Positions 1-64,000 of a DNA stretch of 64,000 bases are shown in pieces. This DNA is from an uncultured Roseobacter sp. (lineage in GTDB: Bacteria; Pseudomonadota; Alphaproteobacteria; Rhodobacterales; Rhodobacteraceae). The number at the start of each line of letters is the position of its first letter. The first letter of the stretch is position 1. The stretch lies in contig CANMWT010000009.1 in NCBI GenBank assembly GCA_947501635.1, positions 1 through 64,000 on the forward strand, in the 5' to 3' direction. The notes below the pieces were generated by a model. The model ran no database searches and was not told where the DNA came from. It worked only from the letters and a program-made list of their open reading frames with translations. The translations under genes and the position numbers were made by a program.

Positions 1-351
1 CAAAAACGCAACTCAGGGAGCTATGCGGCGGACTAATAACTGCTGGTACTACATCTGCTTATGACTGCTGCGGGCTCCCAGCGGTCATCTGAGTATTTTG
101 GTCGGTTGACGGCTAAGCGTTGTTGAGCAGTCGTTCGGAACCGAAAACGCGATCTTTCAGCCACGTATGGCCGCTTAGCGCGACAGCGGACGCTGAGCAA
201 ATTTCCAGCTGTGACCGAGTTGCGGACTTTTCTGCCTGTCGCTGTTGCACCAATATTTGCCTCTGCCCTGTCATCAAGTTTCCGAGACAGTCGCGTTCAG
301 CGACCGTCACGATCCCTGCTCTCGCCATCGGCGCATCGCGCGCGCGGCTTA
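1..351. other. intergenic, no supported gene
   Basis: I find no convincing gene here; the short open frames overlap one another and lack ribosome binding sites. The stretch contains one copy of a 39-bp repeat (72-110, listed separately). An imperfect inverted repeat, ATGACTGCT...AGCGGTCAT, spans 61-88. Confidence 0.5.
72..110. repeat. 39-bp dispersed repeat, copy 1
   Basis: This segment aligns without gaps to 3353-3391 at 32 of 39 positions, including an identical 14-mer GCGGTCATCTGAGT (81-94 and 3362-3375). The two copies are in the same orientation and bracket the amidohydrolase/AraC pair. Confidence 0.6.
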
Positions 352-1710
352 TCACAGGGTGTTCTTATAGATCTGCCCGTCCTTCATGATCACGCTTAGG
401 TTGGTTTCCGGCCGGGTCAGCACCGAGGTGTCCTCGAGCGGATTTCCCTCCATGATCAGCAGGTCCGCGTAGGCATCGGGTTCGATCACCCCGATCGGCG
501 TGTCGCCATAGGGGTTGCGCGGGCCGCACATCGCCCAGAGTTTGCCGTTCTGAGATGTCGCTTGTTTCAGGATCTCGACATTCGTGAACCACGCTGTGCG
601 GGCGGTGAACTCGCTCACCTGCGTGGCCTTCACCGCCGGCGATCCAACCATGTCGCTGCCGAGCGCGATGTTGGCCCCGTATTGCTTGGCCACAGTGAAC
701 ATCTGGTCGAGTCCGTCCGCCGCCTGTTTCCCGCGCGCCCGCTGGGCGTCGGTGAAGCCGTCGGGAAGCGGCGTCAGGAACACGCCGGTCTGCGAGGACA
801 GCCAAGCGCCCTTCTGGACCAGAAGCTCCATCGTCGCCTCCGACATCAGGTTGCCGTGCTCTATGGACATGGCGCCCTGCTCAAGTGCGGTCTTGGTCGA
901 GAAATCCGTGTAGGTGTGCACCGCAAGATACGTGTTCCAACGCTTTGCCTCACCGGCGGCGGCAGCAATCTCCTCCGGCGAGTATTCGGCGATGTCGAGC
1001 GGGTCATAGAGCCCCGAGACAGCGCCCCCCACGAACATCTTCACGAAGTTGGCCCCCTGCCGGAAGCTGTCGCGCGACGCCGCAAGAACATCCGGGATAC
1101 CATCGGCATTGCGCACGACCGCGAGTTTCTCGGCTTCGGTTTCCATCGGGCCTCCAAACCTGTCGAGGGCCACGTTGCGGTTGCGGTAGTCTCCATGCCC
1201 TGCCGTCATCGTCAGCGCGGCGTGGGACCCCTGAAGCCGTGGGCCGGGAAAGAGACCTTGGTCGATGGCCTGCGCGACGCCCTGGATGCCGCCGGCGGTG
1301 TCACGGATGGAAGTGTAGCCGCGCATCAGCGTGGCTTCGGCCTCCTTGAGCGCCAGAGCGGCGACGTAGTCTGGACGGGCGCCCAGCAGTTCGAACGGGC
1401 CGAGGTTCCACATCAAATGCACATGCATGTCCGAGAGGCCCGGCATCAGAACCCGGCCGCCGCCGTCGATCCGGGCCGCATCTGCGGTCGCATCGAGATT
1501 TGGCGCGATACTCTTGATCTTGTTGCCCTCAATCAGGACCGAGGTCGCCTCCGTAAGGGCGTCTGACTTGCCGTCGAAGACCCGGACATTTGTGATTAGC
1601 GTCTGAGTGCTGGCCTGCGCGCGGGCACGGGCCGGCAGAAGGCCGGCGGCGGCTCCCAAGGCAAGGGTGCCGACGCTTGTGGCGCCTTTGAGGAAGTGAC
1701 GTCTTTTCAT
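352..1710 (-). CDS. amidohydrolase family protein, secreted
   Basis: This is a metal-dependent amidohydrolase of the imidazolonepropionase/prolidase-like group, about 452 residues. The start at 1710 (MKRRHFLKG) is preceded by AAAGGA and gives a Tat-like leader with twin arginines and an ARA-Q cleavage region, so periplasmic export is likely. The first metal-binding motif DMHVHL follows the amidohydrolase beta strand. Further candidate ligands are AVHTYTD, SIEHG and the distal aspartate in ALGSDMVG. The C-terminal PDAYADLLIMEGNPLED is the usual closing segment of the fold. The substrate cannot be read from sequence; relatives hydrolyse cyclic amides or Xaa-Pro dipeptides. It is divergent from an AraC-type regulator 300 bp away, the likely regulator. 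Confidence 0.85.
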   Translation of the reverse strand: MKRRHFLKGATSVGTLALGAAAGLLPARARAQASTQTLITNVRVFDGKSDALTEATSVLIEGNKIKSIAPNLDATADAARIDGGGRVLMPGLSDMHVHLMWNLGPFELLGARPDYVAALALKEAEATLMRGYTSIRDTAGGIQGVAQAIDQGLFPGPRLQGSHAALTMTAGHGDYRNRNVALDRFGGPMETEAEKLAVVRNADGIPDVLAASRDSFRQGANFVKMFVGGAVSGLYDPLDIAEYSPEEIAAAAGEAKRWNTYLAVHTYTDFSTKTALEQGAMSIEHGNLMSEATMELLVQKGAWLSSQTGVFLTPLPDGFTDAQRARGKQAADGLDQMFTVAKQYGANIALGSDMVGSPAVKATQVSEFTARTAWFTNVEILKQATSQNGKLWAMCGPRNPYGDTPIGVIEPDAYADLLIMEGNPLEDTSVLTRPETNLSVIMKDGQIYKNTL

Positions 1711-2011
1711 CGTTATTGGTCCTTTCTTGATCAGCCATACGCCCGAGCCGGGCGGTCGGAAGCAAATTACGCGACGCAAATCAGAAGCCGTCTGCTACCA
1801 CCGGGGAAACAAGCTGCGGTACAAGCAGCGTGCTCACGAACCAATTTAGCGAGCGCATGCCACTTGGATGGCGGCGCCGGTAATTCAGCTTCCTTTGTAG
1901 GTGAAGTTGTGCCAGAATTACGTGTCCTAATGTGCCGGCCAGAAGATTTTTTTGTCGCCCCAGGACACGCCGCCCACTCACACTTTACGTCTTAGCGGCA
2001 TTGGAGGTTCC

Positions 2012-3040
2012 ATGTCCGCGAAGATCCCTACCACACGCGGCTTCGTCATCCAGAATCTGCTGCGTTGCTTCGAAGAGGAAGGCGGGGACGGCCATGCGGC
2101 GTGCCTCGCAGTCGGATTGCCGCCGCCGGCGTCGCTTGACGCGGGCGACGTCCTCTTCGCCGAATTCTACCATGCCTTGTTCGATCACATGACGGCACAG
2201 ATCGGCGATCCTTGCTTTGCCGCGCGCGTTGGCCGAACCGCTGCGCGGCAGGGCGTGCCTGCCCTCGTCAAAGCCCGCAGGGCGTCGCGGACAGTCGGAG
2301 AGTTCCTCGTTCGGTGCCAGATCATTTTCAAGTCGACGCAGGAAAACGGATGGTATGTAACGCAATGCGATGGCGCGCACGCGACCCTTGAGATCCGAAG
2401 GTTACCCAGCCTCAAAGTGGATATCTCGAAGGTGGAAACCATGAACGCTGCCGCATGGATCACGATTTTTCGCGACGCGGTCGGTGAGGCGGATCTTACG
2501 GACTTAACGGCTACCCTGCCGGAGCCAAATGCCATGCCGGACGACATTCTGCCCCGCCGACAGTGCGTCCGGTCGATGGACGGGCGTATGAAGTTGTCCT
2601 TTCCTGCAGCTTGGCTCGTCGCCGACATCAAGAGCGGATGGTTTGTGGAAAGCACTGTTTTGCAGGACGCCAGCAGTGGATCGATGAAGAACCGTGGTAT
2701 CGAACCCATTCGCCATATTGTCTTCAACGCTATTCCTCGTGGCGATGCCAACCTGGGCACCGTGGCGTCCAGGCTTGGCATGTCGAAGCGCAAGCTCCAG
2801 CGCCTTATCTCCACCCATGACACAAGCTTCAGCAAGTTGCTACAAGAGGAGCGATTGCGCCATTCCTCCAGACTACTGAGGACGACTCGGCAATCTATTC
2901 GGGAGATTGCAGAGGCCTGCGGGTTTTCCTCCTCCCAAGCCTTGTCCAAATCGTTTCGAGCGGCGTTTGGCATGTCCCCCTCCGAATATCGCCGGGCTTC
3001 GAATTCCGACGACCCGGGCTCGGATGTCCCACCAAAGTGA
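2012..3040 (+). CDS. AraC-type transcriptional regulator (OruR-like)
   Basis: This is an AraC/XylS-family activator of 342 residues when started at 2012, where GGAGG lies 5 bases upstream of ATG; an in-frame ATG at 1952 has no such signal. The N-terminal two thirds resembles the arabinose-binding-type domain found in OruR-like regulators. The C-terminal region carries two helix-turn-helix motifs, the first around LGTVASRLGMSKRKLQRLI and the second around IREIAEACGFSSSQALSKSF. It ends with the family signature FRAAFGMSPSEYRR. The divergent arrangement with the amidohydrolase suggests it controls that gene; the inducer is unknown. Confidence 0.85.
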   Translation: MSAKIPTTRGFVIQNLLRCFEEEGGDGHAACLAVGLPPPASLDAGDVLFAEFYHALFDHMTAQIGDPCFAARVGRTAARQGVPALVKARRASRTVGEFLVRCQIIFKSTQENGWYVTQCDGAHATLEIRRLPSLKVDISKVETMNAAAWITIFRDAVGEADLTDLTATLPEPNAMPDDILPRRQCVRSMDGRMKLSFPAAWLVADIKSGWFVESTVLQDASSGSMKNRGIEPIRHIVFNAIPRGDANLGTVASRLGMSKRKLQRLISTHDTSFSKLLQEERLRHSSRLLRTTRQSIREIAEACGFSSSQALSKSFRAAFGMSPSEYRRASNSDDPGSDVPPK

Positions 3041-3475
3041 TGGCCGTCCTGCACGGAGACATCACCTATGCAGCGCATCGGTGACGGATCTCAGACAGAC
3101 AGTCCCCCGGGACCGTGGGTAGCTGATTTGGATCCGATCGTAGCGGATCGACGGCGTTGCACGGCGAAACCTCTGGAAACGGATCCAACGCTGCGACTTG
3201 AGAGGCTCCATCAATGGCATAGGCGGTCACACATGCCTGAAATTCCGCTGCGTCTTGCATGAACGGCAGGTTTTCTCTCTGCATTACAACTGATGCCTCG
3301 ATCGAGTGCTTTGTTGCATCTGCGAGAATCGGCAACGGAGCACTTCCGGTATGGGCTCAATGCGGTCATCTGAGTCTTTTTATCGGATGACTGCCCTTCC
3401 GCGCTGAGCGGTCATTGCGATGGCCGATTCCATTCATTGTGGCATCGTGATTCAAGGGCGGCAGGAGGATTGCCG
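3041..3475. other. intergenic before IS transposase
   Basis: No supported gene. It contains the second copy of the 39-bp repeat (3353-3391). An ATGACTGC...AGCGGTCAT imperfect inverted repeat follows at 3387-3415. I could not identify the left terminal inverted repeat of the IS. Confidence 0.45.
3353..3391. repeat. 39-bp dispersed repeat, copy 2
   Basis: Direct copy of 72-110 with 32 of 39 positions identical and no gaps. It lies about 85 bp upstream of the IS transposase start. Confidence 0.6.
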
Positions 3476-4234
3476 ATGTCGCACTTATTCTGGCTCGAGC
3501 ACGTGCACGTGAAACTCATACAGCACTTGTTCCCGAAGCCACGCGGGGTGGCCCGTGTTGATGACCGCAAAGTGCTGAGTGGCATCATCCATGTCATTCG
3601 CAATGGTCTGCGCTGGCGCGATGCTCCTCCTGAGGATGGGTCGAACAAGACGTTTAACAACCAGTGGGCTCGATGGTTCCGAATGGGCGTCTTTGCCCGC
3701 ATTCTGAGCGAACTGGCCGCCGAAGGGGATGCAACAGGCACGCTGATGATCGATACAACCTATCTGAAGGCCCATCGAACAGCTTGCAGCATGGGTCTCA
3801 AGGAAAAGGGGCGTGGTCGCTTGATTGGTCACACCAAGGGCGATTTGAACTCCAAACTGCACGCGGTCACGGATGCTATGGGTCGTCCGGTTTGGTTGTT
3901 TTTGTCAGCGGGAAATGTCAGCGACTACATTGGGGCGAGGGCACTGCTTGCATCTCTGCCTGCTGCCAAATGGATGCTCGCAGATCGCGGTTACGATGCC
4001 GACTGGTTCCGAGAGGGATTGAAAGAAAGGGACATTGAACCCTGTTTTCCATCGCGCCGGAATCGCATCGAAGTCATCCCGCATGACACTATGGCTTACC
4101 GAGCGCGCCATAAAATTGAGAACATGTTCGGACGACTGAAGGACTAGCGCAGGGTCGCGACCCGCTACGATAGATGCCCTATCGTGTTCCTATCTGCCAT
4201 CGCTCTCGCGGCAACAATATTATTTTGGTTATAA
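3476..4234 (+). pseudogene. IS5-family (IS427-like) transposase, interrupted by TAG
   Basis: This is a DDE transposase of the IS5 family. The start at 3476 (MSHLFWL) follows a GGAGG. The catalytic acidic residues lie in LMIDTTYLKAHRT, ADRGYDAD and RHKIENMFGRLKD. At 4145-4147 the frame reads TAG. Reading through it gives RRVATRYDRCPIVF...ATILFWL and a natural TAA at 4232-4234, which is the expected end of this family, where the codon is normally Trp (TGG) in RLKDWRRVATRYDR. A single TGG-to-TAG change therefore removes the last 29 residues or so. The DDE triad is upstream of the stop, so some activity cannot be excluded. The ends of the element were not found. Confidence 0.8.
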
Positions 4235-4458
4235 GTCCAGAGCCTAGTGTCTGATCGAGGTTCGCGCTGCTGAAGGCAATAGGATCAGTTCACTGATCTA
4301 AATGCTGAACAGACCCCAGCGTGCTCAGCGATAGCGGCACTGAAACTGAGTCCGCGTTGCAACACGTTTCCGACAGGCTGAAATCTGCTCATTGGTACAT
4401 GTGCGCATTCAACGTACACATTGAGCACAAATCAAAAAAATCGAGCAGGTGAAACACA
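4235..4458. other. intergenic after IS
   Basis: No supported gene. It holds a perfect inverted repeat GATCAGT-TC-ACTGATC at 4283-4298. The right end of the IS probably lies close to 4245, but no matching left inverted repeat was recognised. Confidence 0.4.
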
Positions 4459-4614
4459 ATGAGCATCAACCCAAATTCAGAAAAAGTATCACTTTCACGT
4501 TTGGAGACCGCCTCAATATTTATAGTATTTGTAATCGCATTAGCGGTTCTCATAACTGCGGCTGGGATAGTACTCAATCAAACGATTATGCCGACCAATG
4601 TCTTGCACTACTAG
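4459..4614 (+). CDS. small single-pass membrane protein (putative)
   Basis: This 51-codon ORF encodes a hydrophilic N-terminus followed by one strong transmembrane segment, about residues 19-39 (SIFIVFVIALAVLITAAGIV). A purine-rich GAGCAGG lies about 9 bases upstream of ATG. Codon use is more A+T-rich than in the surrounding chromosome, as in much of this accessory region. No family is recognised. It sits between the IS remnant and the integrative element, so it could be cargo of either. The hydrophobic pattern supports a real peptide, but an ORF this short could occur by chance. Confidence 0.45.
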   Translation: MSINPNSEKVSLSRLETASIFIVFVIALAVLITAAGIVLNQTIMPTNVLHY

Positions 4615-4707
4615 TGCTCGACAATTCGGAGTGTTTTCAAGTCAGGCGGCGATCGCATGGTTAGGGAACACTCCTCACATGGCTTAACGCATCCAAATCG
4701 AACTTGC

Positions 4708-5355
4708 CTATTCCAGCACTTCCAGAATTGCCTCTCGGTCCTCTTCATTTAGCAAATGCGTAAACTTGCTGATGAAAAGAATGTCCGCTTGGCCCTCGTC
4801 GCGCGCAATCTGCTGACAGTGTCGTTCATATGTCCTTTGCCACATGCCCTTTGGCTTCGGCGCAATGAAATATGCGGTGCCAGGTTCACCACCAAGCGCC
4901 ATGCGGGTATTGTTTGCCCGTCTCAGGGCGCGGTCACATTCCGCTTCTGATTGGCTTCTGTAAGCGAGTGAATAACAGTGGCGACAAAGAAAGTAACGCC
5001 CACCGGCAAACAGCTTTCCCACCCTTCGACCGCAGTGGCGACCATTGACGTAACCGGGACACAGAAAATAGGTGCGCATACCGCCATAGTGACATGCCAC
5101 ATAGGTCAAGGGCACCGTTTCGGTGACGGCCTCCCAATCGTTGCCATGGCACCTGACGCGATAGTTCAGTTTCAGCCCCGCGTCTGTCATGCTGTACCCG
5201 ATGCGCCCAACTTCCTCGCCGTTACTGAACCAAACCCAATTGCCCATCACTCCGACGTTCAGGACGCCCTCGCGCTGCAAACGGTTCACATCAAGTGATT
5301 TGCAATCCTCCGCAATTTGCTTGCGGCCTGTTCGGCCTGAGCCATATCCACCCAT
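4708..5355 (-). CDS. cysteine-rich mobile-element protein (MGGYGSG family)
   Basis: This is a 215-residue protein of unknown function of a type I associate with alphaproteobacterial integrated elements. I chose the start at 5355 (MGGYGSGRTGRKQ) because GGAAGG precedes it. The frame is open upstream to 5469, with a very basic MARRRKRKSRGRK stretch and a weaker AGGA, so a 253-residue form is possible. Cysteines and histidines cluster as ACHYGG, FLCPG, HCGRR and FLCRHCYSLAYRSQ, which looks like a zinc-ribbon nucleic-acid-binding fold. A long charged helical segment follows. It is the most distal of the leftward element genes. Confidence 0.6.
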   Translation of the reverse strand: MGGYGSGRTGRKQIAEDCKSLDVNRLQREGVLNVGVMGNWVWFSNGEEVGRIGYSMTDAGLKLNYRVRCHGNDWEAVTETVPLTYVACHYGGMRTYFLCPGYVNGRHCGRRVGKLFAGGRYFLCRHCYSLAYRSQSEAECDRALRRANNTRMALGGEPGTAYFIAPKPKGMWQRTYERHCQQIARDEGQADILFISKFTHLLNEEDREAILEVLE

Positions 5356-5546
5356 AAAAAACCTTCCAATATTTTCCGAAATCATAAGCAAACTTTTAGA
5401 TGCTTGTGCCGTCTGCTTCAGAACTGCTGATTTGCGGCCACGTGATTTTCGCTTCCTGCGCCGGGCCATATCCTAAAATCATAAGCTCACAGGGGGCTTT
5501 TTGTCCTTGCTCATCTGTTCGTTCCTCTACAGGGGAGTGGTTAGTA

Positions 5547-6059
5547 TTAGTGTTCCGTTTCAGAACCGAAGGAACCCTTGGAAATTGGCCTGACGGGTTC
5601 TGATATGGAACCATGAGCGGCCTTTGGGTTCTCTAGCGGAACCATGGAGAAGGCTGACGGTTCCGTTTCAGAACCGCCTTTTGTTTTTGGAGGCTGCCAG
5701 TCCCGCCACTCGTTCGTAGCAAGCGCCTTTCCTTTCGGGGTCTGTATCGGCTTGGTGGTCAATCGCCATTCATGCGCCCGCCGGTGATACCAGTTGCCTT
5801 CTTTGACAAGGGCGATGAACCCAAGCGCCGTCAATTCTTCATAGGCCCGCTTCACCGTGGCCTTGCCCATGCCCAGCGTTTCACCCGCCTCGGCATAGGA
5901 CAGCGTCAGCTTGCCGTTGTTGCCACCATTGAAGCGCGTGTGCAGCTCCAGCCAAAGTTTTACCGCAGGGCCCGAGAGATTGCGCCATGCCTTGCTCTTC
6001 AACTGGGCGTATGGGAGGGGCACATACTGCCCCTCACTGTGTTTGTTGCTCTTACCCAT
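5547..6059 (-). CDS. winged-helix replication-initiator-like protein with internal palindromes
   Basis: This is a 170-residue protein. The start at 6059 (MGKSNKHSEGQYVPLPYAQLKS) leaves 41 bp to the upstream gene. Residues about 10-110 form a helix-turn-helix/winged-helix domain of the kind found in phage O-like and plasmid replication proteins: KAWRNLSGPAVKLWLELHTRF, then LSYAEAGETLGMGKATVKRAYEELTALGFI. The C-terminal 60 residues are low-complexity, with GSETEP, MVPLENP, GSISEP and GSETEH. These peptides are the translation of four 17-bp DNA palindromes listed separately, so the tail is probably shaped by DNA-level constraint. I infer, without proof, a role in element replication or autoregulation. 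Confidence 0.6.
   Translation of the reverse strand: MGKSNKHSEGQYVPLPYAQLKSKAWRNLSGPAVKLWLELHTRFNGGNNGKLTLSYAEAGETLGMGKATVKRAYEELTALGFIALVKEGNWYHRRAHEWRLTTKPIQTPKGKALATNEWRDWQPPKTKGGSETEPSAFSMVPLENPKAAHGSISEPVRPISKGSFGSETEH
5551..5675. repeat. array of four GGTTC-N7-GAACC palindromes (iteron-like)
   Basis: Four 17-bp sites lie at 5551-5567 (first arm TGTTC), 5596-5612, 5627-5643 and 5659-5675. Each has inverted arms GGTTC and GAACC separated by 7 bases. Start-to-start spacings are 45, 31 and 32 bp. Sites 1, 2 and 4 are read in one codon frame (GSxxEP/H); site 3 at 5627-5643 is read in another (MVPLENP), yet its arms are intact. This pattern resembles initiator iterons placed inside an initiator gene. 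Confidence 0.8.
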
Positions 6060-6100
6060 GGGCACACCACCAAACCGGTGCGTGACAGGTCTGTGCGTCC

Positions 6101-6292
6101 TTATCCATGGTCGAGCCTCCCGTTGCGGGTTTTGAGCGGCTGGACCGAATTGCTGAGCTTGCACCAATGGAACCGTCTTTCGTTTTTCGGTGGCGAAAAG
6201 GGGCCGGATGTGGCATCACCTGTACTTGTGAGGGTGGCAGATGATGTCACTGGAAAAGCCCCGGTTCCGTTAGCGGAGTTGGGGTTTTTCAT
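6101..6292 (-). CDS. small hypothetical protein, translationally coupled
   Basis: This is a 63-codon ORF whose ATG overlaps the TAA stop of the upstream gene (TAATG). That arrangement, and its place between two element genes in the same direction, support translation. The product is Ser/Thr/Asn-rich at the N-terminus and basic at the C-terminus, with no recognised domain. Two degenerate half-sites of the nearby palindrome family (GGTTCC at 6263-6268 and GGAACC at 6169-6174) fall within it. Confidence 0.45.
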   Translation of the reverse strand: MKNPNSANGTGAFPVTSSATLTSTGDATSGPFSPPKNERRFHWCKLSNSVQPLKTRNGRLDHG

Positions 6293-6636
6293 TAGAAATC
6301 CTTCTCATCGTTTTGATTTTGGAAGACTGCAGGGTGCGCGTGGGTACAGGGTGCCGCCAAAGCTTTGTCTGACGATTTCGGCCTCATGGCGCCCATTCTG
6401 TAGCCTTTTGGCACGCAGCCCATGCGCAGCGGCCAGAGCGGGCAATCCGTCTGAACGCATTTGCGCACCTCACTCGGATCCAGAGCGCAATCGAGGCACT
6501 TCGCACGGATCGCGTTCAGCCCTGAGACAAAGGGCCGGTCCCGCCACCCGTCCGGCGGGACACTGCGGGGATCACGGCCAATCAACTGGCCACCATCACT
6601 TTCGAAGGGTGATATCTGGAGCAACGGGTTGGTCAT
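6292..6636 (-). CDS. four-cysteine mobile-element protein
   Basis: This is a 114-residue protein starting at 6636 (MTNPLLQISPF). Its ATG shares one base with the TGA of the upstream AlpA-like gene (TGATG), so the two are coupled. The conserved core is AIRAKCLDCALDPSEVRKCVQTDCPLWPLRMG, with four cysteines in CxxC...C...C arrangement. This suggests a small metal-binding fold. Proteins with this motif recur in alphaproteobacterial prophages and islands, but no function is known to me. Confidence 0.6.
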   Translation of the reverse strand: MTNPLLQISPFESDGGQLIGRDPRSVPPDGWRDRPFVSGLNAIRAKCLDCALDPSEVRKCVQTDCPLWPLRMGCVPKGYRMGAMRPKSSDKALAAPCTHAHPAVFQNQNDEKDF

Positions 6637-6845
6637 CACGCCACCTCCGCGCTGGGATCGGTGCGTTGCGCGGCGAGATAAGCGTTCAGGTCGGTGCCGT
6701 GATAGCCGATACGCCGCCCGATGCGGATGAAGGCAGGCCCCACATTGCGGTGCCGCCATTGTGCCAGTTTTTCAATGCTCCCCAGCACCCGCAGCTCCGG
6801 GTCTTCGGGAAAGTACCTTCGCTCACAGTCGAAGATGTTAGCCAT
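6636..6845 (-). CDS. AlpA/excisionase-like DNA-binding protein
   Basis: This is a 69-residue helix-turn-helix protein. The start at 6845 (MANIFDCERRYF) follows AAGAGG. The sequence PELRVLGSIEKLAQWRHRNVGPAFIRIGRRIGYHGTDLNAYLAAQ matches the MerR-like winged helix of AlpA/Xis-type recombination directionality factors, including the GPAFIRIGRRIGY turn and the terminal helix. It is the first gene of a coupled run and, by position, may direct excision by the neighbouring integrase or regulate the element. Confidence 0.65.
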   Translation of the reverse strand: MANIFDCERRYFPEDPELRVLGSIEKLAQWRHRNVGPAFIRIGRRIGYHGTDLNAYLAAQRTDPSAEVA

Positions 6846-7058
6846 CGTTGAAACCTCTTGGGTTGTTTCGGATGACATCAAAATGCGCTGAACCGTGGCG
6901 CTCGAATATTACCGCAGGTTGCGATTTCTGACACCCAAGCCGCGCTTAAACCCACTCAAGATCGCTATCGCCATCTTGCCGCCACAACCACAAAAACTTT
7001 TAAATTGTTTTATTTTAGTAGCTTAACCTGCCACCGTAGGTAACCTAAACTTCAATAG

Positions 7059-7985
7059 TCAAAATGGTATGTCACTATCTAAATCTCCTTTCGAAGGTTG
7101 GATTTTCTCAAAATTATCTATTTCCATCGGTTCGTTTGTATCGTCATCGTCAAGTTCAACCGAAGTAGGCGTAGCCCCACCCGAGGTTTGCCAGTTGGCA
7201 ATTCTAGCGACCTCTTCTGCCGCAGTTTGTGAAACAACGCCGTCCGAATTGCCCAATCCGAATTGAGTACCATTACTCACCACCCATTCTGACAACGACT
7301 GTTTTACGCTTTTACGTTTGGCCGCTCGATCGACCTTCTCCCAAGCAGCAACCGCCGTGGCGAGTTTTGCGGAATAGCGGGGATGGCTCGGGTCGCGGAA
7401 ACCATCGGACACACCACTAGGAAAAAAGAACAGTGGAAACAAACCACGCTCGCTCAGCCACGCTTTTAGGTCGTCAATTGCAACGGTCGTTTGATCCCAG
7501 TTCGGCTCCTTTAGTATCCATAACTCATCCGCCCCTCTTGCCACTTCGACAGGGCCACCCAAATGAATTAAGGCAGCCGCTGATTTACAGCTTACCAGAT
7601 GATCAAAAACGACAGTTTGTTCTTCGCTGTCTCCAAGTTCTAATTTGACTGTGTGGTATACAGGTTCGCCCATTACACTTAGCTCCGGAGAATAATGGTA
7701 AACTCCTCGCGCCGGATAGCTAACTTTCGCCCGCAGTCGATTGCTCAAAATTGCGCTTCGAAGCGCTTTCAACACAGGCTGTAAGTTGGCGTAGTCTCTT
7801 CGTTGTTTTGTTTTGGGAGAACCGTCGTCATTGTATCGACGCACTCCTTCTTCAGCATCGAAAACATCAATCTGCTCAGAAGGGTTTTCGCCGATTATCA
7901 GTATTGCCGCATCGACAACTGACAGTTCGTCGCAAAGCTTCCAATAGAATAGACCGTCGTCATAGTCGTCATAGCCCCCTGTCAT
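7059..7985 (-). CDS. element protein with SSB-like acidic C-terminal tail
   Basis: This is a 308-residue protein without a recognised catalytic domain. Its start codon lies 17 bp inside the end of the integrase gene, so translation is probably coupled. The N-terminus (YWKLCDELSVVDAAILIIGENPSE) is predicted helical. The centre is mixed alpha/beta, and the last 60 residues are acidic and disordered (VELDDDDTNEPMEIDNFEKI). The final residues GDLDSDIPF closely resemble the conserved DDDIPF peptide that ends bacterial single-stranded DNA-binding protein and recruits repair and replication enzymes. I infer a role linking the element to host replication or recombination proteins. Confidence 0.6.
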   Translation of the reverse strand: MTGGYDDYDDGLFYWKLCDELSVVDAAILIIGENPSEQIDVFDAEEGVRRYNDDGSPKTKQRRDYANLQPVLKALRSAILSNRLRAKVSYPARGVYHYSPELSVMGEPVYHTVKLELGDSEEQTVVFDHLVSCKSAAALIHLGGPVEVARGADELWILKEPNWDQTTVAIDDLKAWLSERGLFPLFFFPSGVSDGFRDPSHPRYSAKLATAVAAWEKVDRAAKRKSVKQSLSEWVVSNGTQFGLGNSDGVVSQTAAEEVARIANWQTSGGATPTSVELDDDDTNEPMEIDNFEKIQPSKGDLDSDIPF

Positions 7986-9156
7986 TCATGGACCTCGCAT
8001 ATCTAGACCACTTCTCCATCAATCCCCGCCGCCGCTCCAACAAATCCGACCGCGCATAGGCCCTTTCCACATCCGAGCCCACCTGATGCGCCAGCGCGGC
8101 CTCCGCCAGTTCGCGCGGCGCGTTCGCTTCCTCTGCCGCCCAATCGCGGAAGGTGCTGCGGAACCCGTGTACGGTATAGCTGTCTTGCTGCATACGTCTC
8201 AGTAACATCAACATAGACATGTTGGACAAGGGCTGGTGTCGTTTCTGCCCCTCAAAGACATACTCCGACGCCATCGCCTGCAAAGGCTCCAGAATGGCCA
8301 GCATTTCGTCTGTGAGCGGTACGCGATGCTCTTTCCCGCCTTTCATGCGCGCGGCAGGCACCATCCACAGGCGCGCGTCCAAATCCACCTCCGGCCATTT
8401 CATCTCCAACACCTCAGACGTGCGGCTGGCTGTCAGGATGGTGAACCGCAGGGCCCGTGCTGCCATCGCGCTGCGCGTCGCCAGATCCGCGTAGAAGGCA
8501 GGCAGGTCACGCCATGGCATTGCATCATGGTGCTGCACCTTGGCTTTGACCTTTGGCAGCACTTTGGCATCACGTATCGCCAACACGGGGTTTTCGCCTG
8601 AGCGGAAGCCTTTCGACTTGGCCACATCCAGCACCGTCTTGATACGCTGCGCCAGACGCTTGGCCGTTTCGTGCTTTTCCGTCCAGATCGGGGCGAGGCA
8701 CATTAGGACTTCAGGCTGGCCGATGCTATCAATCGGCATCCGGCCGATCTTGGGAAAGGCATAGTCGCGTAAGGTGTTCAGCCATTGCTGGCCATGCTTG
8801 GGGTTTTTCCACGTCGGCAGGCGGTCAATGTGCACCTGACGGCTGATCTCCTCAAAGGTCGGGATTTCACGCTGAGCATTAAAGCGCGGGTTTAAGCCTG
8901 TTTTGGCCATCCTGCGATATTCAAGCGCGCGTTCTCTCGCTTGATTGAGCGTGACAATATCCGCGCCACCCAATCCGAAGTCTGTCCTGAGCGGTGCACC
9001 CTTGCGGTTTTTCTGCCCTTTGACGGTCACACGTACAATCCACCGCCGTGCGCCGGATGGATCGACCACAAGATAAAGACCCGCGCCATCACCATGCCGA
9101 CCTGGCCCAAGATTCTCCACCAGCTTTTTTGTGAGCTTACCGCTAAGTGCCGCCAT
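7969..9156 (-). CDS. int: tyrosine recombinase/integrase
   Basis: This is a site-specific integrase of 395 residues in the P4/DUF4102 group. The N-terminal arm-binding domain includes GDGAGLYLVVDPSGARRWIVR. The SAM-like core-binding domain covers about residues 100-190. The catalytic residues are visible as TASRTSEV (Arg), KGGKEHRVPL (Lys), HGFRSTFRDW (His-x-x-Arg), LAHQ (His) and the nucleophile region VERAYARSDL (Tyr). It lies about 150 bp from the 3' end of tRNA-Ser(GGA), the usual attachment target for this group. The matching distal attachment repeat was not found. Confidence 0.9.
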   Translation of the reverse strand: MAALSGKLTKKLVENLGPGRHGDGAGLYLVVDPSGARRWIVRVTVKGQKNRKGAPLRTDFGLGGADIVTLNQARERALEYRRMAKTGLNPRFNAQREIPTFEEISRQVHIDRLPTWKNPKHGQQWLNTLRDYAFPKIGRMPIDSIGQPEVLMCLAPIWTEKHETAKRLAQRIKTVLDVAKSKGFRSGENPVLAIRDAKVLPKVKAKVQHHDAMPWRDLPAFYADLATRSAMAARALRFTILTASRTSEVLEMKWPEVDLDARLWMVPAARMKGGKEHRVPLTDEMLAILEPLQAMASEYVFEGQKRHQPLSNMSMLMLLRRMQQDSYTVHGFRSTFRDWAAEEANAPRELAEAALAHQVGSDVERAYARSDLLERRRGLMEKWSRYARSMNDRGL

Positions 9157-9305
9157 TCAAATATACCACGATCTGTACCACTCAGTGAAAATATACGGGT
9201 ACAATCTGGTAAAAGCCAATAAAAGTCAAACGATCATAAATTCCATAAAAACATAGGATTTATGATGTGATATGCTGCTCGATGAAATGATATGAAATGT
9301 GGTAG

Positions 9306-9395
9306 TGGCGGAGCGACAGGGATTCGAACCCTGGAGACGGTCTCCCGCCTACACACTTTCCAGGCGTGCGCCTTCGACCACTCGGCCACCGCTCC
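9306..9395 (-). tRNA. tRNA-Ser (GGA)
   Basis: The minus strand folds as a class II tRNA of 90 nt with encoded CCA. The acceptor stem GGAGCGG pairs with TCGCTCC, followed by discriminator G. The anticodon loop CTGGAAAG gives GGA, a long variable arm (GGCGGGAGACCGTC) is typical of tRNA-Ser, and the T loop is GGTTCGAATCC. The 3' end points at the integrase, so this is the probable integration target. Confidence 0.95.
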
Positions 9396-9556
9396 GTCCG
9401 CGCGGTTTAGCGCGCGCAGCCATCCCTTTGCAAGAGGCAAATGACGTTCTTTTTGGCAACACAGGAACGCCGACGATCTGGCAGGGTGACTATGCCGTCA
9501 ACACCACAGCAGCCCGGCAAAAGGGCGCAACGCTTTCGCAAAGTCACGCGGCTGCG

Positions 9557-11893
9557 TCAGGTTTCGTCCTGACCGGGCCGTCCGGGCTGCAGCGTCTCTG
9601 GATTGCGCAACCACACGTCGCGCTGCGCAAAGGGAATCTCAATGCCCTCATCGGCAAACCGGGCGGCGATTTCATGGTTGATGTCGTTCTTGACCGACAG
9701 CATCCAGTTTACATCCCGCAAAATCGCCCTGATTTCGAAGTCCAGTGAATCCGCACCAAATCCGGCAAAGACAATCGTCGGCGGCGGGTTGTGCATGACC
9801 ATTGGCTGCGCCTCGGCAATTTCGCGCAAAATTCCATCAACCTTTTTGGTGTCGGTCCCGTAAGCCACACCCACCTGAACAATCAGCCGCCCGATGGTGT
9901 TGCCGCGCGTGTAATTGGTGACGGTGCCGGAAATCAGATCAGAATTGGGAACGATGACATCCGTTCTGTCGAACGTCTCGATACGCGTGGAGCGAACGGA
10001 AATATCTTTGACATACCCCATCTGACCGCCCACTTCGATCCAGTCTCCTTCAGAGATCGGCCGCTCGACCAGCAGAATGATACCGGAGACAAAGTTCGAC
10101 ACGATGGTCTGCAGACCAAAGCCGATCCCGACCGAGAGCGCCCCCGCCACCAGAGCAAAGCCCGACAGGTCAAGCCCCGCCACGGTGACAGCCACGATGG
10201 CGGCCAGAAAAATCCCCACATAGCCCAGACCGGAGACAAGCGCATTCTGCCCGCCAATGTCGATACTGGTCTTTGGCAAGACGTTCTGGCGCAGCGTCGA
10301 TTGCAGCAAGCGGGTGATTGTGTATCCCACAACAAACACGATCGCAAAGACCATGAAATTAGCCGGTGAGATACGCGTCCCACCGATTTCGAAACCCTCA
10401 AGGAACTGCGTCCAAAGCTCTGTCAGGTCCGCCATCCGCGCGCCCCAGATCAAAGCCGCCAACGGCAAGGCCGCGAGGACAAGCAAGAACCCCATGAGGA
10501 TCGCAGCCAACCCGTCGCGGGCCTCGACCCCCTGATGGGTCACAAGCCCGTATACATCCGCAAAAAAGCGCTGCAAGACAAGTACCAGACCAAACAGAAC
10601 AAGACTAAGTACGGTAGGATACAACAGTGCATTGCCCGCTTCGGCATAGCCGATCCCCGCCATCACCGGTGCCGCGACACTGACCCCGATCATGAAGTTT
10701 CCGGCAAACCGAATAACGCGCGGCAGACCTGTGTTTTGCTGATCATCCGGTGCGTCCCCAGCACCGGCAATTTTGTAGGTGCGCAGCAAAACCCCAATCA
10801 AAAAAAGCACAATGCCCATCAACACGACAACAGGGAAGGCGACGATGGCAATCGTCTCGGGCAGCGTGTTTTCAAGTTCGAACACCACCGACAGAAAGCC
10901 GCGCGTCACAAACAAAAGCGATAGCAAAAACATGTAAAAGCGTGCTGCAGTGCGCTTTTCTTTTGGCAAAGGCAAAAGAGCTTCGTGCTCGTTGCGCGAA
11001 AACAGACGCTCTGCCAACCACCGGAATACTACGATTACGCCCGCCCAGATCGGCAGCAGGGTCAGGATATCTTCGACCTTGTCGCTCAGGATACCAGTCT
11101 GGCGAATGGCGTAGGCCAGAATGTACACGCCGATCAGCGGCAGAATGATCCGCAAGAGCGAGACCAGAAAACTCCACACGCCAGAACCACGACCGCCGAA
11201 TGCGCGCATATACTCAATCGCATTCATTGCCCATTTACGCCCCTTCACGATGAAGGTCAGCGCAACCAAGGTCAGGAAAATCACCAAAGGCAGCTGATCT
11301 TGAAGCCTTTCTGTACGACGCTCGTCTGAAAAGCTTGCAACGCTGGTGCGCAAGTCTTGCACGATGCGCCCCATGTCTGTCACACCGGCAGGCCAGTTGC
11401 GGGGGTCCAGCGGAGACGGACCTAACGACAACAGCCTGTTTGCATTGCGTTCGCGGATGATGCTGTCGATTTCGCCGATCAGACCATCTGCCCGTTCAAA
11501 GGCTGCATCGGCCACACGTACCGGGCCAAGAAAAGTGTCCAGCTCCGCTTCCAGGTCCGCACGTTTCGCAGTGATCTCCGGTGGCTCTATGCCACTTTCC
11601 GGAATTTCGCCCAGTGCCGTGATCTGCGAGCGCAAATTGCCGATCCGGTCCGCATTCGCGTTGCGTTCCTTTCCGAATTCATTGCGGAAACTCGCCAACC
11701 GCGACCGCAACACCTCAAGATCATCCGTGGTGCTGTTTTCAGCGTTATCGATTGCCAGTTCAGCGTTTTCGGCAACTTCTTCCCAGAACGGGTAAAGTGG
11801 ATCATCGCCAGATCTCGGCGTTTCCTGAGCCAAAGACAAGGCGGCGCAACACACCAAGAGCGTCGCAAGAAAAATGGCGCGAAGTGCGCTCAT
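9557..11893 (-). CDS. large MscS-family mechanosensitive channel (DUF3772)
   Basis: This is a 778-residue inner-membrane protein. An N-terminal signal peptide (ending near LSLAQE) precedes a periplasmic DUF3772 coiled region, about residues 30-190. About ten hydrophobic segments follow, ending in the MscS pore and beta domains: GFALVAGALSVGIGFGLQTIVSNFVSGIILLVERPISEGDWIEVGGQMGYVKDISVRSTRI. The glycine/alanine-rich pore helix and the FERPI-like motif are intact. It should release osmolytes on hypo-osmotic shock. Its ATG overlaps the cysK stop (TAATG), making it the last gene of the trgA-trgB-cysK run. Confidence 0.9.
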   Translation of the reverse strand: MSALRAIFLATLLVCCAALSLAQETPRSGDDPLYPFWEEVAENAELAIDNAENSTTDDLEVLRSRLASFRNEFGKERNANADRIGNLRSQITALGEIPESGIEPPEITAKRADLEAELDTFLGPVRVADAAFERADGLIGEIDSIIRERNANRLLSLGPSPLDPRNWPAGVTDMGRIVQDLRTSVASFSDERRTERLQDQLPLVIFLTLVALTFIVKGRKWAMNAIEYMRAFGGRGSGVWSFLVSLLRIILPLIGVYILAYAIRQTGILSDKVEDILTLLPIWAGVIVVFRWLAERLFSRNEHEALLPLPKEKRTAARFYMFLLSLLFVTRGFLSVVFELENTLPETIAIVAFPVVVLMGIVLFLIGVLLRTYKIAGAGDAPDDQQNTGLPRVIRFAGNFMIGVSVAAPVMAGIGYAEAGNALLYPTVLSLVLFGLVLVLQRFFADVYGLVTHQGVEARDGLAAILMGFLLVLAALPLAALIWGARMADLTELWTQFLEGFEIGGTRISPANFMVFAIVFVVGYTITRLLQSTLRQNVLPKTSIDIGGQNALVSGLGYVGIFLAAIVAVTVAGLDLSGFALVAGALSVGIGFGLQTIVSNFVSGIILLVERPISEGDWIEVGGQMGYVKDISVRSTRIETFDRTDVIVPNSDLISGTVTNYTRGNTIGRLIVQVGVAYGTDTKKVDGILREIAEAQPMVMHNPPPTIVFAGFGADSLDFEIRAILRDVNWMLSVKNDINHEIAARFADEGIEIPFAQRDVWLRNPETLQPGRPGQDET

Positions 11894-12924
11894 TATTCTG
11901 CATCCTCAAACACGCCGGGGATGCTTGCAGGCGCACGGTCAAGCCACGCAGGCACCGGCAAACCCTTGCTGGTCAAAAACTCCGGATTGAAGAGCTTGGA
12001 CTGATAGCGCGTTCCGTAGTCACACAAGATGGTCACGATCGTATGGCCCGGCCCCAGGTCGCGCGCCATACGCATCGCGCCGGCCACGTTAATCCCCGAG
12101 GAACCGCCCAGGCAGAGCCCTTCGTTCTGCAAAAGGTCAAAGACGATGGGCAACGCCTCGGAATCCGGTATCTTGTAGCAGACATCAGGCTCAAAACCGT
12201 CAAGGTTGGCGGTGATGCGCCCCTGCCCGATCCCTTCGGTGATGGAGTTGCCGCCCGCCTCCTGCCCCGTGTACAGCTTGAAAAGACCCGAGCCTTCCGG
12301 ATCTGCAAGCCCCATGCGCACGCCGCGTGGCTGCAGCGCTTCTGCAACGCCTGCAAGTGTCCCGCCTGAACCGACAGCGCAGATAAAGCCATCCACTTTG
12401 CCGTCGGTCTGGTCCCATACTTCAGGGCCGGTCGTTTCCACATGGGCCTGCCGGTTGGCCACATTGTCAAACTGGTTCGCCCAGATCGCTCCATTGGGGT
12501 CGGACTGCGCCAGACGCTCAGCCAGACGGCCCGAATATTTCACGTAATTGTTGGGGTTGGCATAGGGCACAGCAGGCACCTGGATCAACTCAGCCCCCGC
12601 CAGACGCAGCATATCCTTCTTTTCCTGACTTTGGGTCTCTGGAATGACAATGACAGTCCTGAAACCCATGGATGCGCCGACCAGCGCAAGGCCAATGCCA
12701 GTGTTGCCCGCCGTGCCTTCGACAATGGTACCGCCCGGACGCAACATCCCCTTTGCAAGCGCATCCTTGATGATGAACAACGCGGCCCTGTCCTTAACCG
12801 ACTGGCCGGGGTTCATGAACTCAGCTTTGCCCAAAATCTCGCAGCCTGTTGCCTCGCTTGCGGCGCGCAACCGGATCAGCGGCGTGTTACCAATCGCATT
12901 TTCTAGATTCTCCGTAACGCGCAT
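11893..12924 (-). CDS. cysK: cysteine synthase A
   Basis: This is a PLP-dependent O-acetylserine sulfhydrylase of 343 residues. The start at 12924 (MRVTENLENAIGNTPLIRL) matches the family. The PLP lysine is in NPGQSVKDRAA, the substrate loop is EGTAGNTGIGLA, and the phosphate-binding glycine loop is GSGGTLAG. It condenses O-acetylserine with sulfide to make cysteine. It sits downstream of trgB and trgA, the same order described for the tellurite-resistance locus of Rhodobacter sphaeroides, and overlaps the next channel gene. CysK-type enzymes are known to affect tellurite tolerance through thiol supply. Confidence 0.88.
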   Translation of the reverse strand: MRVTENLENAIGNTPLIRLRAASEATGCEILGKAEFMNPGQSVKDRAALFIIKDALAKGMLRPGGTIVEGTAGNTGIGLALVGASMGFRTVIVIPETQSQEKKDMLRLAGAELIQVPAVPYANPNNYVKYSGRLAERLAQSDPNGAIWANQFDNVANRQAHVETTGPEVWDQTDGKVDGFICAVGSGGTLAGVAEALQPRGVRMGLADPEGSGLFKLYTGQEAGGNSITEGIGQGRITANLDGFEPDVCYKIPDSEALPIVFDLLQNEGLCLGGSSGINVAGAMRMARDLGPGHTIVTILCDYGTRYQSKLFNPEFLTSKGLPVPAWLDRAPASIPGVFEDAE

Positions 12925-13030
12925 CAACGCCGCCCCCTTCTGCAATGATGAACACAGGTGTATCGGGGCGCTAAGCCGACCTCAAGCCATTGCAGATCAA
13001 CTTGCGACCTAATCCTCAAGATAGAGCCGT

Positions 13031-14146
13031 CTAAGCCCCCGCCTGCTCTTTCAGACGTGCCCTGTTCCGGGCAAGCCACAAGGCAAAAATGAGCAACGGC
13101 GCATTGGCAACCGCCATGTCATCGCACATCTGCATCAGGTCATCATAGCTGAGTAGATGCGACCTGATATCTTCATCTTCGGACGCCAGCCCACCTACGC
13201 CCTGCGACGCATCGGGCAAGTCCGCAAGACCGACAAACAGATAGTAAAATTCCGACGAATTGCCGGGCGAACAATATACCTCGCCTACGGGATGCAGGGC
13301 GCCAAGGGTCACGCCGGCCTCTTCCATCGCCTCGCGGCGGGCGGCTGTCTGGGGGTTTTCGCCCGCATCGATCCGCCCCGCAACCGCTTCCAGTTGCCAC
13401 AGACTGCGGTCGCCCCGCGCAAGAGGCCCCATCCGGATCTGTTCGACCAGCAGCACGCGGTCGCGGTGCGGATCATAGGGCAGCACCAGCGTCGCATCAG
13501 GGGCGCGAAAGACCGCGCGCGACACCTCTGGCGACATTTGCCCGTCAAAACGAGCGTGACGCAGGTCGAATTCGTCCACCGCGAAATAGCGCGCATAGGG
13601 CCTGCGTCTCGCAGAAATGTCGACACGTCCCTGCAAGGTATCCGCCCCGTGGCAACTGGTCTGCGCATTCAGCGTCGACGCCGCCCTCGCCCGGATCATC
13701 TCGAACATCGCCGCCACGTCCTGCGGCGATTTTTCACCCAGATAGCCGATGGCCTCAGTGGCCGCCATAACACTGATCTGCGCCCAGTCGCGCTCCCACG
13801 CCTCGAAATCCCACGGCCCCAGCGGCGTCCATTTGGAAGGCGGCGGAAAGTAAGCCTGAGCCTCGGTTCCATCAGACAGCGACACCGGTTTCAGCACGTA
13901 GCCAAAGGCACCCTCGTAGAAGTCCAGCTTTTCAATGTCTTTGGGTTGCAACCCGGAAACCAGCACGCCCGTGGTCACAGCATCCGCCTGAGTGACAATC
14001 ATGGGAAACGGGCCCTCTGCCACACCCAGAACGGCAAAACCCGGCATCTCTGCCGGCACAATGTCCAGACCCGAGGTGTCACCGATCAACGCCTCAAGCA
14101 AAGGCAGATGTCTCAGAGTTCCGAAAAGAAAGAGAGGCGGGATCAT
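13031..14146 (-). CDS. trgB: TrgB-like gamma-glutamylcyclotransferase/NUDIX fusion
   Basis: This is a two-domain protein of about 371 residues. The N-terminus (PLFLFGTLRHLPLLEALIG) is a gamma-glutamylcyclotransferase/AIG2-like fold. The C-terminal half carries a complete NUDIX box GRIDAGENPQTAARREAMEEAGV and resembles ADP-ribose pyrophosphatases. The start is uncertain: ATG at 14146 fits best, and an in-frame GTG at 14155 is possible. It is 16 bp downstream of trgA. TrgB was named from the R. sphaeroides tellurite-resistance operon; its biochemical substrate is not established by this sequence. Confidence 0.8.
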   Translation of the reverse strand: MIPPLFLFGTLRHLPLLEALIGDTSGLDIVPAEMPGFAVLGVAEGPFPMIVTQADAVTTGVLVSGLQPKDIEKLDFYEGAFGYVLKPVSLSDGTEAQAYFPPPSKWTPLGPWDFEAWERDWAQISVMAATEAIGYLGEKSPQDVAAMFEMIRARAASTLNAQTSCHGADTLQGRVDISARRRPYARYFAVDEFDLRHARFDGQMSPEVSRAVFRAPDATLVLPYDPHRDRVLLVEQIRMGPLARGDRSLWQLEAVAGRIDAGENPQTAARREAMEEAGVTLGALHPVGEVYCSPGNSSEFYYLFVGLADLPDASQGVGGLASEDEDIRSHLLSYDDLMQMCDDMAVANAPLLIFALWLARNRARLKEQAGA

Positions 14147-14162
14147 ACCCGCCACCTACCCT

Positions 14163-14603
14163 TTAGCGCCAGGTGCGCCAAGCATATTCTGTGGCAAGCC
14201 CGGCAATAATGCCCCCGCCCACGAGCCACAGGATTACAACTGGATCAATGATGACCAACGCGAACTCGGCCATGAACTGGAATATCGCGGCAAGCGCGGT
14301 GAACGCACCGTTGTACCAGTTGTCCATCGCCCGGTCGAACATTTGATAGCAGGAGTGAATGAACAAGCCCCAGATGACCAGCACCAGCGATCCGCCCAAT
14401 CCGTTGTTGATGGCCGCAGTGATCCCGCGCCCTGCGCGTTTCCCCATGACCATCCACCCGCAGGCGATGCCGATTATGGTGTTTACGTAAACAAAGCTTC
14501 CAAATTCCGTGCTCTCTGGCATCAGCGGAATGATCAGTAGTGAGGCCACATAGGCGATACCGCCTATGAACAGGGCGGCAATTAATTTTGCTGCGTCAGG
14601 CAT
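14163..14603 (-). CDS. trgA: TrgA family membrane protein
   Basis: This is a 146-residue protein with four predicted transmembrane helices (KLIAALFIGGIAYVASLLIIPLM; IIGIACGWMVMG; GLGGSLVLVIWGLFIHSC; FALVIIDPVVILWLVGGGIIAGLA). Size, topology and its place directly before trgB and cysK match TrgA of the Rhodobacter tellurite-resistance locus. It is the first gene of the run, so the promoter should lie in 14604-14720. The mechanism of TrgA is unknown. Confidence 0.75.
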   Translation of the reverse strand: MPDAAKLIAALFIGGIAYVASLLIIPLMPESTEFGSFVYVNTIIGIACGWMVMGKRAGRGITAAINNGLGGSLVLVIWGLFIHSCYQMFDRAMDNWYNGAFTALAAIFQFMAEFALVIIDPVVILWLVGGGIIAGLATEYAWRTWR

Positions 14604-14724
14604 GACGAATCCTCGTGCTCTAAACCTCTGGACTCCTGAATTGGCTGGAGCTTCCTGTAGCGACGATTACCCTCGATTATTGACACAATCAGGGTCGGTT
14701 TGAGGCATTTTTGAGGATTCTAGA

Positions 14725-15933
14725 TCAAGCTGGCCGCTTTACGGTGATCTGCGTCACATCACAGTTTGCGGTCTCGAAAGCAGCCGCACAGGACGTCAGA
14801 TAGTAGTTCCACATGCGCCGGAACCTGTCGTCAAAGCCCATTTTGCTGATCTGGTCCCACTTTTCGTTGAAGGTCTCATGCCAGCGCTTGAGCGTGATCG
14901 CATAGCTTTGTCCGAATTCGACGGAGTTTTCGACGCCAAGACCCGCGCGCACCACCTCGTCGCGCAGCGCGCTGGGGCTGGGCAGCATGCCCCCGGGGAA
15001 GATGTACTTCTGAATAAAGTCCACATCGCTGCGGTAGGCCTCCCAGCGGTGATCGGCCACCGTGATGATCTGAAGCGTCGCCGATTTCCCCGGTTTGAGC
15101 CGCTCTTTCACCTTGTCGAAATACACCGGCCAGTACTTCTCGCCCACAGCTTCGAACATCTCAATACTGGCAATCCCGTCATAAAGACCGCTCTCGTCGC
15201 GGTAGTCCTGTAACTTGAAATCCACCAGATCCGTCAGACCGGCCTTTTCGATCCGGTCCACCGCATATTTGAACTGCTCTTCACTGATCGTCAGGCACGT
15301 TACCTTCAATCCACGTTCTTTCGCCGCATATTCCGCAAAGCCGCCCCAGCCGCAGCCGATCTCAAGAATATGGTCGCCGGGCTGTGCGCCCATTTCATCG
15401 ACCATTTGCTTGTACTTCGCAGTTTGCGCCGCTTCCAAACTTTCCTGACCGCTGCTGAACAGCGCCGAAGAATAGGTCATCGTGTCATCCAGCCACAAGC
15501 GGTAGAAATCATTGCCCAGATCATAGTGATAGCTGATATTCTTGCGCGCCTGCGCGCGGTGGTTACGTTGCAGCCAGAACCGCAGCTTTTCATACATCTG
15601 CACCAGCTTCTGCCCCGGATAGCCGTTGTACATCTCTTCGTTATCGGTGTTCACAAGGTCCATGAAGGACTGCAGATCAGGCGTTGACCACCAACCATCC
15701 ATATAGGCTTCGGAAAACCCCACATAGCCTTCTCGGATCAGGCGCGCGAAAAGATCGTTGTTATGCACCTCAAGCACAGCAATCGGGCCCGGCACGCGAC
15801 CACTGGCAGAGAATCTGCGCCCGTCGGGCAGCACGATATCAAGCCGGCCGGCCTGGATGTTCTGCGCGACCGCAAAGCTTTGGGCGAAATAGCGCGGCAG
15901 GTTTTTCTGGCCATCGGTGGAAGTCAGGATCAT
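14725..15933 (-). CDS. cfa: cyclopropane-fatty-acyl-phospholipid synthase
   Basis: This is an SAM-dependent enzyme of 402 residues that methylenates unsaturated acyl chains of membrane phospholipids. The N-terminal lipid-binding domain (FARLIREGYVGFSEAYMDGWWSTPDL) precedes the methyltransferase core. The core has the family motif ISYHYDLGNDFYRLWLDDTMTYSSA and the SAM site ILEIGCGWGGFAEYAA. The bicarbonate/active-site region IEMFEAVGEKYWPVYF and the QKYIFPGG motif are present. The gene appears to be transcribed alone. Confidence 0.92.
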   Translation of the reverse strand: MILTSTDGQKNLPRYFAQSFAVAQNIQAGRLDIVLPDGRRFSASGRVPGPIAVLEVHNNDLFARLIREGYVGFSEAYMDGWWSTPDLQSFMDLVNTDNEEMYNGYPGQKLVQMYEKLRFWLQRNHRAQARKNISYHYDLGNDFYRLWLDDTMTYSSALFSSGQESLEAAQTAKYKQMVDEMGAQPGDHILEIGCGWGGFAEYAAKERGLKVTCLTISEEQFKYAVDRIEKAGLTDLVDFKLQDYRDESGLYDGIASIEMFEAVGEKYWPVYFDKVKERLKPGKSATLQIITVADHRWEAYRSDVDFIQKYIFPGGMLPSPSALRDEVVRAGLGVENSVEFGQSYAITLKRWHETFNEKWDQISKMGFDDRFRRMWNYYLTSCAAAFETANCDVTQITVKRPA

Positions 15934-16005
15934 AGGGGCGATGCTCGTTCTTATTGGGGGTGTTCATCATTCATTAAGCCACAGGTAGGGCGGCGATCAA
16001 GACTT

Positions 16006-17424
16006 TCAAAAGCCTCTGTTTTCATAAGCCTGCAAAGCGACTTTGCGACCTGCGTCCGCAGCCACAACCGGATCGGGGTAACGGTCTGCAGGATCAAGGC
16101 GCCAACGGCGCGGGATCGCCTTGAAATAGGCCAGCGCGGTATCGGAGGGTTTGGCCCGGCCTTCCGCGATCCACCTTTTTACATACGCCCTGTCCTTGTC
16201 AAACTTGTCGAGCTGCGTGACCGGGTTGAACACCCTGAAATAGGGGGTCGCGTCGGGCCCCGAGCCTGCCGACCACTGCCATCCCATAGCGTTGCTGGCA
16301 GGGTCCCAGTCGATCAGACAGTCTTCAAACCACCGCAAGCCGATCCGCCAGTCCGTCAACAGATGCTTGGTCAGATAGCTGGCAACGATCATGCGGCCGC
16401 GGTTATGCATCCGCCCCGTCACATACATCTCGCGCAGGGCCGCATCCACAAACTGTATCCCCGTCCGCCCCTGTTTCCACGCCACAACCCGTGCCGCGTC
16501 CTCATCCGTGTTCCACGGAAAGGCGTTCCAGTCTTCTTTCCAGTTCTCGTTCAGAATACGCGGCGTGTGGTGCATCAGATGATAGGCAAACTCGCGCCAG
16601 ACCAACTCCTTGAGAAAGGTCTCGGCCCCCGCCTTGCCCTCGTGCAAAGCCCGAAGCCCCGCGTGCCAGCATTGATGCGGGCTGATTTCGCCAAGGCTGA
16701 GGTTTTCTGAAAGGCCAGATGTGCCGTCCACGGCAGGTTGGTCGCGGGTGCTGTCATAGCCCGCCACGATCTGCGAAACAAAGCCGCCAAGCCGCGCCTG
16801 TGCGGCCTCTTCTCCCAGCCGCACAAAGGGCCGCACGACTGCAGCGCCGCGGTTCATGGCGGCCCCCATCTGCCAAGTGGCCAGATCAGCGCTTTCGGGC
16901 CAGCGCTCCGGCGCGGTCACGCGTGCGGGTGCTGCAAGCGGCGCATCAACATCGCGGTCCTTCACCATGCGCCAGAACGGCGTGTAGACCTTGTAGTAAC
17001 CGCCCGTCTTGGTCTCTACGGTCCATGGTTCGAACATCAGATGACCGCCGAACGACCGCGCCTCGATACCCGCCTCTTTCAGCGCCGCCTTCACGGCCGT
17101 GTCGCGTGCCACAGCCTCCGGATCATAAAGGCGCGACCAATAAACCGCGCCCGCGCCGGTCTCGGCAATGAGCGCCTGCAACACCTCAAGCGCAGACCCC
17201 TCGCGCAGAACAAGACGGCTGCCCTTCTGTGCAAGGCGCGCGCCAAAATGTTCAAGCCCCAGACCCAGACGCCACTTCGGCGCGGCCCCCAGTGCGGCGA
17301 CCTGTGCATCGTGGATAAACACAGGAATAACAGGCCGCCCGCTCTCGGCCGCAGCCGTCAGCGCAGGGTGATCACTCAGGCGCAGATCGCGCCGCAGCCA
17401 TAGAATTACCGGTGATGTGCTCAA
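16006..17424 (-). CDS. phrB: deoxyribodipyrimidine photolyase
   Basis: This is a class I cyclobutane pyrimidine dimer photolyase of 472 residues that repairs UV lesions using light. The start appears to be TTG at 17424 with AGAGG upstream. The N-terminal antenna domain begins ILWLRRDLRLSDHPAL. The FAD-binding C-terminal domain has the signature GRMHNRGRMIVASYLTKHLLTDWRIGLRWFEDCLIDWDPASNAMGWQW, including the asparagine and the tryptophans of the electron-transfer path. A solitary DNA-repair gene, typical of surface-water bacteria. Confidence 0.93.
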   Translation of the reverse strand: MSTSPVILWLRRDLRLSDHPALTAAAESGRPVIPVFIHDAQVAALGAAPKWRLGLGLEHFGARLAQKGSRLVLREGSALEVLQALIAETGAGAVYWSRLYDPEAVARDTAVKAALKEAGIEARSFGGHLMFEPWTVETKTGGYYKVYTPFWRMVKDRDVDAPLAAPARVTAPERWPESADLATWQMGAAMNRGAAVVRPFVRLGEEAAQARLGGFVSQIVAGYDSTRDQPAVDGTSGLSENLSLGEISPHQCWHAGLRALHEGKAGAETFLKELVWREFAYHLMHHTPRILNENWKEDWNAFPWNTDEDAARVVAWKQGRTGIQFVDAALREMYVTGRMHNRGRMIVASYLTKHLLTDWRIGLRWFEDCLIDWDPASNAMGWQWSAGSGPDATPYFRVFNPVTQLDKFDKDRAYVKRWIAEGRAKPSDTALAYFKAIPRRWRLDPADRYPDPVVAADAGRKVALQAYENRGF

Positions 17425-17492
17425 GATCAGAACCTCTGGTGGTCTTTTATAAAGATACGTCTGGGCAGAAACTCCGGATCAGATTGCCTGCG

Positions 17493-18716
17493 CTAAAGAA
17501 CGCGGTCGAGCGCCTCGATCAGACGGGTCACTTCTTCTACACTGGTGTAATGGGTGAAACTCACACGCAAGACGCCCTGCTCCGGGTCGATACCCATCGC
17601 CTCCAGCGCGCGCACCGCGTAGAAATCTCCCCCCGCAGCCATGATCCCATGCGGTGCCAGTGCGGCAGCGGCCTCGGCGGCGGGGCGCGGCAGGGCCATC
17701 GCCACTGTCGGCGCGCGGTGCTGCGCGGTGGTCGGTCCCAGCATCCGCACCGAATTGCGCGCCGCCACCGCATCCAGCAGCGGCTGTAATAACGCAACCT
17801 CCTGCGCGCGCATCAGATCATGCACCGCCTGCCCACGCACATCCGCCGGGGCGTCTTGATCAAAGTGGTGCGCATAAAGCGCATCCACGTAATCGGCCAT
17901 GCCCGCGCAGGCTGCAACCTGCGCATGATCCGGCCCTGCCGGTGTAAAGCGCTTGTACAGACTGTCCGCGTTAAAGTAGTGGCCCTGATTGGGCAGCAAC
18001 ATACCAAGCGTCCGGCGCATGACCATGATGCCCTGATGCGGACCATAGGTCTTGTAGGCCGAAAACAGATAGATATCCGGCCCCAGTGCGCCCACGTTGG
18101 CAAACCCATGCGGCGCGTAAGACACGCCATCCACACATACAAAAGCCCCCGCCGCATGGGCCAGCGCCGTGATCTCGATCACCGGGTTGACCTCACCCAC
18201 CACATTCGAGCAATGCGAGAAACACACCAGTCGCACCTTGTCGTCCAGCAACTCGCTCAGGTCTTCGGGGTTCAAATATCCCGTCTCCGGATCGATCTTC
18301 CATTCCCGCACTTCAAACCCGCGCGCGGCAAGCGCACGCCACGGGCCCGAGTTCGCCTCGTGGTCCTGATCGGTCACCACAATCGCCTCGCCCGGCGCCA
18401 TCATCTGCGCAAAGGCCTGCGCCAGCACATAGGTGTTCTGCGTGGTGGAGGGACCAAAACTCACTTCATCGGTTTCCACGCCCAAAAGCCCCGCCATCCG
18501 GCTTCGGGCCTCATCCATCTCCTCTCCGCCCAGACGGCTCGCCGCGTAGGGCTCGTAGGGCTGCACCTTCCGCTCGGTGTAAAAACGGGTAAGCCTGTCT
18601 ATGACCTGCCTGCAGGTGAAAGAGCCACCGGCGTTGTCGAAAAAGGCCTGATCCCTGAGATGAGGCACCTCAAAGGCAGGAAACTGCGCGCGGACGAATT
18701 CTGTGTCAAGTTGCAT
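17493..18716 (-). CDS. class V aminotransferase (cysteine desulfurase-like)
   Basis: This is a fold-type I PLP enzyme of about 407 residues, close to the cysteine desulfurase-like TIGR01976 group. The start at 18716 (MQLDTEFVRAQFPAF) fits the family better than the ATG at 18761. The PLP-binding region is visible as FGPSTTQNTYVLAQAF, TDQDHEANSGPW, CVDGVSYAPHG and the Schiff-base lysine in LFSAYKTYGPHQGIM. I see no obvious catalytic cysteine loop of IscS or SufS, so true cysteine desulfurase activity is unproven. No isc or suf genes adjoin it. Confidence 0.8.
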   Translation of the reverse strand: MQLDTEFVRAQFPAFEVPHLRDQAFFDNAGGSFTCRQVIDRLTRFYTERKVQPYEPYAASRLGGEEMDEARSRMAGLLGVETDEVSFGPSTTQNTYVLAQAFAQMMAPGEAIVVTDQDHEANSGPWRALAARGFEVREWKIDPETGYLNPEDLSELLDDKVRLVCFSHCSNVVGEVNPVIEITALAHAAGAFVCVDGVSYAPHGFANVGALGPDIYLFSAYKTYGPHQGIMVMRRTLGMLLPNQGHYFNADSLYKRFTPAGPDHAQVAACAGMADYVDALYAHHFDQDAPADVRGQAVHDLMRAQEVALLQPLLDAVAARNSVRMLGPTTAQHRAPTVAMALPRPAAEAAAALAPHGIMAAGGDFYAVRALEAMGIDPEQGVLRVSFTHYTSVEEVTRLIEALDRVL

Positions 18717-18805
18717 GCTGGCACCGTTGTCTGACGCGCCTCCAAGGTCAAGAGGCCGCATACACTCAGGGCAGCAGCCCTAAGGGTTAAAAAACTGCTC
18801 CGCGC

Positions 18806-18840
18806 TTAAAAAAGGCCCCGGTTGTGACACCGGGACCTTT
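18806..18840 (-). terminator. Rho-independent terminator of BCCT gene
   Basis: On the minus strand AAAGGTCCCGGT and ACCGGGGCCTTT form a long GC-rich stem around a short loop, followed by a T run. It lies about 30 bases after the transporter stop codon. Confidence 0.85.
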
Positions 18841-18868
18841 GAGCTGTCTAGCAAGATGGCAGTTCGGC

Positions 18869-20731
18869 TTACTCGGCAGGTGCCGCAGCCGCTTCGCCCT
18901 CCTCGTCAATATGGGTCGTCGCAAGACCGTGCGCCTCGCGACGCCCGTCTCTCCAGATCGCCTTGACCAGCGCAAGCCCCATCAACACCATGACAAAGCT
19001 GAACGGCAGCGCACCAATCACCATCGCCGTCTGAATAGCACCCAGACCGCCCGCGATGATAAGTCCGCCAACCACAAAGGCCAGCGCCGCACCCCAGAAC
19101 AGGATGTGCGGACGCGCTTTCGGGCCTTCGTCACCGGCAGCATTGATCGTGTTGATGATAAGCACCGCACTATCGGCTGAAGTGACCAGATAGGTCAGCA
19201 GCAAGACAACGACAATCACCGACATGATGTAGGCAAGCCCGTCGCTCAGCATCACAGCCAGCATGGCAAAAAGCTGATCCGACTGGCCAGCGCCCGCGAT
19301 TGCACCATCGGCAACACCCGAAAGCTCCAGATCAATCGCCGTGCCGCCCACCAGCGCGAACCAGACAAAGCACATCACCGCAGGGATGATCATCGCACCA
19401 AGCACATACTCGCGGATGGAACGCCCCTTGGAGATACGTGCAAGGAACACGCCCACAAAAGGTGCGAAGGCAATCCACCAGGCCCAGTAAAAGATCGTCC
19501 AGGCGCCCTGCCAACCCGACAGACGGCCTTCTGTCGCCGCGGCATAGATCGCTGCGATATCCGCTGGCGGCAGCGCCGCCGCAGAGGCCGGCAGACCTTC
19601 GGTAAAGGACCCAAGCGTGCCCCACGGGCTGGTGGCCGAGCCATAGATCGTCGACAAATCCTCAGCCGGCAAAGACTGCGCCGCTGCGGGAATATTCGCC
19701 GTGAATGCCTCCATCGGGACAGCATTCCAAACCGTAAAGATGTTGGCCGGAATAGAGATCAGGTAATCCCACATGCCCACAAACAAGGTCGACAGACCAA
19801 AGAAGGTCGAGCCGAAGACCAAAAAGAAGATCAGGATGAAAAAGCTGAGCCCCATGTTGATGTTGGACAACCATTTGATGCCCTTGCCCACACCCGACAA
19901 AGCCGAGAGCGTCGACGCGCCCATGATCACAACCAGTGCGACAATGATCCCCGCCGTGGACGAAGACACCGAGCCATCAGCCGCCGTGGTCTGCAGCCAG
20001 TCGCCTACGCCGATCCGCACCAGACCCGACACGAACTGCTCAACACCAAAGCCAAGCGTCTGCGCCACACCCAATACCGTCGCCACAACGGCCACAATGT
20101 CCACCACATGGCCCACCGGACCAGACAGCGTCTTGCCGAAAATCGGCGTCAGCGCCGAGCGGATCGTCAGCGGCAGCCCCCTGCGGTAGGAAAAGAACGC
20201 CAGCGCCAGCCCTACGATCGCATAAGATGCCCAGGCCGCCAGCCCCCAATGGGTAAAGGACCAGATATAGGCATCCCGCACGTTTCCTGCGGTGCTACCC
20301 TCCGTCAGCCCCTGAATGGTCGAGGGGTTGGCCCCAAAGTGGTACATCGGCTCGGCTGTGGCAAAGGTCAGCATCCCGATGCCAATCCCCGCACCGAACA
20401 TCATGGAAAACCACGAGAAGTTCGAAAATTCCGGCGTATCGCTTTCAATACCCAGCTTCAGCCTTCCTGCCGCCGGCCAAAGCGCCAGCACAAAACACAA
20501 GATGACGAAAAACGCCATCACATAGACATACCAGTAACTGAAGGTCGCGAGAATAATCGCGTTGAAGCCGCCAAGCACAGCTGCAGCCTGATCCGGAAAG
20601 GCAATGGCCCAAAGGATCAGACCACCAACAAGCAGCTTGGCGGTGATGGTCACATCTTTCGTAAATCCACGGTAAAAACCGCTCTCCGCCGTCTTGATCG
20701 GCAGATCCGTTACAGGAGGTTTAATCGGCAT
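18869..20731 (-). CDS. BCCT family betaine/choline/DMSP transporter
   Basis: This is a 620-residue sodium- or proton-coupled symporter with 12 predicted transmembrane helices. Hallmarks are FGAGIGIGMLTFATAEPMYHF (glycine-rich TM3 motif) and WTIFYWAWWIAFAPFVGVFLARISKGRSIREYVLG (TM8 family signature with aromatic substrate box). An extracellular insertion of about 80 residues between TM7 and TM8 is unusually long. Known substrates of the family are quaternary ammonium and sulfonium osmolytes. With acuI and dmdA immediately upstream on the same strand, DMSP is the most likely substrate, by inference. It has its own 420-bp leader and terminator. Confidence 0.9.
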   Translation of the reverse strand: MPIKPPVTDLPIKTAESGFYRGFTKDVTITAKLLVGGLILWAIAFPDQAAAVLGGFNAIILATFSYWYVYVMAFFVILCFVLALWPAAGRLKLGIESDTPEFSNFSWFSMMFGAGIGIGMLTFATAEPMYHFGANPSTIQGLTEGSTAGNVRDAYIWSFTHWGLAAWASYAIVGLALAFFSYRRGLPLTIRSALTPIFGKTLSGPVGHVVDIVAVVATVLGVAQTLGFGVEQFVSGLVRIGVGDWLQTTAADGSVSSSTAGIIVALVVIMGASTLSALSGVGKGIKWLSNINMGLSFFILIFFLVFGSTFFGLSTLFVGMWDYLISIPANIFTVWNAVPMEAFTANIPAAAQSLPAEDLSTIYGSATSPWGTLGSFTEGLPASAAALPPADIAAIYAAATEGRLSGWQGAWTIFYWAWWIAFAPFVGVFLARISKGRSIREYVLGAMIIPAVMCFVWFALVGGTAIDLELSGVADGAIAGAGQSDQLFAMLAVMLSDGLAYIMSVIVVVLLLTYLVTSADSAVLIINTINAAGDEGPKARPHILFWGAALAFVVGGLIIAGGLGAIQTAMVIGALPFSFVMVLMGLALVKAIWRDGRREAHGLATTHIDEEGEAAAAPAE

Positions 20732-21154
20732 TTTTCGCGTCCCTGTTGTTTTTTATGTGTCAAAGCTACAGGCCGTGGGGGCGCGCAATGTGAGCCATGC
20801 GGCAATAAAGGCGTCAAAAACGCCAGACTTGCGAAAAAACTCCGCAGAGCAGGCACAATACCATCACTCAAGCCAAAGCCCCTCTGTCGTTCGGCTGTGC
20901 CCGTAGCGTGGCATAAACCCAAGCCTCCTGTCACCAGAAAACTGGCGCCGGCCAATACGCCGCCGCATCGTCAGCCCCGAAAATCTTTGCAAAACAGCGC
21001 AAATCACGCCAAATCAGGCAACCCGCCGATCAGGGTCGAACGCACAAAACCATTGCCAGGCCAAGGCTCTCCTGCACCGGCCGCACGCGCGACGCCCAAG
21101 GCGAAAAAGCTGCCGCGCATCCAGCAAAACGCGCGGCCAACCCAAGGCCCGTAA
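20732..21154. other. intergenic leader of BCCT gene
   Basis: This 423-bp region separates acuI from the transporter, both on the minus strand. No convincing ORF or terminator was seen. It probably holds the transporter promoter and any regulator sites, but I could not assign a promoter with confidence. Confidence 0.4.
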
Positions 21155-22147
21155 TCAGGCGTTGACGTCAACGACAACACGGCCCTTGACCTGCCCCTTG
21201 AGGATATCGGCCCCAAGTTGTGGCAGATCCGACAGCACCGCCGGCACGACCATCTCTTCCAGCTTGTCCATCGGCAAATCGCGTGCAATGCGCTCCCAGG
21301 CGCGCAAGCGGTTCTCATAAGGCTGCATCACGCTGTCGATGCCCAACAGGTTCACACCACGCAACAGGAAGGGAATAACCGTCGCCGGCAGCCCCGCCCC
21401 GCCCGCAAGCCCGACCGCAGATACCGACGCACCATACTGCATCTGCCCCAGAACCCGCGCGAGCATCGCCCCGCCGACCGCATCCACACAACCCGACCAT
21501 GTCTCTGCTTCCAACGGCCGCTTGACCGTCTCGTTGATCTCCTCACGGGCCACAATCTGGCTGGCACCCAAAGATTTGATGTACTCCGCCGTCTCCGGCC
21601 GGCCCGTCACACCTGCAACCTCATGCCCAAGCGCCGCAAGGATCGCCACCGCAACAGAGCCCACACCCCCCGCCGCACCGGTCACCAGAACCGGCCCATT
21701 TCCGGGTTTCAGACCGTGATCCTCCAACGCCATCACCGCCAGCATCGAGGTAAAGCCGGCCGTCCCCACAGCCATCGCCTGGCGGGTGTCCAACCCGGCA
21801 GGCAAAGGCACAAGCCAGTCCGCCTTGACACGCGCCTTTTGCGCATAGCCGCCCCAATGCACCTCGCCCACTCGCCAACCGGTCAGAACAACCTTGTCGC
21901 CAGGCGCATACCGGGGATCGTCCGACGCCTCCACGGTTCCGGCAAAATCAATCCCCGGCACATGCGGATAGCTGCGCACCAACCCGCCCCCGGGCCCGAT
22001 GCACAAACCGTCCTTGTAATTCACGGTCGAATACTCAACCGCCACCGTCACATCGCCCTGCGGCAACTGCGCTGCCTCAATCTCCTGCACAGCAGCAGAT
22101 GTCTTGCCGCTCTCTTCGTCCTTGGTGACCACCAGTGCCTTAAACAT
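21155..22147 (-). CDS. acuI: acryloyl-CoA reductase AcuI
   Basis: This is a zinc-independent medium-chain reductase of the YhdH/AcuI group, 330 residues. The second ATG at 22147 (MFKALVVTKDE) is chosen because GGAG lies seven bases upstream, while it directly abuts the ATG at 22153. Motifs are VNYKDGLCIGPGG, VPGIDFAGTVEAS and the NADPH site VLVTGAAGGVGSVAVAILAALGHEVAGVTGR. AcuI reduces acryloyl-CoA to propionyl-CoA, detoxifying a product of DMSP breakdown. In Ruegeria, dmdA and acuI are co-transcribed, and the same order occurs here. Confidence 0.9.
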   Translation of the reverse strand: MFKALVVTKDEESGKTSAAVQEIEAAQLPQGDVTVAVEYSTVNYKDGLCIGPGGGLVRSYPHVPGIDFAGTVEASDDPRYAPGDKVVLTGWRVGEVHWGGYAQKARVKADWLVPLPAGLDTRQAMAVGTAGFTSMLAVMALEDHGLKPGNGPVLVTGAAGGVGSVAVAILAALGHEVAGVTGRPETAEYIKSLGASQIVAREEINETVKRPLEAETWSGCVDAVGGAMLARVLGQMQYGASVSAVGLAGGAGLPATVIPFLLRGVNLLGIDSVMQPYENRLRAWERIARDLPMDKLEEMVVPAVLSDLPQLGADILKGQVKGRVVVDVNA

Positions 22148-22179
22148 CGCCATCTCCTTTTCAGGGCACCACGCCCCGT

Positions 22180-22211
22180 TTCTTTGGTCTCAAAATATCC
22201 TCGCCGAAGGC
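22180..22211 (-). repeat. 32-nt 3'-region element, copy downstream of dmdA
   Basis: 27 of 32 positions match 50545-50576 in the same orientation. On the minus strand it begins with a GCCTTCGGC mini-hairpin and ends ACCAAAGAA, about 25 bases after the dmdA stop. Its twin follows sufE. Confidence 0.65.
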
Positions 22212-22234
22212 GAAAACCCGCCCGCAAAACGCGG

Positions 22235-23338
22235 CTAGGCCCAAAAGCCCGCCTGCACCGTCGCCACGCGCTCCCCTTCGGGTGTCACAACCGTCAACTG
22301 CGTACCCGTATCCCAATGGGTCATCCGCACCATGCCAATCGCCACATTCGTCGCAAAATCTGGGCTCCAGGCGGCCGATGTCACCTGCCCCACACGGATG
22401 TCCCCCGCATAAAGGCCCCAGGCCCGGTCGCACAAAGGCACGGGCTCTCCCTCGATGGCCAGGGCGCGGATCTGCTGGACCGGCCCCTCCTTGGCCACCC
22501 TCAGCAAAGCATCCCGGCCGATACAACCAATCGCCGTCTGCGTATCACAAAACCGGCCCAGCCCGCACTCATGGGGCGTATTGTCGTCGGTCATGTCATT
22601 GCCATAAGACAGCAACCCACCCTCGACCCGCTCAATCCCGTTGGGACAGCCCGCGCGCACATTCAGATCCTCGCCCGCCCTGAACAACGCATCCCACAAC
22701 GGCATCGCGATATCCGCACCCTCGACGTAAATCTCAAAGCCACCCTGCTTGGAATAGCCCGACCGCGCCACGACCATCTCGCGGCCCTCGAATTCGAACC
22801 GGCCAAAGCGGAAAAATTTCACATCCCGCACCCCTTCGCCGAAGACACGTGCAGCAAGGTCTTCCGATTTCGGGCCCTGAATGGCCAGCGGGCTCACATC
22901 AGGCTCGTCCACCAGAACGTCCAGCCGGTAGCCATTGGCGATCCCCTTGACCCACAAAAGCAGATCACTGTCGGCAATCGATATCCACCAGCGGTCCTCC
23001 GCCAGCTTGACCGCCACGGGATCATTCAACATGCCCCCCGTCTCATCCACGATCGGCACATAGAAACAGCGCCCCGGCAACATGCCCCGCAGATCGCGCG
23101 GCGTCAGCATCTGCATCAGCCGTGCCGCATCCGGGCCACGCAACTCCACCTGCCGCTCGACGGACACGTCCCAGACCTGCACATGGTCCTTCAGATGCCG
23201 GTAATCCGCCTCCACACTCTCGAAAACCGTCGGCAAAAGCATCCGGTTGTATACGGTATAAGCGCGCACACCGGCCGCTTCGACACCCTCCGAGAAAGGC
23301 GTTCTGCGCAACCGTCGCGACGGAGAGATCACAGCCAT
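22235..23338 (-). CDS. dmdA: dimethylsulfoniopropionate demethylase
   Basis: This is a GcvT-fold, tetrahydrofolate-dependent enzyme of 367 residues that transfers a methyl group from DMSP, yielding 3-methylmercaptopropionate and methyl-THF. The sequence follows roseobacter DmdA closely: SRRLRRTPFSEGVEAAGVRAYTVYNRMLLPT near the start, then HVQVWDVSVERQV, GGMLNDPVAVKLA, ARSGYSKQGGFEIYVEG and ERVEGGLLSYGNDM. Length and these motifs distinguish it from glycine-cleavage T protein. AAAGGA precedes the ATG. One base separates it from the upstream DinB gene. Confidence 0.93.
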   Translation of the reverse strand: MAVISPSRRLRRTPFSEGVEAAGVRAYTVYNRMLLPTVFESVEADYRHLKDHVQVWDVSVERQVELRGPDAARLMQMLTPRDLRGMLPGRCFYVPIVDETGGMLNDPVAVKLAEDRWWISIADSDLLLWVKGIANGYRLDVLVDEPDVSPLAIQGPKSEDLAARVFGEGVRDVKFFRFGRFEFEGREMVVARSGYSKQGGFEIYVEGADIAMPLWDALFRAGEDLNVRAGCPNGIERVEGGLLSYGNDMTDDNTPHECGLGRFCDTQTAIGCIGRDALLRVAKEGPVQQIRALAIEGEPVPLCDRAWGLYAGDIRVGQVTSAAWSPDFATNVAIGMVRMTHWDTGTQLTVVTPEGERVATVQAGFWA

Positions 23339-23339
23339 A

Positions 23340-23849
23340 TCAAATATCCTTTGGCATGAGGAACAGGTCCGACACCGGAGCCTTCAGCCCCGCCGCCGTC
23401 AGCATCGCGTGTATCTGCCCGCGGTGGTGTGTCTGATGGTTGAAAAATCCGACAATGCAGGTCTCCAGTGGCACCGTCAGTTCGCGTCTGGCGACACCGG
23501 AGTACCATGTAAGATCGTTTTTCAGGTCCAGCGCGCGCAGCCCATCTGCCCAAAACCGAATTTTGCCATCCATGCGAAAACGATCAGCGGCCCATGCGGC
23601 GGCCGTGACGTGCAAGGTCGTATTGTCAGCGGCCGCACAAGCCGGTGCCTCCACCGACGGATCAAAGCGGCTCATCCATAGTGTATCGCCCCACAGCAAA
23701 TGGTTCGCCGTGGCCAGAATACTGCCAAAAAATGCACCACGGTCCTGCGTCAACGCTGCCATCGGCATAGTCTCCAACACCGGCATCAACTGAGCGTTCT
23801 GCCAGCTGTTGTAGCGCGCCATGGTTTGAACATAGCGCGGATCGATCAC
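23340..23849 (-). CDS. DinB family protein
   Basis: This is a 169-residue four-helix-bundle protein of the DinB/YfiT superfamily. The likely metal-binding histidines are in ATANHLLWGD and FNHQTHHRGQIHAML. Members of this fold include thiol-dependent transferases (mycothiol and bacillithiol enzymes) and many uncharacterised proteins. The gene overlaps the end of the DUF1326 gene by four bases and ends one base before dmdA, so co-transcription with the DMSP demethylase is almost certain. A thiol-related role in DMSP sulfur metabolism is a guess. Confidence 0.85.
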   Translation of the reverse strand: MIDPRYVQTMARYNSWQNAQLMPVLETMPMAALTQDRGAFFGSILATANHLLWGDTLWMSRFDPSVEAPACAAADNTTLHVTAAAWAADRFRMDGKIRFWADGLRALDLKNDLTWYSGVARRELTVPLETCIVGFFNHQTHHRGQIHAMLTAAGLKAPVSDLFLMPKDI

Positions 23850-24553
23850 GGTTTGGGGCCCTTCCAGTCGATCGCACAGATCTCCGCCGACTTGCCGCCA
23901 AAATCCCAGACGCGGCCATAGTCGCGCACCTTGCTCGTCAACCCGCGTGCCGCCACGATATCGGGGCCCATCCAGTACTTGGAATTGGTGATCATCACCG
24001 GATGGTCCGGGCTGGCCCCGGTGATCGCCTCGATTTCACCCTGTATCTTGCGCCCAATGGTGAGGCGGCGGCGGTTGCCGTCCCGCTCGATCTGCACCGG
24101 CGCGCGCTCGGCACCGATGATCTCGCTCACCAGCATGGTAAATAGCCCCGTGGTGCCACCCGCCGCGCCCGAGAAAATCTGCAGGATGCCGTTATAGGCC
24201 TTGCCAGAGGCGCGCTCATCCACATAGGCCGCGACCTTCCAGTTACCCTCCGCCATCCGGCCGGGGATCTCCACCATCAGACCGATCTGCAGCCCCGACA
24301 GGTCCTCGCCCTCGAAATGACCCTCATCGATGATGATCGCCATCCACGCCTTGCAGTCACCATCGGTGGGCGGATGCTTGCCAAGGCTGACCACGCAGGG
24401 GCAGAACACATCGCAAGAACAATTCATGAAAAGCTCGCCCTTGATCGCCCACTCCGTCGGGCTCATCTGGCGACGGCCCGGGTTCGGCATGCGCTGGTCG
24501 ATACGCTGACTGATCGGCAAGCGGTCCGCATCCGCCCGTCTGTTCTTGGCCAT
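23846..24553 (-). CDS. DUF1326 domain protein
   Basis: This is a 235-residue protein if started at 24553, where GGGAG lies nine bases upstream; the conserved domain begins at MSPTEWAIKGELFMNCSCDVFCPC, near 24466. The C-x-C...C-x-C cluster suggests metal binding. No function is established. DUF1326 genes often pair with DUF2182 genes, as here with 12 bp between them. It overlaps the DinB gene by four bases. Confidence 0.8.
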   Translation of the reverse strand: MAKNRRADADRLPISQRIDQRMPNPGRRQMSPTEWAIKGELFMNCSCDVFCPCVVSLGKHPPTDGDCKAWMAIIIDEGHFEGEDLSGLQIGLMVEIPGRMAEGNWKVAAYVDERASGKAYNGILQIFSGAAGGTTGLFTMLVSEIIGAERAPVQIERDGNRRRLTIGRKIQGEIEAITGASPDHPVMITNSKYWMGPDIVAARGLTSKVRDYGRVWDFGGKSAEICAIDWKGPKP

Positions 24554-24565
24554 GTCTTATTCTCC

Positions 24566-25345
24566 CTACATCAAAGGCCAGCCCAGCACCGCAAGTCCTG
24601 CAAGTACCAGGGCCACGCCCATTGGTTTTGTTACGTAATGCCCCACCTGAGGCAGTTTCTCGATCACCATAAACAGCGTTGCAAGGCCCATCCACGCAAG
24701 GTTCATCACCCCGCCGACAAATCCCAGCGCCATGAACCCCCAGCAACAGCCCACACAAAAAGCCCCAAGGCCAAGGCCCATGCGCAGACCGCCCGCAAAG
24801 CCGGTCCGCCACTGTCCCAGAAAGTAAAACGTCGGCGCATGGCACACCCCGTGGCAAATCTCCTTCGCACGGGTGAACTGAAACGCGCCCACCGCAATCA
24901 ACAGCCCGCCCGCAACCCACGGCGTCTTGGCAATGCCCAGCATATCCACCACACCGCCAAACAGCAGTGCCAGCTGCACGCTGGTGATAACCGCGGCAAA
25001 GCCGACCCAGACAAGCAGATAGCCCAGCAACACGCCAAGCCACCCCGCGCGGCTCCCTGTCGCGCTGGCGATCAGATCCTCATACGCACGCAGCGTCGGC
25101 ACCAGCGTCGGCAGCATCATTGCCGCCATCATGATCGCCCACATCCAGAAAAGCGGCCCGAAGGTGGCCATCGGCATATACATCGGCATGCGCGGGTCCA
25201 TCGCCGCCATCGCCGCGCCCATCTCGCCGGGCCGGCCCAGCAGATCGACGTCCATGTCCCCGCTCATCGCATACATGGCCCACCACGACGCCAGAATGGC
25301 ACCGAAAAAGCCAAGCCAAAGCGTGGAGCGCATAATGCCCTGCAC
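24566..25345 (-). CDS. DUF2182 integral membrane protein
   Basis: This is a predicted metal-binding membrane protein with about seven transmembrane helices. The best start is GTG at 25345, five bases after GGGGAGG, giving 259 residues; ATG at 25333 lies 19 bases from that signal. Met-, His- and Cys-rich motifs include MDPRMPMYMPMATFGPLFWMWAIMMAAMMLP, EICHGVCHAP and GAFCVGCCWGFMALGF. The function is unknown; copper or another soft metal is plausible. It is the first gene of the run leading to dmdA. Confidence 0.8.
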   Translation of the reverse strand: MQGIMRSTLWLGFFGAILASWWAMYAMSGDMDVDLLGRPGEMGAAMAAMDPRMPMYMPMATFGPLFWMWAIMMAAMMLPTLVPTLRAYEDLIASATGSRAGWLGVLLGYLLVWVGFAAVITSVQLALLFGGVVDMLGIAKTPWVAGGLLIAVGAFQFTRAKEICHGVCHAPTFYFLGQWRTGFAGGLRMGLGLGAFCVGCCWGFMALGFVGGVMNLAWMGLATLFMVIEKLPQVGHYVTKPMGVALVLAGLAVLGWPLM

Positions 25346-25581
25346 GTGATCCTCCCCGTTTTCTTGCGCCTCAAATGCCAGACATTTAGCGGCGGAGCAA
25401 ACATTAATTGTAAGACATATGCAAAAGCGCCGCCCCGCAGTGCCCGCCAGCCTCCCGCACAGGTTCCTCAACCCCTCTATACATGTTTTTTGCGCTACGG
25501 TAATTCGCCTTTCCCATCCAAGCACCACCACCCCTTCAAAGCGGATTTTCATTTCAAACAAACACGTGTAATCCTGCCCGC

Positions 25582-26331
25582 ATGAGAATTGATCCCACAA
25601 ACCCCGCTGATCTCTCGGCCCAGATCGCCAGTGCTATCCGCGATGCCATCGTCGCAGGCACCCTGATCGTCGATGAACGGCTTCCCTCCGAGGCGGAACT
25701 GGCGGATCATTTCGAGGTGTCGCGCCCGACCGTGCGCGAAGCGCTCAAACGTCTGGCCGCGCAATCGCTGATCCGTACCCAGCGCGGTGCGACGGGCGGT
25801 GCATTTGTAAACCGACTAAGCTTTCAGGAAGCCTACCCGCAGCAGATCACGACCTCGACGCTGCTGCTGTCGATGAACGCTGTCAGCTTCGAAACCGCCT
25901 GCGAGGCACGCTACGCACTGGAGCGTGCCTGTGCGCCGCTCTCCGCGCAGCGACGCAATGCCGACCACCTTGCTACCATGCGCGCCGAAATTCACCGTCA
26001 AAGCCAGCCGGGCCTCACCGACGAGGCCTTCTGCGCATCAGATGTGGCGTTCCACCGTGCGCTGGTGGACGGCGCGGGCAACCCCGTGCTCAGCTACCAG
26101 CTCGCGGGCGCGGTCGAAGCCATGCAACCGCTGATGAACATGATAACCTTTACCGCACGCGACCGCGCCCGCATCGTCGTGCTGCACACCGACATCGCCG
26201 ATGCGCTTGAAAGTCAGGACAGCGATGCAACCGCAGCAGGGCTGACCGCGCTCGAAGCGGAAACACAAACCCTTGCACAAAGCGTCTTTGCCGCACGCCG
26301 CGCCGCCGCCGCGACCGCTGCCACGCCCTAA
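25582..26331 (+). CDS. GntR-family regulator with FCD domain
   Basis: This is a FadR/FCD-type repressor of 249 residues. The N-terminal winged helix is LSAQIASAIRDAIVAGTLIVDERLPSEAELADHFEVSRPTVREALKRLAAQSLI. The C-terminal all-helical FCD domain has metal-ligand candidates in FCASDVAFHRALV and LHTDIADAL. It is divergent from the DUF2182-to-acuI run with a 236-bp shared region, so it may regulate that run. The ligand is unknown; a DMSP-pathway or small organic acid is possible. Confidence 0.85.
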   Translation: MRIDPTNPADLSAQIASAIRDAIVAGTLIVDERLPSEAELADHFEVSRPTVREALKRLAAQSLIRTQRGATGGAFVNRLSFQEAYPQQITTSTLLLSMNAVSFETACEARYALERACAPLSAQRRNADHLATMRAEIHRQSQPGLTDEAFCASDVAFHRALVDGAGNPVLSYQLAGAVEAMQPLMNMITFTARDRARIVVLHTDIADALESQDSDATAAGLTALEAETQTLAQSVFAARRAAAATAATP

Positions 26332-26448
26332 ATCAAGGCAATTTTAGTCAGTTTTTCACAGAACTGTCCTTATTCAGACACGATCTGGCCTTCTCCCCGA
26401 TCTATCGTAATACGTGTACTCACACAGCCCAAGGGAGAAGTCGCAAAG

Positions 26449-26781
26449 ATGGATATGGTGTTTTTCATGTCCCTTATGGTTTGGAGCATCACGTCTTTTG
26501 CGCGCCGCAACATCTACTACTTCTACGGCTACAACCATCCCGGCGAAAAGTTTCTGGGCAAACATATCATGCCCGCCAGCGGCGCCTACTTTGACACCGC
26601 GCAAAACGCCTCCGTGCATAGCTTCCTCGATGCGCTGCGCCTGATCTATATCGGCTCGCTGGTGTTCACGCTGATGGCCGGCCTGCTCTTCGGCGGGCAA
26701 ATTGTCTTCGATACAGACCCCGATGACGCGTTCGGCACGCAAAAGGCGGCCACTGTACAAGAGAGTTCCGGCACCCTCTGA
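26449..26781 (+). CDS. small membrane protein, unknown function
   Basis: This is a 110-residue protein with two hydrophobic segments, one at the N-terminus (MVFFMSLMVWSITSFA) and one near residues 67-84 (YIGSLVFTLMAGLLFGGQIVF). A region rich in tyrosine and histidine lies between them (NIYYFYGYNHPGEKFLGKHIMP). AAGGGAGAAG lies upstream. No family is recognised. It heads a series of four small envelope or membrane genes on this strand. Confidence 0.65.
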   Translation: MDMVFFMSLMVWSITSFARRNIYYFYGYNHPGEKFLGKHIMPASGAYFDTAQNASVHSFLDALRLIYIGSLVFTLMAGLLFGGQIVFDTDPDDAFGTQKAATVQESSGTL

Positions 26782-26883
26782 CGGTCTGGCAGCGGCGCCC
26801 ATTGACAGCCTGCAGTCTGTCGTGACTACTGCGCGCAAGACGCCATGCGGCTGGCGCACAAGCCGCTCGTTCAAGGGGGAGCC

Positions 26884-27576
26884 ATGACCGCAATACCACC
26901 AAGCGCAACACCACCTTTGACGGCCGGGCTGGCCCAAACGCTGCTTGCCGCACTCGTGCTGGGCCTGTCACTGCCCACCTGCGCACAGGCAGACGGCACG
27001 CTGAACAAAGTCGGCAACGCAGTCAGCAAGGGCCTCAAAGCCGTCGGCAAAACCGTTGAATCCACAGCGGAACTTGTCGAAAACGAAGAGACCCCCGCCC
27101 AGACCCGCGCCAAGCTGGACGCTATGGAAGCAGAGGTCATGGCCCGCCTACTGTCCGAGAACGCCCAAGCAAGCGAAACACTCGCGCAAAGCGCAGGCTA
27201 CGCCGCTTTCGATATGCGCAAGGTCACGATTTTCCCGCTGTCCGGCGGCTACGGGCGCGGCGTCGCAGTTGACGGCGAAGGCGCGACGCGCACCTACATG
27301 CAGATGGGCACCGGCGGGGTCGGTGCCGCCTTCGGGATCGGCGGGTTCGCATCGCAATTCGTCATCATGTTCGAAAGCCCCTTGGATTTCGAGCGCTTCA
27401 TTGAAAACGGCTATGATGCCTCCGCCGACGCCGGCGTCATGGAGGGCGATGCGCGCAGCACGCAGGCCGTGCAATTCACCGATGGCCAGTCAATCTTTGT
27501 GCTCGACAAAAAAGGCTGGCGCATCAACGCGAACGCGGGCGGCACAAAGTACTGGCCAGACAAAAACCTCAACTGA
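26884..27576 (+). CDS. SYLF/YSC84 lipid-binding domain protein
   Basis: This is a 230-residue exported protein. The start at 26884 follows GGGGGA. A signal peptide runs to about residue 35 (LLAALVLGLSLPTCAQA). The remainder matches the SYLF (Ysc84) fold: AGYAAFDMRKVTIFPLSGGYGRGVAVD, then MQMGTGGVGAAFGIGGFASQFVIMFESP and a C-terminal GTKYWPDKNLN. Eukaryotic relatives bind phosphoinositides; bacterial members are periplasmic with unknown roles. Confidence 0.8.
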   Translation: MTAIPPSATPPLTAGLAQTLLAALVLGLSLPTCAQADGTLNKVGNAVSKGLKAVGKTVESTAELVENEETPAQTRAKLDAMEAEVMARLLSENAQASETLAQSAGYAAFDMRKVTIFPLSGGYGRGVAVDGEGATRTYMQMGTGGVGAAFGIGGFASQFVIMFESPLDFERFIENGYDASADAGVMEGDARSTQAVQFTDGQSIFVLDKKGWRINANAGGTKYWPDKNLN

Positions 27577-27632
27577 CGCCCTCCGCGGGCCTGTCTCTTG
27601 CCGAACAGAGGCGGCGGATTAGCTGAGCGAAT

Positions 27633-27983
27633 ATGATAGAGCTTTTCAATATTCTGGCCGCCGTGCTGACAATCGGCTTTGGCCTGTTCGGGTTTCTGGC
27701 CCCACGCTATACCGCCGCCGCGCTGGATCTGGCCCCCACCCAAAGCACCATGGGACTGTCCGAGATGCGCGCCTCCGTCGGCGGGCTTTTCGTCTTCCTC
27801 GGCCTTGCCGCGATCTGGCTGGGCGATCCGATGCTTTATGCGGCCATCGGGTTTGCCTTCACCGGGGCCGCTCTGGGACGGGTGATGTCACTTGTCTTTG
27901 ACAAGCCGCCTGTGAAAAAAGTTCTTGTTTTCGGCGGGATAGAGGCCGCTCTTGCAGTCTGGTGTCTGGCTGCGAACCTTTAG
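27633..27983 (+). CDS. DUF4345-like membrane protein
   Basis: This is a 116-residue protein with four predicted transmembrane helices and the short GLSEMRASVGGLFVFLGLAAIW motif typical of DUF4345-like proteins. The function is unknown. It lies 57 bp after the SYLF gene in the same direction. Confidence 0.65.
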   Translation: MIELFNILAAVLTIGFGLFGFLAPRYTAAALDLAPTQSTMGLSEMRASVGGLFVFLGLAAIWLGDPMLYAAIGFAFTGAALGRVMSLVFDKPPVKKVLVFGGIEAALAVWCLAANL

Positions 27984-28164
27984 GCGGAACCGCTGCAAAC
28001 CCCTTTGCGAAGAGACCCGCGGCCGTCGTGCCGTGCCGGCATCATTGCTTGGGGTCTTGTCGCAAGCCTGACGCTTTCGCTTGACGGGTCTGGCAGGCGC
28101 CCCATCCGTTGACCCGCGCCGCACAGTGCGCAACACTGCAATAAACCGGATCGTGGGAGGCACA

Positions 28165-28620
28165 ATGCACCGCTCAATCGCTGCAGGCATGATGGCGCTG
28201 ACGGGCGCGTTTCTTTTCGCAGCCTTCGTGCTGCAGGATATCCGCATTCACCCTGAAATTTCCCGTGGCGAACTGCCGTGGGGGCTTATCACCCGCTACG
28301 GGCTCGCGATGACGGCCGGGGGGGCACTGGTGGGGTTCGTTCTTGCCGGGCTCTTCGGACGCCGAGGTGTTCTGGGCTGGGTGCTGGCGCTGGTGGGCGG
28401 GACGGTCGCCGCCTCGCTCTCGGGGCTGATTGGCAGCGCCTTTGGCCTGCTGCCTGAATTGCTGTCCGACGGCTTTTCCGCCTCCGACGCGGCTATGGTT
28501 GTGGCGGGGCTTCTGATCCTGCCCCTGACAGCCATCGAAGAACCATGGATTCTTGCGGTTCTGGCTGCGCTGATCGCCCTGACACAAATCCTCTGCCAGA
28601 GGCAACGTACGGCCCGTTAA
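28165..28620 (+). CDS. hypothetical four-helix membrane protein
   Basis: This is a 151-residue protein started at ATG 28165, which has GGGAGG seven bases upstream; the frame is open from 28081 but without such a signal. Four hydrophobic segments are evident (MMALTGAFLFAAFVL; GLAMTAGGALVGFVLAGLFG; LGWVLALVGGTVAASLSGLIG; MVVAGLLILPLTAI...ILAVLAALIAL). No family is recognised. Confidence 0.65.
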   Translation: MHRSIAAGMMALTGAFLFAAFVLQDIRIHPEISRGELPWGLITRYGLAMTAGGALVGFVLAGLFGRRGVLGWVLALVGGTVAASLSGLIGSAFGLLPELLSDGFSASDAAMVVAGLLILPLTAIEEPWILAVLAALIALTQILCQRQRTAR

Positions 28621-28689
28621 GTATTTGTTAGAAAACAATTTTAGTTTCTCCGCGAAACCTATCTTGCGCGTACAGGGGCTTGCATTCGC

Positions 28690-29025
28690 GCCGTAAAACG
28701 CCTATATCCAGATCGTCCCTCGGGACTATGGACATAAACGCGCTCGTAATAAGCGGATCGGACCCGGGGGCGGTACCCGGCGGCTCCACCAAAATCCTTC
28801 ATTTGGGGATCATGGGGCCGAAACAGGATCGACGAACGTCTAAAGGGGTTTGCTTTGTCTCGGCTGTCTGCCACCGTTATCGGCGAAACTTGTACAATTG
28901 CAAATGACAATCGTGCTCCAGTAGCAATGGCCGCGTAAGCGACCTGAGATACTGAAACTTAACTCCTTGCGTTTAGCGACGTAAGGCGGGGTCCGCAGGC
29001 ACCTGGCAACAGAAGCCTGCACTTC
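28690..29025 (+). ncRNA. ssrA: two-piece (circularly permuted) tmRNA
   Basis: Transfer-messenger RNA rescues stalled ribosomes and tags the nascent chain. The gene is permuted as in other alphaproteobacteria. The acceptor piece comes first, with a five-pair T stem CCGGG/CCCGG around GGCGGTA, and ends CGGCTCC-ACCA at 28781-28791. The coding piece starts at 28814 with GGGGCCG, which pairs fully with CGGCTCC. The tag reading frame at 28900-28938 encodes ANDNRAPVAMAA-stop. A GCAGGC...GCCTGC stem with ACCTGGCAACAGAA at 28995-29020 is the terminal pseudoknot region. The outer ends are approximate. Confidence 0.93.
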
Positions 29026-29127
29026 CCACAGTCTGCCCTCCGACACCGCAGTTTTTCGCGCGTCGTTTACGCTTTGTCTGCACTTGTTTGCTATGCATCC
29101 CCGCGGGGACCGAAAGAAGCGCGGATC

Positions 29128-29556
29128 ATGACAAGCAAAAAAGAGATTATTTACCGCTGGTATAACGAAGTCTGGATCAACGGGCGCTGGGAGTTGATTG
29201 ACGAAGTGTATGATCCCACCAACAGCGCCACGTGCATCATTCCCGGCGCAACTGCCGCCTCGCATGAGGCACGAGAGATCGTCACCGCGCTGACCAACCT
29301 CATCTGGAACCCGAAGCTAAGCATCCTTCACACCATAGAAGACGGCGACTGGGTGACCGCTTTTGTTGAGATGACAGGCATCAAGGCCGGCACGGACCGA
29401 CAGGTCGACCTGCGCTGGTTGACAATGTCGCGCATTGAAAACAACAAGATCGTCGAAAGCTATCCGCATGTGAACCTGCTGTCGTTTTTCGAACAGCTTG
29501 GCCAGCTGCCACAACATAGCTTCGAGCTGTTGCTCGCCGGCACAAAGCTGCGCTAG
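29128..29556 (+). CDS. SnoaL-like / ester cyclase family protein
   Basis: This is a 142-residue protein of the NTF2-like alpha+beta barrel superfamily, SnoaL-like subgroup. The start at 29128 (MTSKKEIIYRWYNEVWINGRWELIDEVYDP) gives the expected N-terminal helix. VDLRWLTMSRIENNKIVESYPHVNLLSFFEQLGQLP is the usual C-terminal strand pair and helix. Members are often polyketide-cyclase-like or of unknown function. No substrate can be inferred. Confidence 0.75.
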   Translation: MTSKKEIIYRWYNEVWINGRWELIDEVYDPTNSATCIIPGATAASHEAREIVTALTNLIWNPKLSILHTIEDGDWVTAFVEMTGIKAGTDRQVDLRWLTMSRIENNKIVESYPHVNLLSFFEQLGQLPQHSFELLLAGTKLR

Positions 29557-29874
29557 CCATATTCAGAATTGACGTGCCGCATGCTGCCATGCAAGCACTA
29601 GCGCAATGGGGCATGCGATGGCGCCGAACGGTCCGCGCCCGCGGCATCGCATCCTGAGACGTGCAAGAGGATGCGCCGCAATGACCTTGCAAAACAGCAA
29701 GTTAATACAAAGTCGCGCCGCAGCCTCAGAACGTCGCGCACAACACAAGCCGTCGCGCGATACAGAGCAACATTTGCGTGGCGGCGGACCGCACGGGCCG
29801 GACTGCCCTAGGCGCGCGCGCAACCGCCGCAGCGCCCCGCCATCTCCAGTGCGCGGATCCAAAGGAACGCAGCC
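29557..29874. other. intergenic, no supported gene
   Basis: This 318-bp stretch has overlapping open frames on both strands, arginine-rich and without family resemblance, which look like GC-driven artefacts. The chrA ribosome binding site AAAGGA is at its right end. Confidence 0.4.
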
Positions 29875-31125
29875 ATGACGCCCCTGTCCGCCAAGGCGCT
29901 ATGGCTGCTATTTGGCCGCATTGGTCTGTTGTCCTTCGGCGGCCCGGCCGCGCAGATCAGCCTGATGCACCGCGAACTGGTGGAGACGCGCCCCCTGCTG
30001 ACCGAACAGCAGTTCCTGCGGGCGCTGTCACTGTGCATGCTGCTGCCCGGTCCCGAGGCGATGCAACTGGCAACCTATGCCGGATGGCGCCTGCGCGGGG
30101 TATGGGGCGGTCTGATTGCGGGCCTGATGTTCGTACTGCCCGGCGCGCTGGTCATTCTGGTTCTGGCTCTGATCTATGCGCGATTTGGCGCCGTGCCGCT
30201 GGTTCAGGGCGCTTTTGAAGGGGTCAAGGCTGCCGTGATCATCATCGTGCTGCAGGCCTTGTTCAAAGTGTCGGGCAAGGCGTTGACATCCGCCGGGTCA
30301 TGGGCCGTCGCGGGTGCTGCATTCATTGCCCTTTTCCTCTTTGGTGTACCCTACCCGATCATCATTTTCGCCGCCGGCATCTTCGGCGCAATGGCCCTTC
30401 AAACCACGCCCCCCCAACCCGCAGAGCACAAGACGGCACCGCCGCACTCTGCTCTGCCTGTGGTGGCTGTCTGGGGCGGGCTCTGGGCCGCACCGATTGT
30501 GTTGCTGGCGGCACTGGATCAGACCTTCCTGCTCCAAATCTCGCTGTTCTTTTCCAAACTGGCGGTGGTGAGCTTTGGCGGCGCTTACGCGGTTCTGGCC
30601 TATATGACCCAGACCGTCGTGGCGGACTATGGCTGGATCAGCACCGCTCAGATGATTGACGCTCTGGGGCTGGCCGAAACCACACCCGGCCCGCTGATAC
30701 TGGTCACGCAGTTCGTGGCAATGCTGGCAGGCTTTGGCGAGGGCGGCTGGACCATGGCGGTGCTGGCCGGTGCCATAACGCTATGGGTGACCTTTACGCC
30801 ATGTTTTCTATGGATTTTTCTTGCCGCCCCTTATCTGGACAGGATCGCCGAAAAACCGCGCCTTGCCGCCGCCCTTGCGGGTATCACCGCCGCCATCGTG
30901 GGCGTGATTCTCAACCTGGCGCTGTGGTTTGCCGTGCATGTTCTGTTTGACAGCATAGACAGCCTGCCGGGCCTTGCCGTGCCATTGCCCGTGATCTCGA
31001 CACTGGATGTCGCGGCCTTGCTGCTGACCCTGCTCGCTGGCGCGCTTTTGATCGGGTTCAAACGCGGAATTGCCGAAACTTTGGGCATAATGGCGGGTGC
31101 GGGCGTGTGCCTGTCGCTTCTGTAA
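29875..31125 (+). CDS. chrA: chromate transporter ChrA
   Basis: This is a two-domain CHR-family efflux protein of 416 residues with about 10-12 transmembrane segments. Each half carries the family motif: FGRIGLLSFGGPAAQISLMHRE with LCMLLPGPEAMQLATYAGWR, and KLAVVSFGGAYAVLAYM with ALGLAETTPGPLILVTQFVAM. These long CHR proteins export chromate and confer resistance. The gene appears isolated; no chrB regulator is adjacent. Confidence 0.92.
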   Translation: MTPLSAKALWLLFGRIGLLSFGGPAAQISLMHRELVETRPLLTEQQFLRALSLCMLLPGPEAMQLATYAGWRLRGVWGGLIAGLMFVLPGALVILVLALIYARFGAVPLVQGAFEGVKAAVIIIVLQALFKVSGKALTSAGSWAVAGAAFIALFLFGVPYPIIIFAAGIFGAMALQTTPPQPAEHKTAPPHSALPVVAVWGGLWAAPIVLLAALDQTFLLQISLFFSKLAVVSFGGAYAVLAYMTQTVVADYGWISTAQMIDALGLAETTPGPLILVTQFVAMLAGFGEGGWTMAVLAGAITLWVTFTPCFLWIFLAAPYLDRIAEKPRLAAALAGITAAIVGVILNLALWFAVHVLFDSIDSLPGLAVPLPVISTLDVAALLLTLLAGALLIGFKRGIAETLGIMAGAGVCLSLL

Positions 31126-31215
31126 AGACAGCACAGCGAAACCGCAGTCACCCCTTTTATCCCGCGCGGAATCGGCTATGGTGAAGGCAGGTACTGATCA
31201 GCTCAGAGGACGACG

Positions 31216-31710
31216 ATGAGCCGCACAATCGATTATGGCAATCTGATGCACGAGGCCATGCGCGGCCTGATCCGCAAGGTGCTTATTGATGTGTGCGAAA
31301 ACGGCCTGCCGGGCGAGCACCATTTCTTCATCACATTTGATACCAGCCATCCCGACGCCGAACTGGCCGACTGGCTGTTTGACCGCTACCCCGGCGAGAT
31401 GACGGTCGTGATGCAACATTGGTACGACAATCTTGACGTCACCGACGAAGGCTTCTCTGTCACGCTCAACTTTGGCGACGCGCCAGAACCCCTGTATATC
31501 CCCTACGACGCGATCAAGACCTTTGTGGACCCCTCTGTCGAGTTCGGTCTGCGCTTTGAAACGCAGTCGGACGAAGACGACGAGGGCGTTGAGCCAACGC
31601 AAAGCCTGCCCGTCACAAAAGCCGCCCCCGCACCGGTGCAAGAGGCCGACACCGCAGAGGACAGCCCGAAAGACGCAGAAATCGTGTCGTTGGACAGTTT
31701 TCGCAAGTAG
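31216..31710 (+). CDS. sspB: ClpXP adaptor SspB (alpha type)
   Basis: This is a 164-residue adaptor that delivers ssrA-tagged proteins to ClpXP. The folded domain spans about residues 1-115 (DYGNLMHEAMRGLIRKVLIDVCENGLPGEHHFFITFDTSHPD...YPGEMTVVMQHWYDNL). An acidic flexible linker follows, and the C-terminal tail IVSLDSFRK is the ClpX-binding peptide. AGAGGA precedes ATG. The tmRNA gene that makes its substrate tag lies 2.2 kb upstream on the same strand. Confidence 0.92.
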   Translation: MSRTIDYGNLMHEAMRGLIRKVLIDVCENGLPGEHHFFITFDTSHPDAELADWLFDRYPGEMTVVMQHWYDNLDVTDEGFSVTLNFGDAPEPLYIPYDAIKTFVDPSVEFGLRFETQSDEDDEGVEPTQSLPVTKAAPAPVQEADTAEDSPKDAEIVSLDSFRK

Positions 31711-32295
31711 TTATTCGCGCGACAGAAACGTCGAAACCGTGCGCTGGATCGCGCCATCCCGCACCGATTTGAAGTCAAGATCAAGCCCGCCCGACGACAA
31801 GCTGCGGTCAAACTGCTGTATCTCATAGCCGCCGTCTTCGGTCACAAACATCGAATACACACTCAGCTTGTCGCCGTCGATGCGGCCCCAGACGTAGGGC
31901 TCGCCCTTCATCGGATCAAGCTGCGTGTTATGCCCAAAGACGTTGCGCTTCATGGCGGCGGCAAACACGCCCTCGCGCGGGCTGGGTTCAAAATCGATGG
32001 TGTAGGATTTTTCCTTGGCCGACCCGTCCTGACGATAGGTCGTCGATGTCCAGCTTACCCGAAAACCATCCTTGATCTCGGAAATCTCAACGCTCATATC
32101 GCGTGCCCGGGCCGAGCCGTCCGCGCCAATCACATCCGCCGAGCCGACGTAACTGCCGACAAACCTTGAGATATCCGCGCGCGCCAGCGGCGCGACGAGC
32201 AACGCAACCGCGAACACCGCCATCCACAGGGCATTTCCCCAAAAACGACTCGGACAGATACGGCTCCGGCAAAAAAGGCTCGGGTTCGACGTCAC
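31711..32295 (-). CDS. hypothetical exported protein
   Basis: This is a 194-residue protein with a GTG start nine bases after GGAGA. A signal peptide ends near LARADIS, so the mature part is periplasmic. It is beta-rich (SRFVGSYVGSADVIG...GFRVSWTSTTYRQDG...YVWGRIDGDKLSVYSMFVTEDGGYEIQQFDRSL), suggesting a lipocalin- or barrel-like fold. No family is recognised. It converges on sspB with the stop codons adjacent. Confidence 0.65.
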   Translation of the reverse strand: MTSNPSLFCRSRICPSRFWGNALWMAVFAVALLVAPLARADISRFVGSYVGSADVIGADGSARARDMSVEISEIKDGFRVSWTSTTYRQDGSAKEKSYTIDFEPSPREGVFAAAMKRNVFGHNTQLDPMKGEPYVWGRIDGDKLSVYSMFVTEDGGYEIQQFDRSLSSGGLDLDFKSVRDGAIQRTVSTFLSRE

Positions 32296-32478
32296 GGCGT
32301 AGTCTCCTCAGGTTTGACTACATGCAGCCTGCGGAATGCGGGCAAAAGCGGCATGCTTTCTTTTAAGATAATATCAAATCCGCCGCATGCAACGCCCCAC
32401 CCCGCGACGAGGGGGCACAGTTGCGCAAAAGACCTGTGCGGGCTACACCCCTAACGACGATTTTTTACGGAGCGCAGA

Positions 32479-33870
32479 ATGTCCAATACCCGCACAGAAA
32501 CCGACAGCTTTGGCCCGCTTGAGGTCCCCGCAGACAAGTATTGGGGAGCACAGACACAACGCTCCATCATGAACTTCCCCATCGGCTGGGAAAAGCAACC
32601 CGTGGCGGTCGTCCGCGCGCTGGGTGTCATCAAACAGGCCTGTGCACAGGCCAACACGCAACTGGGCAAACTGGACGAGAAACTGGGCGCCGCCATCGTG
32701 CAGGCCGCCAGCGAAGTCGTAGCAGGCAAATTTGATGACAACTTCCCGCTTGTCGTCTGGCAGACAGGCTCGGGCACGCAGTCGAACATGAACGCAAACG
32801 AAGTGATCGCCAACCGTGCCATCGAAATTCTGGGCGGCGAGATCGGCAGCAAAGATCCCGTGCACCCCAACGATCATTGCAATATGGGACAATCTTCAAA
32901 CGACACCTTCCCCACTGCGATGCACATCTCGACCGCCATGACCGCCCGTGACGTCCTGCTGCCCGGTCTTGAAAAGCTGCATGCGGCCCTGCAAAGCAAG
33001 GTCGAGGAGTTTGACGGCATCATCAAGATAGGCCGCACGCATACGCAGGATGCGACGCCTTTGACGTTGAGTCAGGAGTTCTCGGGCTATACCCATCAGG
33101 TCGCCATGGGCATCCAGCGCGTCAAAGACGCCCTCGGCCGGATTTACGAGCTTGCACAGGGCGGCACCGCCGTGGGTACCGGGCTCAACACCACCAAGGG
33201 CTGGGACGTGATGGTCGCGAAAAACATGGCAGACATCACCGGTCTGCCCTTTGTAACCGCGCCGAACAAATTCGAAGCGCTTGCCGCACATGACGCCATG
33301 GTAGAAATGTCTGGCGCTCTCAAAACTGTCGCCGCCAGCCTGTTCAAAATTGCCAATGACATCCGGCTTCTGGGCTCCGGCCCGCGCTGCGGATTGGGAG
33401 AACTGATCCTGCCGGAAAACGAACCCGGCTCTTCCATCATGCCGGGCAAGGTCAACCCCACACAATGCGAGGCTCTGACACAGGTCTGCGCGCATGTTTT
33501 CGGCAATGACGCAGCCGTAGGCTTTGCCGGCTCTCAGGGGCATTTCGAATTGAACGTCTACAAGCCAATGATGGCCTATAACGTGCTGCAATCCATGCAA
33601 CTTTTGGGTGATGCGGCATCTGCCTTTACTGATAACCTGGTTGTCGGGCTGCAAGCAGATGCGGTCCGCATCGAGAAACTGATGCGCGAGAGCCTGATGC
33701 TGGTCACCGCGCTGGCCCCCGAAATCGGCTATGACAATGCGACCAAAGTTGCAAAGACAGCGCATAAAAATGGCACGACCCTGATCGAAGAGGCGGTCAA
33801 GCTGGGGTTTGTGACCGAAGAGCGTTTCAACGAAGTGGTGCGCCCTGAAAACATGGTGGGCCCGAAGTGA
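32479..33870 (+). CDS. fumC: class II fumarate hydratase
   Basis: This is a TCA-cycle fumarase of 463 residues that interconverts fumarate and malate without an iron-sulfur cluster. Motifs include [34 protein letters not shown], the [13 protein letters not shown] loop and the superfamily signature [21 protein letters not shown] precedes ATG. The stop overlaps the GTG of the DUF4169 gene. Confidence 0.95.
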
Positions 33871-34043
33871 CCCAGCCGGTGAACCTCAACAAGGTTCGCA
33901 AAGAACGCGCGCGCGCCGCGAAAAAGGCGCGCGCGGATGAAAACGTCCAACGCTTCGGTCTCACCAAATCGGAAAAGCAGCAGGCGAAGCGTCAAACTGA
34001 CAAGGCCGCGCGCCATCTGGACGGCCACAAGCGCGACACATGA
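33867..34043 (+). CDS. DUF4169 small basic protein
   Basis: This 58-residue protein starts with GTG at 33867, overlapping the fumC TGA (GTGA), and ends overlapping the next ATG (ATGA). The sequence [34 protein letters not shown]...HLDGHKRD matches DUF4169, a short, highly charged helical family commonly found with fumC and an RHH gene in Rhodobacteraceae. The function is unknown. Confidence 0.85.
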
Positions 34044-34282
34044 ACAAGCGGCCCGCCAAACACTCCGTCACGCTGAACGGGCACCGCACGTCAATATCAC
34101 TTGAAGATGATTTCTGGCTGGCCCTGCGTGCTATTGCGGCGGAAAAAAATCTGGCCCTCAATGTTCTGATCGCCGAGATTGACGTGGCGCGGGGCACGGA
34201 TACGGGGCTTGGCTCTGCGATCCGTCTCTTTGTTCTGCACCACTTTCAGGCCAAACTGAAAGGCCTTCAGACCGACGCCTGA
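34040..34282 (+). CDS. ribbon-helix-helix protein
   Basis: This is an 80-residue RHH-type DNA-binding protein. The beta strand HRTSISLEDDFWLALRAIAAEK and the helix LALNVLIAEID form the RHH core. Its ATG overlaps the DUF4169 stop. The last 16 bases overlap the end of the convergent aldolase gene. The target is unknown. Confidence 0.8.
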   Translation: MNKRPAKHSVTLNGHRTSISLEDDFWLALRAIAAEKNLALNVLIAEIDVARGTDTGLGSAIRLFVLHHFQAKLKGLQTDA

Positions 34283-35157
34283 TAGATTTTATCAATATTG
34301 CCGCCCAGTGCCGCGTTGAATTCAGCGTCGGTCATCCCCACGTTCAGCCCTTCCGTCAGCGCGCGGCTGAAGCTTGCGATCATTGAGCTGTTCTGAGCCA
34401 GCTTCTCTGAGGCCACATCGGTTGAATATCCGCCCGACAGCGCCACAACACGCAACACACGGGGATGCGCCGCAAGACCGTCATAAAGGCCCGGTTTGCT
34501 GGGCAGGGTCAGCTTGAGCATCACATCAACACCGTCGTCCAGTGTATTCAGATGCTTGGCAATTTCAGCCTCGAGTATCTCTTCGGCCTCTGCCTTGCTA
34601 TCCGAATGGATGTTGACTTCGGGCTCGAGGATCGGGACCAGCCCTGCCGCCACTACCGTGCGCGCCACCTCGAACTGCTGGGCGACAATCGCAGCGATAC
34701 CCTGCGCATTCGCCTCATGGATCACCGAACGTTCCTTAGTGCCGAAGATACCCTTGGACTTCGCCTCGGCCAAAAGCGCCTCCAGCCCCGGCATTGGCTT
34801 GAGCATCTGCACCCCGTCGCCCTGTTCCTCAAGCCCCTTGTCGATCTTGAGAAACGGCACCACGCCGCGTTGGTTCCACAGCAGATCGGCGACCGGCGTA
34901 CCATTGATCGTGTCATTCATCGTGCGCTCGAAGAGGATCGCGCCAATCACCTTGTCGCTGGTGAAATCATCCGCAAGGATGATGCGCGCCCGCATGTCAT
35001 GCATGGCGCGGAACATCTCTTCGTCGCCGGAATAGTCCGACGGCTCGACCCCATAAAGGCTTAGCGCTTTCGGGGTCGATCCGCCCGACTGATCAAGCGC
35101 CGCGATAAAGCCTGCACCGGATTTCATCTGTTCACGCATTTTACTCTGGTCTGACAT
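34267..35157 (-). CDS. fructose-bisphosphate aldolase class I
   Basis: This is a Schiff-base aldolase of 296 residues. The start at 35157 (MSDQSKMREQMKSGAGFIAALDQSGGSTPKAL) follows AGAAGGA. Catalytic-region motifs include VVPFLKIDKGLEE, GLVPILEPEVNIHSDSK and VDVMLKLTLPSKPGLY, with the Schiff-base lysine in LKLTLPSK. It cleaves fructose-1,6-bisphosphate in glycolysis and gluconeogenesis. It overlaps the convergent RHH gene by 16 bases. Confidence 0.92.
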   Translation of the reverse strand: MSDQSKMREQMKSGAGFIAALDQSGGSTPKALSLYGVEPSDYSGDEEMFRAMHDMRARIILADDFTSDKVIGAILFERTMNDTINGTPVADLLWNQRGVVPFLKIDKGLEEQGDGVQMLKPMPGLEALLAEAKSKGIFGTKERSVIHEANAQGIAAIVAQQFEVARTVVAAGLVPILEPEVNIHSDSKAEAEEILEAEIAKHLNTLDDGVDVMLKLTLPSKPGLYDGLAAHPRVLRVVALSGGYSTDVASEKLAQNSSMIASFSRALTEGLNVGMTDAEFNAALGGNIDKIYQASV

Positions 35158-35226
35158 GGCACCCGTTCCTTCTGATTCCGGTTCTTGCAGTCGTGCATAG
35201 ATCAACCCATCCCGGGATGGTATATG

Positions 35227-36579
35227 TTAGCGGCGGACAACCCTGAGCCAGATCCCATTCTGCGCCCGAACCGTCAGATGCGCCACCGGCACTGGCGCAG
35301 GTGCGTCGCATAACTCTACCCGCAAATCGCGCAGAATAAGCGCCAGCATCACCACACCTTCCATCATCGCAAACCCTGCACCGGGGCAGACGCGCCTGCC
35401 CGCGCTGAATGGCAAATACGCCTCGCGGGCGCTTTCGCGGCCTGCATCACTTTGCCAGCGGGCCGGATCGAACCCGTCGGGATTGTCCCACAAACGGTTG
35501 TGCCGCTGCAGGTGCCACGGGCTGATAACCACCTGAGAGCCCACCCGCACCGCCCTGTCACGAAAGGTCTCAGGTTGCGTCGTTTCACGCACCATCATCG
35601 GCACCGGAGGGTACAGCCGCAATGTCTCGCGGAACACATCGCGCGTGTCTTTCAGGCGCGACAAGGCAGCGAAATCCTTATCGAAGGTCTGCGCCTCCTG
35701 CGCCACGCGGTCCTGCCAGTCGGGAAACAACGCCAGCAGGTACAAAGCCCACGCCAGTGCCGATGCGCTTGTCTCATGCCCTGCCAGAAAAAAGATCGCC
35801 ACCTGATCGACCATTTCATCCACGTCGAATGTATTGCCGGTTTGAGGATCGGCGGTTGTCATGATCTTGGTGGCAAGATCGGCAGGCGCCCTACCCGCAT
35901 CAATTTCGGCCTGACGGGCGGCTGTCATCGATCGGATCAAGCTTCTGATTTCAGTAGCGCTGTCGCGCGTGGCACGCCTGAACCCGCGCGGGAACCACCT
36001 TGGCAAGGGGAGAAAAGCGGCGAGGTTCAAAATGGGTTGGCTGCGTTGATAGCGCCGGAAAGCCTGGTAGGTGCGCCCCGCAATCTCATCCTCGATCGGT
36101 ACGGAAAACAAGGTACGAAAGATCACATCGGCGGCGGCATGGCTTGCCTCCGCCTCGATTTCGACAGACTGGCCGGCACGCGCTGCAAGCCGCTGCGTTG
36201 CCGTATCCGCCGCCATCCAGACCGCGTCGAAACTGTCGCGCAGCCGCCCGCCTTCGAAAGCGGGATCAATGATGCGCCTTTGCCTTTCCCATGTCGCACC
36301 ATTGGTGAGGAAAACAGACCGCCCCAGCAATGGCCGCAGCCCTTCGCCCACGCGATCCGATTTCGGAAAATCCTGCGGCCTGTCTCGCAGCAACAGGCGC
36401 ACCAAAGCGGGATCGTTGGCCAGATAGCTGCGAAAGAAAGGGGTGCGAAATTCGGCCATCCACGCGCGATAGAGACGCTCTGGTTGTGCTGAAAGGATAT
36501 CACGCCGAAACAGCTTTCCATAACGCCAGAGCGATACCCGATCCGCGCGGCTGACCGGCTTGGGCGGCAGCCCTGTCAC
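35227..36579 (-). CDS. cytochrome P450
   Basis: This is a heme monooxygenase of 450 residues. The oxygen-binding I-helix AGHETSASAL, the K-helix ETLRLYPP, the PERF-like FDPARW and the heme loop FSAGRRVCPGAGFA with its axial cysteine are all present. There is no transmembrane anchor, as is usual for bacterial P450s. The class resembles CYP families that oxidise fatty acids or terpenes; the substrate is not determinable. Its ATG overlaps the stop of the upstream membrane-hydrolase gene by four bases, so the two are co-translated. No ferredoxin is adjacent. Confidence 0.92.
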   Translation of the reverse strand: MTGLPPKPVSRADRVSLWRYGKLFRRDILSAQPERLYRAWMAEFRTPFFRSYLANDPALVRLLLRDRPQDFPKSDRVGEGLRPLLGRSVFLTNGATWERQRRIIDPAFEGGRLRDSFDAVWMAADTATQRLAARAGQSVEIEAEASHAAADVIFRTLFSVPIEDEIAGRTYQAFRRYQRSQPILNLAAFLPLPRWFPRGFRRATRDSATEIRSLIRSMTAARQAEIDAGRAPADLATKIMTTADPQTGNTFDVDEMVDQVAIFFLAGHETSASALAWALYLLALFPDWQDRVAQEAQTFDKDFAALSRLKDTRDVFRETLRLYPPVPMMVRETTQPETFRDRAVRVGSQVVISPWHLQRHNRLWDNPDGFDPARWQSDAGRESAREAYLPFSAGRRVCPGAGFAMMEGVVMLALILRDLRVELCDAPAPVPVAHLTVRAQNGIWLRVVRR

Positions 36580-37826
36580 CCGCTCACCGATGTATGTTTC
36601 GACACCGTATGCTCAATCCGCGATTTGGAAGGGGCACGGTCCGCATAGCGATCTGCCAGCCGCAACGGCCCAGCTGTAATCTGAAAATAGTCATAGTCCT
36701 TAGGCTGGTCAAAAGCACAGAGATACTGGAAATGCAGCCGGAAAAACCGCCACCGCAGCGCCTTCCACTTTTGTGGCGACAAGCTTTGCGTAAAAGCGGC
36801 CGAAAAGACCAGTGGCCCCCGCTTCTCCGGCGTCGCCTGCCCCGAGACCGCCACTGGATCACAAAGCGAAAAGCTGCAGCCGTCACCGGGTGCGGTCACA
36901 TCGACCCAAGCGATATCCTGTGATTGGGACAATAGCCGCAAATCCCCCCGCAAGCGCTGCGCCTGGGGCAGGAAGGATACCATCGGCACCACATGCCCCA
37001 AAGACAGAAAGGCCAGCGCCGGCGCGCCATCAGGCCATTTTTCTGTGCGCAGGATGTCGGCCAGAATACTGACCCCCAGATGCGCGCCTGAGGAATGGCC
37101 GACAAGCAAGACCTCATCGACCTCCTCTTCCATGGCAGCCATGATCCTGTGCCGGAACTCGGCCAGGCGCTCTTCCAGCTCTTGCGCATAGGCCCCGCGG
37201 CCGGCTGCACTATAGGCAAAGTCATGCATCAGGTAGTAGGCAAAGAACCGGCCGTCGTTTCGCTCAAACCACCACAGCAAGAGCCATGCCAGCCACCCGC
37301 CCACGATCGCGCCCAGAACCAGCGCAGCCGTTTCCGCGCGGGCCCCCAAAAGCCCCTCAGCGGTAAAGGCGAAACCACGGATCACCAAAGATGCAAGCAA
37401 AGCTGCCAGAAAGGCCTGCAAAAACAAGGCAAAGACAGGATAAAGCGCCGCAATCACGGGCCCTTTGCGCAGGCGCATCACACGGGCCAGCGTGCCGGTC
37501 GAGAGGTAAATCCACGCGGTCGATATCAAGTCCCAATAGGTGCCAAAAATCGACGTGCGACGGCTGCCGCGCACGATATCCGACCAGACCAGCACTTCAA
37601 CATCTGTTTCGGTCTTCTGCCCGTCGATGCGGGCCGTGACATGCCAGCCAAATCCGCGAGCAGATGGGGCGGGCGCATTCATCGCGATGTCATAGCCGCT
37701 GATTTCTGCCTGTTCTGCCGACTCCCTGCGGTAAAGCTCCCTGTACCGGCGGGGCGGAAAGGGATCATAGCCGGGAATATAGAAAACCCTGCGCCGGCGA
37801 ACTTTGGTGAGGTCTGTGCTGCTCAT
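36576..37826 (-). CDS. membrane protein with alpha/beta-hydrolase motif
   Basis: This is a 416-residue protein of unknown function. Two or three hydrophobic segments lie around residues 125-190 (VIAALYPVFALFLQAFLAALLASLVI; ALVLGAIVGGWLAWLLLWWF). The soluble part has a nucleophile-elbow motif VDEVLLVGHSSGAHLGVSIL, matching GxSxG of lipases and serine hydrolases. The N-terminus RRRVFYIPGYDPFPPRRYRELYRRE resembles an oxyanion-loop strand. It may be a membrane lipase or esterase acting with the P450, which it overlaps by four bases. Confidence 0.65.
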   Translation of the reverse strand: MSSTDLTKVRRRRVFYIPGYDPFPPRRYRELYRRESAEQAEISGYDIAMNAPAPSARGFGWHVTARIDGQKTETDVEVLVWSDIVRGSRRTSIFGTYWDLISTAWIYLSTGTLARVMRLRKGPVIAALYPVFALFLQAFLAALLASLVIRGFAFTAEGLLGARAETAALVLGAIVGGWLAWLLLWWFERNDGRFFAYYLMHDFAYSAAGRGAYAQELEERLAEFRHRIMAAMEEEVDEVLLVGHSSGAHLGVSILADILRTEKWPDGAPALAFLSLGHVVPMVSFLPQAQRLRGDLRLLSQSQDIAWVDVTAPGDGCSFSLCDPVAVSGQATPEKRGPLVFSAAFTQSLSPQKWKALRWRFFRLHFQYLCAFDQPKDYDYFQITAGPLRLADRYADRAPSKSRIEHTVSKHTSVSG

Positions 37827-37888
37827 GCTGTGGCCTCTGTTGCCCCCGTCCTCAACAAGGGTCGGGGCGCGCCTGCAGTGTAGAGCGA

Positions 37889-38641
37889 TTAGCCCAGCGT
37901 TGCCAAGGCCGGGAACTGTTCAAGCAGCCACCACGAAAAGGTTGTGAACGCGCCCGTTACCATCGCAAGCCCCACCAGCAGCAAAAGCCCGCCCATAGCA
38001 CGTTCGATGGTTTTCATATGCTTCTTGAGCCGGTTCATCACCCCCATGGCACGGGTGATGAACATCGCAGCCAATAGGAACGGGATGCCAAGCCCCGCCG
38101 CGTAGACCCCCAAAAGGAAGGTACCGCGCCCGATCGAGGCTTCGGAGGCTGCAAGCGACAGGATCGCGCCAAGCTGCGGGCCGATACAGGGCGTCCATCC
38201 AAAGGCAAAGGCCAAGCCGAGCACATAGGCTCCAAAGCTTGATCCGCCCTTGTCACCCGCATCCATGCGCGCCTCGCGGTCCAGAAAGGGAATACGGAAA
38301 ACGCCCAGAAAGTGCAGTCCAAAGATTATGATGACCACGCCGGATATCCGCGCAAACATGATCTGGTTTTGTAAAAAGAACGCCCCAAAGGCAGAGGCTG
38401 TGAACCCGAGGATCAAAAACACCGTGCTGAGGCCCATCACAAAGAAAAGGGCCGCCACGGTCGCACGGCGTCTTGCGGCGTGCTCACCTGACATCTCGTT
38501 GAGGGAAACACCGCTCATATACGCCAGATAGGGCGGTACGATCGGCAACACACAGGGGCTCAGAAAACTGATGACACCTGCGAGCAAGGCCACAAGCATT
38601 GCAGGCAAAAGACTGGCGTCGATGATTTCAATTCCGAACAT
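37889..38641 (-). CDS. ccdA: cytochrome c biogenesis protein CcdA
   Basis: This is a 250-residue thiol-disulfide transporter with six transmembrane helices. It passes reducing equivalents from cytoplasmic thioredoxin to the periplasm for cytochrome c maturation. Motifs are FLSPCVLPIVPPYLAYMSG with one redox cysteine and GLAFAFGWTPCIGPQLGAILSLA with the other. GGGAGG precedes ATG. It is divergent from a TusA-family gene 93 bp away. Confidence 0.92.
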   Translation of the reverse strand: MFGIEIIDASLLPAMLVALLAGVISFLSPCVLPIVPPYLAYMSGVSLNEMSGEHAARRRATVAALFFVMGLSTVFLILGFTASAFGAFFLQNQIMFARISGVVIIIFGLHFLGVFRIPFLDREARMDAGDKGGSSFGAYVLGLAFAFGWTPCIGPQLGAILSLAASEASIGRGTFLLGVYAAGLGIPFLLAAMFITRAMGVMNRLKKHMKTIERAMGGLLLLVGLAMVTGAFTTFSWWLLEQFPALATLG

Positions 38642-38734
38642 GCCACCTCCCTAGACTATCCGCGGCGCAGCGTCACCCCGCCCGCGGTAACAACCTTGTG
38701 GACAGGATGAAACATCCCGCCTATTTGGAACTTT

Positions 38735-38965
38735 ATGAACGATGTATCCCATGAACTGGACGCCACCGGCCTGCTGTGCCCCCTGCCCGTGCTGAAAGCA
38801 CGTAAGAGGTTGCAGGCACTGGCCGCGGGCGACTGTCTGACCGTCACAGCGGACGACCCCGCCGCAATCGTTGATGTACCGCATTTTTGTGCCGAAGCCG
38901 GACATGAGCTCGTCTCAAGCCATCAGGTGGGCGCAGTGCAGACCTATGTGATCCGCAAAGGATAA
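38735..38965 (+). CDS. TusA-family sulfur carrier protein
   Basis: This is a 76-residue protein with the family signature LDATGLLCPLPVLKARK, whose cysteine carries persulfide sulfur. The remainder fits the two-layer alpha/beta sandwich. TusA-like proteins act in tRNA thiolation, molybdenum cofactor synthesis or sulfur relay. Divergence from ccdA suggests coordinated thiol/sulfur handling, but that is inference. Confidence 0.9.
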   Translation: MNDVSHELDATGLLCPLPVLKARKRLQALAAGDCLTVTADDPAAIVDVPHFCAEAGHELVSSHQVGAVQTYVIRKG

Positions 38966-39066
38966 GACCAAGCCGCACCAAACCGCGGTGTGTGGAACAA
39001 TTGCGCGCCCAACCAGCAGTGGCGCGGACGGCCTGACACTTCAACAGAACCTGATACGTCAAAAAC

Positions 39067-39100
39067 AAACGCGGGCCATTGGTACCAATCGCCCGCGTTT
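39067..39100. terminator. bidirectional terminator between TusA gene and rne
   Basis: AAACGCGGGC at 39067-39076 is perfectly inverted at 39091-39100 (GCCCGCGTTT). A-rich and T-rich flanks occur on both sides, so it can serve both convergent genes. Confidence 0.8.
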
Positions 39101-39124
39101 CTGTGTGTTTGCAAAGAAAGGCGT

Positions 39125-41944
39125 CTAGCCGCCCAGCGACCACCAGCCCTTACGTTTGGGTTTGGGCGGTGCTGTGTCCTCCACCGCCTCGGCCACTTCG
39201 GCCACCTCAGCCACCGCAATTGCGTCCGGGGTTTGCGCGGGTTCCGCGGCAGCGACCGGTTCCGGAGCCGCTTCAGGCTCAGGCGCTGGTGTCTCGGCTT
39301 CCGGCTCAGCCGCGGTTTCTGCTGCAGGTGCTTCCTCTTTGGGCGCTTTGGCACGCGAAGCCCGCTTGCGTTTCGGCTTGGGCTTTTCCTCTGCAGCGGC
39401 AGGTTCCGCCGGCTGTTCGGCCTCTGCCGGAGCTTCGGCCTCGACAGGTTGTTCAACCTCAGCAGGGGATTCCGGCGCAGCCTCGGCTGGCGCGTCCTCT
39501 GCCGCTTCGGGCTTTGGCTTGCGGGTCCGGGTCCGTTTGCGCTTGGGTTTCTCTGCGACCTCTTCCACCGGTTCCCCGGCTTCAGGCTCACCTGCAACGA
39601 CTGCGTCCGCTTTGGCCTCTTCGGGCTCTGCCGGAGCGTCTGCCTCGGTAGGCGTTGCGGCCTCGTCCTGGGGCTGTTCCGCACCCTGTTGGCCGTCACC
39701 ATTGCCAGACTTTCCACGTCCGCGACGACGGCGGCGACGACGGCGTTTGGGCTTGTTTTCGCCCTCCGCATCCTCTGCTCCAGCAGTGGTTTCCTGCTGC
39801 GCCGTGTCAGACTGCGCATCCTCGTCGGCATCCACGTCGTCCATCAGAGAAGTATCAACAGAGACGACCGCTTCGGTCGCGGCTGGCACTGTGCGCGTTG
39901 CCGTCTTGAATTTCTCCATGCTGAAATCAGGGCTGACCAGCATCGGGTCCCCTTCGATTCGCACCGACAGCCCATAGCGCGCTTCGATCTGGGCGATGTG
40001 CTCACGCTTCTGGTTCATCAGGAAATTGGCGATCCCCACCGGCGCTTTGATAAGCACCTCACGCGACCGCTTGCGCGTCCCCTCTTCTTCGATCTGACGC
40101 AGAATGGACAATGCCAGATTGTCGTCCGAGCGGATCAGGCCGGTGCCGTGGCACGCCTGACAGGGCTGTGTCGTCGCCTCGATCATACCGGGACGCAGAC
40201 GCTGGCGCGACATCTCCATCAGGCCAAAGCCTGAAATTCGCCCGACCTGAATGCGCGCACGATCAGTCTTGAGCTTGTCTTTCATCCGCTTTTCGACGGC
40301 CGCATTGTTCTTGCGTTCATCCATGTCGATGAAGTCGATCACGATAAGCCCTGCAAGGTCGCGCAGACGCAGTTGCCGCGCCACCTCATCCGCTGCTTCA
40401 AGGTTGGTCTTGAGCGCTGTCTGTTCGATCGAGCCTTCTTTGGTGGCTCTGCCAGAGTTGACGTCAACTGCCACCAAGGCCTCGGTCACGCCGATCACGA
40501 TGTAGCCGCCGGACGGCAGTTGCACCGTGGGGTTAAACATCGAAGCAAGGTAGCTTTCGACCTGATAGCGCGCAAAGAGCGGCAATCCTTCCGAGTAGAG
40601 TTTCACGTTTTTCGAGTGGGACGGCATGATCATCTTCATGAAGTCCTTGGCGATACGGTAGCCGCGCTCGCCCTCGACAAACACCTCGTCGATATCGCGG
40701 TTGTAAAGATCGCGGATCGACCGCTTGATCAAATCGCCCTCTTCGTAAATCTTCGCCGGTGCGATGGATTTCAGCGTCAGTTCGCGGATCTGCTCCCACA
40801 AACGTTGCAGATATTCATAATCGCGTTTGATTTCGGCCTTTGTGCGCTTGGCACCCGCCGTGCGCACAATAAGGCCCGCACCCTGCGGCACTTCGATCTC
40901 GTTGGCGATCTCTTTGAGCTTCTTGCGGTCGGCGGCGTTGGTGATCTTGCGGCTGATGCCGCCGCCCCGTGCCGTGTTCGGCATGAGCACGCAGTACCGT
41001 CCTGCAAGGCTGAGGTATGTGGTCAGCGCCGCGCCCTTGTTGCCGCGCTCTTCCTTGACAACCTGCACCAGAAGGATTTGCCGGACCTTGATGACTTCTT
41101 GTATCTTGTAGCGGCGTGGACGCGGCTTGCGTGCAGGCCTGATGTCATCCTGATCGTCATCATCGGCAACGGATTCGATGGTGTCATCCTTGGCCGACGC
41201 ATCGGCCTTGCGCGGTGCGTCTTCCTCATCGTCGTCGTCAGAATGCGCCTCCGCCTCTGCTGCAGCCTTTGACGACGCCGCGCCGTTGTCATCCGCGTCT
41301 TCCGCGACAGTCGCATCGTCGCCGCAGGCTTCGGCCTCTGTCTCTGCGGCGTCAACGGCATCGCCGGAGGGCTCCGATGTCTCGTCCGATGCAGCCTCTG
41401 TCGATGCGTCTTCCGATGCGTCATCTGTAGGCTCTTCCACCGGCGTCTCGGCCACACGCTCCATCGGAGATGTGCCTTCCTCGTCGTCTTCACCCAGATC
41501 GATGGTTTCCATGCCCTCGATCTGATCGGCGTCAAGCTCTTTGGTCGCAACCACGTCTTCGCTCGCAGCTTCCTCGGCCTTCGCCTTGGAGCGGCTGCGC
41601 GACCTGCGTCGCTTGGGTTTCTCGTCTGCTTCTTCCTTGGCTTTCTGCGCCTCGGCGTAAGCGCGCTCTTCTTCCATCAGCGCCTGACGATCCGCCACGG
41701 GGATCTGGTAATAGTCAGGATGGATTTCCGAGAACGCAAGAAAGCCGTGGCGATTGCCACCATAATCCACGAATGCCGCCTGCAAGGACGGCTCTACACG
41801 TGTTACTTTTGCGAGATAGATATTGCCAGCAAGCTGGCGTTTGTTTTCAGATTCAAAGTCGAATTCCTCAACCTTGTTTCCGTCCACCACCACAACGCGG
41901 GTTTCTTCCGCGTGGGTGGCATCGATAAGCATTTTCTTAGCCAT
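39125..41944 (-). CDS. rne: ribonuclease E
   Basis: This is the degradosome endoribonuclease, 939 residues from the start at 41944 (MAKKMLIDATHAEETRVVVVDGNKVEEF). The S1 RNA-binding domain is split by an acidic/basic low-complexity insertion of about 190 residues (41117-41689), known from other alphaproteobacteria. The catalytic core shows VDVNSGRAT and VIDFIDMDERKNN with the magnesium-binding aspartates. The zinc-link cysteines are in QPCQACHGTG. The C-terminal 250 residues are alternating arginine-rich and Glu/Ala/Pro-rich segments that would scaffold RNA and partners. An untranslated leader of up to 450 bp lies upstream and may mediate autoregulation. Confidence 0.93.
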   Translation of the reverse strand: MAKKMLIDATHAEETRVVVVDGNKVEEFDFESENKRQLAGNIYLAKVTRVEPSLQAAFVDYGGNRHGFLAFSEIHPDYYQIPVADRQALMEEERAYAEAQKAKEEADEKPKRRRSRSRSKAKAEEAASEDVVATKELDADQIEGMETIDLGEDDEEGTSPMERVAETPVEEPTDDASEDASTEAASDETSEPSGDAVDAAETEAEACGDDATVAEDADDNGAASSKAAAEAEAHSDDDDEEDAPRKADASAKDDTIESVADDDDQDDIRPARKPRPRRYKIQEVIKVRQILLVQVVKEERGNKGAALTTYLSLAGRYCVLMPNTARGGGISRKITNAADRKKLKEIANEIEVPQGAGLIVRTAGAKRTKAEIKRDYEYLQRLWEQIRELTLKSIAPAKIYEEGDLIKRSIRDLYNRDIDEVFVEGERGYRIAKDFMKMIMPSHSKNVKLYSEGLPLFARYQVESYLASMFNPTVQLPSGGYIVIGVTEALVAVDVNSGRATKEGSIEQTALKTNLEAADEVARQLRLRDLAGLIVIDFIDMDERKNNAAVEKRMKDKLKTDRARIQVGRISGFGLMEMSRQRLRPGMIEATTQPCQACHGTGLIRSDDNLALSILRQIEEEGTRKRSREVLIKAPVGIANFLMNQKREHIAQIEARYGLSVRIEGDPMLVSPDFSMEKFKTATRTVPAATEAVVSVDTSLMDDVDADEDAQSDTAQQETTAGAEDAEGENKPKRRRRRRRRGRGKSGNGDGQQGAEQPQDEAATPTEADAPAEPEEAKADAVVAGEPEAGEPVEEVAEKPKRKRTRTRKPKPEAAEDAPAEAAPESPAEVEQPVEAEAPAEAEQPAEPAAAEEKPKPKRKRASRAKAPKEEAPAAETAAEPEAETPAPEPEAAPEPVAAAEPAQTPDAIAVAEVAEVAEAVEDTAPPKPKRKGWWSLGG

Positions 41945-42403
41945 ATTTCCAAATTGCACAGCCACGACCTCTCTGATCCGGGCGGATCGGAAAGATGTGG
42001 TTTATGTCTTGTCAGGGCGATCTGAAACGCACGCACGGGCCGCGCCACGGGGGCCGGTGCCAAACTGCTCAATGCATCTGCGCGCGTCATCGCGGTTCTT
42101 CTCCGACACGGGCTCACCTCGGTGGCCTCGCATCCATTATTTACTGCGCTTTCAAGGCTCTCAGGCCCATCCATACGTCAGCGGTTCCTCAACCGTTTCC
42201 GGCTCAATCGGTCTGTTCGGGGAGCGGCCATTATCAGCACACAACGCCCAAAGCAGCGAATCTCTAAACAGGGAAAATCGGCGCACGGCCAAATCCTCCT
42301 CTGCTCATAGATAATGCCACAGGGTGCCAATTGACAATGGGCAATCTTGATTTCATCCCGATGGCGGCACCTTGCGGTTGAAATTTCAGCGCCTTTTGGT
42401 CAC
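41945..42403. other. rne leader region
   Basis: There is no supported gene in this 459-bp stretch. A short inverted repeat GATCCG-GG-CGGATC at 41975-41988 lies 30 bases upstream of the rne start. RNase E genes often have long structured leaders through which the enzyme limits its own mRNA; that role here is inference. Confidence 0.4.
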
Positions 42404-43738
42404 CTAAAGGTAGTCAGCCCGCTGCAGCCCGTATTTCGCCATTTTCTCGTTCAGCGTCCTGCGTGGCAGGCAAAGTTCGTCCATCACGCTTGAAATTGAT
42501 CCGCGATGCCGGCGCATTGTGTTGTCAATCAGCATCCGCTCAAAAGCTTCCACATATTCTTTCAGCGGCTTGCCTTCTGTCGTCATCACCGGCTGCATAT
42601 CCTCGTGGTCGTTCATCAGGAGCGACGAAATCGTCCCCGCACCCCGCCGCGATTGCAACACAGCCCGCTCTGCCAGATTGATAAGCTGGCGCACGTTACC
42701 GGGCCAGGGTGCCTGCAAAAGCTGTGCCGCTTCCTGTGCGGTCACATTTGGCGCCCCACAGCCGTACTCTTCGGCAAACTGTTCGCTCAACCGAGTGAAA
42801 AGGGTCAGAATATCCTCGCCACGCGCACGCAGCGGAGGCACCGTGATGCGCAAGGCGGCAAGGCGGTAAAACAGGTCGGAACGCAAGGCATCCTCGGATG
42901 TGCGCCCGGCTTCCTGCAGGTTTGAAATGGCCACAATGCGTGTCTCTGCCGGTGTGCCCTGCTCGTTTATCACGCTCAACAGCCGCGCCTGCATGTTTTC
43001 GGAAAGCGCTTCGATATCTTCCAGCGCAAGTGTCCCGCCGCGCGCCTCTTCGATGGCAGGCAGTTGTGCATCTTCAGGCATCATGGGCCCGAAAAGCCGC
43101 TTGGCCAGCGCGTCTTCTTCGAATGCAGAACAGCTGACCAGCACGAACTTCTTGCCGGCGCGGCTGCCCACAGCATGCAGCGCATGCGCCACCAGCGTCT
43201 TGCCCGTTCCTGTCTCGCCATCGATAAGCACATGGCCGTCTGCCTGCCCCAGATCCAGAATATCTTCGCGCAGCCTCTCCATTACAGGGCTTTGCCCGAT
43301 GAGCTTTTTCATCAACTGCCCGCCGTCGGAAAGCTCTCGACGCAGCGCGCGGTTGTCCATCACCAGACGTCGTGCACCCGTGGCCTTCTTGGCCAGCTCG
43401 GACATGCGATCGGGGTTGAACGGCTTTTCCAGAAAGTCAAAGGCACCGACGCGCATCGCCTCGACCGCCATCGGCACATCACCATGGCCCGTTATCATGA
43501 TGACAGGCAAAGCTGAATCGTTGCCCATCAGTTTTTTCAGAAACTGCATGCCGTCCATGCCGGGCATCCGAATATCGGAAATCACGATCCCCGGGTACTC
43601 AGGCCCCAGCACCTTGAGCGCGTCTTCCGCACTGCCAAAAGTCTCCGTGTCATAGCCAGAGAGGGCCAGCCACTGGCTGATCGACTGGCGCATATCCCGT
43701 TCGTCATCGACAATGGCAATCTTCATGGCTTGTGTCAT
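42404..43738 (-). CDS. dctD: DctD-type response regulator lacking GAFTGA
   Basis: This is a 444-residue NtrC-architecture regulator. It has a receiver domain with Asp55 as phospho-acceptor (VISDIRMPGMDG), an AAA+ domain with Walker A GETGTGKT (174-181) and a C-terminal Fis-type helix-turn-helix (SISSVMDELCLPRRTLNEKMAKYGL). The L1 loop that carries GAFTGA in sigma-54 activators is missing: LFGPMMPEDAQLPAIEEARGGTLALEDI goes straight to a degenerate Walker B. It should therefore not open sigma-54 promoters in the usual way. It starts three bases after the DctB-like kinase. The usual target is C4-dicarboxylate uptake; no dctPQM genes are in view. Confidence 0.85.
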   Translation of the reverse strand: MTQAMKIAIVDDERDMRQSISQWLALSGYDTETFGSAEDALKVLGPEYPGIVISDIRMPGMDGMQFLKKLMGNDSALPVIMITGHGDVPMAVEAMRVGAFDFLEKPFNPDRMSELAKKATGARRLVMDNRALRRELSDGGQLMKKLIGQSPVMERLREDILDLGQADGHVLIDGETGTGKTLVAHALHAVGSRAGKKFVLVSCSAFEEDALAKRLFGPMMPEDAQLPAIEEARGGTLALEDIEALSENMQARLLSVINEQGTPAETRIVAISNLQEAGRTSEDALRSDLFYRLAALRITVPPLRARGEDILTLFTRLSEQFAEEYGCGAPNVTAQEAAQLLQAPWPGNVRQLINLAERAVLQSRRGAGTISSLLMNDHEDMQPVMTTEGKPLKEYVEAFERMLIDNTMRRHRGSISSVMDELCLPRRTLNEKMAKYGLQRADYL

Positions 43739-43741
43739 GAC

Positions 43742-45502
43742 CTACTCCGCTGCTTGTGTTTTCCCGTCGCTGCCCATTACGGGCAACTGCATCTCGAATA
43801 CCGCGCCGCCCGCCTGCCCGTTTCGGGCCATCAGGCGACCGCCGAGGTCTGTCACGATCTGCGAGGAAATGGCAAGACCCAGCCCCACGCCGTCGCCGGG
43901 CTGTTTGGTGGTGTAAAAGGGTTCGAACAAGGCATCGAGATCCTCGATCCCGGGACCATTGTCACGCACGGTCAGTGTTGCAGTCTCGCCTGAGGACAAA
44001 ATGATATCCACCTTCGGGTTCCGTTGGGATTTAGTCGCATCAATGGCGTTACGCAAAAGGTTAACCATCACCTGTTCGATCCTCAGCCGGTCGCCCAATA
44101 CCTCCACCTTCTCGTCGGGCACAATCCGGCTGATCTGAACCTGCCGCTGTCGCAGCTGGGGCTCCATCATGGCGAGGCTGGACGCCAGCGCATCCCCCAT
44201 ATCTACAGGCGAAAACGCCTCCTGCCCTTTGCGCGCATAGGATTTCAACTGCCGCGTGATCCCGCCCATCCTCTCGATCAGATCGTCAATGCGACCGAAG
44301 GACGACAACGCCTCTTCACTGCGGTTGCGTTTAAGCAAAAGCCGCGCGCCCGCAAGATAGGTCTTCATCGCCGCCAAGGGCTGGTTCAACTCGTGGCTGA
44401 CCGCTGCCGACATCTCACCCAGAGCGGCAAGCTTGCTGGATTGCTCCAGCGTCTGTTCTGCCACCGCAAGCGTCTCCTGCACCCGTTTGCGCTCGGCAAT
44501 TTCCCGCTGGAGCGCTGTGTTGAGCCGCCGCAACTGAGCAGATTCCCGCTGAAACAGCGCCATCCGCAATGCTGTACGACGACTCAGGGCATAAAATGTC
44601 AGCGCCAAAAGAATCGCAAACCCCATAATCTCAAGCGCCAAAACGCCATTCACCCGCTCGCGTACCGAGGCATAGGTGGTGTAACTGGTCATGCGCCACC
44701 CACGAAACGGGATGCGGTTTTCAAGGCGCATCACCGCTTCGCCCTGCAGATAGGCGTCAGGCGGCAGCGCGGTCCAGTCCGCCGTCGCCTGAATCGCCCG
44801 TTGAATGGCATTCTGCGGCGTCTGACGGGCCAGCGCCTCCTGCTCTGTGCGCCCGCGCCAGCGCGGCTCTGTGGTCAGAATAATTGTACCGGTACTGTCA
44901 GTCACGATCACGGCGTCAGAGATGCCAGCCCAGGCGCGACCGAATTTTTGCAGGTCCACCTCCACCATGATAACGCCCAGAACGTCAGAACCGGACTGCA
45001 CGCGACGCGAGTAGAAAAACGCATAGCCCCCCGTTTCCCGTTCCGACACGGTGAAAACCGTCGCATTTGACCGGATGGCGTCCACAAAAAAGGCCTCCGA
45101 ACGGTGACTGGCCCCCAGCCGGTTCCGGTCCGTTGCTGCCACCGTGCGCCCATCGATATCCAAAAGCATCAAGGACGCGGCACCGATCTCTTCCACAAAG
45201 GAAATCAAACGCCGTGTCGACGCGGTGTAATCACCGGAATTCAACGCTCCGATCAGCTCCGGATCCCGTGCCAGAAGCTGGGGAACAATCGCGTTCTGGC
45301 GCAACTCGGCCAGCAGGTTGCCGCTGTACAATGCAAGGCGCAGCTCTGCGCGGTCGCGCGTGCTGTCGGTAAAGCGGTCGGTCAACAATTTGTTGGTCAC
45401 CGAAACGACAACCACCGCAATGACCAGCAGCACCGCCACCGCCATGCGGATGCGCCAGTTGGACACAAAAGTCTCGTGTTCCGCTGAAAGGTCGTTGTCC
45501 AT
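43742..45502 (-). CDS. dctB: DctB-type sensor histidine kinase
   Basis: This is a 586-residue kinase. One transmembrane helix (residues 18-40) and another near 290-310 bracket a periplasmic dCache sensor domain, as in C4-dicarboxylate sensors. A coiled-coil linker leads to the H box AALGEMSAAVSHELNQPLAAMKTYLAG. The N box LLRNAIDATK, G1 DNGPG and G2 GVGLGLAIS follow. It should phosphorylate the adjacent regulator in response to a small carboxylate. Confidence 0.88.
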   Translation of the reverse strand: MDNDLSAEHETFVSNWRIRMAVAVLLVIAVVVVSVTNKLLTDRFTDSTRDRAELRLALYSGNLLAELRQNAIVPQLLARDPELIGALNSGDYTASTRRLISFVEEIGAASLMLLDIDGRTVAATDRNRLGASHRSEAFFVDAIRSNATVFTVSERETGGYAFFYSRRVQSGSDVLGVIMVEVDLQKFGRAWAGISDAVIVTDSTGTIILTTEPRWRGRTEQEALARQTPQNAIQRAIQATADWTALPPDAYLQGEAVMRLENRIPFRGWRMTSYTTYASVRERVNGVLALEIMGFAILLALTFYALSRRTALRMALFQRESAQLRRLNTALQREIAERKRVQETLAVAEQTLEQSSKLAALGEMSAAVSHELNQPLAAMKTYLAGARLLLKRNRSEEALSSFGRIDDLIERMGGITRQLKSYARKGQEAFSPVDMGDALASSLAMMEPQLRQRQVQISRIVPDEKVEVLGDRLRIEQVMVNLLRNAIDATKSQRNPKVDIILSSGETATLTVRDNGPGIEDLDALFEPFYTTKQPGDGVGLGLAISSQIVTDLGGRLMARNGQAGGAVFEMQLPVMGSDGKTQAAE

Positions 45503-45539
45503 GCCACCAGCCTACGCCGAAGGGCTGGGCCTGCTCAAG

Positions 45540-46208
45540 TCACGCCGCTGTCAGTGCCCCGGCCAATGCGCGAAAGAGTGCCTGCCCGTCCGTGCCGCCA
45601 TGCACGGCGTCTGCCGCCCGCTCGGGATGCGGCATCATCCCCAGGACACGGCGATTCTCGGACAGAATGCCGGCGATGTCTGCCTTCGCCCCGTTCGGCG
45701 TGTCGGTATAGGTAAAAGCCACGCGGTCTTCGCCCTGCAGCCGCGCGATGATGTCATCGTCTGCAAAGTAATTCCCGTCATGGTGGGCAATGGGAATATC
45801 GATCACATCCCCCGCATTGTAACCTTCGGTGAACACCGAAGCCGATGTCTCAACCTTGAGGCCCACGGTCTTGCAGATGTATTTCAGACCCGCATTGCGC
45901 AACAAGGCGCCAGGCAAAAGCCCCGTCTCGGTCAACACCTGAAACCCGTTGCATATGCCAATCACATAACCGCCTCGCGCGGCATGTGCAGCAACCGATC
46001 GGCAGATCGGAGAGTTTGCGGCAATCGCACCGCAGCGCAAATAGTCGCCAAAAGAAAAACCGCCGGGAATGCCAATGATGTCGACGCCGGCCGGGATCTC
46101 CGTATCCTTGTGCCAGACCTTGGACACCCTGGCCCCTGCCGCTTCAAAGGCGACAGCCAGATCACGATCACAATTCGACCCGGGAAAGACAACGACCGCA
46201 GCGTGCAT
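45540..46208 (-). CDS. purQ: phosphoribosylformylglycinamidine synthase, glutaminase subunit
   Basis: This is a 222-residue class I glutamine amidotransferase that supplies ammonia to PurL in purine synthesis. It has the catalytic cysteine in [14 protein letters not shown] and the His/Glu pair in MMPHPERA. Its ATG shares a base with the purS stop (TGATG). PurL is not in this window. Confidence 0.95.
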
Positions 46209-46438
46209 CAGCCCATCTCCACCGTGTAGGATTCGATGACAGTATTTGCGAGCAGCTTTTCACACATGGCAGCAACATCGGCTTCTGTGGCACCGTCTTC
46301 CAGATCCAGCTCGATAACCTTGCCCTGCCGCACCCCATGCACACCGTCAAAGCCCAAAGCACCAAGCGCGTGACGCACCGCCTCGCCCTGCGGATCCAAA
46401 ACACCATTCTTCAACATCACATGCACCCGTGCCTTCAT
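46208..46438 (-). CDS. purS: phosphoribosylformylglycinamidine synthase subunit PurS
   Basis: This is a 76-residue subunit that bridges PurQ and PurL. The start at 46438 ([33 protein letters not shown]) matches the family exactly. It sits between purC and purQ on the same strand and overlaps purQ. Confidence 0.93.
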
Positions 46439-46493
46439 CGCACCACCCGCTCCTCTGTCATCTTGCAAAATAAACTCAAATCCGACCCGTCAA

Positions 46494-47255
46494 TCAGTTG
46501 ATCAGCGTCGGCTTGGTGATCGGCGTCGCATTTTTCGGCATCACCCCAAGCCGCGTGGCGACTTCCGTGTAGGCATCCGCCAGATTTCCCAGATCACGCC
46601 TGAAAACATCCTTGTCCAGCTTCGCGCCGGTCTCGATGTCCCACAACCGGCAACTGTCCGGGCTGATTTCATCCGCAATCACCAGCCGCTGGAAATCACC
46701 TTCAAACACCCGACCGACCTCGATCTTGAAATCGATCAGACGAATGCCGACGCCCAACAAGAGCCCGGACATGAAATCGTTCACCCGCAAGGCGAGGCTG
46801 AGAATATCGTCCATATCCTGCTGGCTTGCCCAGCCGAAGGCCGCGATATGTTCTTCGGTCACCAGCGGATCGCCAAGACTGTCGTCTTTGTAGCAATACT
46901 CAACGATCGGACGCGGCAGTTGCGTGCCCTCTTCCAGACCCAACCGCTGCGACATGGTGCCCGCGGCATAGTTGCGCACAATAACTTCCAGCGGAATGAT
47001 CTCGACACTGCGCACCAACTGCTCGCGCATGTTCAAACGCCGAATGAAATGGGTGGGCACACCAATCTGTCCCAAACCGGTCATGAAGAACTCGGACAAA
47101 CGGTTGTTCAAAACCCCTTTACCCTCAATCACAGCTTTTTTCTGTGCGTTGTAAGCTGTTGCGTCGTCTTTGAAGTACTGGACAATCGTGCCAGGCTCGG
47201 GGCCTTCATACAGGATTTTCGCTTTACCTTCGTAGATTTTCTTGCGCCGGGCCAT
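46494..47255 (-). CDS. purC: SAICAR synthetase
   Basis: This is phosphoribosylaminoimidazole-succinocarboxamide synthase, 253 residues. The start at 47255 ([23 protein letters not shown]) follows AAAGGA. Signatures are [41 protein letters not shown] and [10 protein letters not shown]. It is the first gene of purC-purS-purQ. Confidence 0.95.
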
Positions 47256-47413
47256 GGGCGTCCTTTCGCGAGCACGCCCTGCAGAACAGGGCCATTCATG
47301 CGCCTCTCTTAGTGCAAGGTCAGCGCTGCTGCAAGCCGAGGCATCTTGCGCAATGCCGCACAAACTCGCATATCTGTGTCAAACGACCAATAAATCTTCA
47401 GGAGACAGCCCAG

Positions 47414-47728
47414 ATGACCACGTTTGACGATCGCGAAAACGCATTCGAGAACAAATATGCGCATGATGCAGAGATGCAATTCAAGGCCGAAGCGCGACGC
47501 AACAAGCTTTTGGGACTTTGGGCAGCGGACTTGCTGGGCAAGACCGGCGCGGACGCCGATGACTACGCCAAGGAAGTGGTGAAATCCGATTTCGAGGAAG
47601 CGGGCCACGAAGATGTCTACCGCAAGGTCTCGGGTGATCTGGGCGACAAGGCGGACGAAGCAACGATCCGTGCGCAGATGGCGTCTCTACTGGTCGAGGC
47701 AAAGCGCCAGTTGATGGAAGACGACTGA
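47414..47728 (+). CDS. F1-ATPase inhibitor subunit zeta (DUF1476)
   Basis: This is a 104-residue helical protein. The sequence MTTFDDRENAFENKYAHDAEMQFKAEARRNKLLGLWAADLLGKTG closely follows the zeta subunit of Paracoccus denitrificans, whose N-terminal helix enters F1 and blocks ATP hydrolysis. AGGAGA precedes ATG at 47414. It is far from any atp genes here, divergent from purC, and has its own terminator. Confidence 0.88.
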   Translation: MTTFDDRENAFENKYAHDAEMQFKAEARRNKLLGLWAADLLGKTGADADDYAKEVVKSDFEEAGHEDVYRKVSGDLGDKADEATIRAQMASLLVEAKRQLMEDD

Positions 47729-47762
47729 CCCAAAGGGTCACACCGATCAGGTCAAAATAATG

Positions 47763-47793
47763 CCGCGTCTCACTCCGGGACGCGGCCTTTTTT
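47763..47793 (+). terminator. Rho-independent terminator of zeta subunit gene
   Basis: CCGCGTC and GGACGCGG form a GC-rich stem around a short loop, followed by CCTTTTTT. It starts 35 bases after the stop codon. Confidence 0.85.
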
Positions 47794-47916
47794 GGTCGAC
47801 AAGACGGCGACGTTCTCGCCGGGCCTTGGAGCCTGCTTCATGTAAATGATGAGTATTATGAATTTGCTTCACCATAAGCGACATGACAAGAGGGTGTACG
47901 AAGTGTGGAGCCCACG

Positions 47917-48939
47917 ATGACAAACCCTTTCAACGACCTTCTGGAGGCAAACGGATTTCTGCTTGCCGATGGCGCGACAGGCACCAACCTTTTTGACATG
48001 GGGCTTATGTCCGGCGACGCGCCGGAGTTATGGAATACTCAGGAACCCCAAAAGGTTAAGGCACTCTATGAAGGTGCCGTAAACGCCGGCAGCGACCTTT
48101 TTCTCACCAACTCCTTCGGCGCAAATGCCTCTCGACTGAAACTGCACGACGCGGCACGCCGTGTACATGAACTCAGCCGTGTCGCTGCGGAAATCGCGCG
48201 CGACGTGGCAGACACCGCAGGCAGGACAGTCGTTGTCGCAGGCTCTGTCGGGCCGACAGGCGAGATTATGGAACCCGTAGGCACGCTCAGTCACAGCCTC
48301 GCGGTGGAGATGTTTCACGAGACAGCAGACGGTTTGAAAGCCGGCGGTGCCGACGTCGGCTGGCTCGAAACCATCAGCGCGCCCGAAGAGTACCGCGCCG
48401 CCGCCGAAGGGTTCAAGCTGGCCGGCCTGCCCTGGTGCGGCACCATGAGCTTTGACACAGCCGGGCGCACGATGATGGGGTTGACAAGCGCCGACATGGT
48501 CAAGATGGTGGACGATCTGGGCGACGATGGGCCCCTGGCCTTTGGCGCCAACTGCGGCACCGGTGCTTCCGATCTGCTGCGCACGGTGCTTGGCTTTGCC
48601 ACGCAGGGCACCGAACGCCCTGTCATCGCAAAAGGTAACGCGGGTATCCCGAAATATGTAGACGGCCACATCCACTACGATGGCACACCCGAACTGATGG
48701 CCGATTACGCTGTGATGGCGCGGGCCTGCGGCGCAAAAGTGATCGGTGGCTGCTGCGGAACCAAACCGGCGCATCTGCGCAAAATGCGCGAGGCCCTCGA
48801 CACGCGCAGAATGGACCAGGCGCCCGCACTGGAGGAAATCGTCGACCGTCTGGGGCCTTTCTCGTCACAGGCCGATGGTACAGAAGAAGGCACACAGCCG
48901 CAAAGACGTGCCGGAAGGCGCCGCCGCAGCGCGGTCTGA
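47917..48939 (+). CDS. bmt: homocysteine S-methyltransferase (BHMT/MetH-N type)
   Basis: This is a zinc-dependent methyltransferase of 340 residues. The start at 47917 (MTNPFNDLLEANGFLLADGATGTNLF) follows GGAG. The zinc cysteines are in GANCGTGASD and VIGGCCGTKPAHLRKM. It transfers a methyl group to homocysteine to form methionine. In roseobacters it is often annotated as betaine-homocysteine methyltransferase. The next gene encodes a corrinoid protein, so it may instead work as the homocysteine module of a split cobalamin methionine synthase. The tail is basic (RRAGRRRRSAV). Confidence 0.85.
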   Translation: MTNPFNDLLEANGFLLADGATGTNLFDMGLMSGDAPELWNTQEPQKVKALYEGAVNAGSDLFLTNSFGANASRLKLHDAARRVHELSRVAAEIARDVADTAGRTVVVAGSVGPTGEIMEPVGTLSHSLAVEMFHETADGLKAGGADVGWLETISAPEEYRAAAEGFKLAGLPWCGTMSFDTAGRTMMGLTSADMVKMVDDLGDDGPLAFGANCGTGASDLLRTVLGFATQGTERPVIAKGNAGIPKYVDGHIHYDGTPELMADYAVMARACGAKVIGGCCGTKPAHLRKMREALDTRRMDQAPALEEIVDRLGPFSSQADGTEEGTQPQRRAGRRRRSAV

Positions 48940-49136
48940 CTGATCCCGACCCCGACCCCAGGCAGAAGGTATTTTTGTATGGCATTGCATACATTTTAGA
49001 AAAAACCCTGCAGATTTCGAGATGAAGGGTCGCACTCTGCACGATCTGTGTCGCAATCCGGACAGTGCAAAAAACCACTTGGAGCGAAAGATGAACCGCA
49101 GATCAAAGCAGCCTTGCCCTTAGCGAAGGAAAAACC

Positions 49137-49835
49137 ATGTCCGAAGAAGACGACATCATTCTTGCCGATTTGGACGATGAAGAACTTGTCCAGCAGATGT
49201 TTGACGACCTCTATGACGGCCTCAAGGAAGAGATCGAAGAGGCTGTCGAAATTCTGCTCGAACGTGGCTGGCAACCCTATGACATCCTGACCAAGGCACT
49301 GGTGGGCGGCATGACGATCGTGGGCGCTGATTTCCGCGACGGTATCCTCTTTGTGCCCGAAGTCCTGCTGGCCGCAAACGCGATGAAGGGGGGGATGGCG
49401 ATCCTCAAGCCCCTGCTGGCCGAAACCGGCGCGCCAAGAGTGGGCAAAATGGTCATCGGCACCGTCAAAGGCGATATCCACGACATTGGCAAAAACCTCG
49501 TCGGCATGATGATGGAAGGCGCAGGTTTCGAAGTTGTCGATCTTGGCATCAACAACCCCGTCGAAGCCTACATGGAGGCGCTGGAGCAGGAAAAACCTGA
49601 AATCCTCGGGATGTCCGCGCTGCTGACCACCACAATGCCCTATATGAAAGTGGTGATCGATACGATGGTCGAACAGGGTGTGCGGGATGACTATATCGTT
49701 CTGGTCGGAGGTGCTCCACTCAACGAGGAATTCGGCAAAGCCATCGGTGCGGACGCATACTGCCGCGACGCGGCTGTCGCGGTGGAAACAGCAAAAGAAT
49801 GGGTCGGCCGCCGGCACAATCAGAAATCCGCCTGA
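49137..49835 (+). CDS. corrinoid (cobalamin-binding) methyltransfer protein
   Basis: This is a 232-residue protein with the MetH/MtbC-type helical cap (LYDGLKEEIEEAVEILLERGWQPYDILTKALVGGMTIVG) followed by the Rossmann B12 domain. The cobalt-ligand motif is GTVKGDIHDIGKNLVGMMM (DxHxxG), with the downstream VDLGINNPVEAYM and LVGGAPLNEEFGKAIGADAYCRDA. It shuttles methyl groups between partner methyltransferases. It lies between the homocysteine methyltransferase and DUF1638 on the same strand, after about 200 bp of noncoding leader. Confidence 0.9.
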   Translation: MSEEDDIILADLDDEELVQQMFDDLYDGLKEEIEEAVEILLERGWQPYDILTKALVGGMTIVGADFRDGILFVPEVLLAANAMKGGMAILKPLLAETGAPRVGKMVIGTVKGDIHDIGKNLVGMMMEGAGFEVVDLGINNPVEAYMEALEQEKPEILGMSALLTTTMPYMKVVIDTMVEQGVRDDYIVLVGGAPLNEEFGKAIGADAYCRDAAVAVETAKEWVGRRHNQKSA

Positions 49836-49902
49836 TATCGGCGGGACCCGCATCAGCACACTGTTGCCGGCGCGCCGGATGAAAGGCATTGGCAACAGCA
49901 AT

Positions 49903-50541
49903 ATGACACGCATGGACGATACAGACCTCACCGAAAAGGGCCTGCCGCTGACCGCCCCCAGCGGCAAGGTGCTCGTGATTGCTTGCGGCGCACTGGCCCG
50001 CGAAATCATAGACCTGAAATCCGCAAATGGCTGGGCCCACATCGATCTGACCTGCCTGCCCGCAAGCTACCATCTTTACCCGGAAAAAATCACCGACGCC
50101 GTGCGCACATCCGTCACGAAACACCGCGCCTCCTACGATCAGATTTTTGTGGCCTACGCCGACTGCGGAACCGGTGGCCTCTTGCAACAGGCCTGCGATG
50201 CATTAGGCATCGAAATGATCGCAGGACCGCATTGCTACAGTTTCTTTGAAGGCAACGACCGCTTTGCAGCCAGCGCCGAGCAGGAAATGACCACCTTCTA
50301 CCTGACCGATTTTCTCGTCCGCCAGTTCGAGGCCTTCATTATCCGCCCCATGGGTCTCGACCGACACCCCGAACTCAGAGACACCTACTTCGCCCACTAC
50401 GAAAAACTGGTCTATCAGGCTCAGACAGACGACCCTGCCCTGACAGCCAAAGCCCGCGACTGCGCCAAACAACTGGGGCTGGCATTCGAAAGACGCTTCA
50501 CCGGCTACGGTGATCTGGCCACATCCCTGCGCAAGCTCTAG
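49903..50541 (+). CDS. DUF1638 protein
   Basis: This is a protein of about 212 residues; the start is uncertain (ATG at 49879, 49903 or 49912). The conserved core is GKVLVIACGALAREIIDL, IDLTCLPASYHLYPEKI, VAYADCGTGG and IAGPHCYSFFEG, with several invariant cysteines and histidines that suggest metal or corrinoid contact. DUF1638 genes commonly adjoin corrinoid methyltransferase genes. The biochemical role is not known to me. Confidence 0.8.
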   Translation: MTRMDDTDLTEKGLPLTAPSGKVLVIACGALAREIIDLKSANGWAHIDLTCLPASYHLYPEKITDAVRTSVTKHRASYDQIFVAYADCGTGGLLQQACDALGIEMIAGPHCYSFFEGNDRFAASAEQEMTTFYLTDFLVRQFEAFIIRPMGLDRHPELRDTYFAHYEKLVYQAQTDDPALTAKARDCAKQLGLAFERRFTGYGDLATSLRKL

Positions 50542-50544
50542 CGC

Positions 50545-50576
50545 TTCTTTGGTCCATAAATATCCCCGCCGGAGGC
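50545..50576 (-). repeat. 32-nt 3'-region element, copy downstream of sufE
   Basis: 27 of 32 positions match 22180-22211. It lies about 30 bases beyond the sufE stop, reading on the minus strand as GCCTCCGGC...GACCAAAGAA, in the spacer between two convergent genes. Confidence 0.65.
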
Positions 50577-50605
50577 AGGGCTCCCCCAGGGAGGCGCTCT
50601 GACCG

Positions 50606-51025
50606 CTACGACTGCGCCGTAACCTCTGCCGCAACCTTGCGGATGCGTTCTATCATGGCCCGCAAACCGTTTGAGCGCTGCGCCGACAGATGGTCGTTCA
50701 ATCCCAGCCGTTCCATCTCCGCGCGGGCATCAATATCCAGAACCTGATCCACCGGAACGTCATTGTACAACCGCCGCAACACCGCGATCAGACCATTCAC
50801 AATCATCGCGTCACTTTCACCGTCAAAATGCATCACCCCATCGTCGGGTGTCACATGCAACCACACCTGGCTGGCACAGCCGTCCACTTTCGTTGACGGC
50901 ACTTTCAACGCATCTTCCAATGGCGCCATCGCCTTGCCTTCCTCGATCACCAGACGATACCGGTCTTCCCAATCCTCAAGAAACTCGAAGTCTTCCACCA
51001 ACTCTTCAAAAGCTGCTTGCGCCAT
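50606..51025 (-). CDS. sufE: SufE family sulfur acceptor
   Basis: This is a 139-residue protein that accepts persulfide sulfur from a cysteine desulfurase. The active-site cysteine is in VDGCASQVWLHV. The start at 51025 follows AAAGGAG. The fold markers FEFLEDWEDRYRLVIEEGK and NGLIAVLRRLYNDVP are present. It is not next to other suf genes. Confidence 0.92.
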   Translation of the reverse strand: MAQAAFEELVEDFEFLEDWEDRYRLVIEEGKAMAPLEDALKVPSTKVDGCASQVWLHVTPDDGVMHFDGESDAMIVNGLIAVLRRLYNDVPVDQVLDIDARAEMERLGLNDHLSAQRSNGLRAMIERIRKVAAEVTAQS

Positions 51026-51155
51026 GACATCTCCTTTTGCGTCGCGCGTTAGGTATGTCGAGACAGCACAAAGGTCCAGCCCCGGATCAAGGGAGCTTTT
51101 CAACTCAGGCCATATAGTCTAGGTCACTGGTACACAGTAGTATGACGGCGGACTT

Positions 51156-51662
51156 ATGCGGACTTCAGCACCAGCGCTTCTGATGGCAGCACTCTTTCTT
51201 GCAGGCTGCAGCACCAACGCAAATCCGATGAACTGGTTCGGACGCGACGCGCCCGACGAAAGCGTGCTCGAACCCATTGAAGCGGACAATCCACTGATCC
51301 CTGACTCAAGCGGCATCTTCCGCCGTGATCCCAGCGAGACCAACCGCTATCTTGGTACGACAATTGATGCCATCTCGGACCTGACAGTTGAAAAGGTCCC
51401 CGGCGGCATTCTCATTCGTGCAACAGGGCGCTCGGCGACACAAGGCGCATTCAATGCGCGCCTGACCCCGCAAAACGAAGACGAGCTGCCGCAGGACGGA
51501 GTGCTCACCTACCAGCTACAGGCGCAATACAAACCCGTCACCGGAGGTGCACCGGAAACACGCGAAGTGACAGTGGCGCGCAAACTGACAGATCAGGAAG
51601 CGCTCGGCGCGCGCACAATCCGGGTCGAAGGGTTGCAAAACGCGCTCGAACGCCGTCGCTGA
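51156..51662 (+). CDS. putative lipoprotein
   Basis: This is a 168-residue protein with a lipobox LFLAGC at residues 13-18. Acylation and anchoring in the envelope are therefore likely, with Ser/Thr after the cysteine favouring the outer membrane. The mature part (DLTVEKVPGGILIRATGRSATQGAFNARLTP...REVTVARKLTDQEALGARTIRVEG) is beta-rich. The family is uncharacterised but looks typical of Rhodobacteraceae. Confidence 0.75.
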   Translation: MRTSAPALLMAALFLAGCSTNANPMNWFGRDAPDESVLEPIEADNPLIPDSSGIFRRDPSETNRYLGTTIDAISDLTVEKVPGGILIRATGRSATQGAFNARLTPQNEDELPQDGVLTYQLQAQYKPVTGGAPETREVTVARKLTDQEALGARTIRVEGLQNALERRR

Positions 51663-51678
51663 CGCGGGCGTGCCGGCG

Positions 51679-52839
51679 TCAATCCAGCCGCACGATACGG
51701 ACAGTAGCCCCTTCTGCCGTCAAGGCGATTTTACCCTCGCACAACAGCAGCGCGTCCTCACCGAACACCTCACGACGCCAGCCCTTCAGCGCAGGCACAT
51801 CCCGCACACCCGCCGCAATGGCATCAAGATCAGCCGCCGGCGCGATGAGCTTGGCGGCAACCCCTGCGCTTTCGGTTTTGCTTTTCAACAAAACCCGCAA
51901 GAGATCCGCCAAGGCAGGGTTGACCTGCAGCTTGTCCCTTGAACGATCCGGCTGTGGCATCTGCTCAGCGGCACAGGCCACCCCATCCGACACAGCTTTG
52001 AGAATACCTTCGGCAATATCTCCCCGGCGCGCTTCGCGCAGCAGCAACCGCGACCGCCCCAGCTCTTCGATCGTTTTCGGCTTGTTCGACGCAAGCTCGA
52101 CCAGAGCATCATCTTTGTAGACGCGGTTACGGGGAATGTTGCGCTCTTGCGCAAACTCCTCGCGGAAAGCTGCAAGCTCTCGGACAACCGCCAGAAAACG
52201 CGGCGAATTGGTGCGTGTCTTGACGCGACGCCACGCCTCTTGCGGGGCGACCACATAGGTTTCATGCGACGTCAACACGGACAGCTCTTCGTTTACCCAT
52301 CGGCTGCGGCCCGTCTCTTCAAGCTTTTCAGCAAGAAACTCATAGATCACGCGCAAATGCGTGACATCCGCCAGCGCATAGGATTTCTGCGCATCGGTCA
52401 AAGGCCGGCGCGACCAGTCGGTAAAACGTGACGTCTTGTCCAGCGGCTTTTTCGCAATACGGCGCACCAGCGTCTCATAGCCCACCTGCTCGCCGAACCC
52501 GCAAACCATCGCGGCAACCTGCGTGTCGAAAAGCGGCTCGGGAAAAACCTGCGCATCGACGTAAAATATCTCAAGATCCTGCCGTGCGGCATGAAAGACC
52601 TTGACCACCGAAGTGTCGCGAAAGAGATCGTAAAGTGGTTCCAGCGAGATGCCTTTGGCCAGAGGATCGACCAGACACGCAGTGCTGTCGTCCTCACCCG
52701 GCATCGCAAGCTGGATCAGGCACAGCTTGGAATAATAGGTCCGCTCGCGCAGAAATTCCGTGTCCACTGTAACATAATCATGCGCTGCTGCGGCCGTACA
52801 AAACTCGGCGAGTTCCTGCGTCGTTGTGATGGTTCTCAT
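51679..52839 (-). CDS. rnd: ribonuclease D
   Basis: This is a 386-residue DEDD-type 3'-5' exoribonuclease that matures tRNA and other stable RNA. The exonuclease motifs are YVTVDTEFLRERTYY, VKVFHAARQDLEIF and QKSYALADVTHLRVIYE. HRDC domains follow (AFREEFAQERNIPRNRVYKDDALVELAS). It converges with the lipoprotein gene. Confidence 0.93.
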   Translation of the reverse strand: MRTITTTQELAEFCTAAAAHDYVTVDTEFLRERTYYSKLCLIQLAMPGEDDSTACLVDPLAKGISLEPLYDLFRDTSVVKVFHAARQDLEIFYVDAQVFPEPLFDTQVAAMVCGFGEQVGYETLVRRIAKKPLDKTSRFTDWSRRPLTDAQKSYALADVTHLRVIYEFLAEKLEETGRSRWVNEELSVLTSHETYVVAPQEAWRRVKTRTNSPRFLAVVRELAAFREEFAQERNIPRNRVYKDDALVELASNKPKTIEELGRSRLLLREARRGDIAEGILKAVSDGVACAAEQMPQPDRSRDKLQVNPALADLLRVLLKSKTESAGVAAKLIAPAADLDAIAAGVRDVPALKGWRREVFGEDALLLCEGKIALTAEGATVRIVRLD

Positions 52840-52934
52840 AGAGACATTTCTTTTGTTTTTTCGTTCACACCACCACCTGTCATCAAACTGTTACACGAGC
52901 GTACAGATGTTGGCCAGAACGAGTTCCCACAAAC

Positions 52935-53531
52935 CTAACTTTCCAAAAACACTGGCGTCTTTTCCCCGACCAGAAAACGGCGCAGCACCATCGGATAAAG
53001 GATATGCTCCTGCTCGAGAACACGGGCAGCCAGCGTGGCCTCGGTATCGTCAGGCAAAACCGGCACGCGCGCCTGTCCTAAAATCGGCCCGTCGTCCAGT
53101 ACCGGGGTGACCTCGTGAACTGTGCAACCGTGTTCCTTGTCGCCCGCTTTCAAAGCGCGCGCGTGGGTGTGCAATCCGCGGTACTTCGGCAAAAGCGAGG
53201 GGTGAATGTTCAACATATGCCCACGCCATTCATCCACAAACCCCGCGGTCAGCTTGCGCATAAAACCAGCAAGGCAGATCACATCGGGTTTATGCTTTGC
53301 GATCGCTCCCATCAGCGCATGTTCAAAGGCCGTCCGGTCGCCGTGAAAGGGTTGGTGGCGCACAACTTCCGTCGGCACCCCACGTTCTTCCGCGCGCTCC
53401 AGCCCTGCGGCTGCGGGATCATTGGACAACACAACACAGGCACGCCCGGCATGATCCCCTGTCATACTGTCGAGGAGCTTGACCATGTTCGAGCCACCGC
53501 CCGAAATAAAAATAGCCACGCGTCGGGTCAC
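52935..53531 (-). CDS. purN: phosphoribosylglycinamide formyltransferase
   Basis: This is a 198-residue enzyme that formylates GAR with 10-formyl-THF. It begins [17 protein letters not shown] and has the catalytic Asn-His-Asp set in the [31 protein letters not shown] and [13 protein letters not shown] segments. The start is GTG at 53531, overlapping the purM TGA by four bases (GTGA). Confidence 0.95.
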
Positions 53532-54574
53532 AAAAGATGGCCCTTGTATGCCATGCCGGGTCTATCCGTAACCGAGCCGATACGCGTGACGTCCTCTCCG
53601 TGCTCAGCCAGCAGCGCCGTCAGCGCGTCTGCACGGTCCTGGGCCACGACAAGGATCATGCCGATGCCGCAGTTGAACGTCTTGAGAAGTTCCGATTCCG
53701 CCATCGCACCCGTCTGTGCCATCCACCGAAACACCGGCGGCAACTGCCAGGTGTCCAGATCGACCTCCGCGCCCAGCGATTGCGGCAGGACGCGCGGCAG
53801 GTTTTCCGTCAAACCGCCACCTGTGATATGCGCCAACGCGTGCACGCCGCCCGACTGAACCGCCGCAAGGGCTTGACGAACATAAAGCCGCGTCGGCGTC
53901 AGCAATTCCGCGCCCAAAGACGTCTCGGCCCAAGGGCATGCATCATCCCACCCCAACCCCGAGGCGGTCACAAGCTTGCGCACCAGCGAATACCCGTTTG
54001 AATGCACACCGTCGGACGCAAGGCCCAAAAGCACATCGCCCGCAGCAACACCCGACGGCAAATCCTGTCCCCGCTCCATGGCACCAACTGCGAAACCGGC
54101 AAGGTCGAAATCACCCGCAGGATACATACCCGGCATTTCAGCCGTTTCACCACCAATCAACGCACAGCCCGATTTCTCACAGCCCAGTGCGATACCCTCG
54201 ATTATCCGCGCAGCCTTTTCGGTTTCGAGCATGCCTGTCGCAAAATAATCCAGAAAAAACAATGGCTCGGCACCTTGGCAAACCAGATCGTTCACACACA
54301 TGGCCACCAGGTCAACGCCGACACCGTCCACGTGACCTGTGTCGATCGCGATCCGCAACTTTGTGCCGACACCATCGGTGGCCGCCACCAGAATGGGATC
54401 GGAATAGCCCGCATCCTTGAGGTCAAACAAGGCGCCAAAGCCGCCCAAACCTGCCACAACACCCGATCTGCTGGTGCGTTTTGCCGCCGGTTTGATCCTG
54501 TCGACCAGAGCGTTTCCAGCTTCGATATCGACGCCGGCATCTGCGTAGGTGACCCCTTTTTCGGGCAAAGTCAT
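53528..54574 (-). CDS. purM: AIR synthetase (phosphoribosylformylglycinamidine cyclo-ligase)
   Basis: This is a 348-residue enzyme of purine synthesis. The start at 54574 ([28 protein letters not shown]) follows AGGAG. Motifs are [40 protein letters not shown] and [16 protein letters not shown]. It forms a two-gene operon with purN. Confidence 0.95.
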
Positions 54575-54700
54575 GGCGCATACTCCTGGCTGAACACGTG
54601 TTGTTTGCGGGTTAGAGCATTCGAGCGCGGACTGCAATCCAAAGAGCAACTCCCGGCCTCTTGACGCCGGGCAATAAGCGGCTTACCCAACGGTCATGGC

Positions 54701-54777
54701 GGGCCTGTAGCTCAATTGGTTAGAGCAGAGCGCTCATAACGCTTTGGTTGCGGGTTCAAGTCCTGCCGGGCCTACCA
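54701..54777 (+). tRNA. tRNA with CAU anticodon (probably tRNA-Ile2; Met possible)
   Basis: A 77-nt cloverleaf with encoded CCA: acceptor GGGCCTG/CGGGCCT, D arm GCTCAATTGGTTAGAGC, anticodon loop CTCATAA, T arm GCGGGTTCAAGTCCTGC. The anticodon CAU serves elongator Met, or Ile2 after lysidine modification. The stem-loop GCGCTCATAACGC followed by TTTGGTTGC resembles bacterial Ile2 more than Met. Confidence 0.85.
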
Positions 54778-54813
54778 TACTTCAAGACAAACGCACCGCC
54801 ATGGCCGCACAGG

Positions 54814-56142
54814 CTAACGCGCGATGACGATGTCGGCACGCAGCCCGCCCATGGGCTCATCCGCGTCCCCCAACCGCAGAATGCCGCCATGCGCACGCGC
54901 GATGTCTGTGGCAATCGCAAGCCCAAGACCCACGCCGCCGCCCTTGTCCTGATTGCGCGCTGCATCCAGACGTGTGAAGGGCCGCGCGGCCTCGACGCGG
55001 CGCTCTTCGGGAATGCCCGGCCCGTCGTCGTCGACCCGGATTCGCAAGGATTTGTCACTGAGCATGACGGACACCTCGACACGGCCCCCATAACGGACCG
55101 CATTCGAGATAAGATTGTCGAGCGCACGCCGGATCGCCAGCACGTTGAGCTTGACCGTCCCTGTACCTTGCCCCTCTTGCGCCACCAGCGTGACATCGCG
55201 CCCTGCCCTTTGCGCTTGCTGCACGACATCCTCAACCAAGGCTCTGGGGTCGACGTCTTCGGGCTCGCCCTCGCTGGCACCGCGCACAAAATTCAAAAAC
55301 GCGTCCAGCATCTCCTGCATGTCGTCCACGTCTTTTTCCAGCGGTTCACGCTCGGCATCGTCCAGCATCGACAGCCCCAACCGCATGCGTGTCAGCGGCG
55401 TGCGCAGGTCATGGCTGACACCTGACAACATCAAAGTGCGTTGTTCGATCTGCCGCTCGATCCGGGCTCTCATATCAAGAAAAGCATTGCCCGCCGCGCG
55501 CACCTCAAGCGCCCCTGTGGGCGTGTAGGGTTCATGCCGGCCGCGTCCAAAAGCCTCTGCAGCCCGGGCCAGACGTTTGATCGGGCGCAACTGGTTGCGC
55601 AAGTACAAAATGGCGATCACCGTGACCAGCCCCCCGAAAAAAACCATGTTCACAAACAGCTGATGTGGATTGGACGCCGATATCCTGTCGCGATCGAAAC
55701 TCATAAGCACAGGGCCATGGCGCGATTGCGCGTATACTCTTACTCGCGTGTCATCCAGCAGGTCGATCACGTCGATCCGCGGCACCCGCTGCACCAGCCT
55801 GTTAATGATGACCCGTCCGGAGAAATCGTACCATGCGCGTTGCATGTCGGGCGGCACATCTGCGGCCTCAACCGGGACAACCGTCAGCGCAAGCTGGCCC
55901 GCTTGTGAAATGACCTGCGTTGCAACAGAGCCCCGATCCGGCGCGGTGTCCGCAATATCCAGCACTAGAACAAGCTCGCGCGCAACCGCGGTGGCCATTT
56001 GCTGGGTCACATCTTCGAAGTGGCGGGTCAGAAACAGAACCGTAACCACCAGCTGCAACGCGACAACCGGCAGCAGCAGGATGAGCACGGCGCGCGCATA
56101 AAGGCTGCGCGGCATGTATTGTTTCAACCAGGCGAAAAACAT
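54814..56142 (-). CDS. EnvZ-like sensor histidine kinase
   Basis: This is a kinase of about 442 residues. The start at 56142 (MFFAWLKQYMPRSLYARAVL) is preferred; longer starts at 56169 and 56202 would overlap the divergent gene. Two transmembrane helices (VLILLLPVVALQLVVTVLF; LFVNMVFFGGLVTVIAILYL) flank a 110-residue periplasmic region. HAMP-like, H box (MLSGVSHDLRTPLTRMRLGLSML), N box (LDNLISNAVRYG) and G boxes (DDDGPGIP, GGVGLGLAIATDIA) follow. It resembles osmosensor EnvZ, but no ompR-like partner is adjacent. Confidence 0.88.
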   Translation of the reverse strand: MFFAWLKQYMPRSLYARAVLILLLPVVALQLVVTVLFLTRHFEDVTQQMATAVARELVLVLDIADTAPDRGSVATQVISQAGQLALTVVPVEAADVPPDMQRAWYDFSGRVIINRLVQRVPRIDVIDLLDDTRVRVYAQSRHGPVLMSFDRDRISASNPHQLFVNMVFFGGLVTVIAILYLRNQLRPIKRLARAAEAFGRGRHEPYTPTGALEVRAAGNAFLDMRARIERQIEQRTLMLSGVSHDLRTPLTRMRLGLSMLDDAEREPLEKDVDDMQEMLDAFLNFVRGASEGEPEDVDPRALVEDVVQQAQRAGRDVTLVAQEGQGTGTVKLNVLAIRRALDNLISNAVRYGGRVEVSVMLSDKSLRIRVDDDGPGIPEERRVEAARPFTRLDAARNQDKGGGVGLGLAIATDIARAHGGILRLGDADEPMGGLRADIVIAR

Positions 56143-56190
56143 AGGCTCGACCCTATCCGCGGCCCCCATCATTAGGAAGACCCAAAGCTC

Positions 56191-57102
56191 ATGTCCGACC
56201 AATTCGACCCGCCCGTCGGCCAGGCCCAGTCTGTCGCGCCTTTACTGCGCCGCGTGCTGGCCCCAAACCCGTCGCCCATGACCTTCCGCGGAACCAATAC
56301 CTATCTGCTGGGCGACCGAGAACTCGCCGTTATTGATCCCGGTCCGGCCAGCCAGCACCACCTTTCGGCAATCCTCGCAGCAGTGGGGCCCACACAGAAA
56401 ATAAGCCACATCTTCGTAACCCACAGCCACAAGGATCACTCCCCCCTCGCCCCGGCTTTGTCCCAAGCAACCGGCGCGCCCGTCTTTGCATTTGGACCAG
56501 CCCGCGCCGGGCGCTCAGAGGCCATGAGGCGGCTGGCCGCAGCAGGTCTTGAGGATGGCGGCGAAGGCGTCGACACGACCTTCAAGCCTGACCATAGCGT
56601 CGCAGACGGCACACGCATTGCAACGTGCGACTGGCAGCTTGAGGTCATTCATACGCCCGGACATCTGGGCAACCATATCTGTCTGCAGTGGAACGACTGT
56701 TGCTTTACCGGTGACCACGTCATGGGTTGGGCCAGCTCTCTTGTCTCGCCCCCTGACGGCGACCTGACGGATTTCATGGAGTCCTGTTCTCGGCTTGCAG
56801 AAAAACAGTGGAAATCCTTTTTTCCCGGTCATGGCGACGTGATTTTGAACCCGGCAAGCCGCCTGCAGTGGTTGATTTCGCACAGACGGGCACGGGAAAG
56901 CGCTATTTTGGACGCCCTTGCACAAAACGCGCTCACCGCAGCCGAACTCACCGCCCTGATTTACACCGACACCCCAAAGGCGCTTTTCCTCGCAGCGGAG
57001 CGCAATGTGCTCGCGCATCTGGTTGATTTATATGGAAAATCAAAGGTCACCCCGAGAAGCACGTTGAATGCCGCGAGTGTTTTTACCCGTTGCGACCGGT
57101 AG
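56191..57102 (+). CDS. MBL-fold metallo-hydrolase
   Basis: This is a 303-residue beta-lactamase-like hydrolase close to the LACTB2/GloB-type group. The zinc motif is FVTHSHKDHSPLA, with downstream ligands in VIHTPGHLGNHIC, CFTGDHVMG and FFPGHGDVI. A C-terminal winged-helix-like segment (RARESAILDALAQNALTAAELTALIYTDTP) is typical of the subgroup. The substrate is unknown. It is divergent from the EnvZ-like gene. Confidence 0.87.
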   Translation: MSDQFDPPVGQAQSVAPLLRRVLAPNPSPMTFRGTNTYLLGDRELAVIDPGPASQHHLSAILAAVGPTQKISHIFVTHSHKDHSPLAPALSQATGAPVFAFGPARAGRSEAMRRLAAAGLEDGGEGVDTTFKPDHSVADGTRIATCDWQLEVIHTPGHLGNHICLQWNDCCFTGDHVMGWASSLVSPPDGDLTDFMESCSRLAEKQWKSFFPGHGDVILNPASRLQWLISHRRARESAILDALAQNALTAAELTALIYTDTPKALFLAAERNVLAHLVDLYGKSKVTPRSTLNAASVFTRCDR

Positions 57103-57177
57103 CTGCCATAATTTGGAAATTTCTCGCAAAAAGCCTCTGGACGCGCATTTGCCGCACTGCTATATCGCGCAAACCGT

Positions 57178-57252
57178 TCCGGCGTAGCTCAGCGGTAGAG
57201 CAGTTGACTGTTAATCAATTGGTCGTAGGTTCGATCCCTACCGCCGGAGCCA
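57178..57252 (+). tRNA. tRNA-Asn (GTT)
   Basis: A 75-nt cloverleaf with encoded CCA: acceptor TCCGGCG/CGCCGGA, anticodon loop CTGTTAA giving GTT, and T loop GGTTCGATCCC. Confidence 0.95.
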
Positions 57253-57261
57253 AAGAATTCA

Positions 57262-57296
57262 AGGGCTTAGCACGAGGTTGCTAGGCCCTTTTTTTC
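57262..57296 (+). terminator. terminator after tRNA-Asn
   Basis: AGGGCTTAGCA pairs with TGCTAGGCCCT around a 6-nt loop and is followed by a run of seven or more T. Confidence 0.85.
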
Positions 57297-57327
57297 GCCG
57301 CGACGCTCTTGAAGTACGCCGACGGGA

Positions 57328-58455
57328 TCAAGCCGGGCGAAGCAAGCGGCGTATCATCGCGTCGGGCCGGCTTAGCTTGCGCCATAACTCGGCCTTGCGC
57401 GCGGCATCCACCTTGCAGATGTCTTCAATACGCTTTGCACCATCGAGGGTTTGTTGCGCCACGGCAGGATCAACCTCTTTTACGTCGAGGCCTGAAAACA
57501 CAACACCATGGGTGTCTTTCAACCACCTGTAGTGCGGGTACCCTGCGCGGATTGCATCGCGCATTTCGGGCAGCAGTTGCGGGCGCGAGAACCCGTCCAG
57601 TTGCTGGTCTGCGCGCCTCACCTCGCGCTGCGGTTTGCCGAAATGAAAGCGCCGCGCACCGCTGCGGATGTCCTGCAGCACCGCCATCGCTTCGGCGGAC
57701 ATGCTGGTATTGTCGTCTTCGGGCAATATCAGGTCTGACAAGTCGACTTCTGGCAAAAACGTCTCAAAGAAATCCTGTACTACACTGCCACCGGCGAGGG
57801 CCTGGCGGTCGAAGGCCTTGACCTTGAAGACGTCAAAAGCAGCGGACTGGAAAGCTTCCAAAGCGGGCCGCGGATTTGGCATCTGGATGCCCTTGTCGGA
57901 CAAGGCGCGCGATTTCAGGCCTTGCTGCACCAAGGACAGCACCAATGCTGCAGGTTCACGAACGTACACGGCGACGCTGATCTCTTGTGTCACGCCGCGC
58001 AATTTTTCGATCAGTGCCGACAATTGCGACGGAGTCCACGCCCGGAACAACTGTTCGCTGCTCAGAACAATCGTATGGGGGTTATCCCTATCAATCTGTG
58101 CGACCACCTTATGCCAAAGATCTGACGCTGCGTGGCTATCTACCGTAGGTGCATCCCCCTCAGCCGCCACGAGATACGGGATCAGAGACCGGTGATTATG
58201 TTTATGCGGCGCCGTATCGGGATGCAGAATGCCCCTTGCGGAAAGAACGGATCGCGACGCGACCAGCGTTTTCTGCAGCGTTGTCGTGCCAGTTTTCGCG
58301 TGGCCGATATGCAAGATGAGTTTACGGGTCAAGGATCGTTGCGGGCTTGCTGTGTGGCATTTGGGTTTAGCCGCTTCCTTAGGCACGGGGGCGGATAATA
58401 CTTGGCAGTACACGCAAAAAATGTAAAGCGTCGGTTGCAGCCTCTTGCATATCAT
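57328..58455 (-). CDS. sulfotransferase-like P-loop protein
   Basis: This is a 375-residue protein. The PAPS-type phosphate-binding loop is LILHIGHAKTGTTTLQKTL near residue 46, and the 3'-phosphate region could be VAVYVREPAALVLSLVQQG. The ATG at 58455 has GAGG six bases upstream, which leaves a 45-residue basic N-terminal extension. Such genes usually modify surface polysaccharide or small molecules; no acceptor can be named. It converges with tRNA-Asn. Confidence 0.75.
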   Translation of the reverse strand: MICKRLQPTLYIFCVYCQVLSAPVPKEAAKPKCHTASPQRSLTRKLILHIGHAKTGTTTLQKTLVASRSVLSARGILHPDTAPHKHNHRSLIPYLVAAEGDAPTVDSHAASDLWHKVVAQIDRDNPHTIVLSSEQLFRAWTPSQLSALIEKLRGVTQEISVAVYVREPAALVLSLVQQGLKSRALSDKGIQMPNPRPALEAFQSAAFDVFKVKAFDRQALAGGSVVQDFFETFLPEVDLSDLILPEDDNTSMSAEAMAVLQDIRSGARRFHFGKPQREVRRADQQLDGFSRPQLLPEMRDAIRAGYPHYRWLKDTHGVVFSGLDVKEVDPAVAQQTLDGAKRIEDICKVDAARKAELWRKLSRPDAMIRRLLRPA

Positions 58456-58534
58456 CTTGCGCCTCGCTGTGCATCACGCTTCAGTCATTTGGTGGCGTTG
58501 CGCAGAGCGCAATATCCGGCACGGTGGAGATACA

Positions 58535-59998
58535 ATGCAAATTTGGATTTCAGCAGCGGTTCTGGTTCTGATCCTTTGGCTTGTTGTTTCAAAACGCCGC
58601 AAAGCCGTCAGAAAAGCAAAGGTGCAGCAGGCTGTCACGCGCCCCCCTGTACACCCCGCCCCTTTTGACGTTGACGCCTTCAAAAGCGCCCTGCCCGACC
58701 CCACCGGGCAGGAGAAGAATACACGCGACGCAATCAAGGCCTGCGCGACCTACTGCGACACCTACCGGCGACTGCTTGCCGGTGAAGACGCAGCTGAAAT
58801 CGAGACCTATGCAGACATTTTGACCGGCGTCGATGCCAATGCCTCAGATGTGCCCCCGCTGGAACATTTCATCCGCACCGCGTTTCACTCTGATGTTCTG
58901 TACGGCTATCTCGCACAGGAGATGGAAAAAAATCTCAAGACATCCATAGAGGCCGGCATGGCACAACACTGGTGGTCAGGGTCACTGGGTGAGGCCGCCA
59001 TGATCGCGTTCAGACAGACGGGAGAAGTGCGCTACCTTGCACTCTACAGGCAGTTTTTCGACCGTTTCATGATGCTGCGCGATACAAAGTTGGGCTACCA
59101 CGACGATTTCCACGGTAAGACCATGGACAGCTGGGGCGCGTACAACCTTGGTAAAAACGCAGGCAAGCCCGGGCTTTGGGTCGCCCATGTCACCCATTTC
59201 ACGGTTTGTATGTTCCCAGCGACCGGCTTTGCCCGCGATGTCCTGAGCACACCCACGCTGACGGACTATCATGACTGGGCCACGTCAGCCCTTGCCTATG
59301 TCGAACAGGCCTACAAACAGTTTGACGCCGATTATCGCGACGTCGATGGTGTTTCGGAAAAATGGTATTGGCGCCCCCTGCTCGACAAATACGAAGCGAC
59401 CAACCACATGCACCTGCTCGGGCAGGCTTTGATAAACCTCTATGCCGCCACAAAAAACGAGCTTTATGCCGAGCGCATCCGCAGCTTCATCAGGATATTC
59501 GAGGGCGGTGTCACGCTCCACGACAACGGGATGGCATCGTGGAATTATAGTCCGTATTTTCAAGTAGCTAACGAAAAGAACGGCCATATTTCGCGCCAGT
59601 TTTCGGAATACACCTGGAAAGGCGAGATCACGGTGCCTTTTCTCTATGAGGCCAAGGCTGCGGGTTTCGAAATACGACCGGAAGTCTTGCAGGGCGTGAC
59701 GTCCAGCATCCGCGATCACATTCTCAAAGATGCCGATTACAAGCTCCATGTTCATCCTCAGGCCTCGCGACCGCTTGACCCGCGCGACCGCAAGAAAGCA
59801 AGTTTCATCGAATGTGGCATCAGTGGATTTCACGCCGCCGCCGCCGAGGATGCCAGAATTGAACAGCAGGTCATTGATGTCGTAGCCGCGTCACCCGATT
59901 TGTTCCCAACGGGGTGGATGTCTCATCCCCGTTTGACCCGTTCTTACGCGCGCCTGTTGCCCGCATCAGCGGGCGAAAAGGCGCTTAAAAGCCCCTGA
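58535..59998 (+). CDS. membrane-anchored protein of unknown function
   Basis: This is a 487-residue protein started at 58535, six bases after GGTGGAG. Residues 2-18 (WISAAVLVLILWLVV) form an N-terminal membrane anchor, followed by a basic stretch. The rest is helix-rich with many aromatic residues (YLALYRQFFDRFMML, YHDDFHGKTMDSWGAYNLGKN, MHLLGQALINLYAATKNELYAERIRSF, HDNGMASWNYSPYFQ). This resembles an alpha/alpha-toroid fold of polysaccharide-processing enzymes, but I recognise no specific family. The neighbours are a sulfotransferase-like gene and an RTX protein, so a surface-polysaccharide role is possible. Confidence 0.7.
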   Translation: MQIWISAAVLVLILWLVVSKRRKAVRKAKVQQAVTRPPVHPAPFDVDAFKSALPDPTGQEKNTRDAIKACATYCDTYRRLLAGEDAAEIETYADILTGVDANASDVPPLEHFIRTAFHSDVLYGYLAQEMEKNLKTSIEAGMAQHWWSGSLGEAAMIAFRQTGEVRYLALYRQFFDRFMMLRDTKLGYHDDFHGKTMDSWGAYNLGKNAGKPGLWVAHVTHFTVCMFPATGFARDVLSTPTLTDYHDWATSALAYVEQAYKQFDADYRDVDGVSEKWYWRPLLDKYEATNHMHLLGQALINLYAATKNELYAERIRSFIRIFEGGVTLHDNGMASWNYSPYFQVANEKNGHISRQFSEYTWKGEITVPFLYEAKAAGFEIRPEVLQGVTSSIRDHILKDADYKLHVHPQASRPLDPRDRKKASFIECGISGFHAAAAEDARIEQQVIDVVAASPDLFPTGWMSHPRLTRSYARLLPASAGEKALKSP

Positions 59999-60501
59999 TG
60001 CTCCCCCCCCAAGCCAGCTCGGAAAAAAGAATGAAAAGCCTGCGCCTTAGCGACGTGAACAATTCGATGTTTGCCCGTTCAGCGGTTTTACAAAGGAACT
60101 GATACAGCGATTGCACGACATGCAGCTCCCTGCCCCTAAAACCGCATGGGCGCGCTGAAAAACTTGGGGGCCGACAGCATCCGCGACCACGCTTGGGCAT
60201 GTTGGTAGGCAGCCGTGCCTGTCCAGACAGGGCCTCGCCCGTGCAACCAAATTCGCGGTCGGCACCGTCACCTGTGACACCCGTAACGATGCTGCAAAAA
60301 CGCTGGCGCGGTGGTCTTTGCGTCGGTCTGATGCCCGCAGTATAGCAGGCTTCACAGAACGCATTAGCCGCGTCATTCACATAACAGGGTATCATTCAGC
60401 TGCCGGCCACATTGCCTAAAAATTAACCCATTTTGCCTGTAGTTTCCCGCAACCGCATTATCCTGCGCACGGCTTGGTTTTGAGTGAGATGGTACCGAAC
60501 G
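59999..60501. other. intergenic, probable RTX promoter region
   Basis: About 500 bp without a convincing gene. A minus-strand open frame over most of it is Arg/Cys-rich and has no family resemblance. The 100 bp before the RTX gene are more A+T-rich and probably contain its promoter. Confidence 0.4.
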
Positions 60502-63500
60502 ATGACAGATTACACAGGCACAGATCAGAATGATCGTTTGACCGGCGGCTCGGGAAACGACCGTTTTGAAGGGTTGGGCGGGAATGACACGCTCAAAGGC
60601 GGCGGCGGCGTGGATACGGCTGTGTTTTCCGGCAGTCTTTATGCCTACAGTTGGAGCGCCACCAACAAGGGCTGGCAAATCTCTGGCCCCGACGGAACAG
60701 ACAATCTGGAATCAATCGAGGTGCTGGAATTCGCTGACCTGACGTTTTCGCTGACGGGCAACAACGCGCCATCAGCCTCTATTCCCACCGTTTCTACAGA
60801 TGTCGACACCATCATCCAGTTTGAGGTCACCGGCGCCGATCTTGATGATCCGAATTTCGGCCTCGTGGTGAACGACGATCTTACTTTCCAGCAGCCAGTA
60901 ATAACGCAGATATCGTTCACACATGTTCCCACCGCGGATGGACGGACCACAAGCGTAACCTACCAACTCGACCCAACACGCATTCCAGCAAGTATCGCGG
61001 ACCCTCTTGCCGAAGGGGAAGCATATGTCATCCCGGTCACTGTCGTTTACGGATCGGTTTACCAGGGCTTCCAGAATTTCACGTCAGACGTCATCGTTTA
61101 TGGAAAAAATGACAACCCCGGTATGTTTGGCAGCACCCTTTATGCCACGGAAGATGCAGGTCCTGCACGCTTTGACCTCTCCACGGTTGCCGACGATCCG
61201 GACAGTGACGATGACGGCACCACGCTCACCTATGAGATTGTCAGCAACCCGGCGGGTCTCGACGTCACAATTGACGGCAGCGACCTCGTGTTTGATCCGC
61301 TCGATGGCTACCAGATCCTTGTCGAAAACCAATTCGCCGAGGAAACCATTCAAATACGCGCCGTCGACCGCCATGGCGCAGTTTCTGAAACCGTCGACTT
61401 CACGCTGTCGATCGAAGGCGCCAATGACCCGCGGCCGGATTACCAGAACCCCAACGGATCACCCGACTATACCGCCATCGGCCTTGATCCTGCGACACTG
61501 CCCAACCTTGGTGTCTTGTCCGGGCTGGTCAACGACCCCGACAACCTGACCTACACTCAACACAGCGATGGTGACGATGTTCTGGCAATCCGTGCGCAAG
61601 CGTTTGGGTTTTTCGAGGAAGGTTCCTTCTTTTACGAACAGAACAACCTGCCCTGGAACGATCTGTCGATCGACATGGGTGCAGGCAATGATCTGGCGGT
61701 TATCAAGCTCGACAATGCGTCGGCGGAGATGACGCAGATCGAGCTCAACATGGGGTCCGGCGAAAACCTTGTTGTGATCGACATCGACGCGACAACCTAT
61801 GCAGTGTTTGACAGTGTGGGTATCTTTGGCGGCGACAACAGCAGCCAAGTGATCATTGATATCGATTCATCCGGCAGCGTGCGCTTCATAGATGCCGACT
61901 TTGGCTTTGGTGACGGAAACGATCTGCTGCATGTGATGATAACGGCAACGGGGGCACAGGACGCTTTTCCGTTCCAAACCACCGCGAACTTCGTCAATTC
62001 CTATTCAATGGGCGGCGGCAATGACACGGTCATCCTCGACTTTGATGTCACTGACGGCGGTGAAATCGGCTTTTCCGACAGTATCTACGCCTGGATGGGC
62101 GATGACCACATTCGTATCGACAACCTCGATTCCACCATTTCCGCGGAATTTCCAAGCAGCGGACAAATGGGTTTTACTGGACTGATTGACGCAAGTTACG
62201 GCGATGATGTCATTGACTTTTTCTGGCGCGCAAACACCGGCGAGAGCGCCAATGGTACCATCCGTGGCGGCTTGGGCGCCGACACGCTGAACCTGTGGGG
62301 CAATCTCGCGGATTGGACAGTGGTCGAAAACACCGACACCTGGTCAACGTTTTCAAACGGCGGTCAAAGCATTGAAGTCATCGATGTTGAAATCATTAAC
62401 GCCCAAGACGGCACCTTTACACCCGTAGACCAGAACGGCTTTTTGCCAGTCCTTGGCACGACGGGCAACGACTCGCTGATCGGTGGCGACAGTGCAGACA
62501 ACCTGAAGGGCTATGCGGGCAACGACACCCTGCGCGGAGACGAAGGCGATGACCTGATCGAAGGCGGCGATGACACCGACCAGCTGCGCGGCGACGCCGG
62601 CCATGACACGCTGATCGGCGGTTTGGGCAATGACAGCCTGTATGGCGGCACCGGCCACGACCTTCTGCAAGGCGAAGAAGGCGAAAACTACCTCGTGGGT
62701 GACGATGGCAACGACTCAATCTTTGGAGGCGCCGCCCGCGACATCGCATATGGCATGAACGATCACGACTACATCGACCTCGGCGGGGGCAGCAACTTCG
62801 GCTTTGGCGGTGCGGGAAATGATACCGTTATCGGCGGCGAAGGCGCTGATACGATCGACGGCGACGACGGGTCCGACAGCCTTGAAGGCGGCGGCGGCAA
62901 CGACCGGTTGCAAGGCGGCGATAACGACGACCACCTAAACGGCGGGCTGGGCAGTGACAGTCTTTTCGGTGGATGGGGATTTGATACCGCATCGTATCAA
63001 GACGCGGCCACGGCGATCAGTGCAAGCCTGACAGCACCCGGCGCGAACACCGGCGAAGCCGCAGGCGACATTTACACCTCCATCGAAAGCCTCTTCGGGT
63101 CCGCCCACAACGACACGCTGGCGGGTGACTTTGCCGATAACAGCCTCTCCGGCCATCATGGCAATGACACCCTGCGCGGGGATACCGGCGACGATACCGT
63201 TGATGGGGGTGACGGACACGACCGGTTGGAAGGTGGGTCAGGGCTGGACCATCTGATAGGCGGCGATGGCAACGACACCGCCTTCGGAGGCGGCACAGAA
63301 GCTGATACGATTGACGGTGGTCGCGGCACCGACCTTCTTTTCGGTGAGCAGGGAAACGACCTGATGCATGGCGGAGACGGTTTCGACAACCTGCGCGGCG
63401 GCGGAGGCGACGACACGATCGACGGCGGGAACGGGAACGACGGTCTGTTCGGCGGCACCGGAAATGACAGCCTGATCGGCAACAATGGCAACGACACACT

Positions 63501-64000
63501 CTACGGCGGGCCCTCCGGCAATGACATCCTATTGGGCGGCGCCAACAATGACCTTCTGTTCGGCGAGGCCGGCAAAGACTACCTGCAAGGCGACGATGGC
63601 GATGACACGCTGAACGGCGGTGCCAACGACGACACGCTTCTGGGGGGCAATGGAGACGACAGCCTCGAAGGTGGCGCGGGCAACGACAGCCTGTTCGGTG
63701 GACCCGAAGGGGCTGACACGTTGAAGGGTGGGCAAGGCTCTGACTTTCTGTTTGCCGAAAGTGCGGATGATGTCCTTGATGGCGGTGACGGCTTTGACCT
63801 GCTGAACGGTGGCGCAGGTAACGACAGCATGACCGGCGGGAACGGCAACGACCGTCTTGAGGGCAATCTGGGCAGCGATACACTCGACGGCGGCGCAGGC
63901 GATGACACGCTATTCGGCGGCAATGGAGACTTCTCCGACACATTGATCGGCGGCAGCGGAAATGACACCATGTCCGGTGAAGGCGGTGCGGACATCTTTG
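60502..64000 (+). CDS. RTX calcium-binding repeat protein (partial, 3' end outside)
   Basis: The frame is open from ATG 60502 to the window end, giving 1,166 codons without a stop. A short RTX block appears at the very N-terminus (GTDQNDRLTGGSGNDRFEGLGGNDTLKGGGGVDT). Beta-rich domains follow, including a cadherin/VCBS-like unit at about 61138-61430 (ATEDAGPARFDLSTVADDPDSDDDGTTLTYEI...RAVDRHGAVSETVDFTLSIEGANDP). From about 62457 dense GGxGxDxLx nonapeptides continue to the end. Such proteins are secreted by type I systems and fold on binding calcium outside the cell, as adhesins, enzymes or surface layers. The secretion signal and any catalytic domain would lie beyond the window. Confidence 0.9.
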   Translation, partial: MTDYTGTDQNDRLTGGSGNDRFEGLGGNDTLKGGGGVDTAVFSGSLYAYSWSATNKGWQISGPDGTDNLESIEVLEFADLTFSLTGNNAPSASIPTVSTDVDTIIQFEVTGADLDDPNFGLVVNDDLTFQQPVITQISFTHVPTADGRTTSVTYQLDPTRIPASIADPLAEGEAYVIPVTVVYGSVYQGFQNFTSDVIVYGKNDNPGMFGSTLYATEDAGPARFDLSTVADDPDSDDDGTTLTYEIVSNPAGLDVTIDGSDLVFDPLDGYQILVENQFAEETIQIRAVDRHGAVSETVDFTLSIEGANDPRPDYQNPNGSPDYTAIGLDPATLPNLGVLSGLVNDPDNLTYTQHSDGDDVLAIRAQAFGFFEEGSFFYEQNNLPWNDLSIDMGAGNDLAVIKLDNASAEMTQIELNMGSGENLVVIDIDATTYAVFDSVGIFGGDNSSQVIIDIDSSGSVRFIDADFGFGDGNDLLHVMITATGAQDAFPFQTTANFVNSYSMGGGNDTVILDFDVTDGGEIGFSDSIYAWMGDDHIRIDNLDSTISAEFPSSGQMGFTGLIDASYGDDVIDFFWRANTGESANGTIRGGLGADTLNLWGNLADWTVVENTDTWSTFSNGGQSIEVIDVEIINAQDGTFTPVDQNGFLPVLGTTGNDSLIGGDSADNLKGYAGNDTLRGDEGDDLIEGGDDTDQLRGDAGHDTLIGGLGNDSLYGGTGHDLLQGEEGENYLVGDDGNDSIFGGAARDIAYGMNDHDYIDLGGGSNFGFGGAGNDTVIGGEGADTIDGDDGSDSLEGGGGNDRLQGGDNDDHLNGGLGSDSLFGGWGFDTASYQDAATAISASLTAPGANTGEAAGDIYTSIESLFGSAHNDTLAGDFADNSLSGHHGNDTLRGDTGDDTVDGGDGHDRLEGGSGLDHLIGGDGNDTAFGGGTEADTIDGGRGTDLLFGEQGNDLMHGGDGFDNLRGGGGDDTIDGGNGNDGLFGGTGNDSLIGNNGNDTLYGGPSGNDILLGGANNDLLFGEAGKDYLQGDDGDDTLNGGANDDTLLGGNGDDSLEGGAGNDSLFGGPEGADTLKGGQGSDFLFAESADDVLDGGDGFDLLNGGAGNDSMTGGNGNDRLEGNLGSDTLDGGAGDDTLFGGNGDFSDTLIGGSGNDTMSGEGGADIF

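Follow-up and report, generated by a model that had tools for sequence, protein, structure and literature searches.

The 3' end of the 170-codon P0001 gene contains an array of four 17-bp sites (5551-5675 of the window, the whole 64,000-nucleotide stretch of uncultured Roseobacter DNA that was analysed). The array is conserved among relatives at the DNA level, with a fixed order, a fixed orientation (-> <- <- ->) and near-constant spacing. The sites are probably iterons bound by P0001, and the array with its AT boxes is probably the replication origin of a small tRNA-linked integrative element. The features are summarized in Table 1.

Table 1. Features of the putative element and of the site array in the window.
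Feature	Position	Strand	Remarks
tRNA-Ser (gga)	9306..9395	-	at the int side of the element
Tyrosine integrase (int)	7969..9156	-	Pfam Phage_integrase 3.6e-17
P0006, function unassigned	7059..7985	-	overlaps int by 17 nt
Small HTH_17 (AlpA-like) gene	6636..6881	-	Pfam HTH_17 E 0.0014, under the curated cut-off
P0007, small conserved ORF between AlpA-like gene and initiator	6101..6292	-	tblastn homologues
P0001 gene, winged-helix initiator-like, 170 aa	5547..6059	-	array in its 3' end; DnaD-like and O-like PHROG matches
Winged-helix domain, about residues 17-104	5748..6011	-	predicted structure, closest folds
A-rich box AAAAACAAAA	5679..5688	-	conserved, beside site 1
Site 1	5659..5675	-	GGTTC-TGAAACG-GAACC on coding strand; ->; codon frame 0; exact
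Site 2	5627..5643	-	GGTTC-CGCTAGA-GAACC on coding strand; <-; codon phase differs (VPLENP); exact
Site 3	5596..5612	-	GGTTC-CATATCA-GAACC on coding strand; <-; codon frame 0; exact
Site 4	5551..5567	-	TGTTCCGTTTCAGAACC at 5551-5567; GGTTC-TGAAACG-GAACA on coding strand; ->; codon frame 0; one mismatch; adjoins the stop codon
AT-rich box CTAATACTAACCACTC	5535..5550	-	conserved, beside site 4; its first TAA is the stop codon
P0002, cysteine-rich MGGYGSGR type, after the array	4708..5469	-	homologues in L013, L062, L066, L068, L150

Conservation of the array as DNA

The original prediction placed four sites in 5551-5675 at spacings of 45, 31 and 32 bp, one of them with a TGTTC arm, and this was confirmed; in gene order, the site starts are 32, 31 and 45 bp apart. 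The sites had also been described as helically phased. Spacings of 31-32 bp are about three turns, but 45 bp is about 4.3 turns, and therefore full helical phasing is not established. The site centres lack symmetry: sites 1 and 4 mostly have TGAnnYG and sites 2 and 3 roughly its reverse, which is the reason for reading the order as -> <- <- ->. Site 2 was correctly predicted to lie in another codon phase in the window: it encodes MVPLENP, and the other three sites encode GSETEP, GSISEP and GSETEH. The exact GGTTC-N7-GAACC pattern occurs six times in the 4.21 Mb genome, three of them in the array, and a reversed control pattern occurs once. With two mismatches allowed, 28 sites were found in the window and 28.7 were expected; this looser pattern is not enriched, and the unusual feature is therefore the cluster of exact sites.

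Homologues of the P0001 gene were collected from genome contigs (nine loci) and from two genome searches, one with hits in 8 of 99 genomes (own genome included) and one in the same family (49 of 394 at E<=1e-8, 13 of these at E<=8.2e-42, own genome included). Twenty array regions align nearly gap-free. These rows keep the sequence, order and spacing of the sites, except that in L016 an additional base separates sites 3 and 4. In none of the 20 does site 2 share the codon frame of site 1. Synonymous codon identity, calculated over 19 homologues, was 0.465 for the body of the gene. The 10 codons that end within an arm had 0.851, and the 23 tail codons outside the sites had 0.759 (median 0.64). 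The latter codons mix frozen flanks (e.g. CCCGTC) and freely drifting linkers. Since such flanks are frozen too, the arm codons score only marginally above the other tail codons (p 0.052). The codons of the A-rich box (125-128) have a synonymous identity of 1.00. The frameshifted L012, together with L013, L017, L034, L035 and L134-L137, stood outside the codon count; alignment A2 omits L013, L017, L034, L035 and the duplicate L026, and alignment A3 omits L007, L012, L013, L017, L034, L136 and L137.

An overlapping reading frame was rejected as the source of the synonymous conservation. It is the sites and flanking positions that are frozen, whereas linker codons 136, 138 and 160-164 score just 0.18-0.36, and the +1 frame is closed in the window, L012, L015, L023 and L029. 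The +1 frame is stop-free across the array in 15 of the 20 rows, and therefore its openness by itself cannot exclude an overlapping frame.

The arms are less symmetric in the family than in the window. Only 22 of 80 site-rows have complementary bases at all five arm pairs (2, 9, 11 and 0 of 20 for sites 1 to 4). Relatives mostly lack complete palindromes because GACCC is the usual end of site 1, and site 4 closes with A (or G). The earlier statement that both arms are intact is thus true of the window and near relatives, but not of the family as a whole. Arms diverge in several rows: in L010 they read CGTCC/GGACC (site 2) and GGTCC/GGACA (site 4), and GGGTC is found at sites 2 and 3 in L027, L029, L031 and L032 and at site 3 in L010 and L016. 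In L031 and L032, sites 1 and 4 have the new half-site GGGTACTC in common, and sites 2 and 3 have GGGTCC in common, as if the outer and inner sites might be two classes.

The sites also persist beyond the coding sequence. In five of the 20 rows (L009, L010, L015, L016 and L031) the frame stops before one or two sites, which are nevertheless retained, as is the AT-rich box beside site 4. Downstream of these stops, agreement with the alignment consensus, to which the same five rows contribute, is 70 of 79 letters in the arms and 105 of 168 elsewhere. In L034 (same family) and L135 (from a different family of the class), the gene consists of the core only, and the whole array lies behind it as noncoding DNA, with near-identical spacing. 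The embedding of the array in the initiator gene thus applies to the window, but not to L034 and L135, where the array follows the stop codon. Conservation of DNA rather than protein, as originally proposed, was borne out: the palindrome sites are retained in homologues, synonymous identity in the arms (0.85) indicates drift far below that of the gene body (0.465), and the sites survive stop codons.

The initiator-like protein and its element

P0001 matched the PHROG families phrog_186 (1.7e-6) and phrog_345 (1.3e-4); among eight members, these were matched by eight and six, respectively. No match to the Pfam RepA_N family was obtained at E<=1, and the best Pfam match was HTH_36 (0.041). The predicted P0001 structure weakly resembles RepA_N/DnaD initiators. 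Among the closest, though weak, fold matches is 4pql, a RepA-type structure. So are 4pta, 4pt7 and 5kbj, which are named as RepA structures in PMC7145576. Residues 115-170, which are largely encoded by the array, have predicted pLDDT values below 50, and no folded C-terminal domain was found. Similarity supports P0001 as a putative initiator. The predicted O/Rep type of the host protein agrees with this, P0001 being close to O-like/DnaD-like initiators by PHROG and, weakly, by fold.

Residue 69, in the putative recognition helix, might co-vary with the sites. Of the 16 rows with V at this position, 13 carry GGTTC as the left arm of site 3, against none of the 10 rows with A or I (Fisher p 1e-4, with the arms judged by eye). 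The residue-69 label needs only three changes on the tree and relatedness is not removed; the co-variation is therefore suggestive at most.

The gene order of the element is int, the int-overlapping gene, the AlpA-like gene, the small ORF and the initiator carrying the array, followed by a variable gene. The AlpA-like gene is probably the excisionase or a regulator. P0006 had only a chance-level Pfam match (E 0.089), and none in PHROGs or in one further search. P0002, the variable gene in the window, may start at an internal ATG near 5355. In elements without P0002, a different gene (~170-280 aa as called) follows the array, often together with a gene for a CRMHGA-type cysteine/histidine protein of ~90-115 aa; representatives of the post-array proteins had no Pfam match. 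A gene pair common to L065 (gene-relative +1503..+2671) and L066 (gene-relative +1332..+5164) follows the initiator region, and a guess from the ORFs is that it might be defence cargo.

The original prediction placed an integrated element at tRNA-Ser. Similarity to four relatives ends at 9292-9306, which is the 3' end of the tRNA-Ser gene, and relatives are located near tRNA-Ser, Arg, Ala or Met genes. Direct repeats of 14-15 bp were found at four of 14 loci, enclosing ~4.6 kb (L061), ~7.2 kb (L063), ~8.3 kb (L066) and ~7.1 kb (L068). The window is among the 10 loci without repeats, and neither a far att site nor the far end of the element was found in it. An ORF to the left of the element (3437-4147) reads as transposase-like, which may explain the missing far att site.

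Distribution in genomes and viral contigs

The exact two-site pattern was found in four of 394 same-family genomes, in each case at a P0001-gene homologue; the reversed control was found in one of 394. A sequence-only array model (R1) matched 17 of the 394 genomes at E<=0.01. The 12 matches at E<=2.8e-12 are all at the 3' end of close P0001 homologues, although the alignment behind the model already contained 11 of them, all but G375. The thirteenth close homologue, G147, is truncated and has no array match. Among the five weakest matched genomes, two were opened (L150 and L151) and G145, G259 and G115 were left out. L150 has a decayed array (6983-7129) without an initiator gene, beside a P0002 homologue and with transposase-like ORFs upstream. 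L151 has a decayed array (4016-4133) near tRNA-Arg, and no homologue of the P0001 gene was found there. Both are likely relics of the element.

The distant homologues, at 21 loci in 20 places (L018-L022 and L036-L051), gave no array match, and the array is therefore confined to a subfamily. A de novo search for exactly repeated palindromes in the distant homologues likewise found no such array, only a single two-copy pair in L048. Peptide patterns identified one weak relative of P0001 in phages and one in plasmids, and none in viral_contigs.

An IMG/VR scan for two GGTTC-N7-GAACC sites 10-40 bp apart yielded 27 stretches, which are partly non-independent (e.g. L083, L090 and L092 are alike). 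One ORF per stretch was given to PHROGs, namely the longest overlapping the array; in L099 it was the adjoining ORF that matched the P0001 profile. Fourteen of the 27 ORFs (L082, L083, L085, L086, L088, L089, L090, L091, L092, L096, L097, L099, L105 and L106) matched a replication-initiation, DnaD-like or O-like PHROG at E<=1e-3; for L097, the initiator-type match was at 2.6e-5 only. The array lies in the initiator-like gene in 13 stretches and beside one in 1. No initiator PHROG was matched in the other 13: L081 (portal gene), L084, L087, L093, L094, L095, L098, L100-L104 and L107. A reversed palindrome, which is a small control, gave four viral stretches, none with an initiator. With one mismatch allowed, the sites are read in two or more codon phases of the scanned ORF in 10 of the 14 initiator-matched stretches, but in a single phase in L082, L085, L091 and L106. 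The 3'-box pattern occurred in 11 stretches of viral_contigs, with no array seen and no match to the protein profile.

In L082 (1-954), an O-like gene contains four perfect 17-bp sites, three of them GGTTCCCACGCGGAACC and one reversed. These sites encode GSHAEP/GSAWEP repeats, and the C-terminus of the gene product matches HNH-type PHROGs. Its ORFs read as genes for a terminase, a capsid protein, a portal and an integrase, and on this basis L082 appears to be a phage or a capsid-bearing element.

The origin reading, its rivals and known systems

In the proposed mechanism, the four sites would be iterons for P0001, the winged-helix initiator encoded by the same gene. The origin would consist of the sites and the two boxes that flank them, the A-rich one ahead of site 1 and the AT-rich CTAATACTAACC following site 4. 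Once the element has been excised, dimers or higher oligomers of P0001 would assemble on the array, bend the DNA, open it at one of the AT boxes and recruit host or helper-phage replication proteins. That P0001 binds its own array, that the array acts as an origin, that the element excises and that it depends on a helper are inferences. In 15-column windows of the array alignment, 60% AT is reached only in two short stretches, and a long AT-rich unwinding region is absent.

The main rival, an autoregulatory array, was already named as an alternative in the original prediction: the sites would form an operator array through which P0001 regulates its own operon or the next gene, without origin function. 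Autoregulation is common among HTH proteins, the next ATG is ~35 bp after site 4 in L005, L006, L007, L023 and L025, the gene after the array varies between elements, and TAATAC after site 4 could be read as a -10 element. However, a promoter scan of 4600-7000, which covers the sigma-70-like type only, found none at the array and a single hit beyond it (5507-5478), with 1.2 expected. There is no site with up to two mismatches from the array to position 10749, and therefore none upstream of the P0001 gene. Three sites lie within the coding part at near-constant spacing, and the same sites are found within initiator genes of phage contigs. An operator is rather unlikely. Some other cis-acting function (partition, satellite packaging or accessory excision) would suit a small, tRNA-linked and satellite-like element, and the weak fold matches include a partition protein, TubR (3m8f), at rank 43. 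This is a less probable explanation still, as strong array matches occur only with an initiator-like gene, the array is ~2.3 kb from int and 3.6 kb from the tRNA, and the motif also lies in initiator genes of viral contigs.

RNA hairpins with a 5-bp stem and a 7-nt loop, acting as an attenuator, antiterminator or terminator, are very improbable. Pairing is possible in 80.3% of arm-pair cells, and on the opposite strand site 1 with T-rich DNA scores as terminator-like (5658-5676), six such sites being found in 2.4 kb against 2.9 expected. The hairpin reading was rejected, since covariation (0.028) does not stand out from shuffles (0.026; 170 of 500 were as high). Furthermore, RNAalifold on the coding strand left out the four local hairpins, with a covariation term of 0.08, and Rfam matched only the tRNA in 4200-9400. 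Selection on the peptide, with the DNA pattern as a by-product of a GSxxEP repeat, is hardly credible. Three of the four sites do encode GSxxEP/H in the P0001 frame, and the tail peptide is fairly conserved among close relatives. Against this stand the out-of-frame site 2 in every aligned row and the almost frozen synonymous positions at the sites, and peptide selection is excluded because of the stop-codon cases, that is, the five rows whose stops precede sites and the noncoding arrays of L034 and L135.

The origin reading has close parallels in known systems. In lambda, four iterons with 18-bp inverted repeats lie inside O (PMC6022878). The P0001 array similarly has four putative inverted-repeat iterons of ~17-18 bp inside an initiator-like gene, and O-like sequence families match P0001. 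The lambda iterons adjoin a 39-bp AT-rich region and O works with P (PMC6022878); here there are two short AT boxes and no recognised partner or C-terminal domain, and the array, with its 45/31/32 spacing, is at the very 3' end of the gene. In pSK41, four Rep boxes inside rep are bound by the N-terminal domain, and the ori-encoded protein segment is a dispensable linker (PMC5703833). P0001 is like pSK41 Rep and the RepA_N proteins in the four boxes in the gene and, weakly, in the predicted fold of its N-terminal winged helix, but it has neither a Pfam RepA_N match nor a C-terminal domain of the primase-binding type. The pSK41 ori is central in rep (PMC5703833), whereas the putative ori here occupies the end of the gene and, in some relatives, lies beyond it.

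Satellites offer further comparisons. The Vibrio cholerae satellite PLE is driven by a RepA_N-like initiator; its replication is tied to a noncoding region and its integrase is a large serine recombinase (PMC7145576), whereas a tyrosine integrase is found here. The PICMIs of Vibrionaceae are also small and carry int, often an int-overlapping gene, alpA, often a small gene, and then a replication gene (PMC10803314). The int overlap, which most PICMIs have, is represented here by the 17 nt of P0006. The replication gene of PICMIs is a primase and the prototype is at fis (PMC10803314); here, a winged-helix initiator takes the place of the primase and the elements are near tRNA genes. No primase was found among six window proteins in the Pfam scan, and the trio of int, alpA and primase is thus lacking.

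An origin in an initiator gene is already known from lambda (ori in O) and pSK41 (ori in rep). The present case differs in the lack of a recognisable C-terminal domain and in the ability of the array to lie outside the gene. In the searched literature, as far as its available parts extend, no paper was recognised as describing the array or the elements. It is possible, though somewhat doubtful, that they represent a minimal alphaproteobacterial satellite family, with a one-domain winged-helix initiator without a loader domain, a protein tail that is translated origin, an origin that slides between coding and noncoding DNA, and the rest supplied by a helper phage or the host replisome. No such family was found in the literature searched.

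The relatives with early stop codons provide a natural separation of two roles, in which probable origin DNA constrains the protein tail. Paired GGTTC-N7-GAACC sites in O/DnaD-like genes are a suggested signature, which might locate origins of phages and satellites from sequence alone. For the small integrative elements of Ruegeria and related bacteria, the array and P0001 offer a testable origin and initiator.
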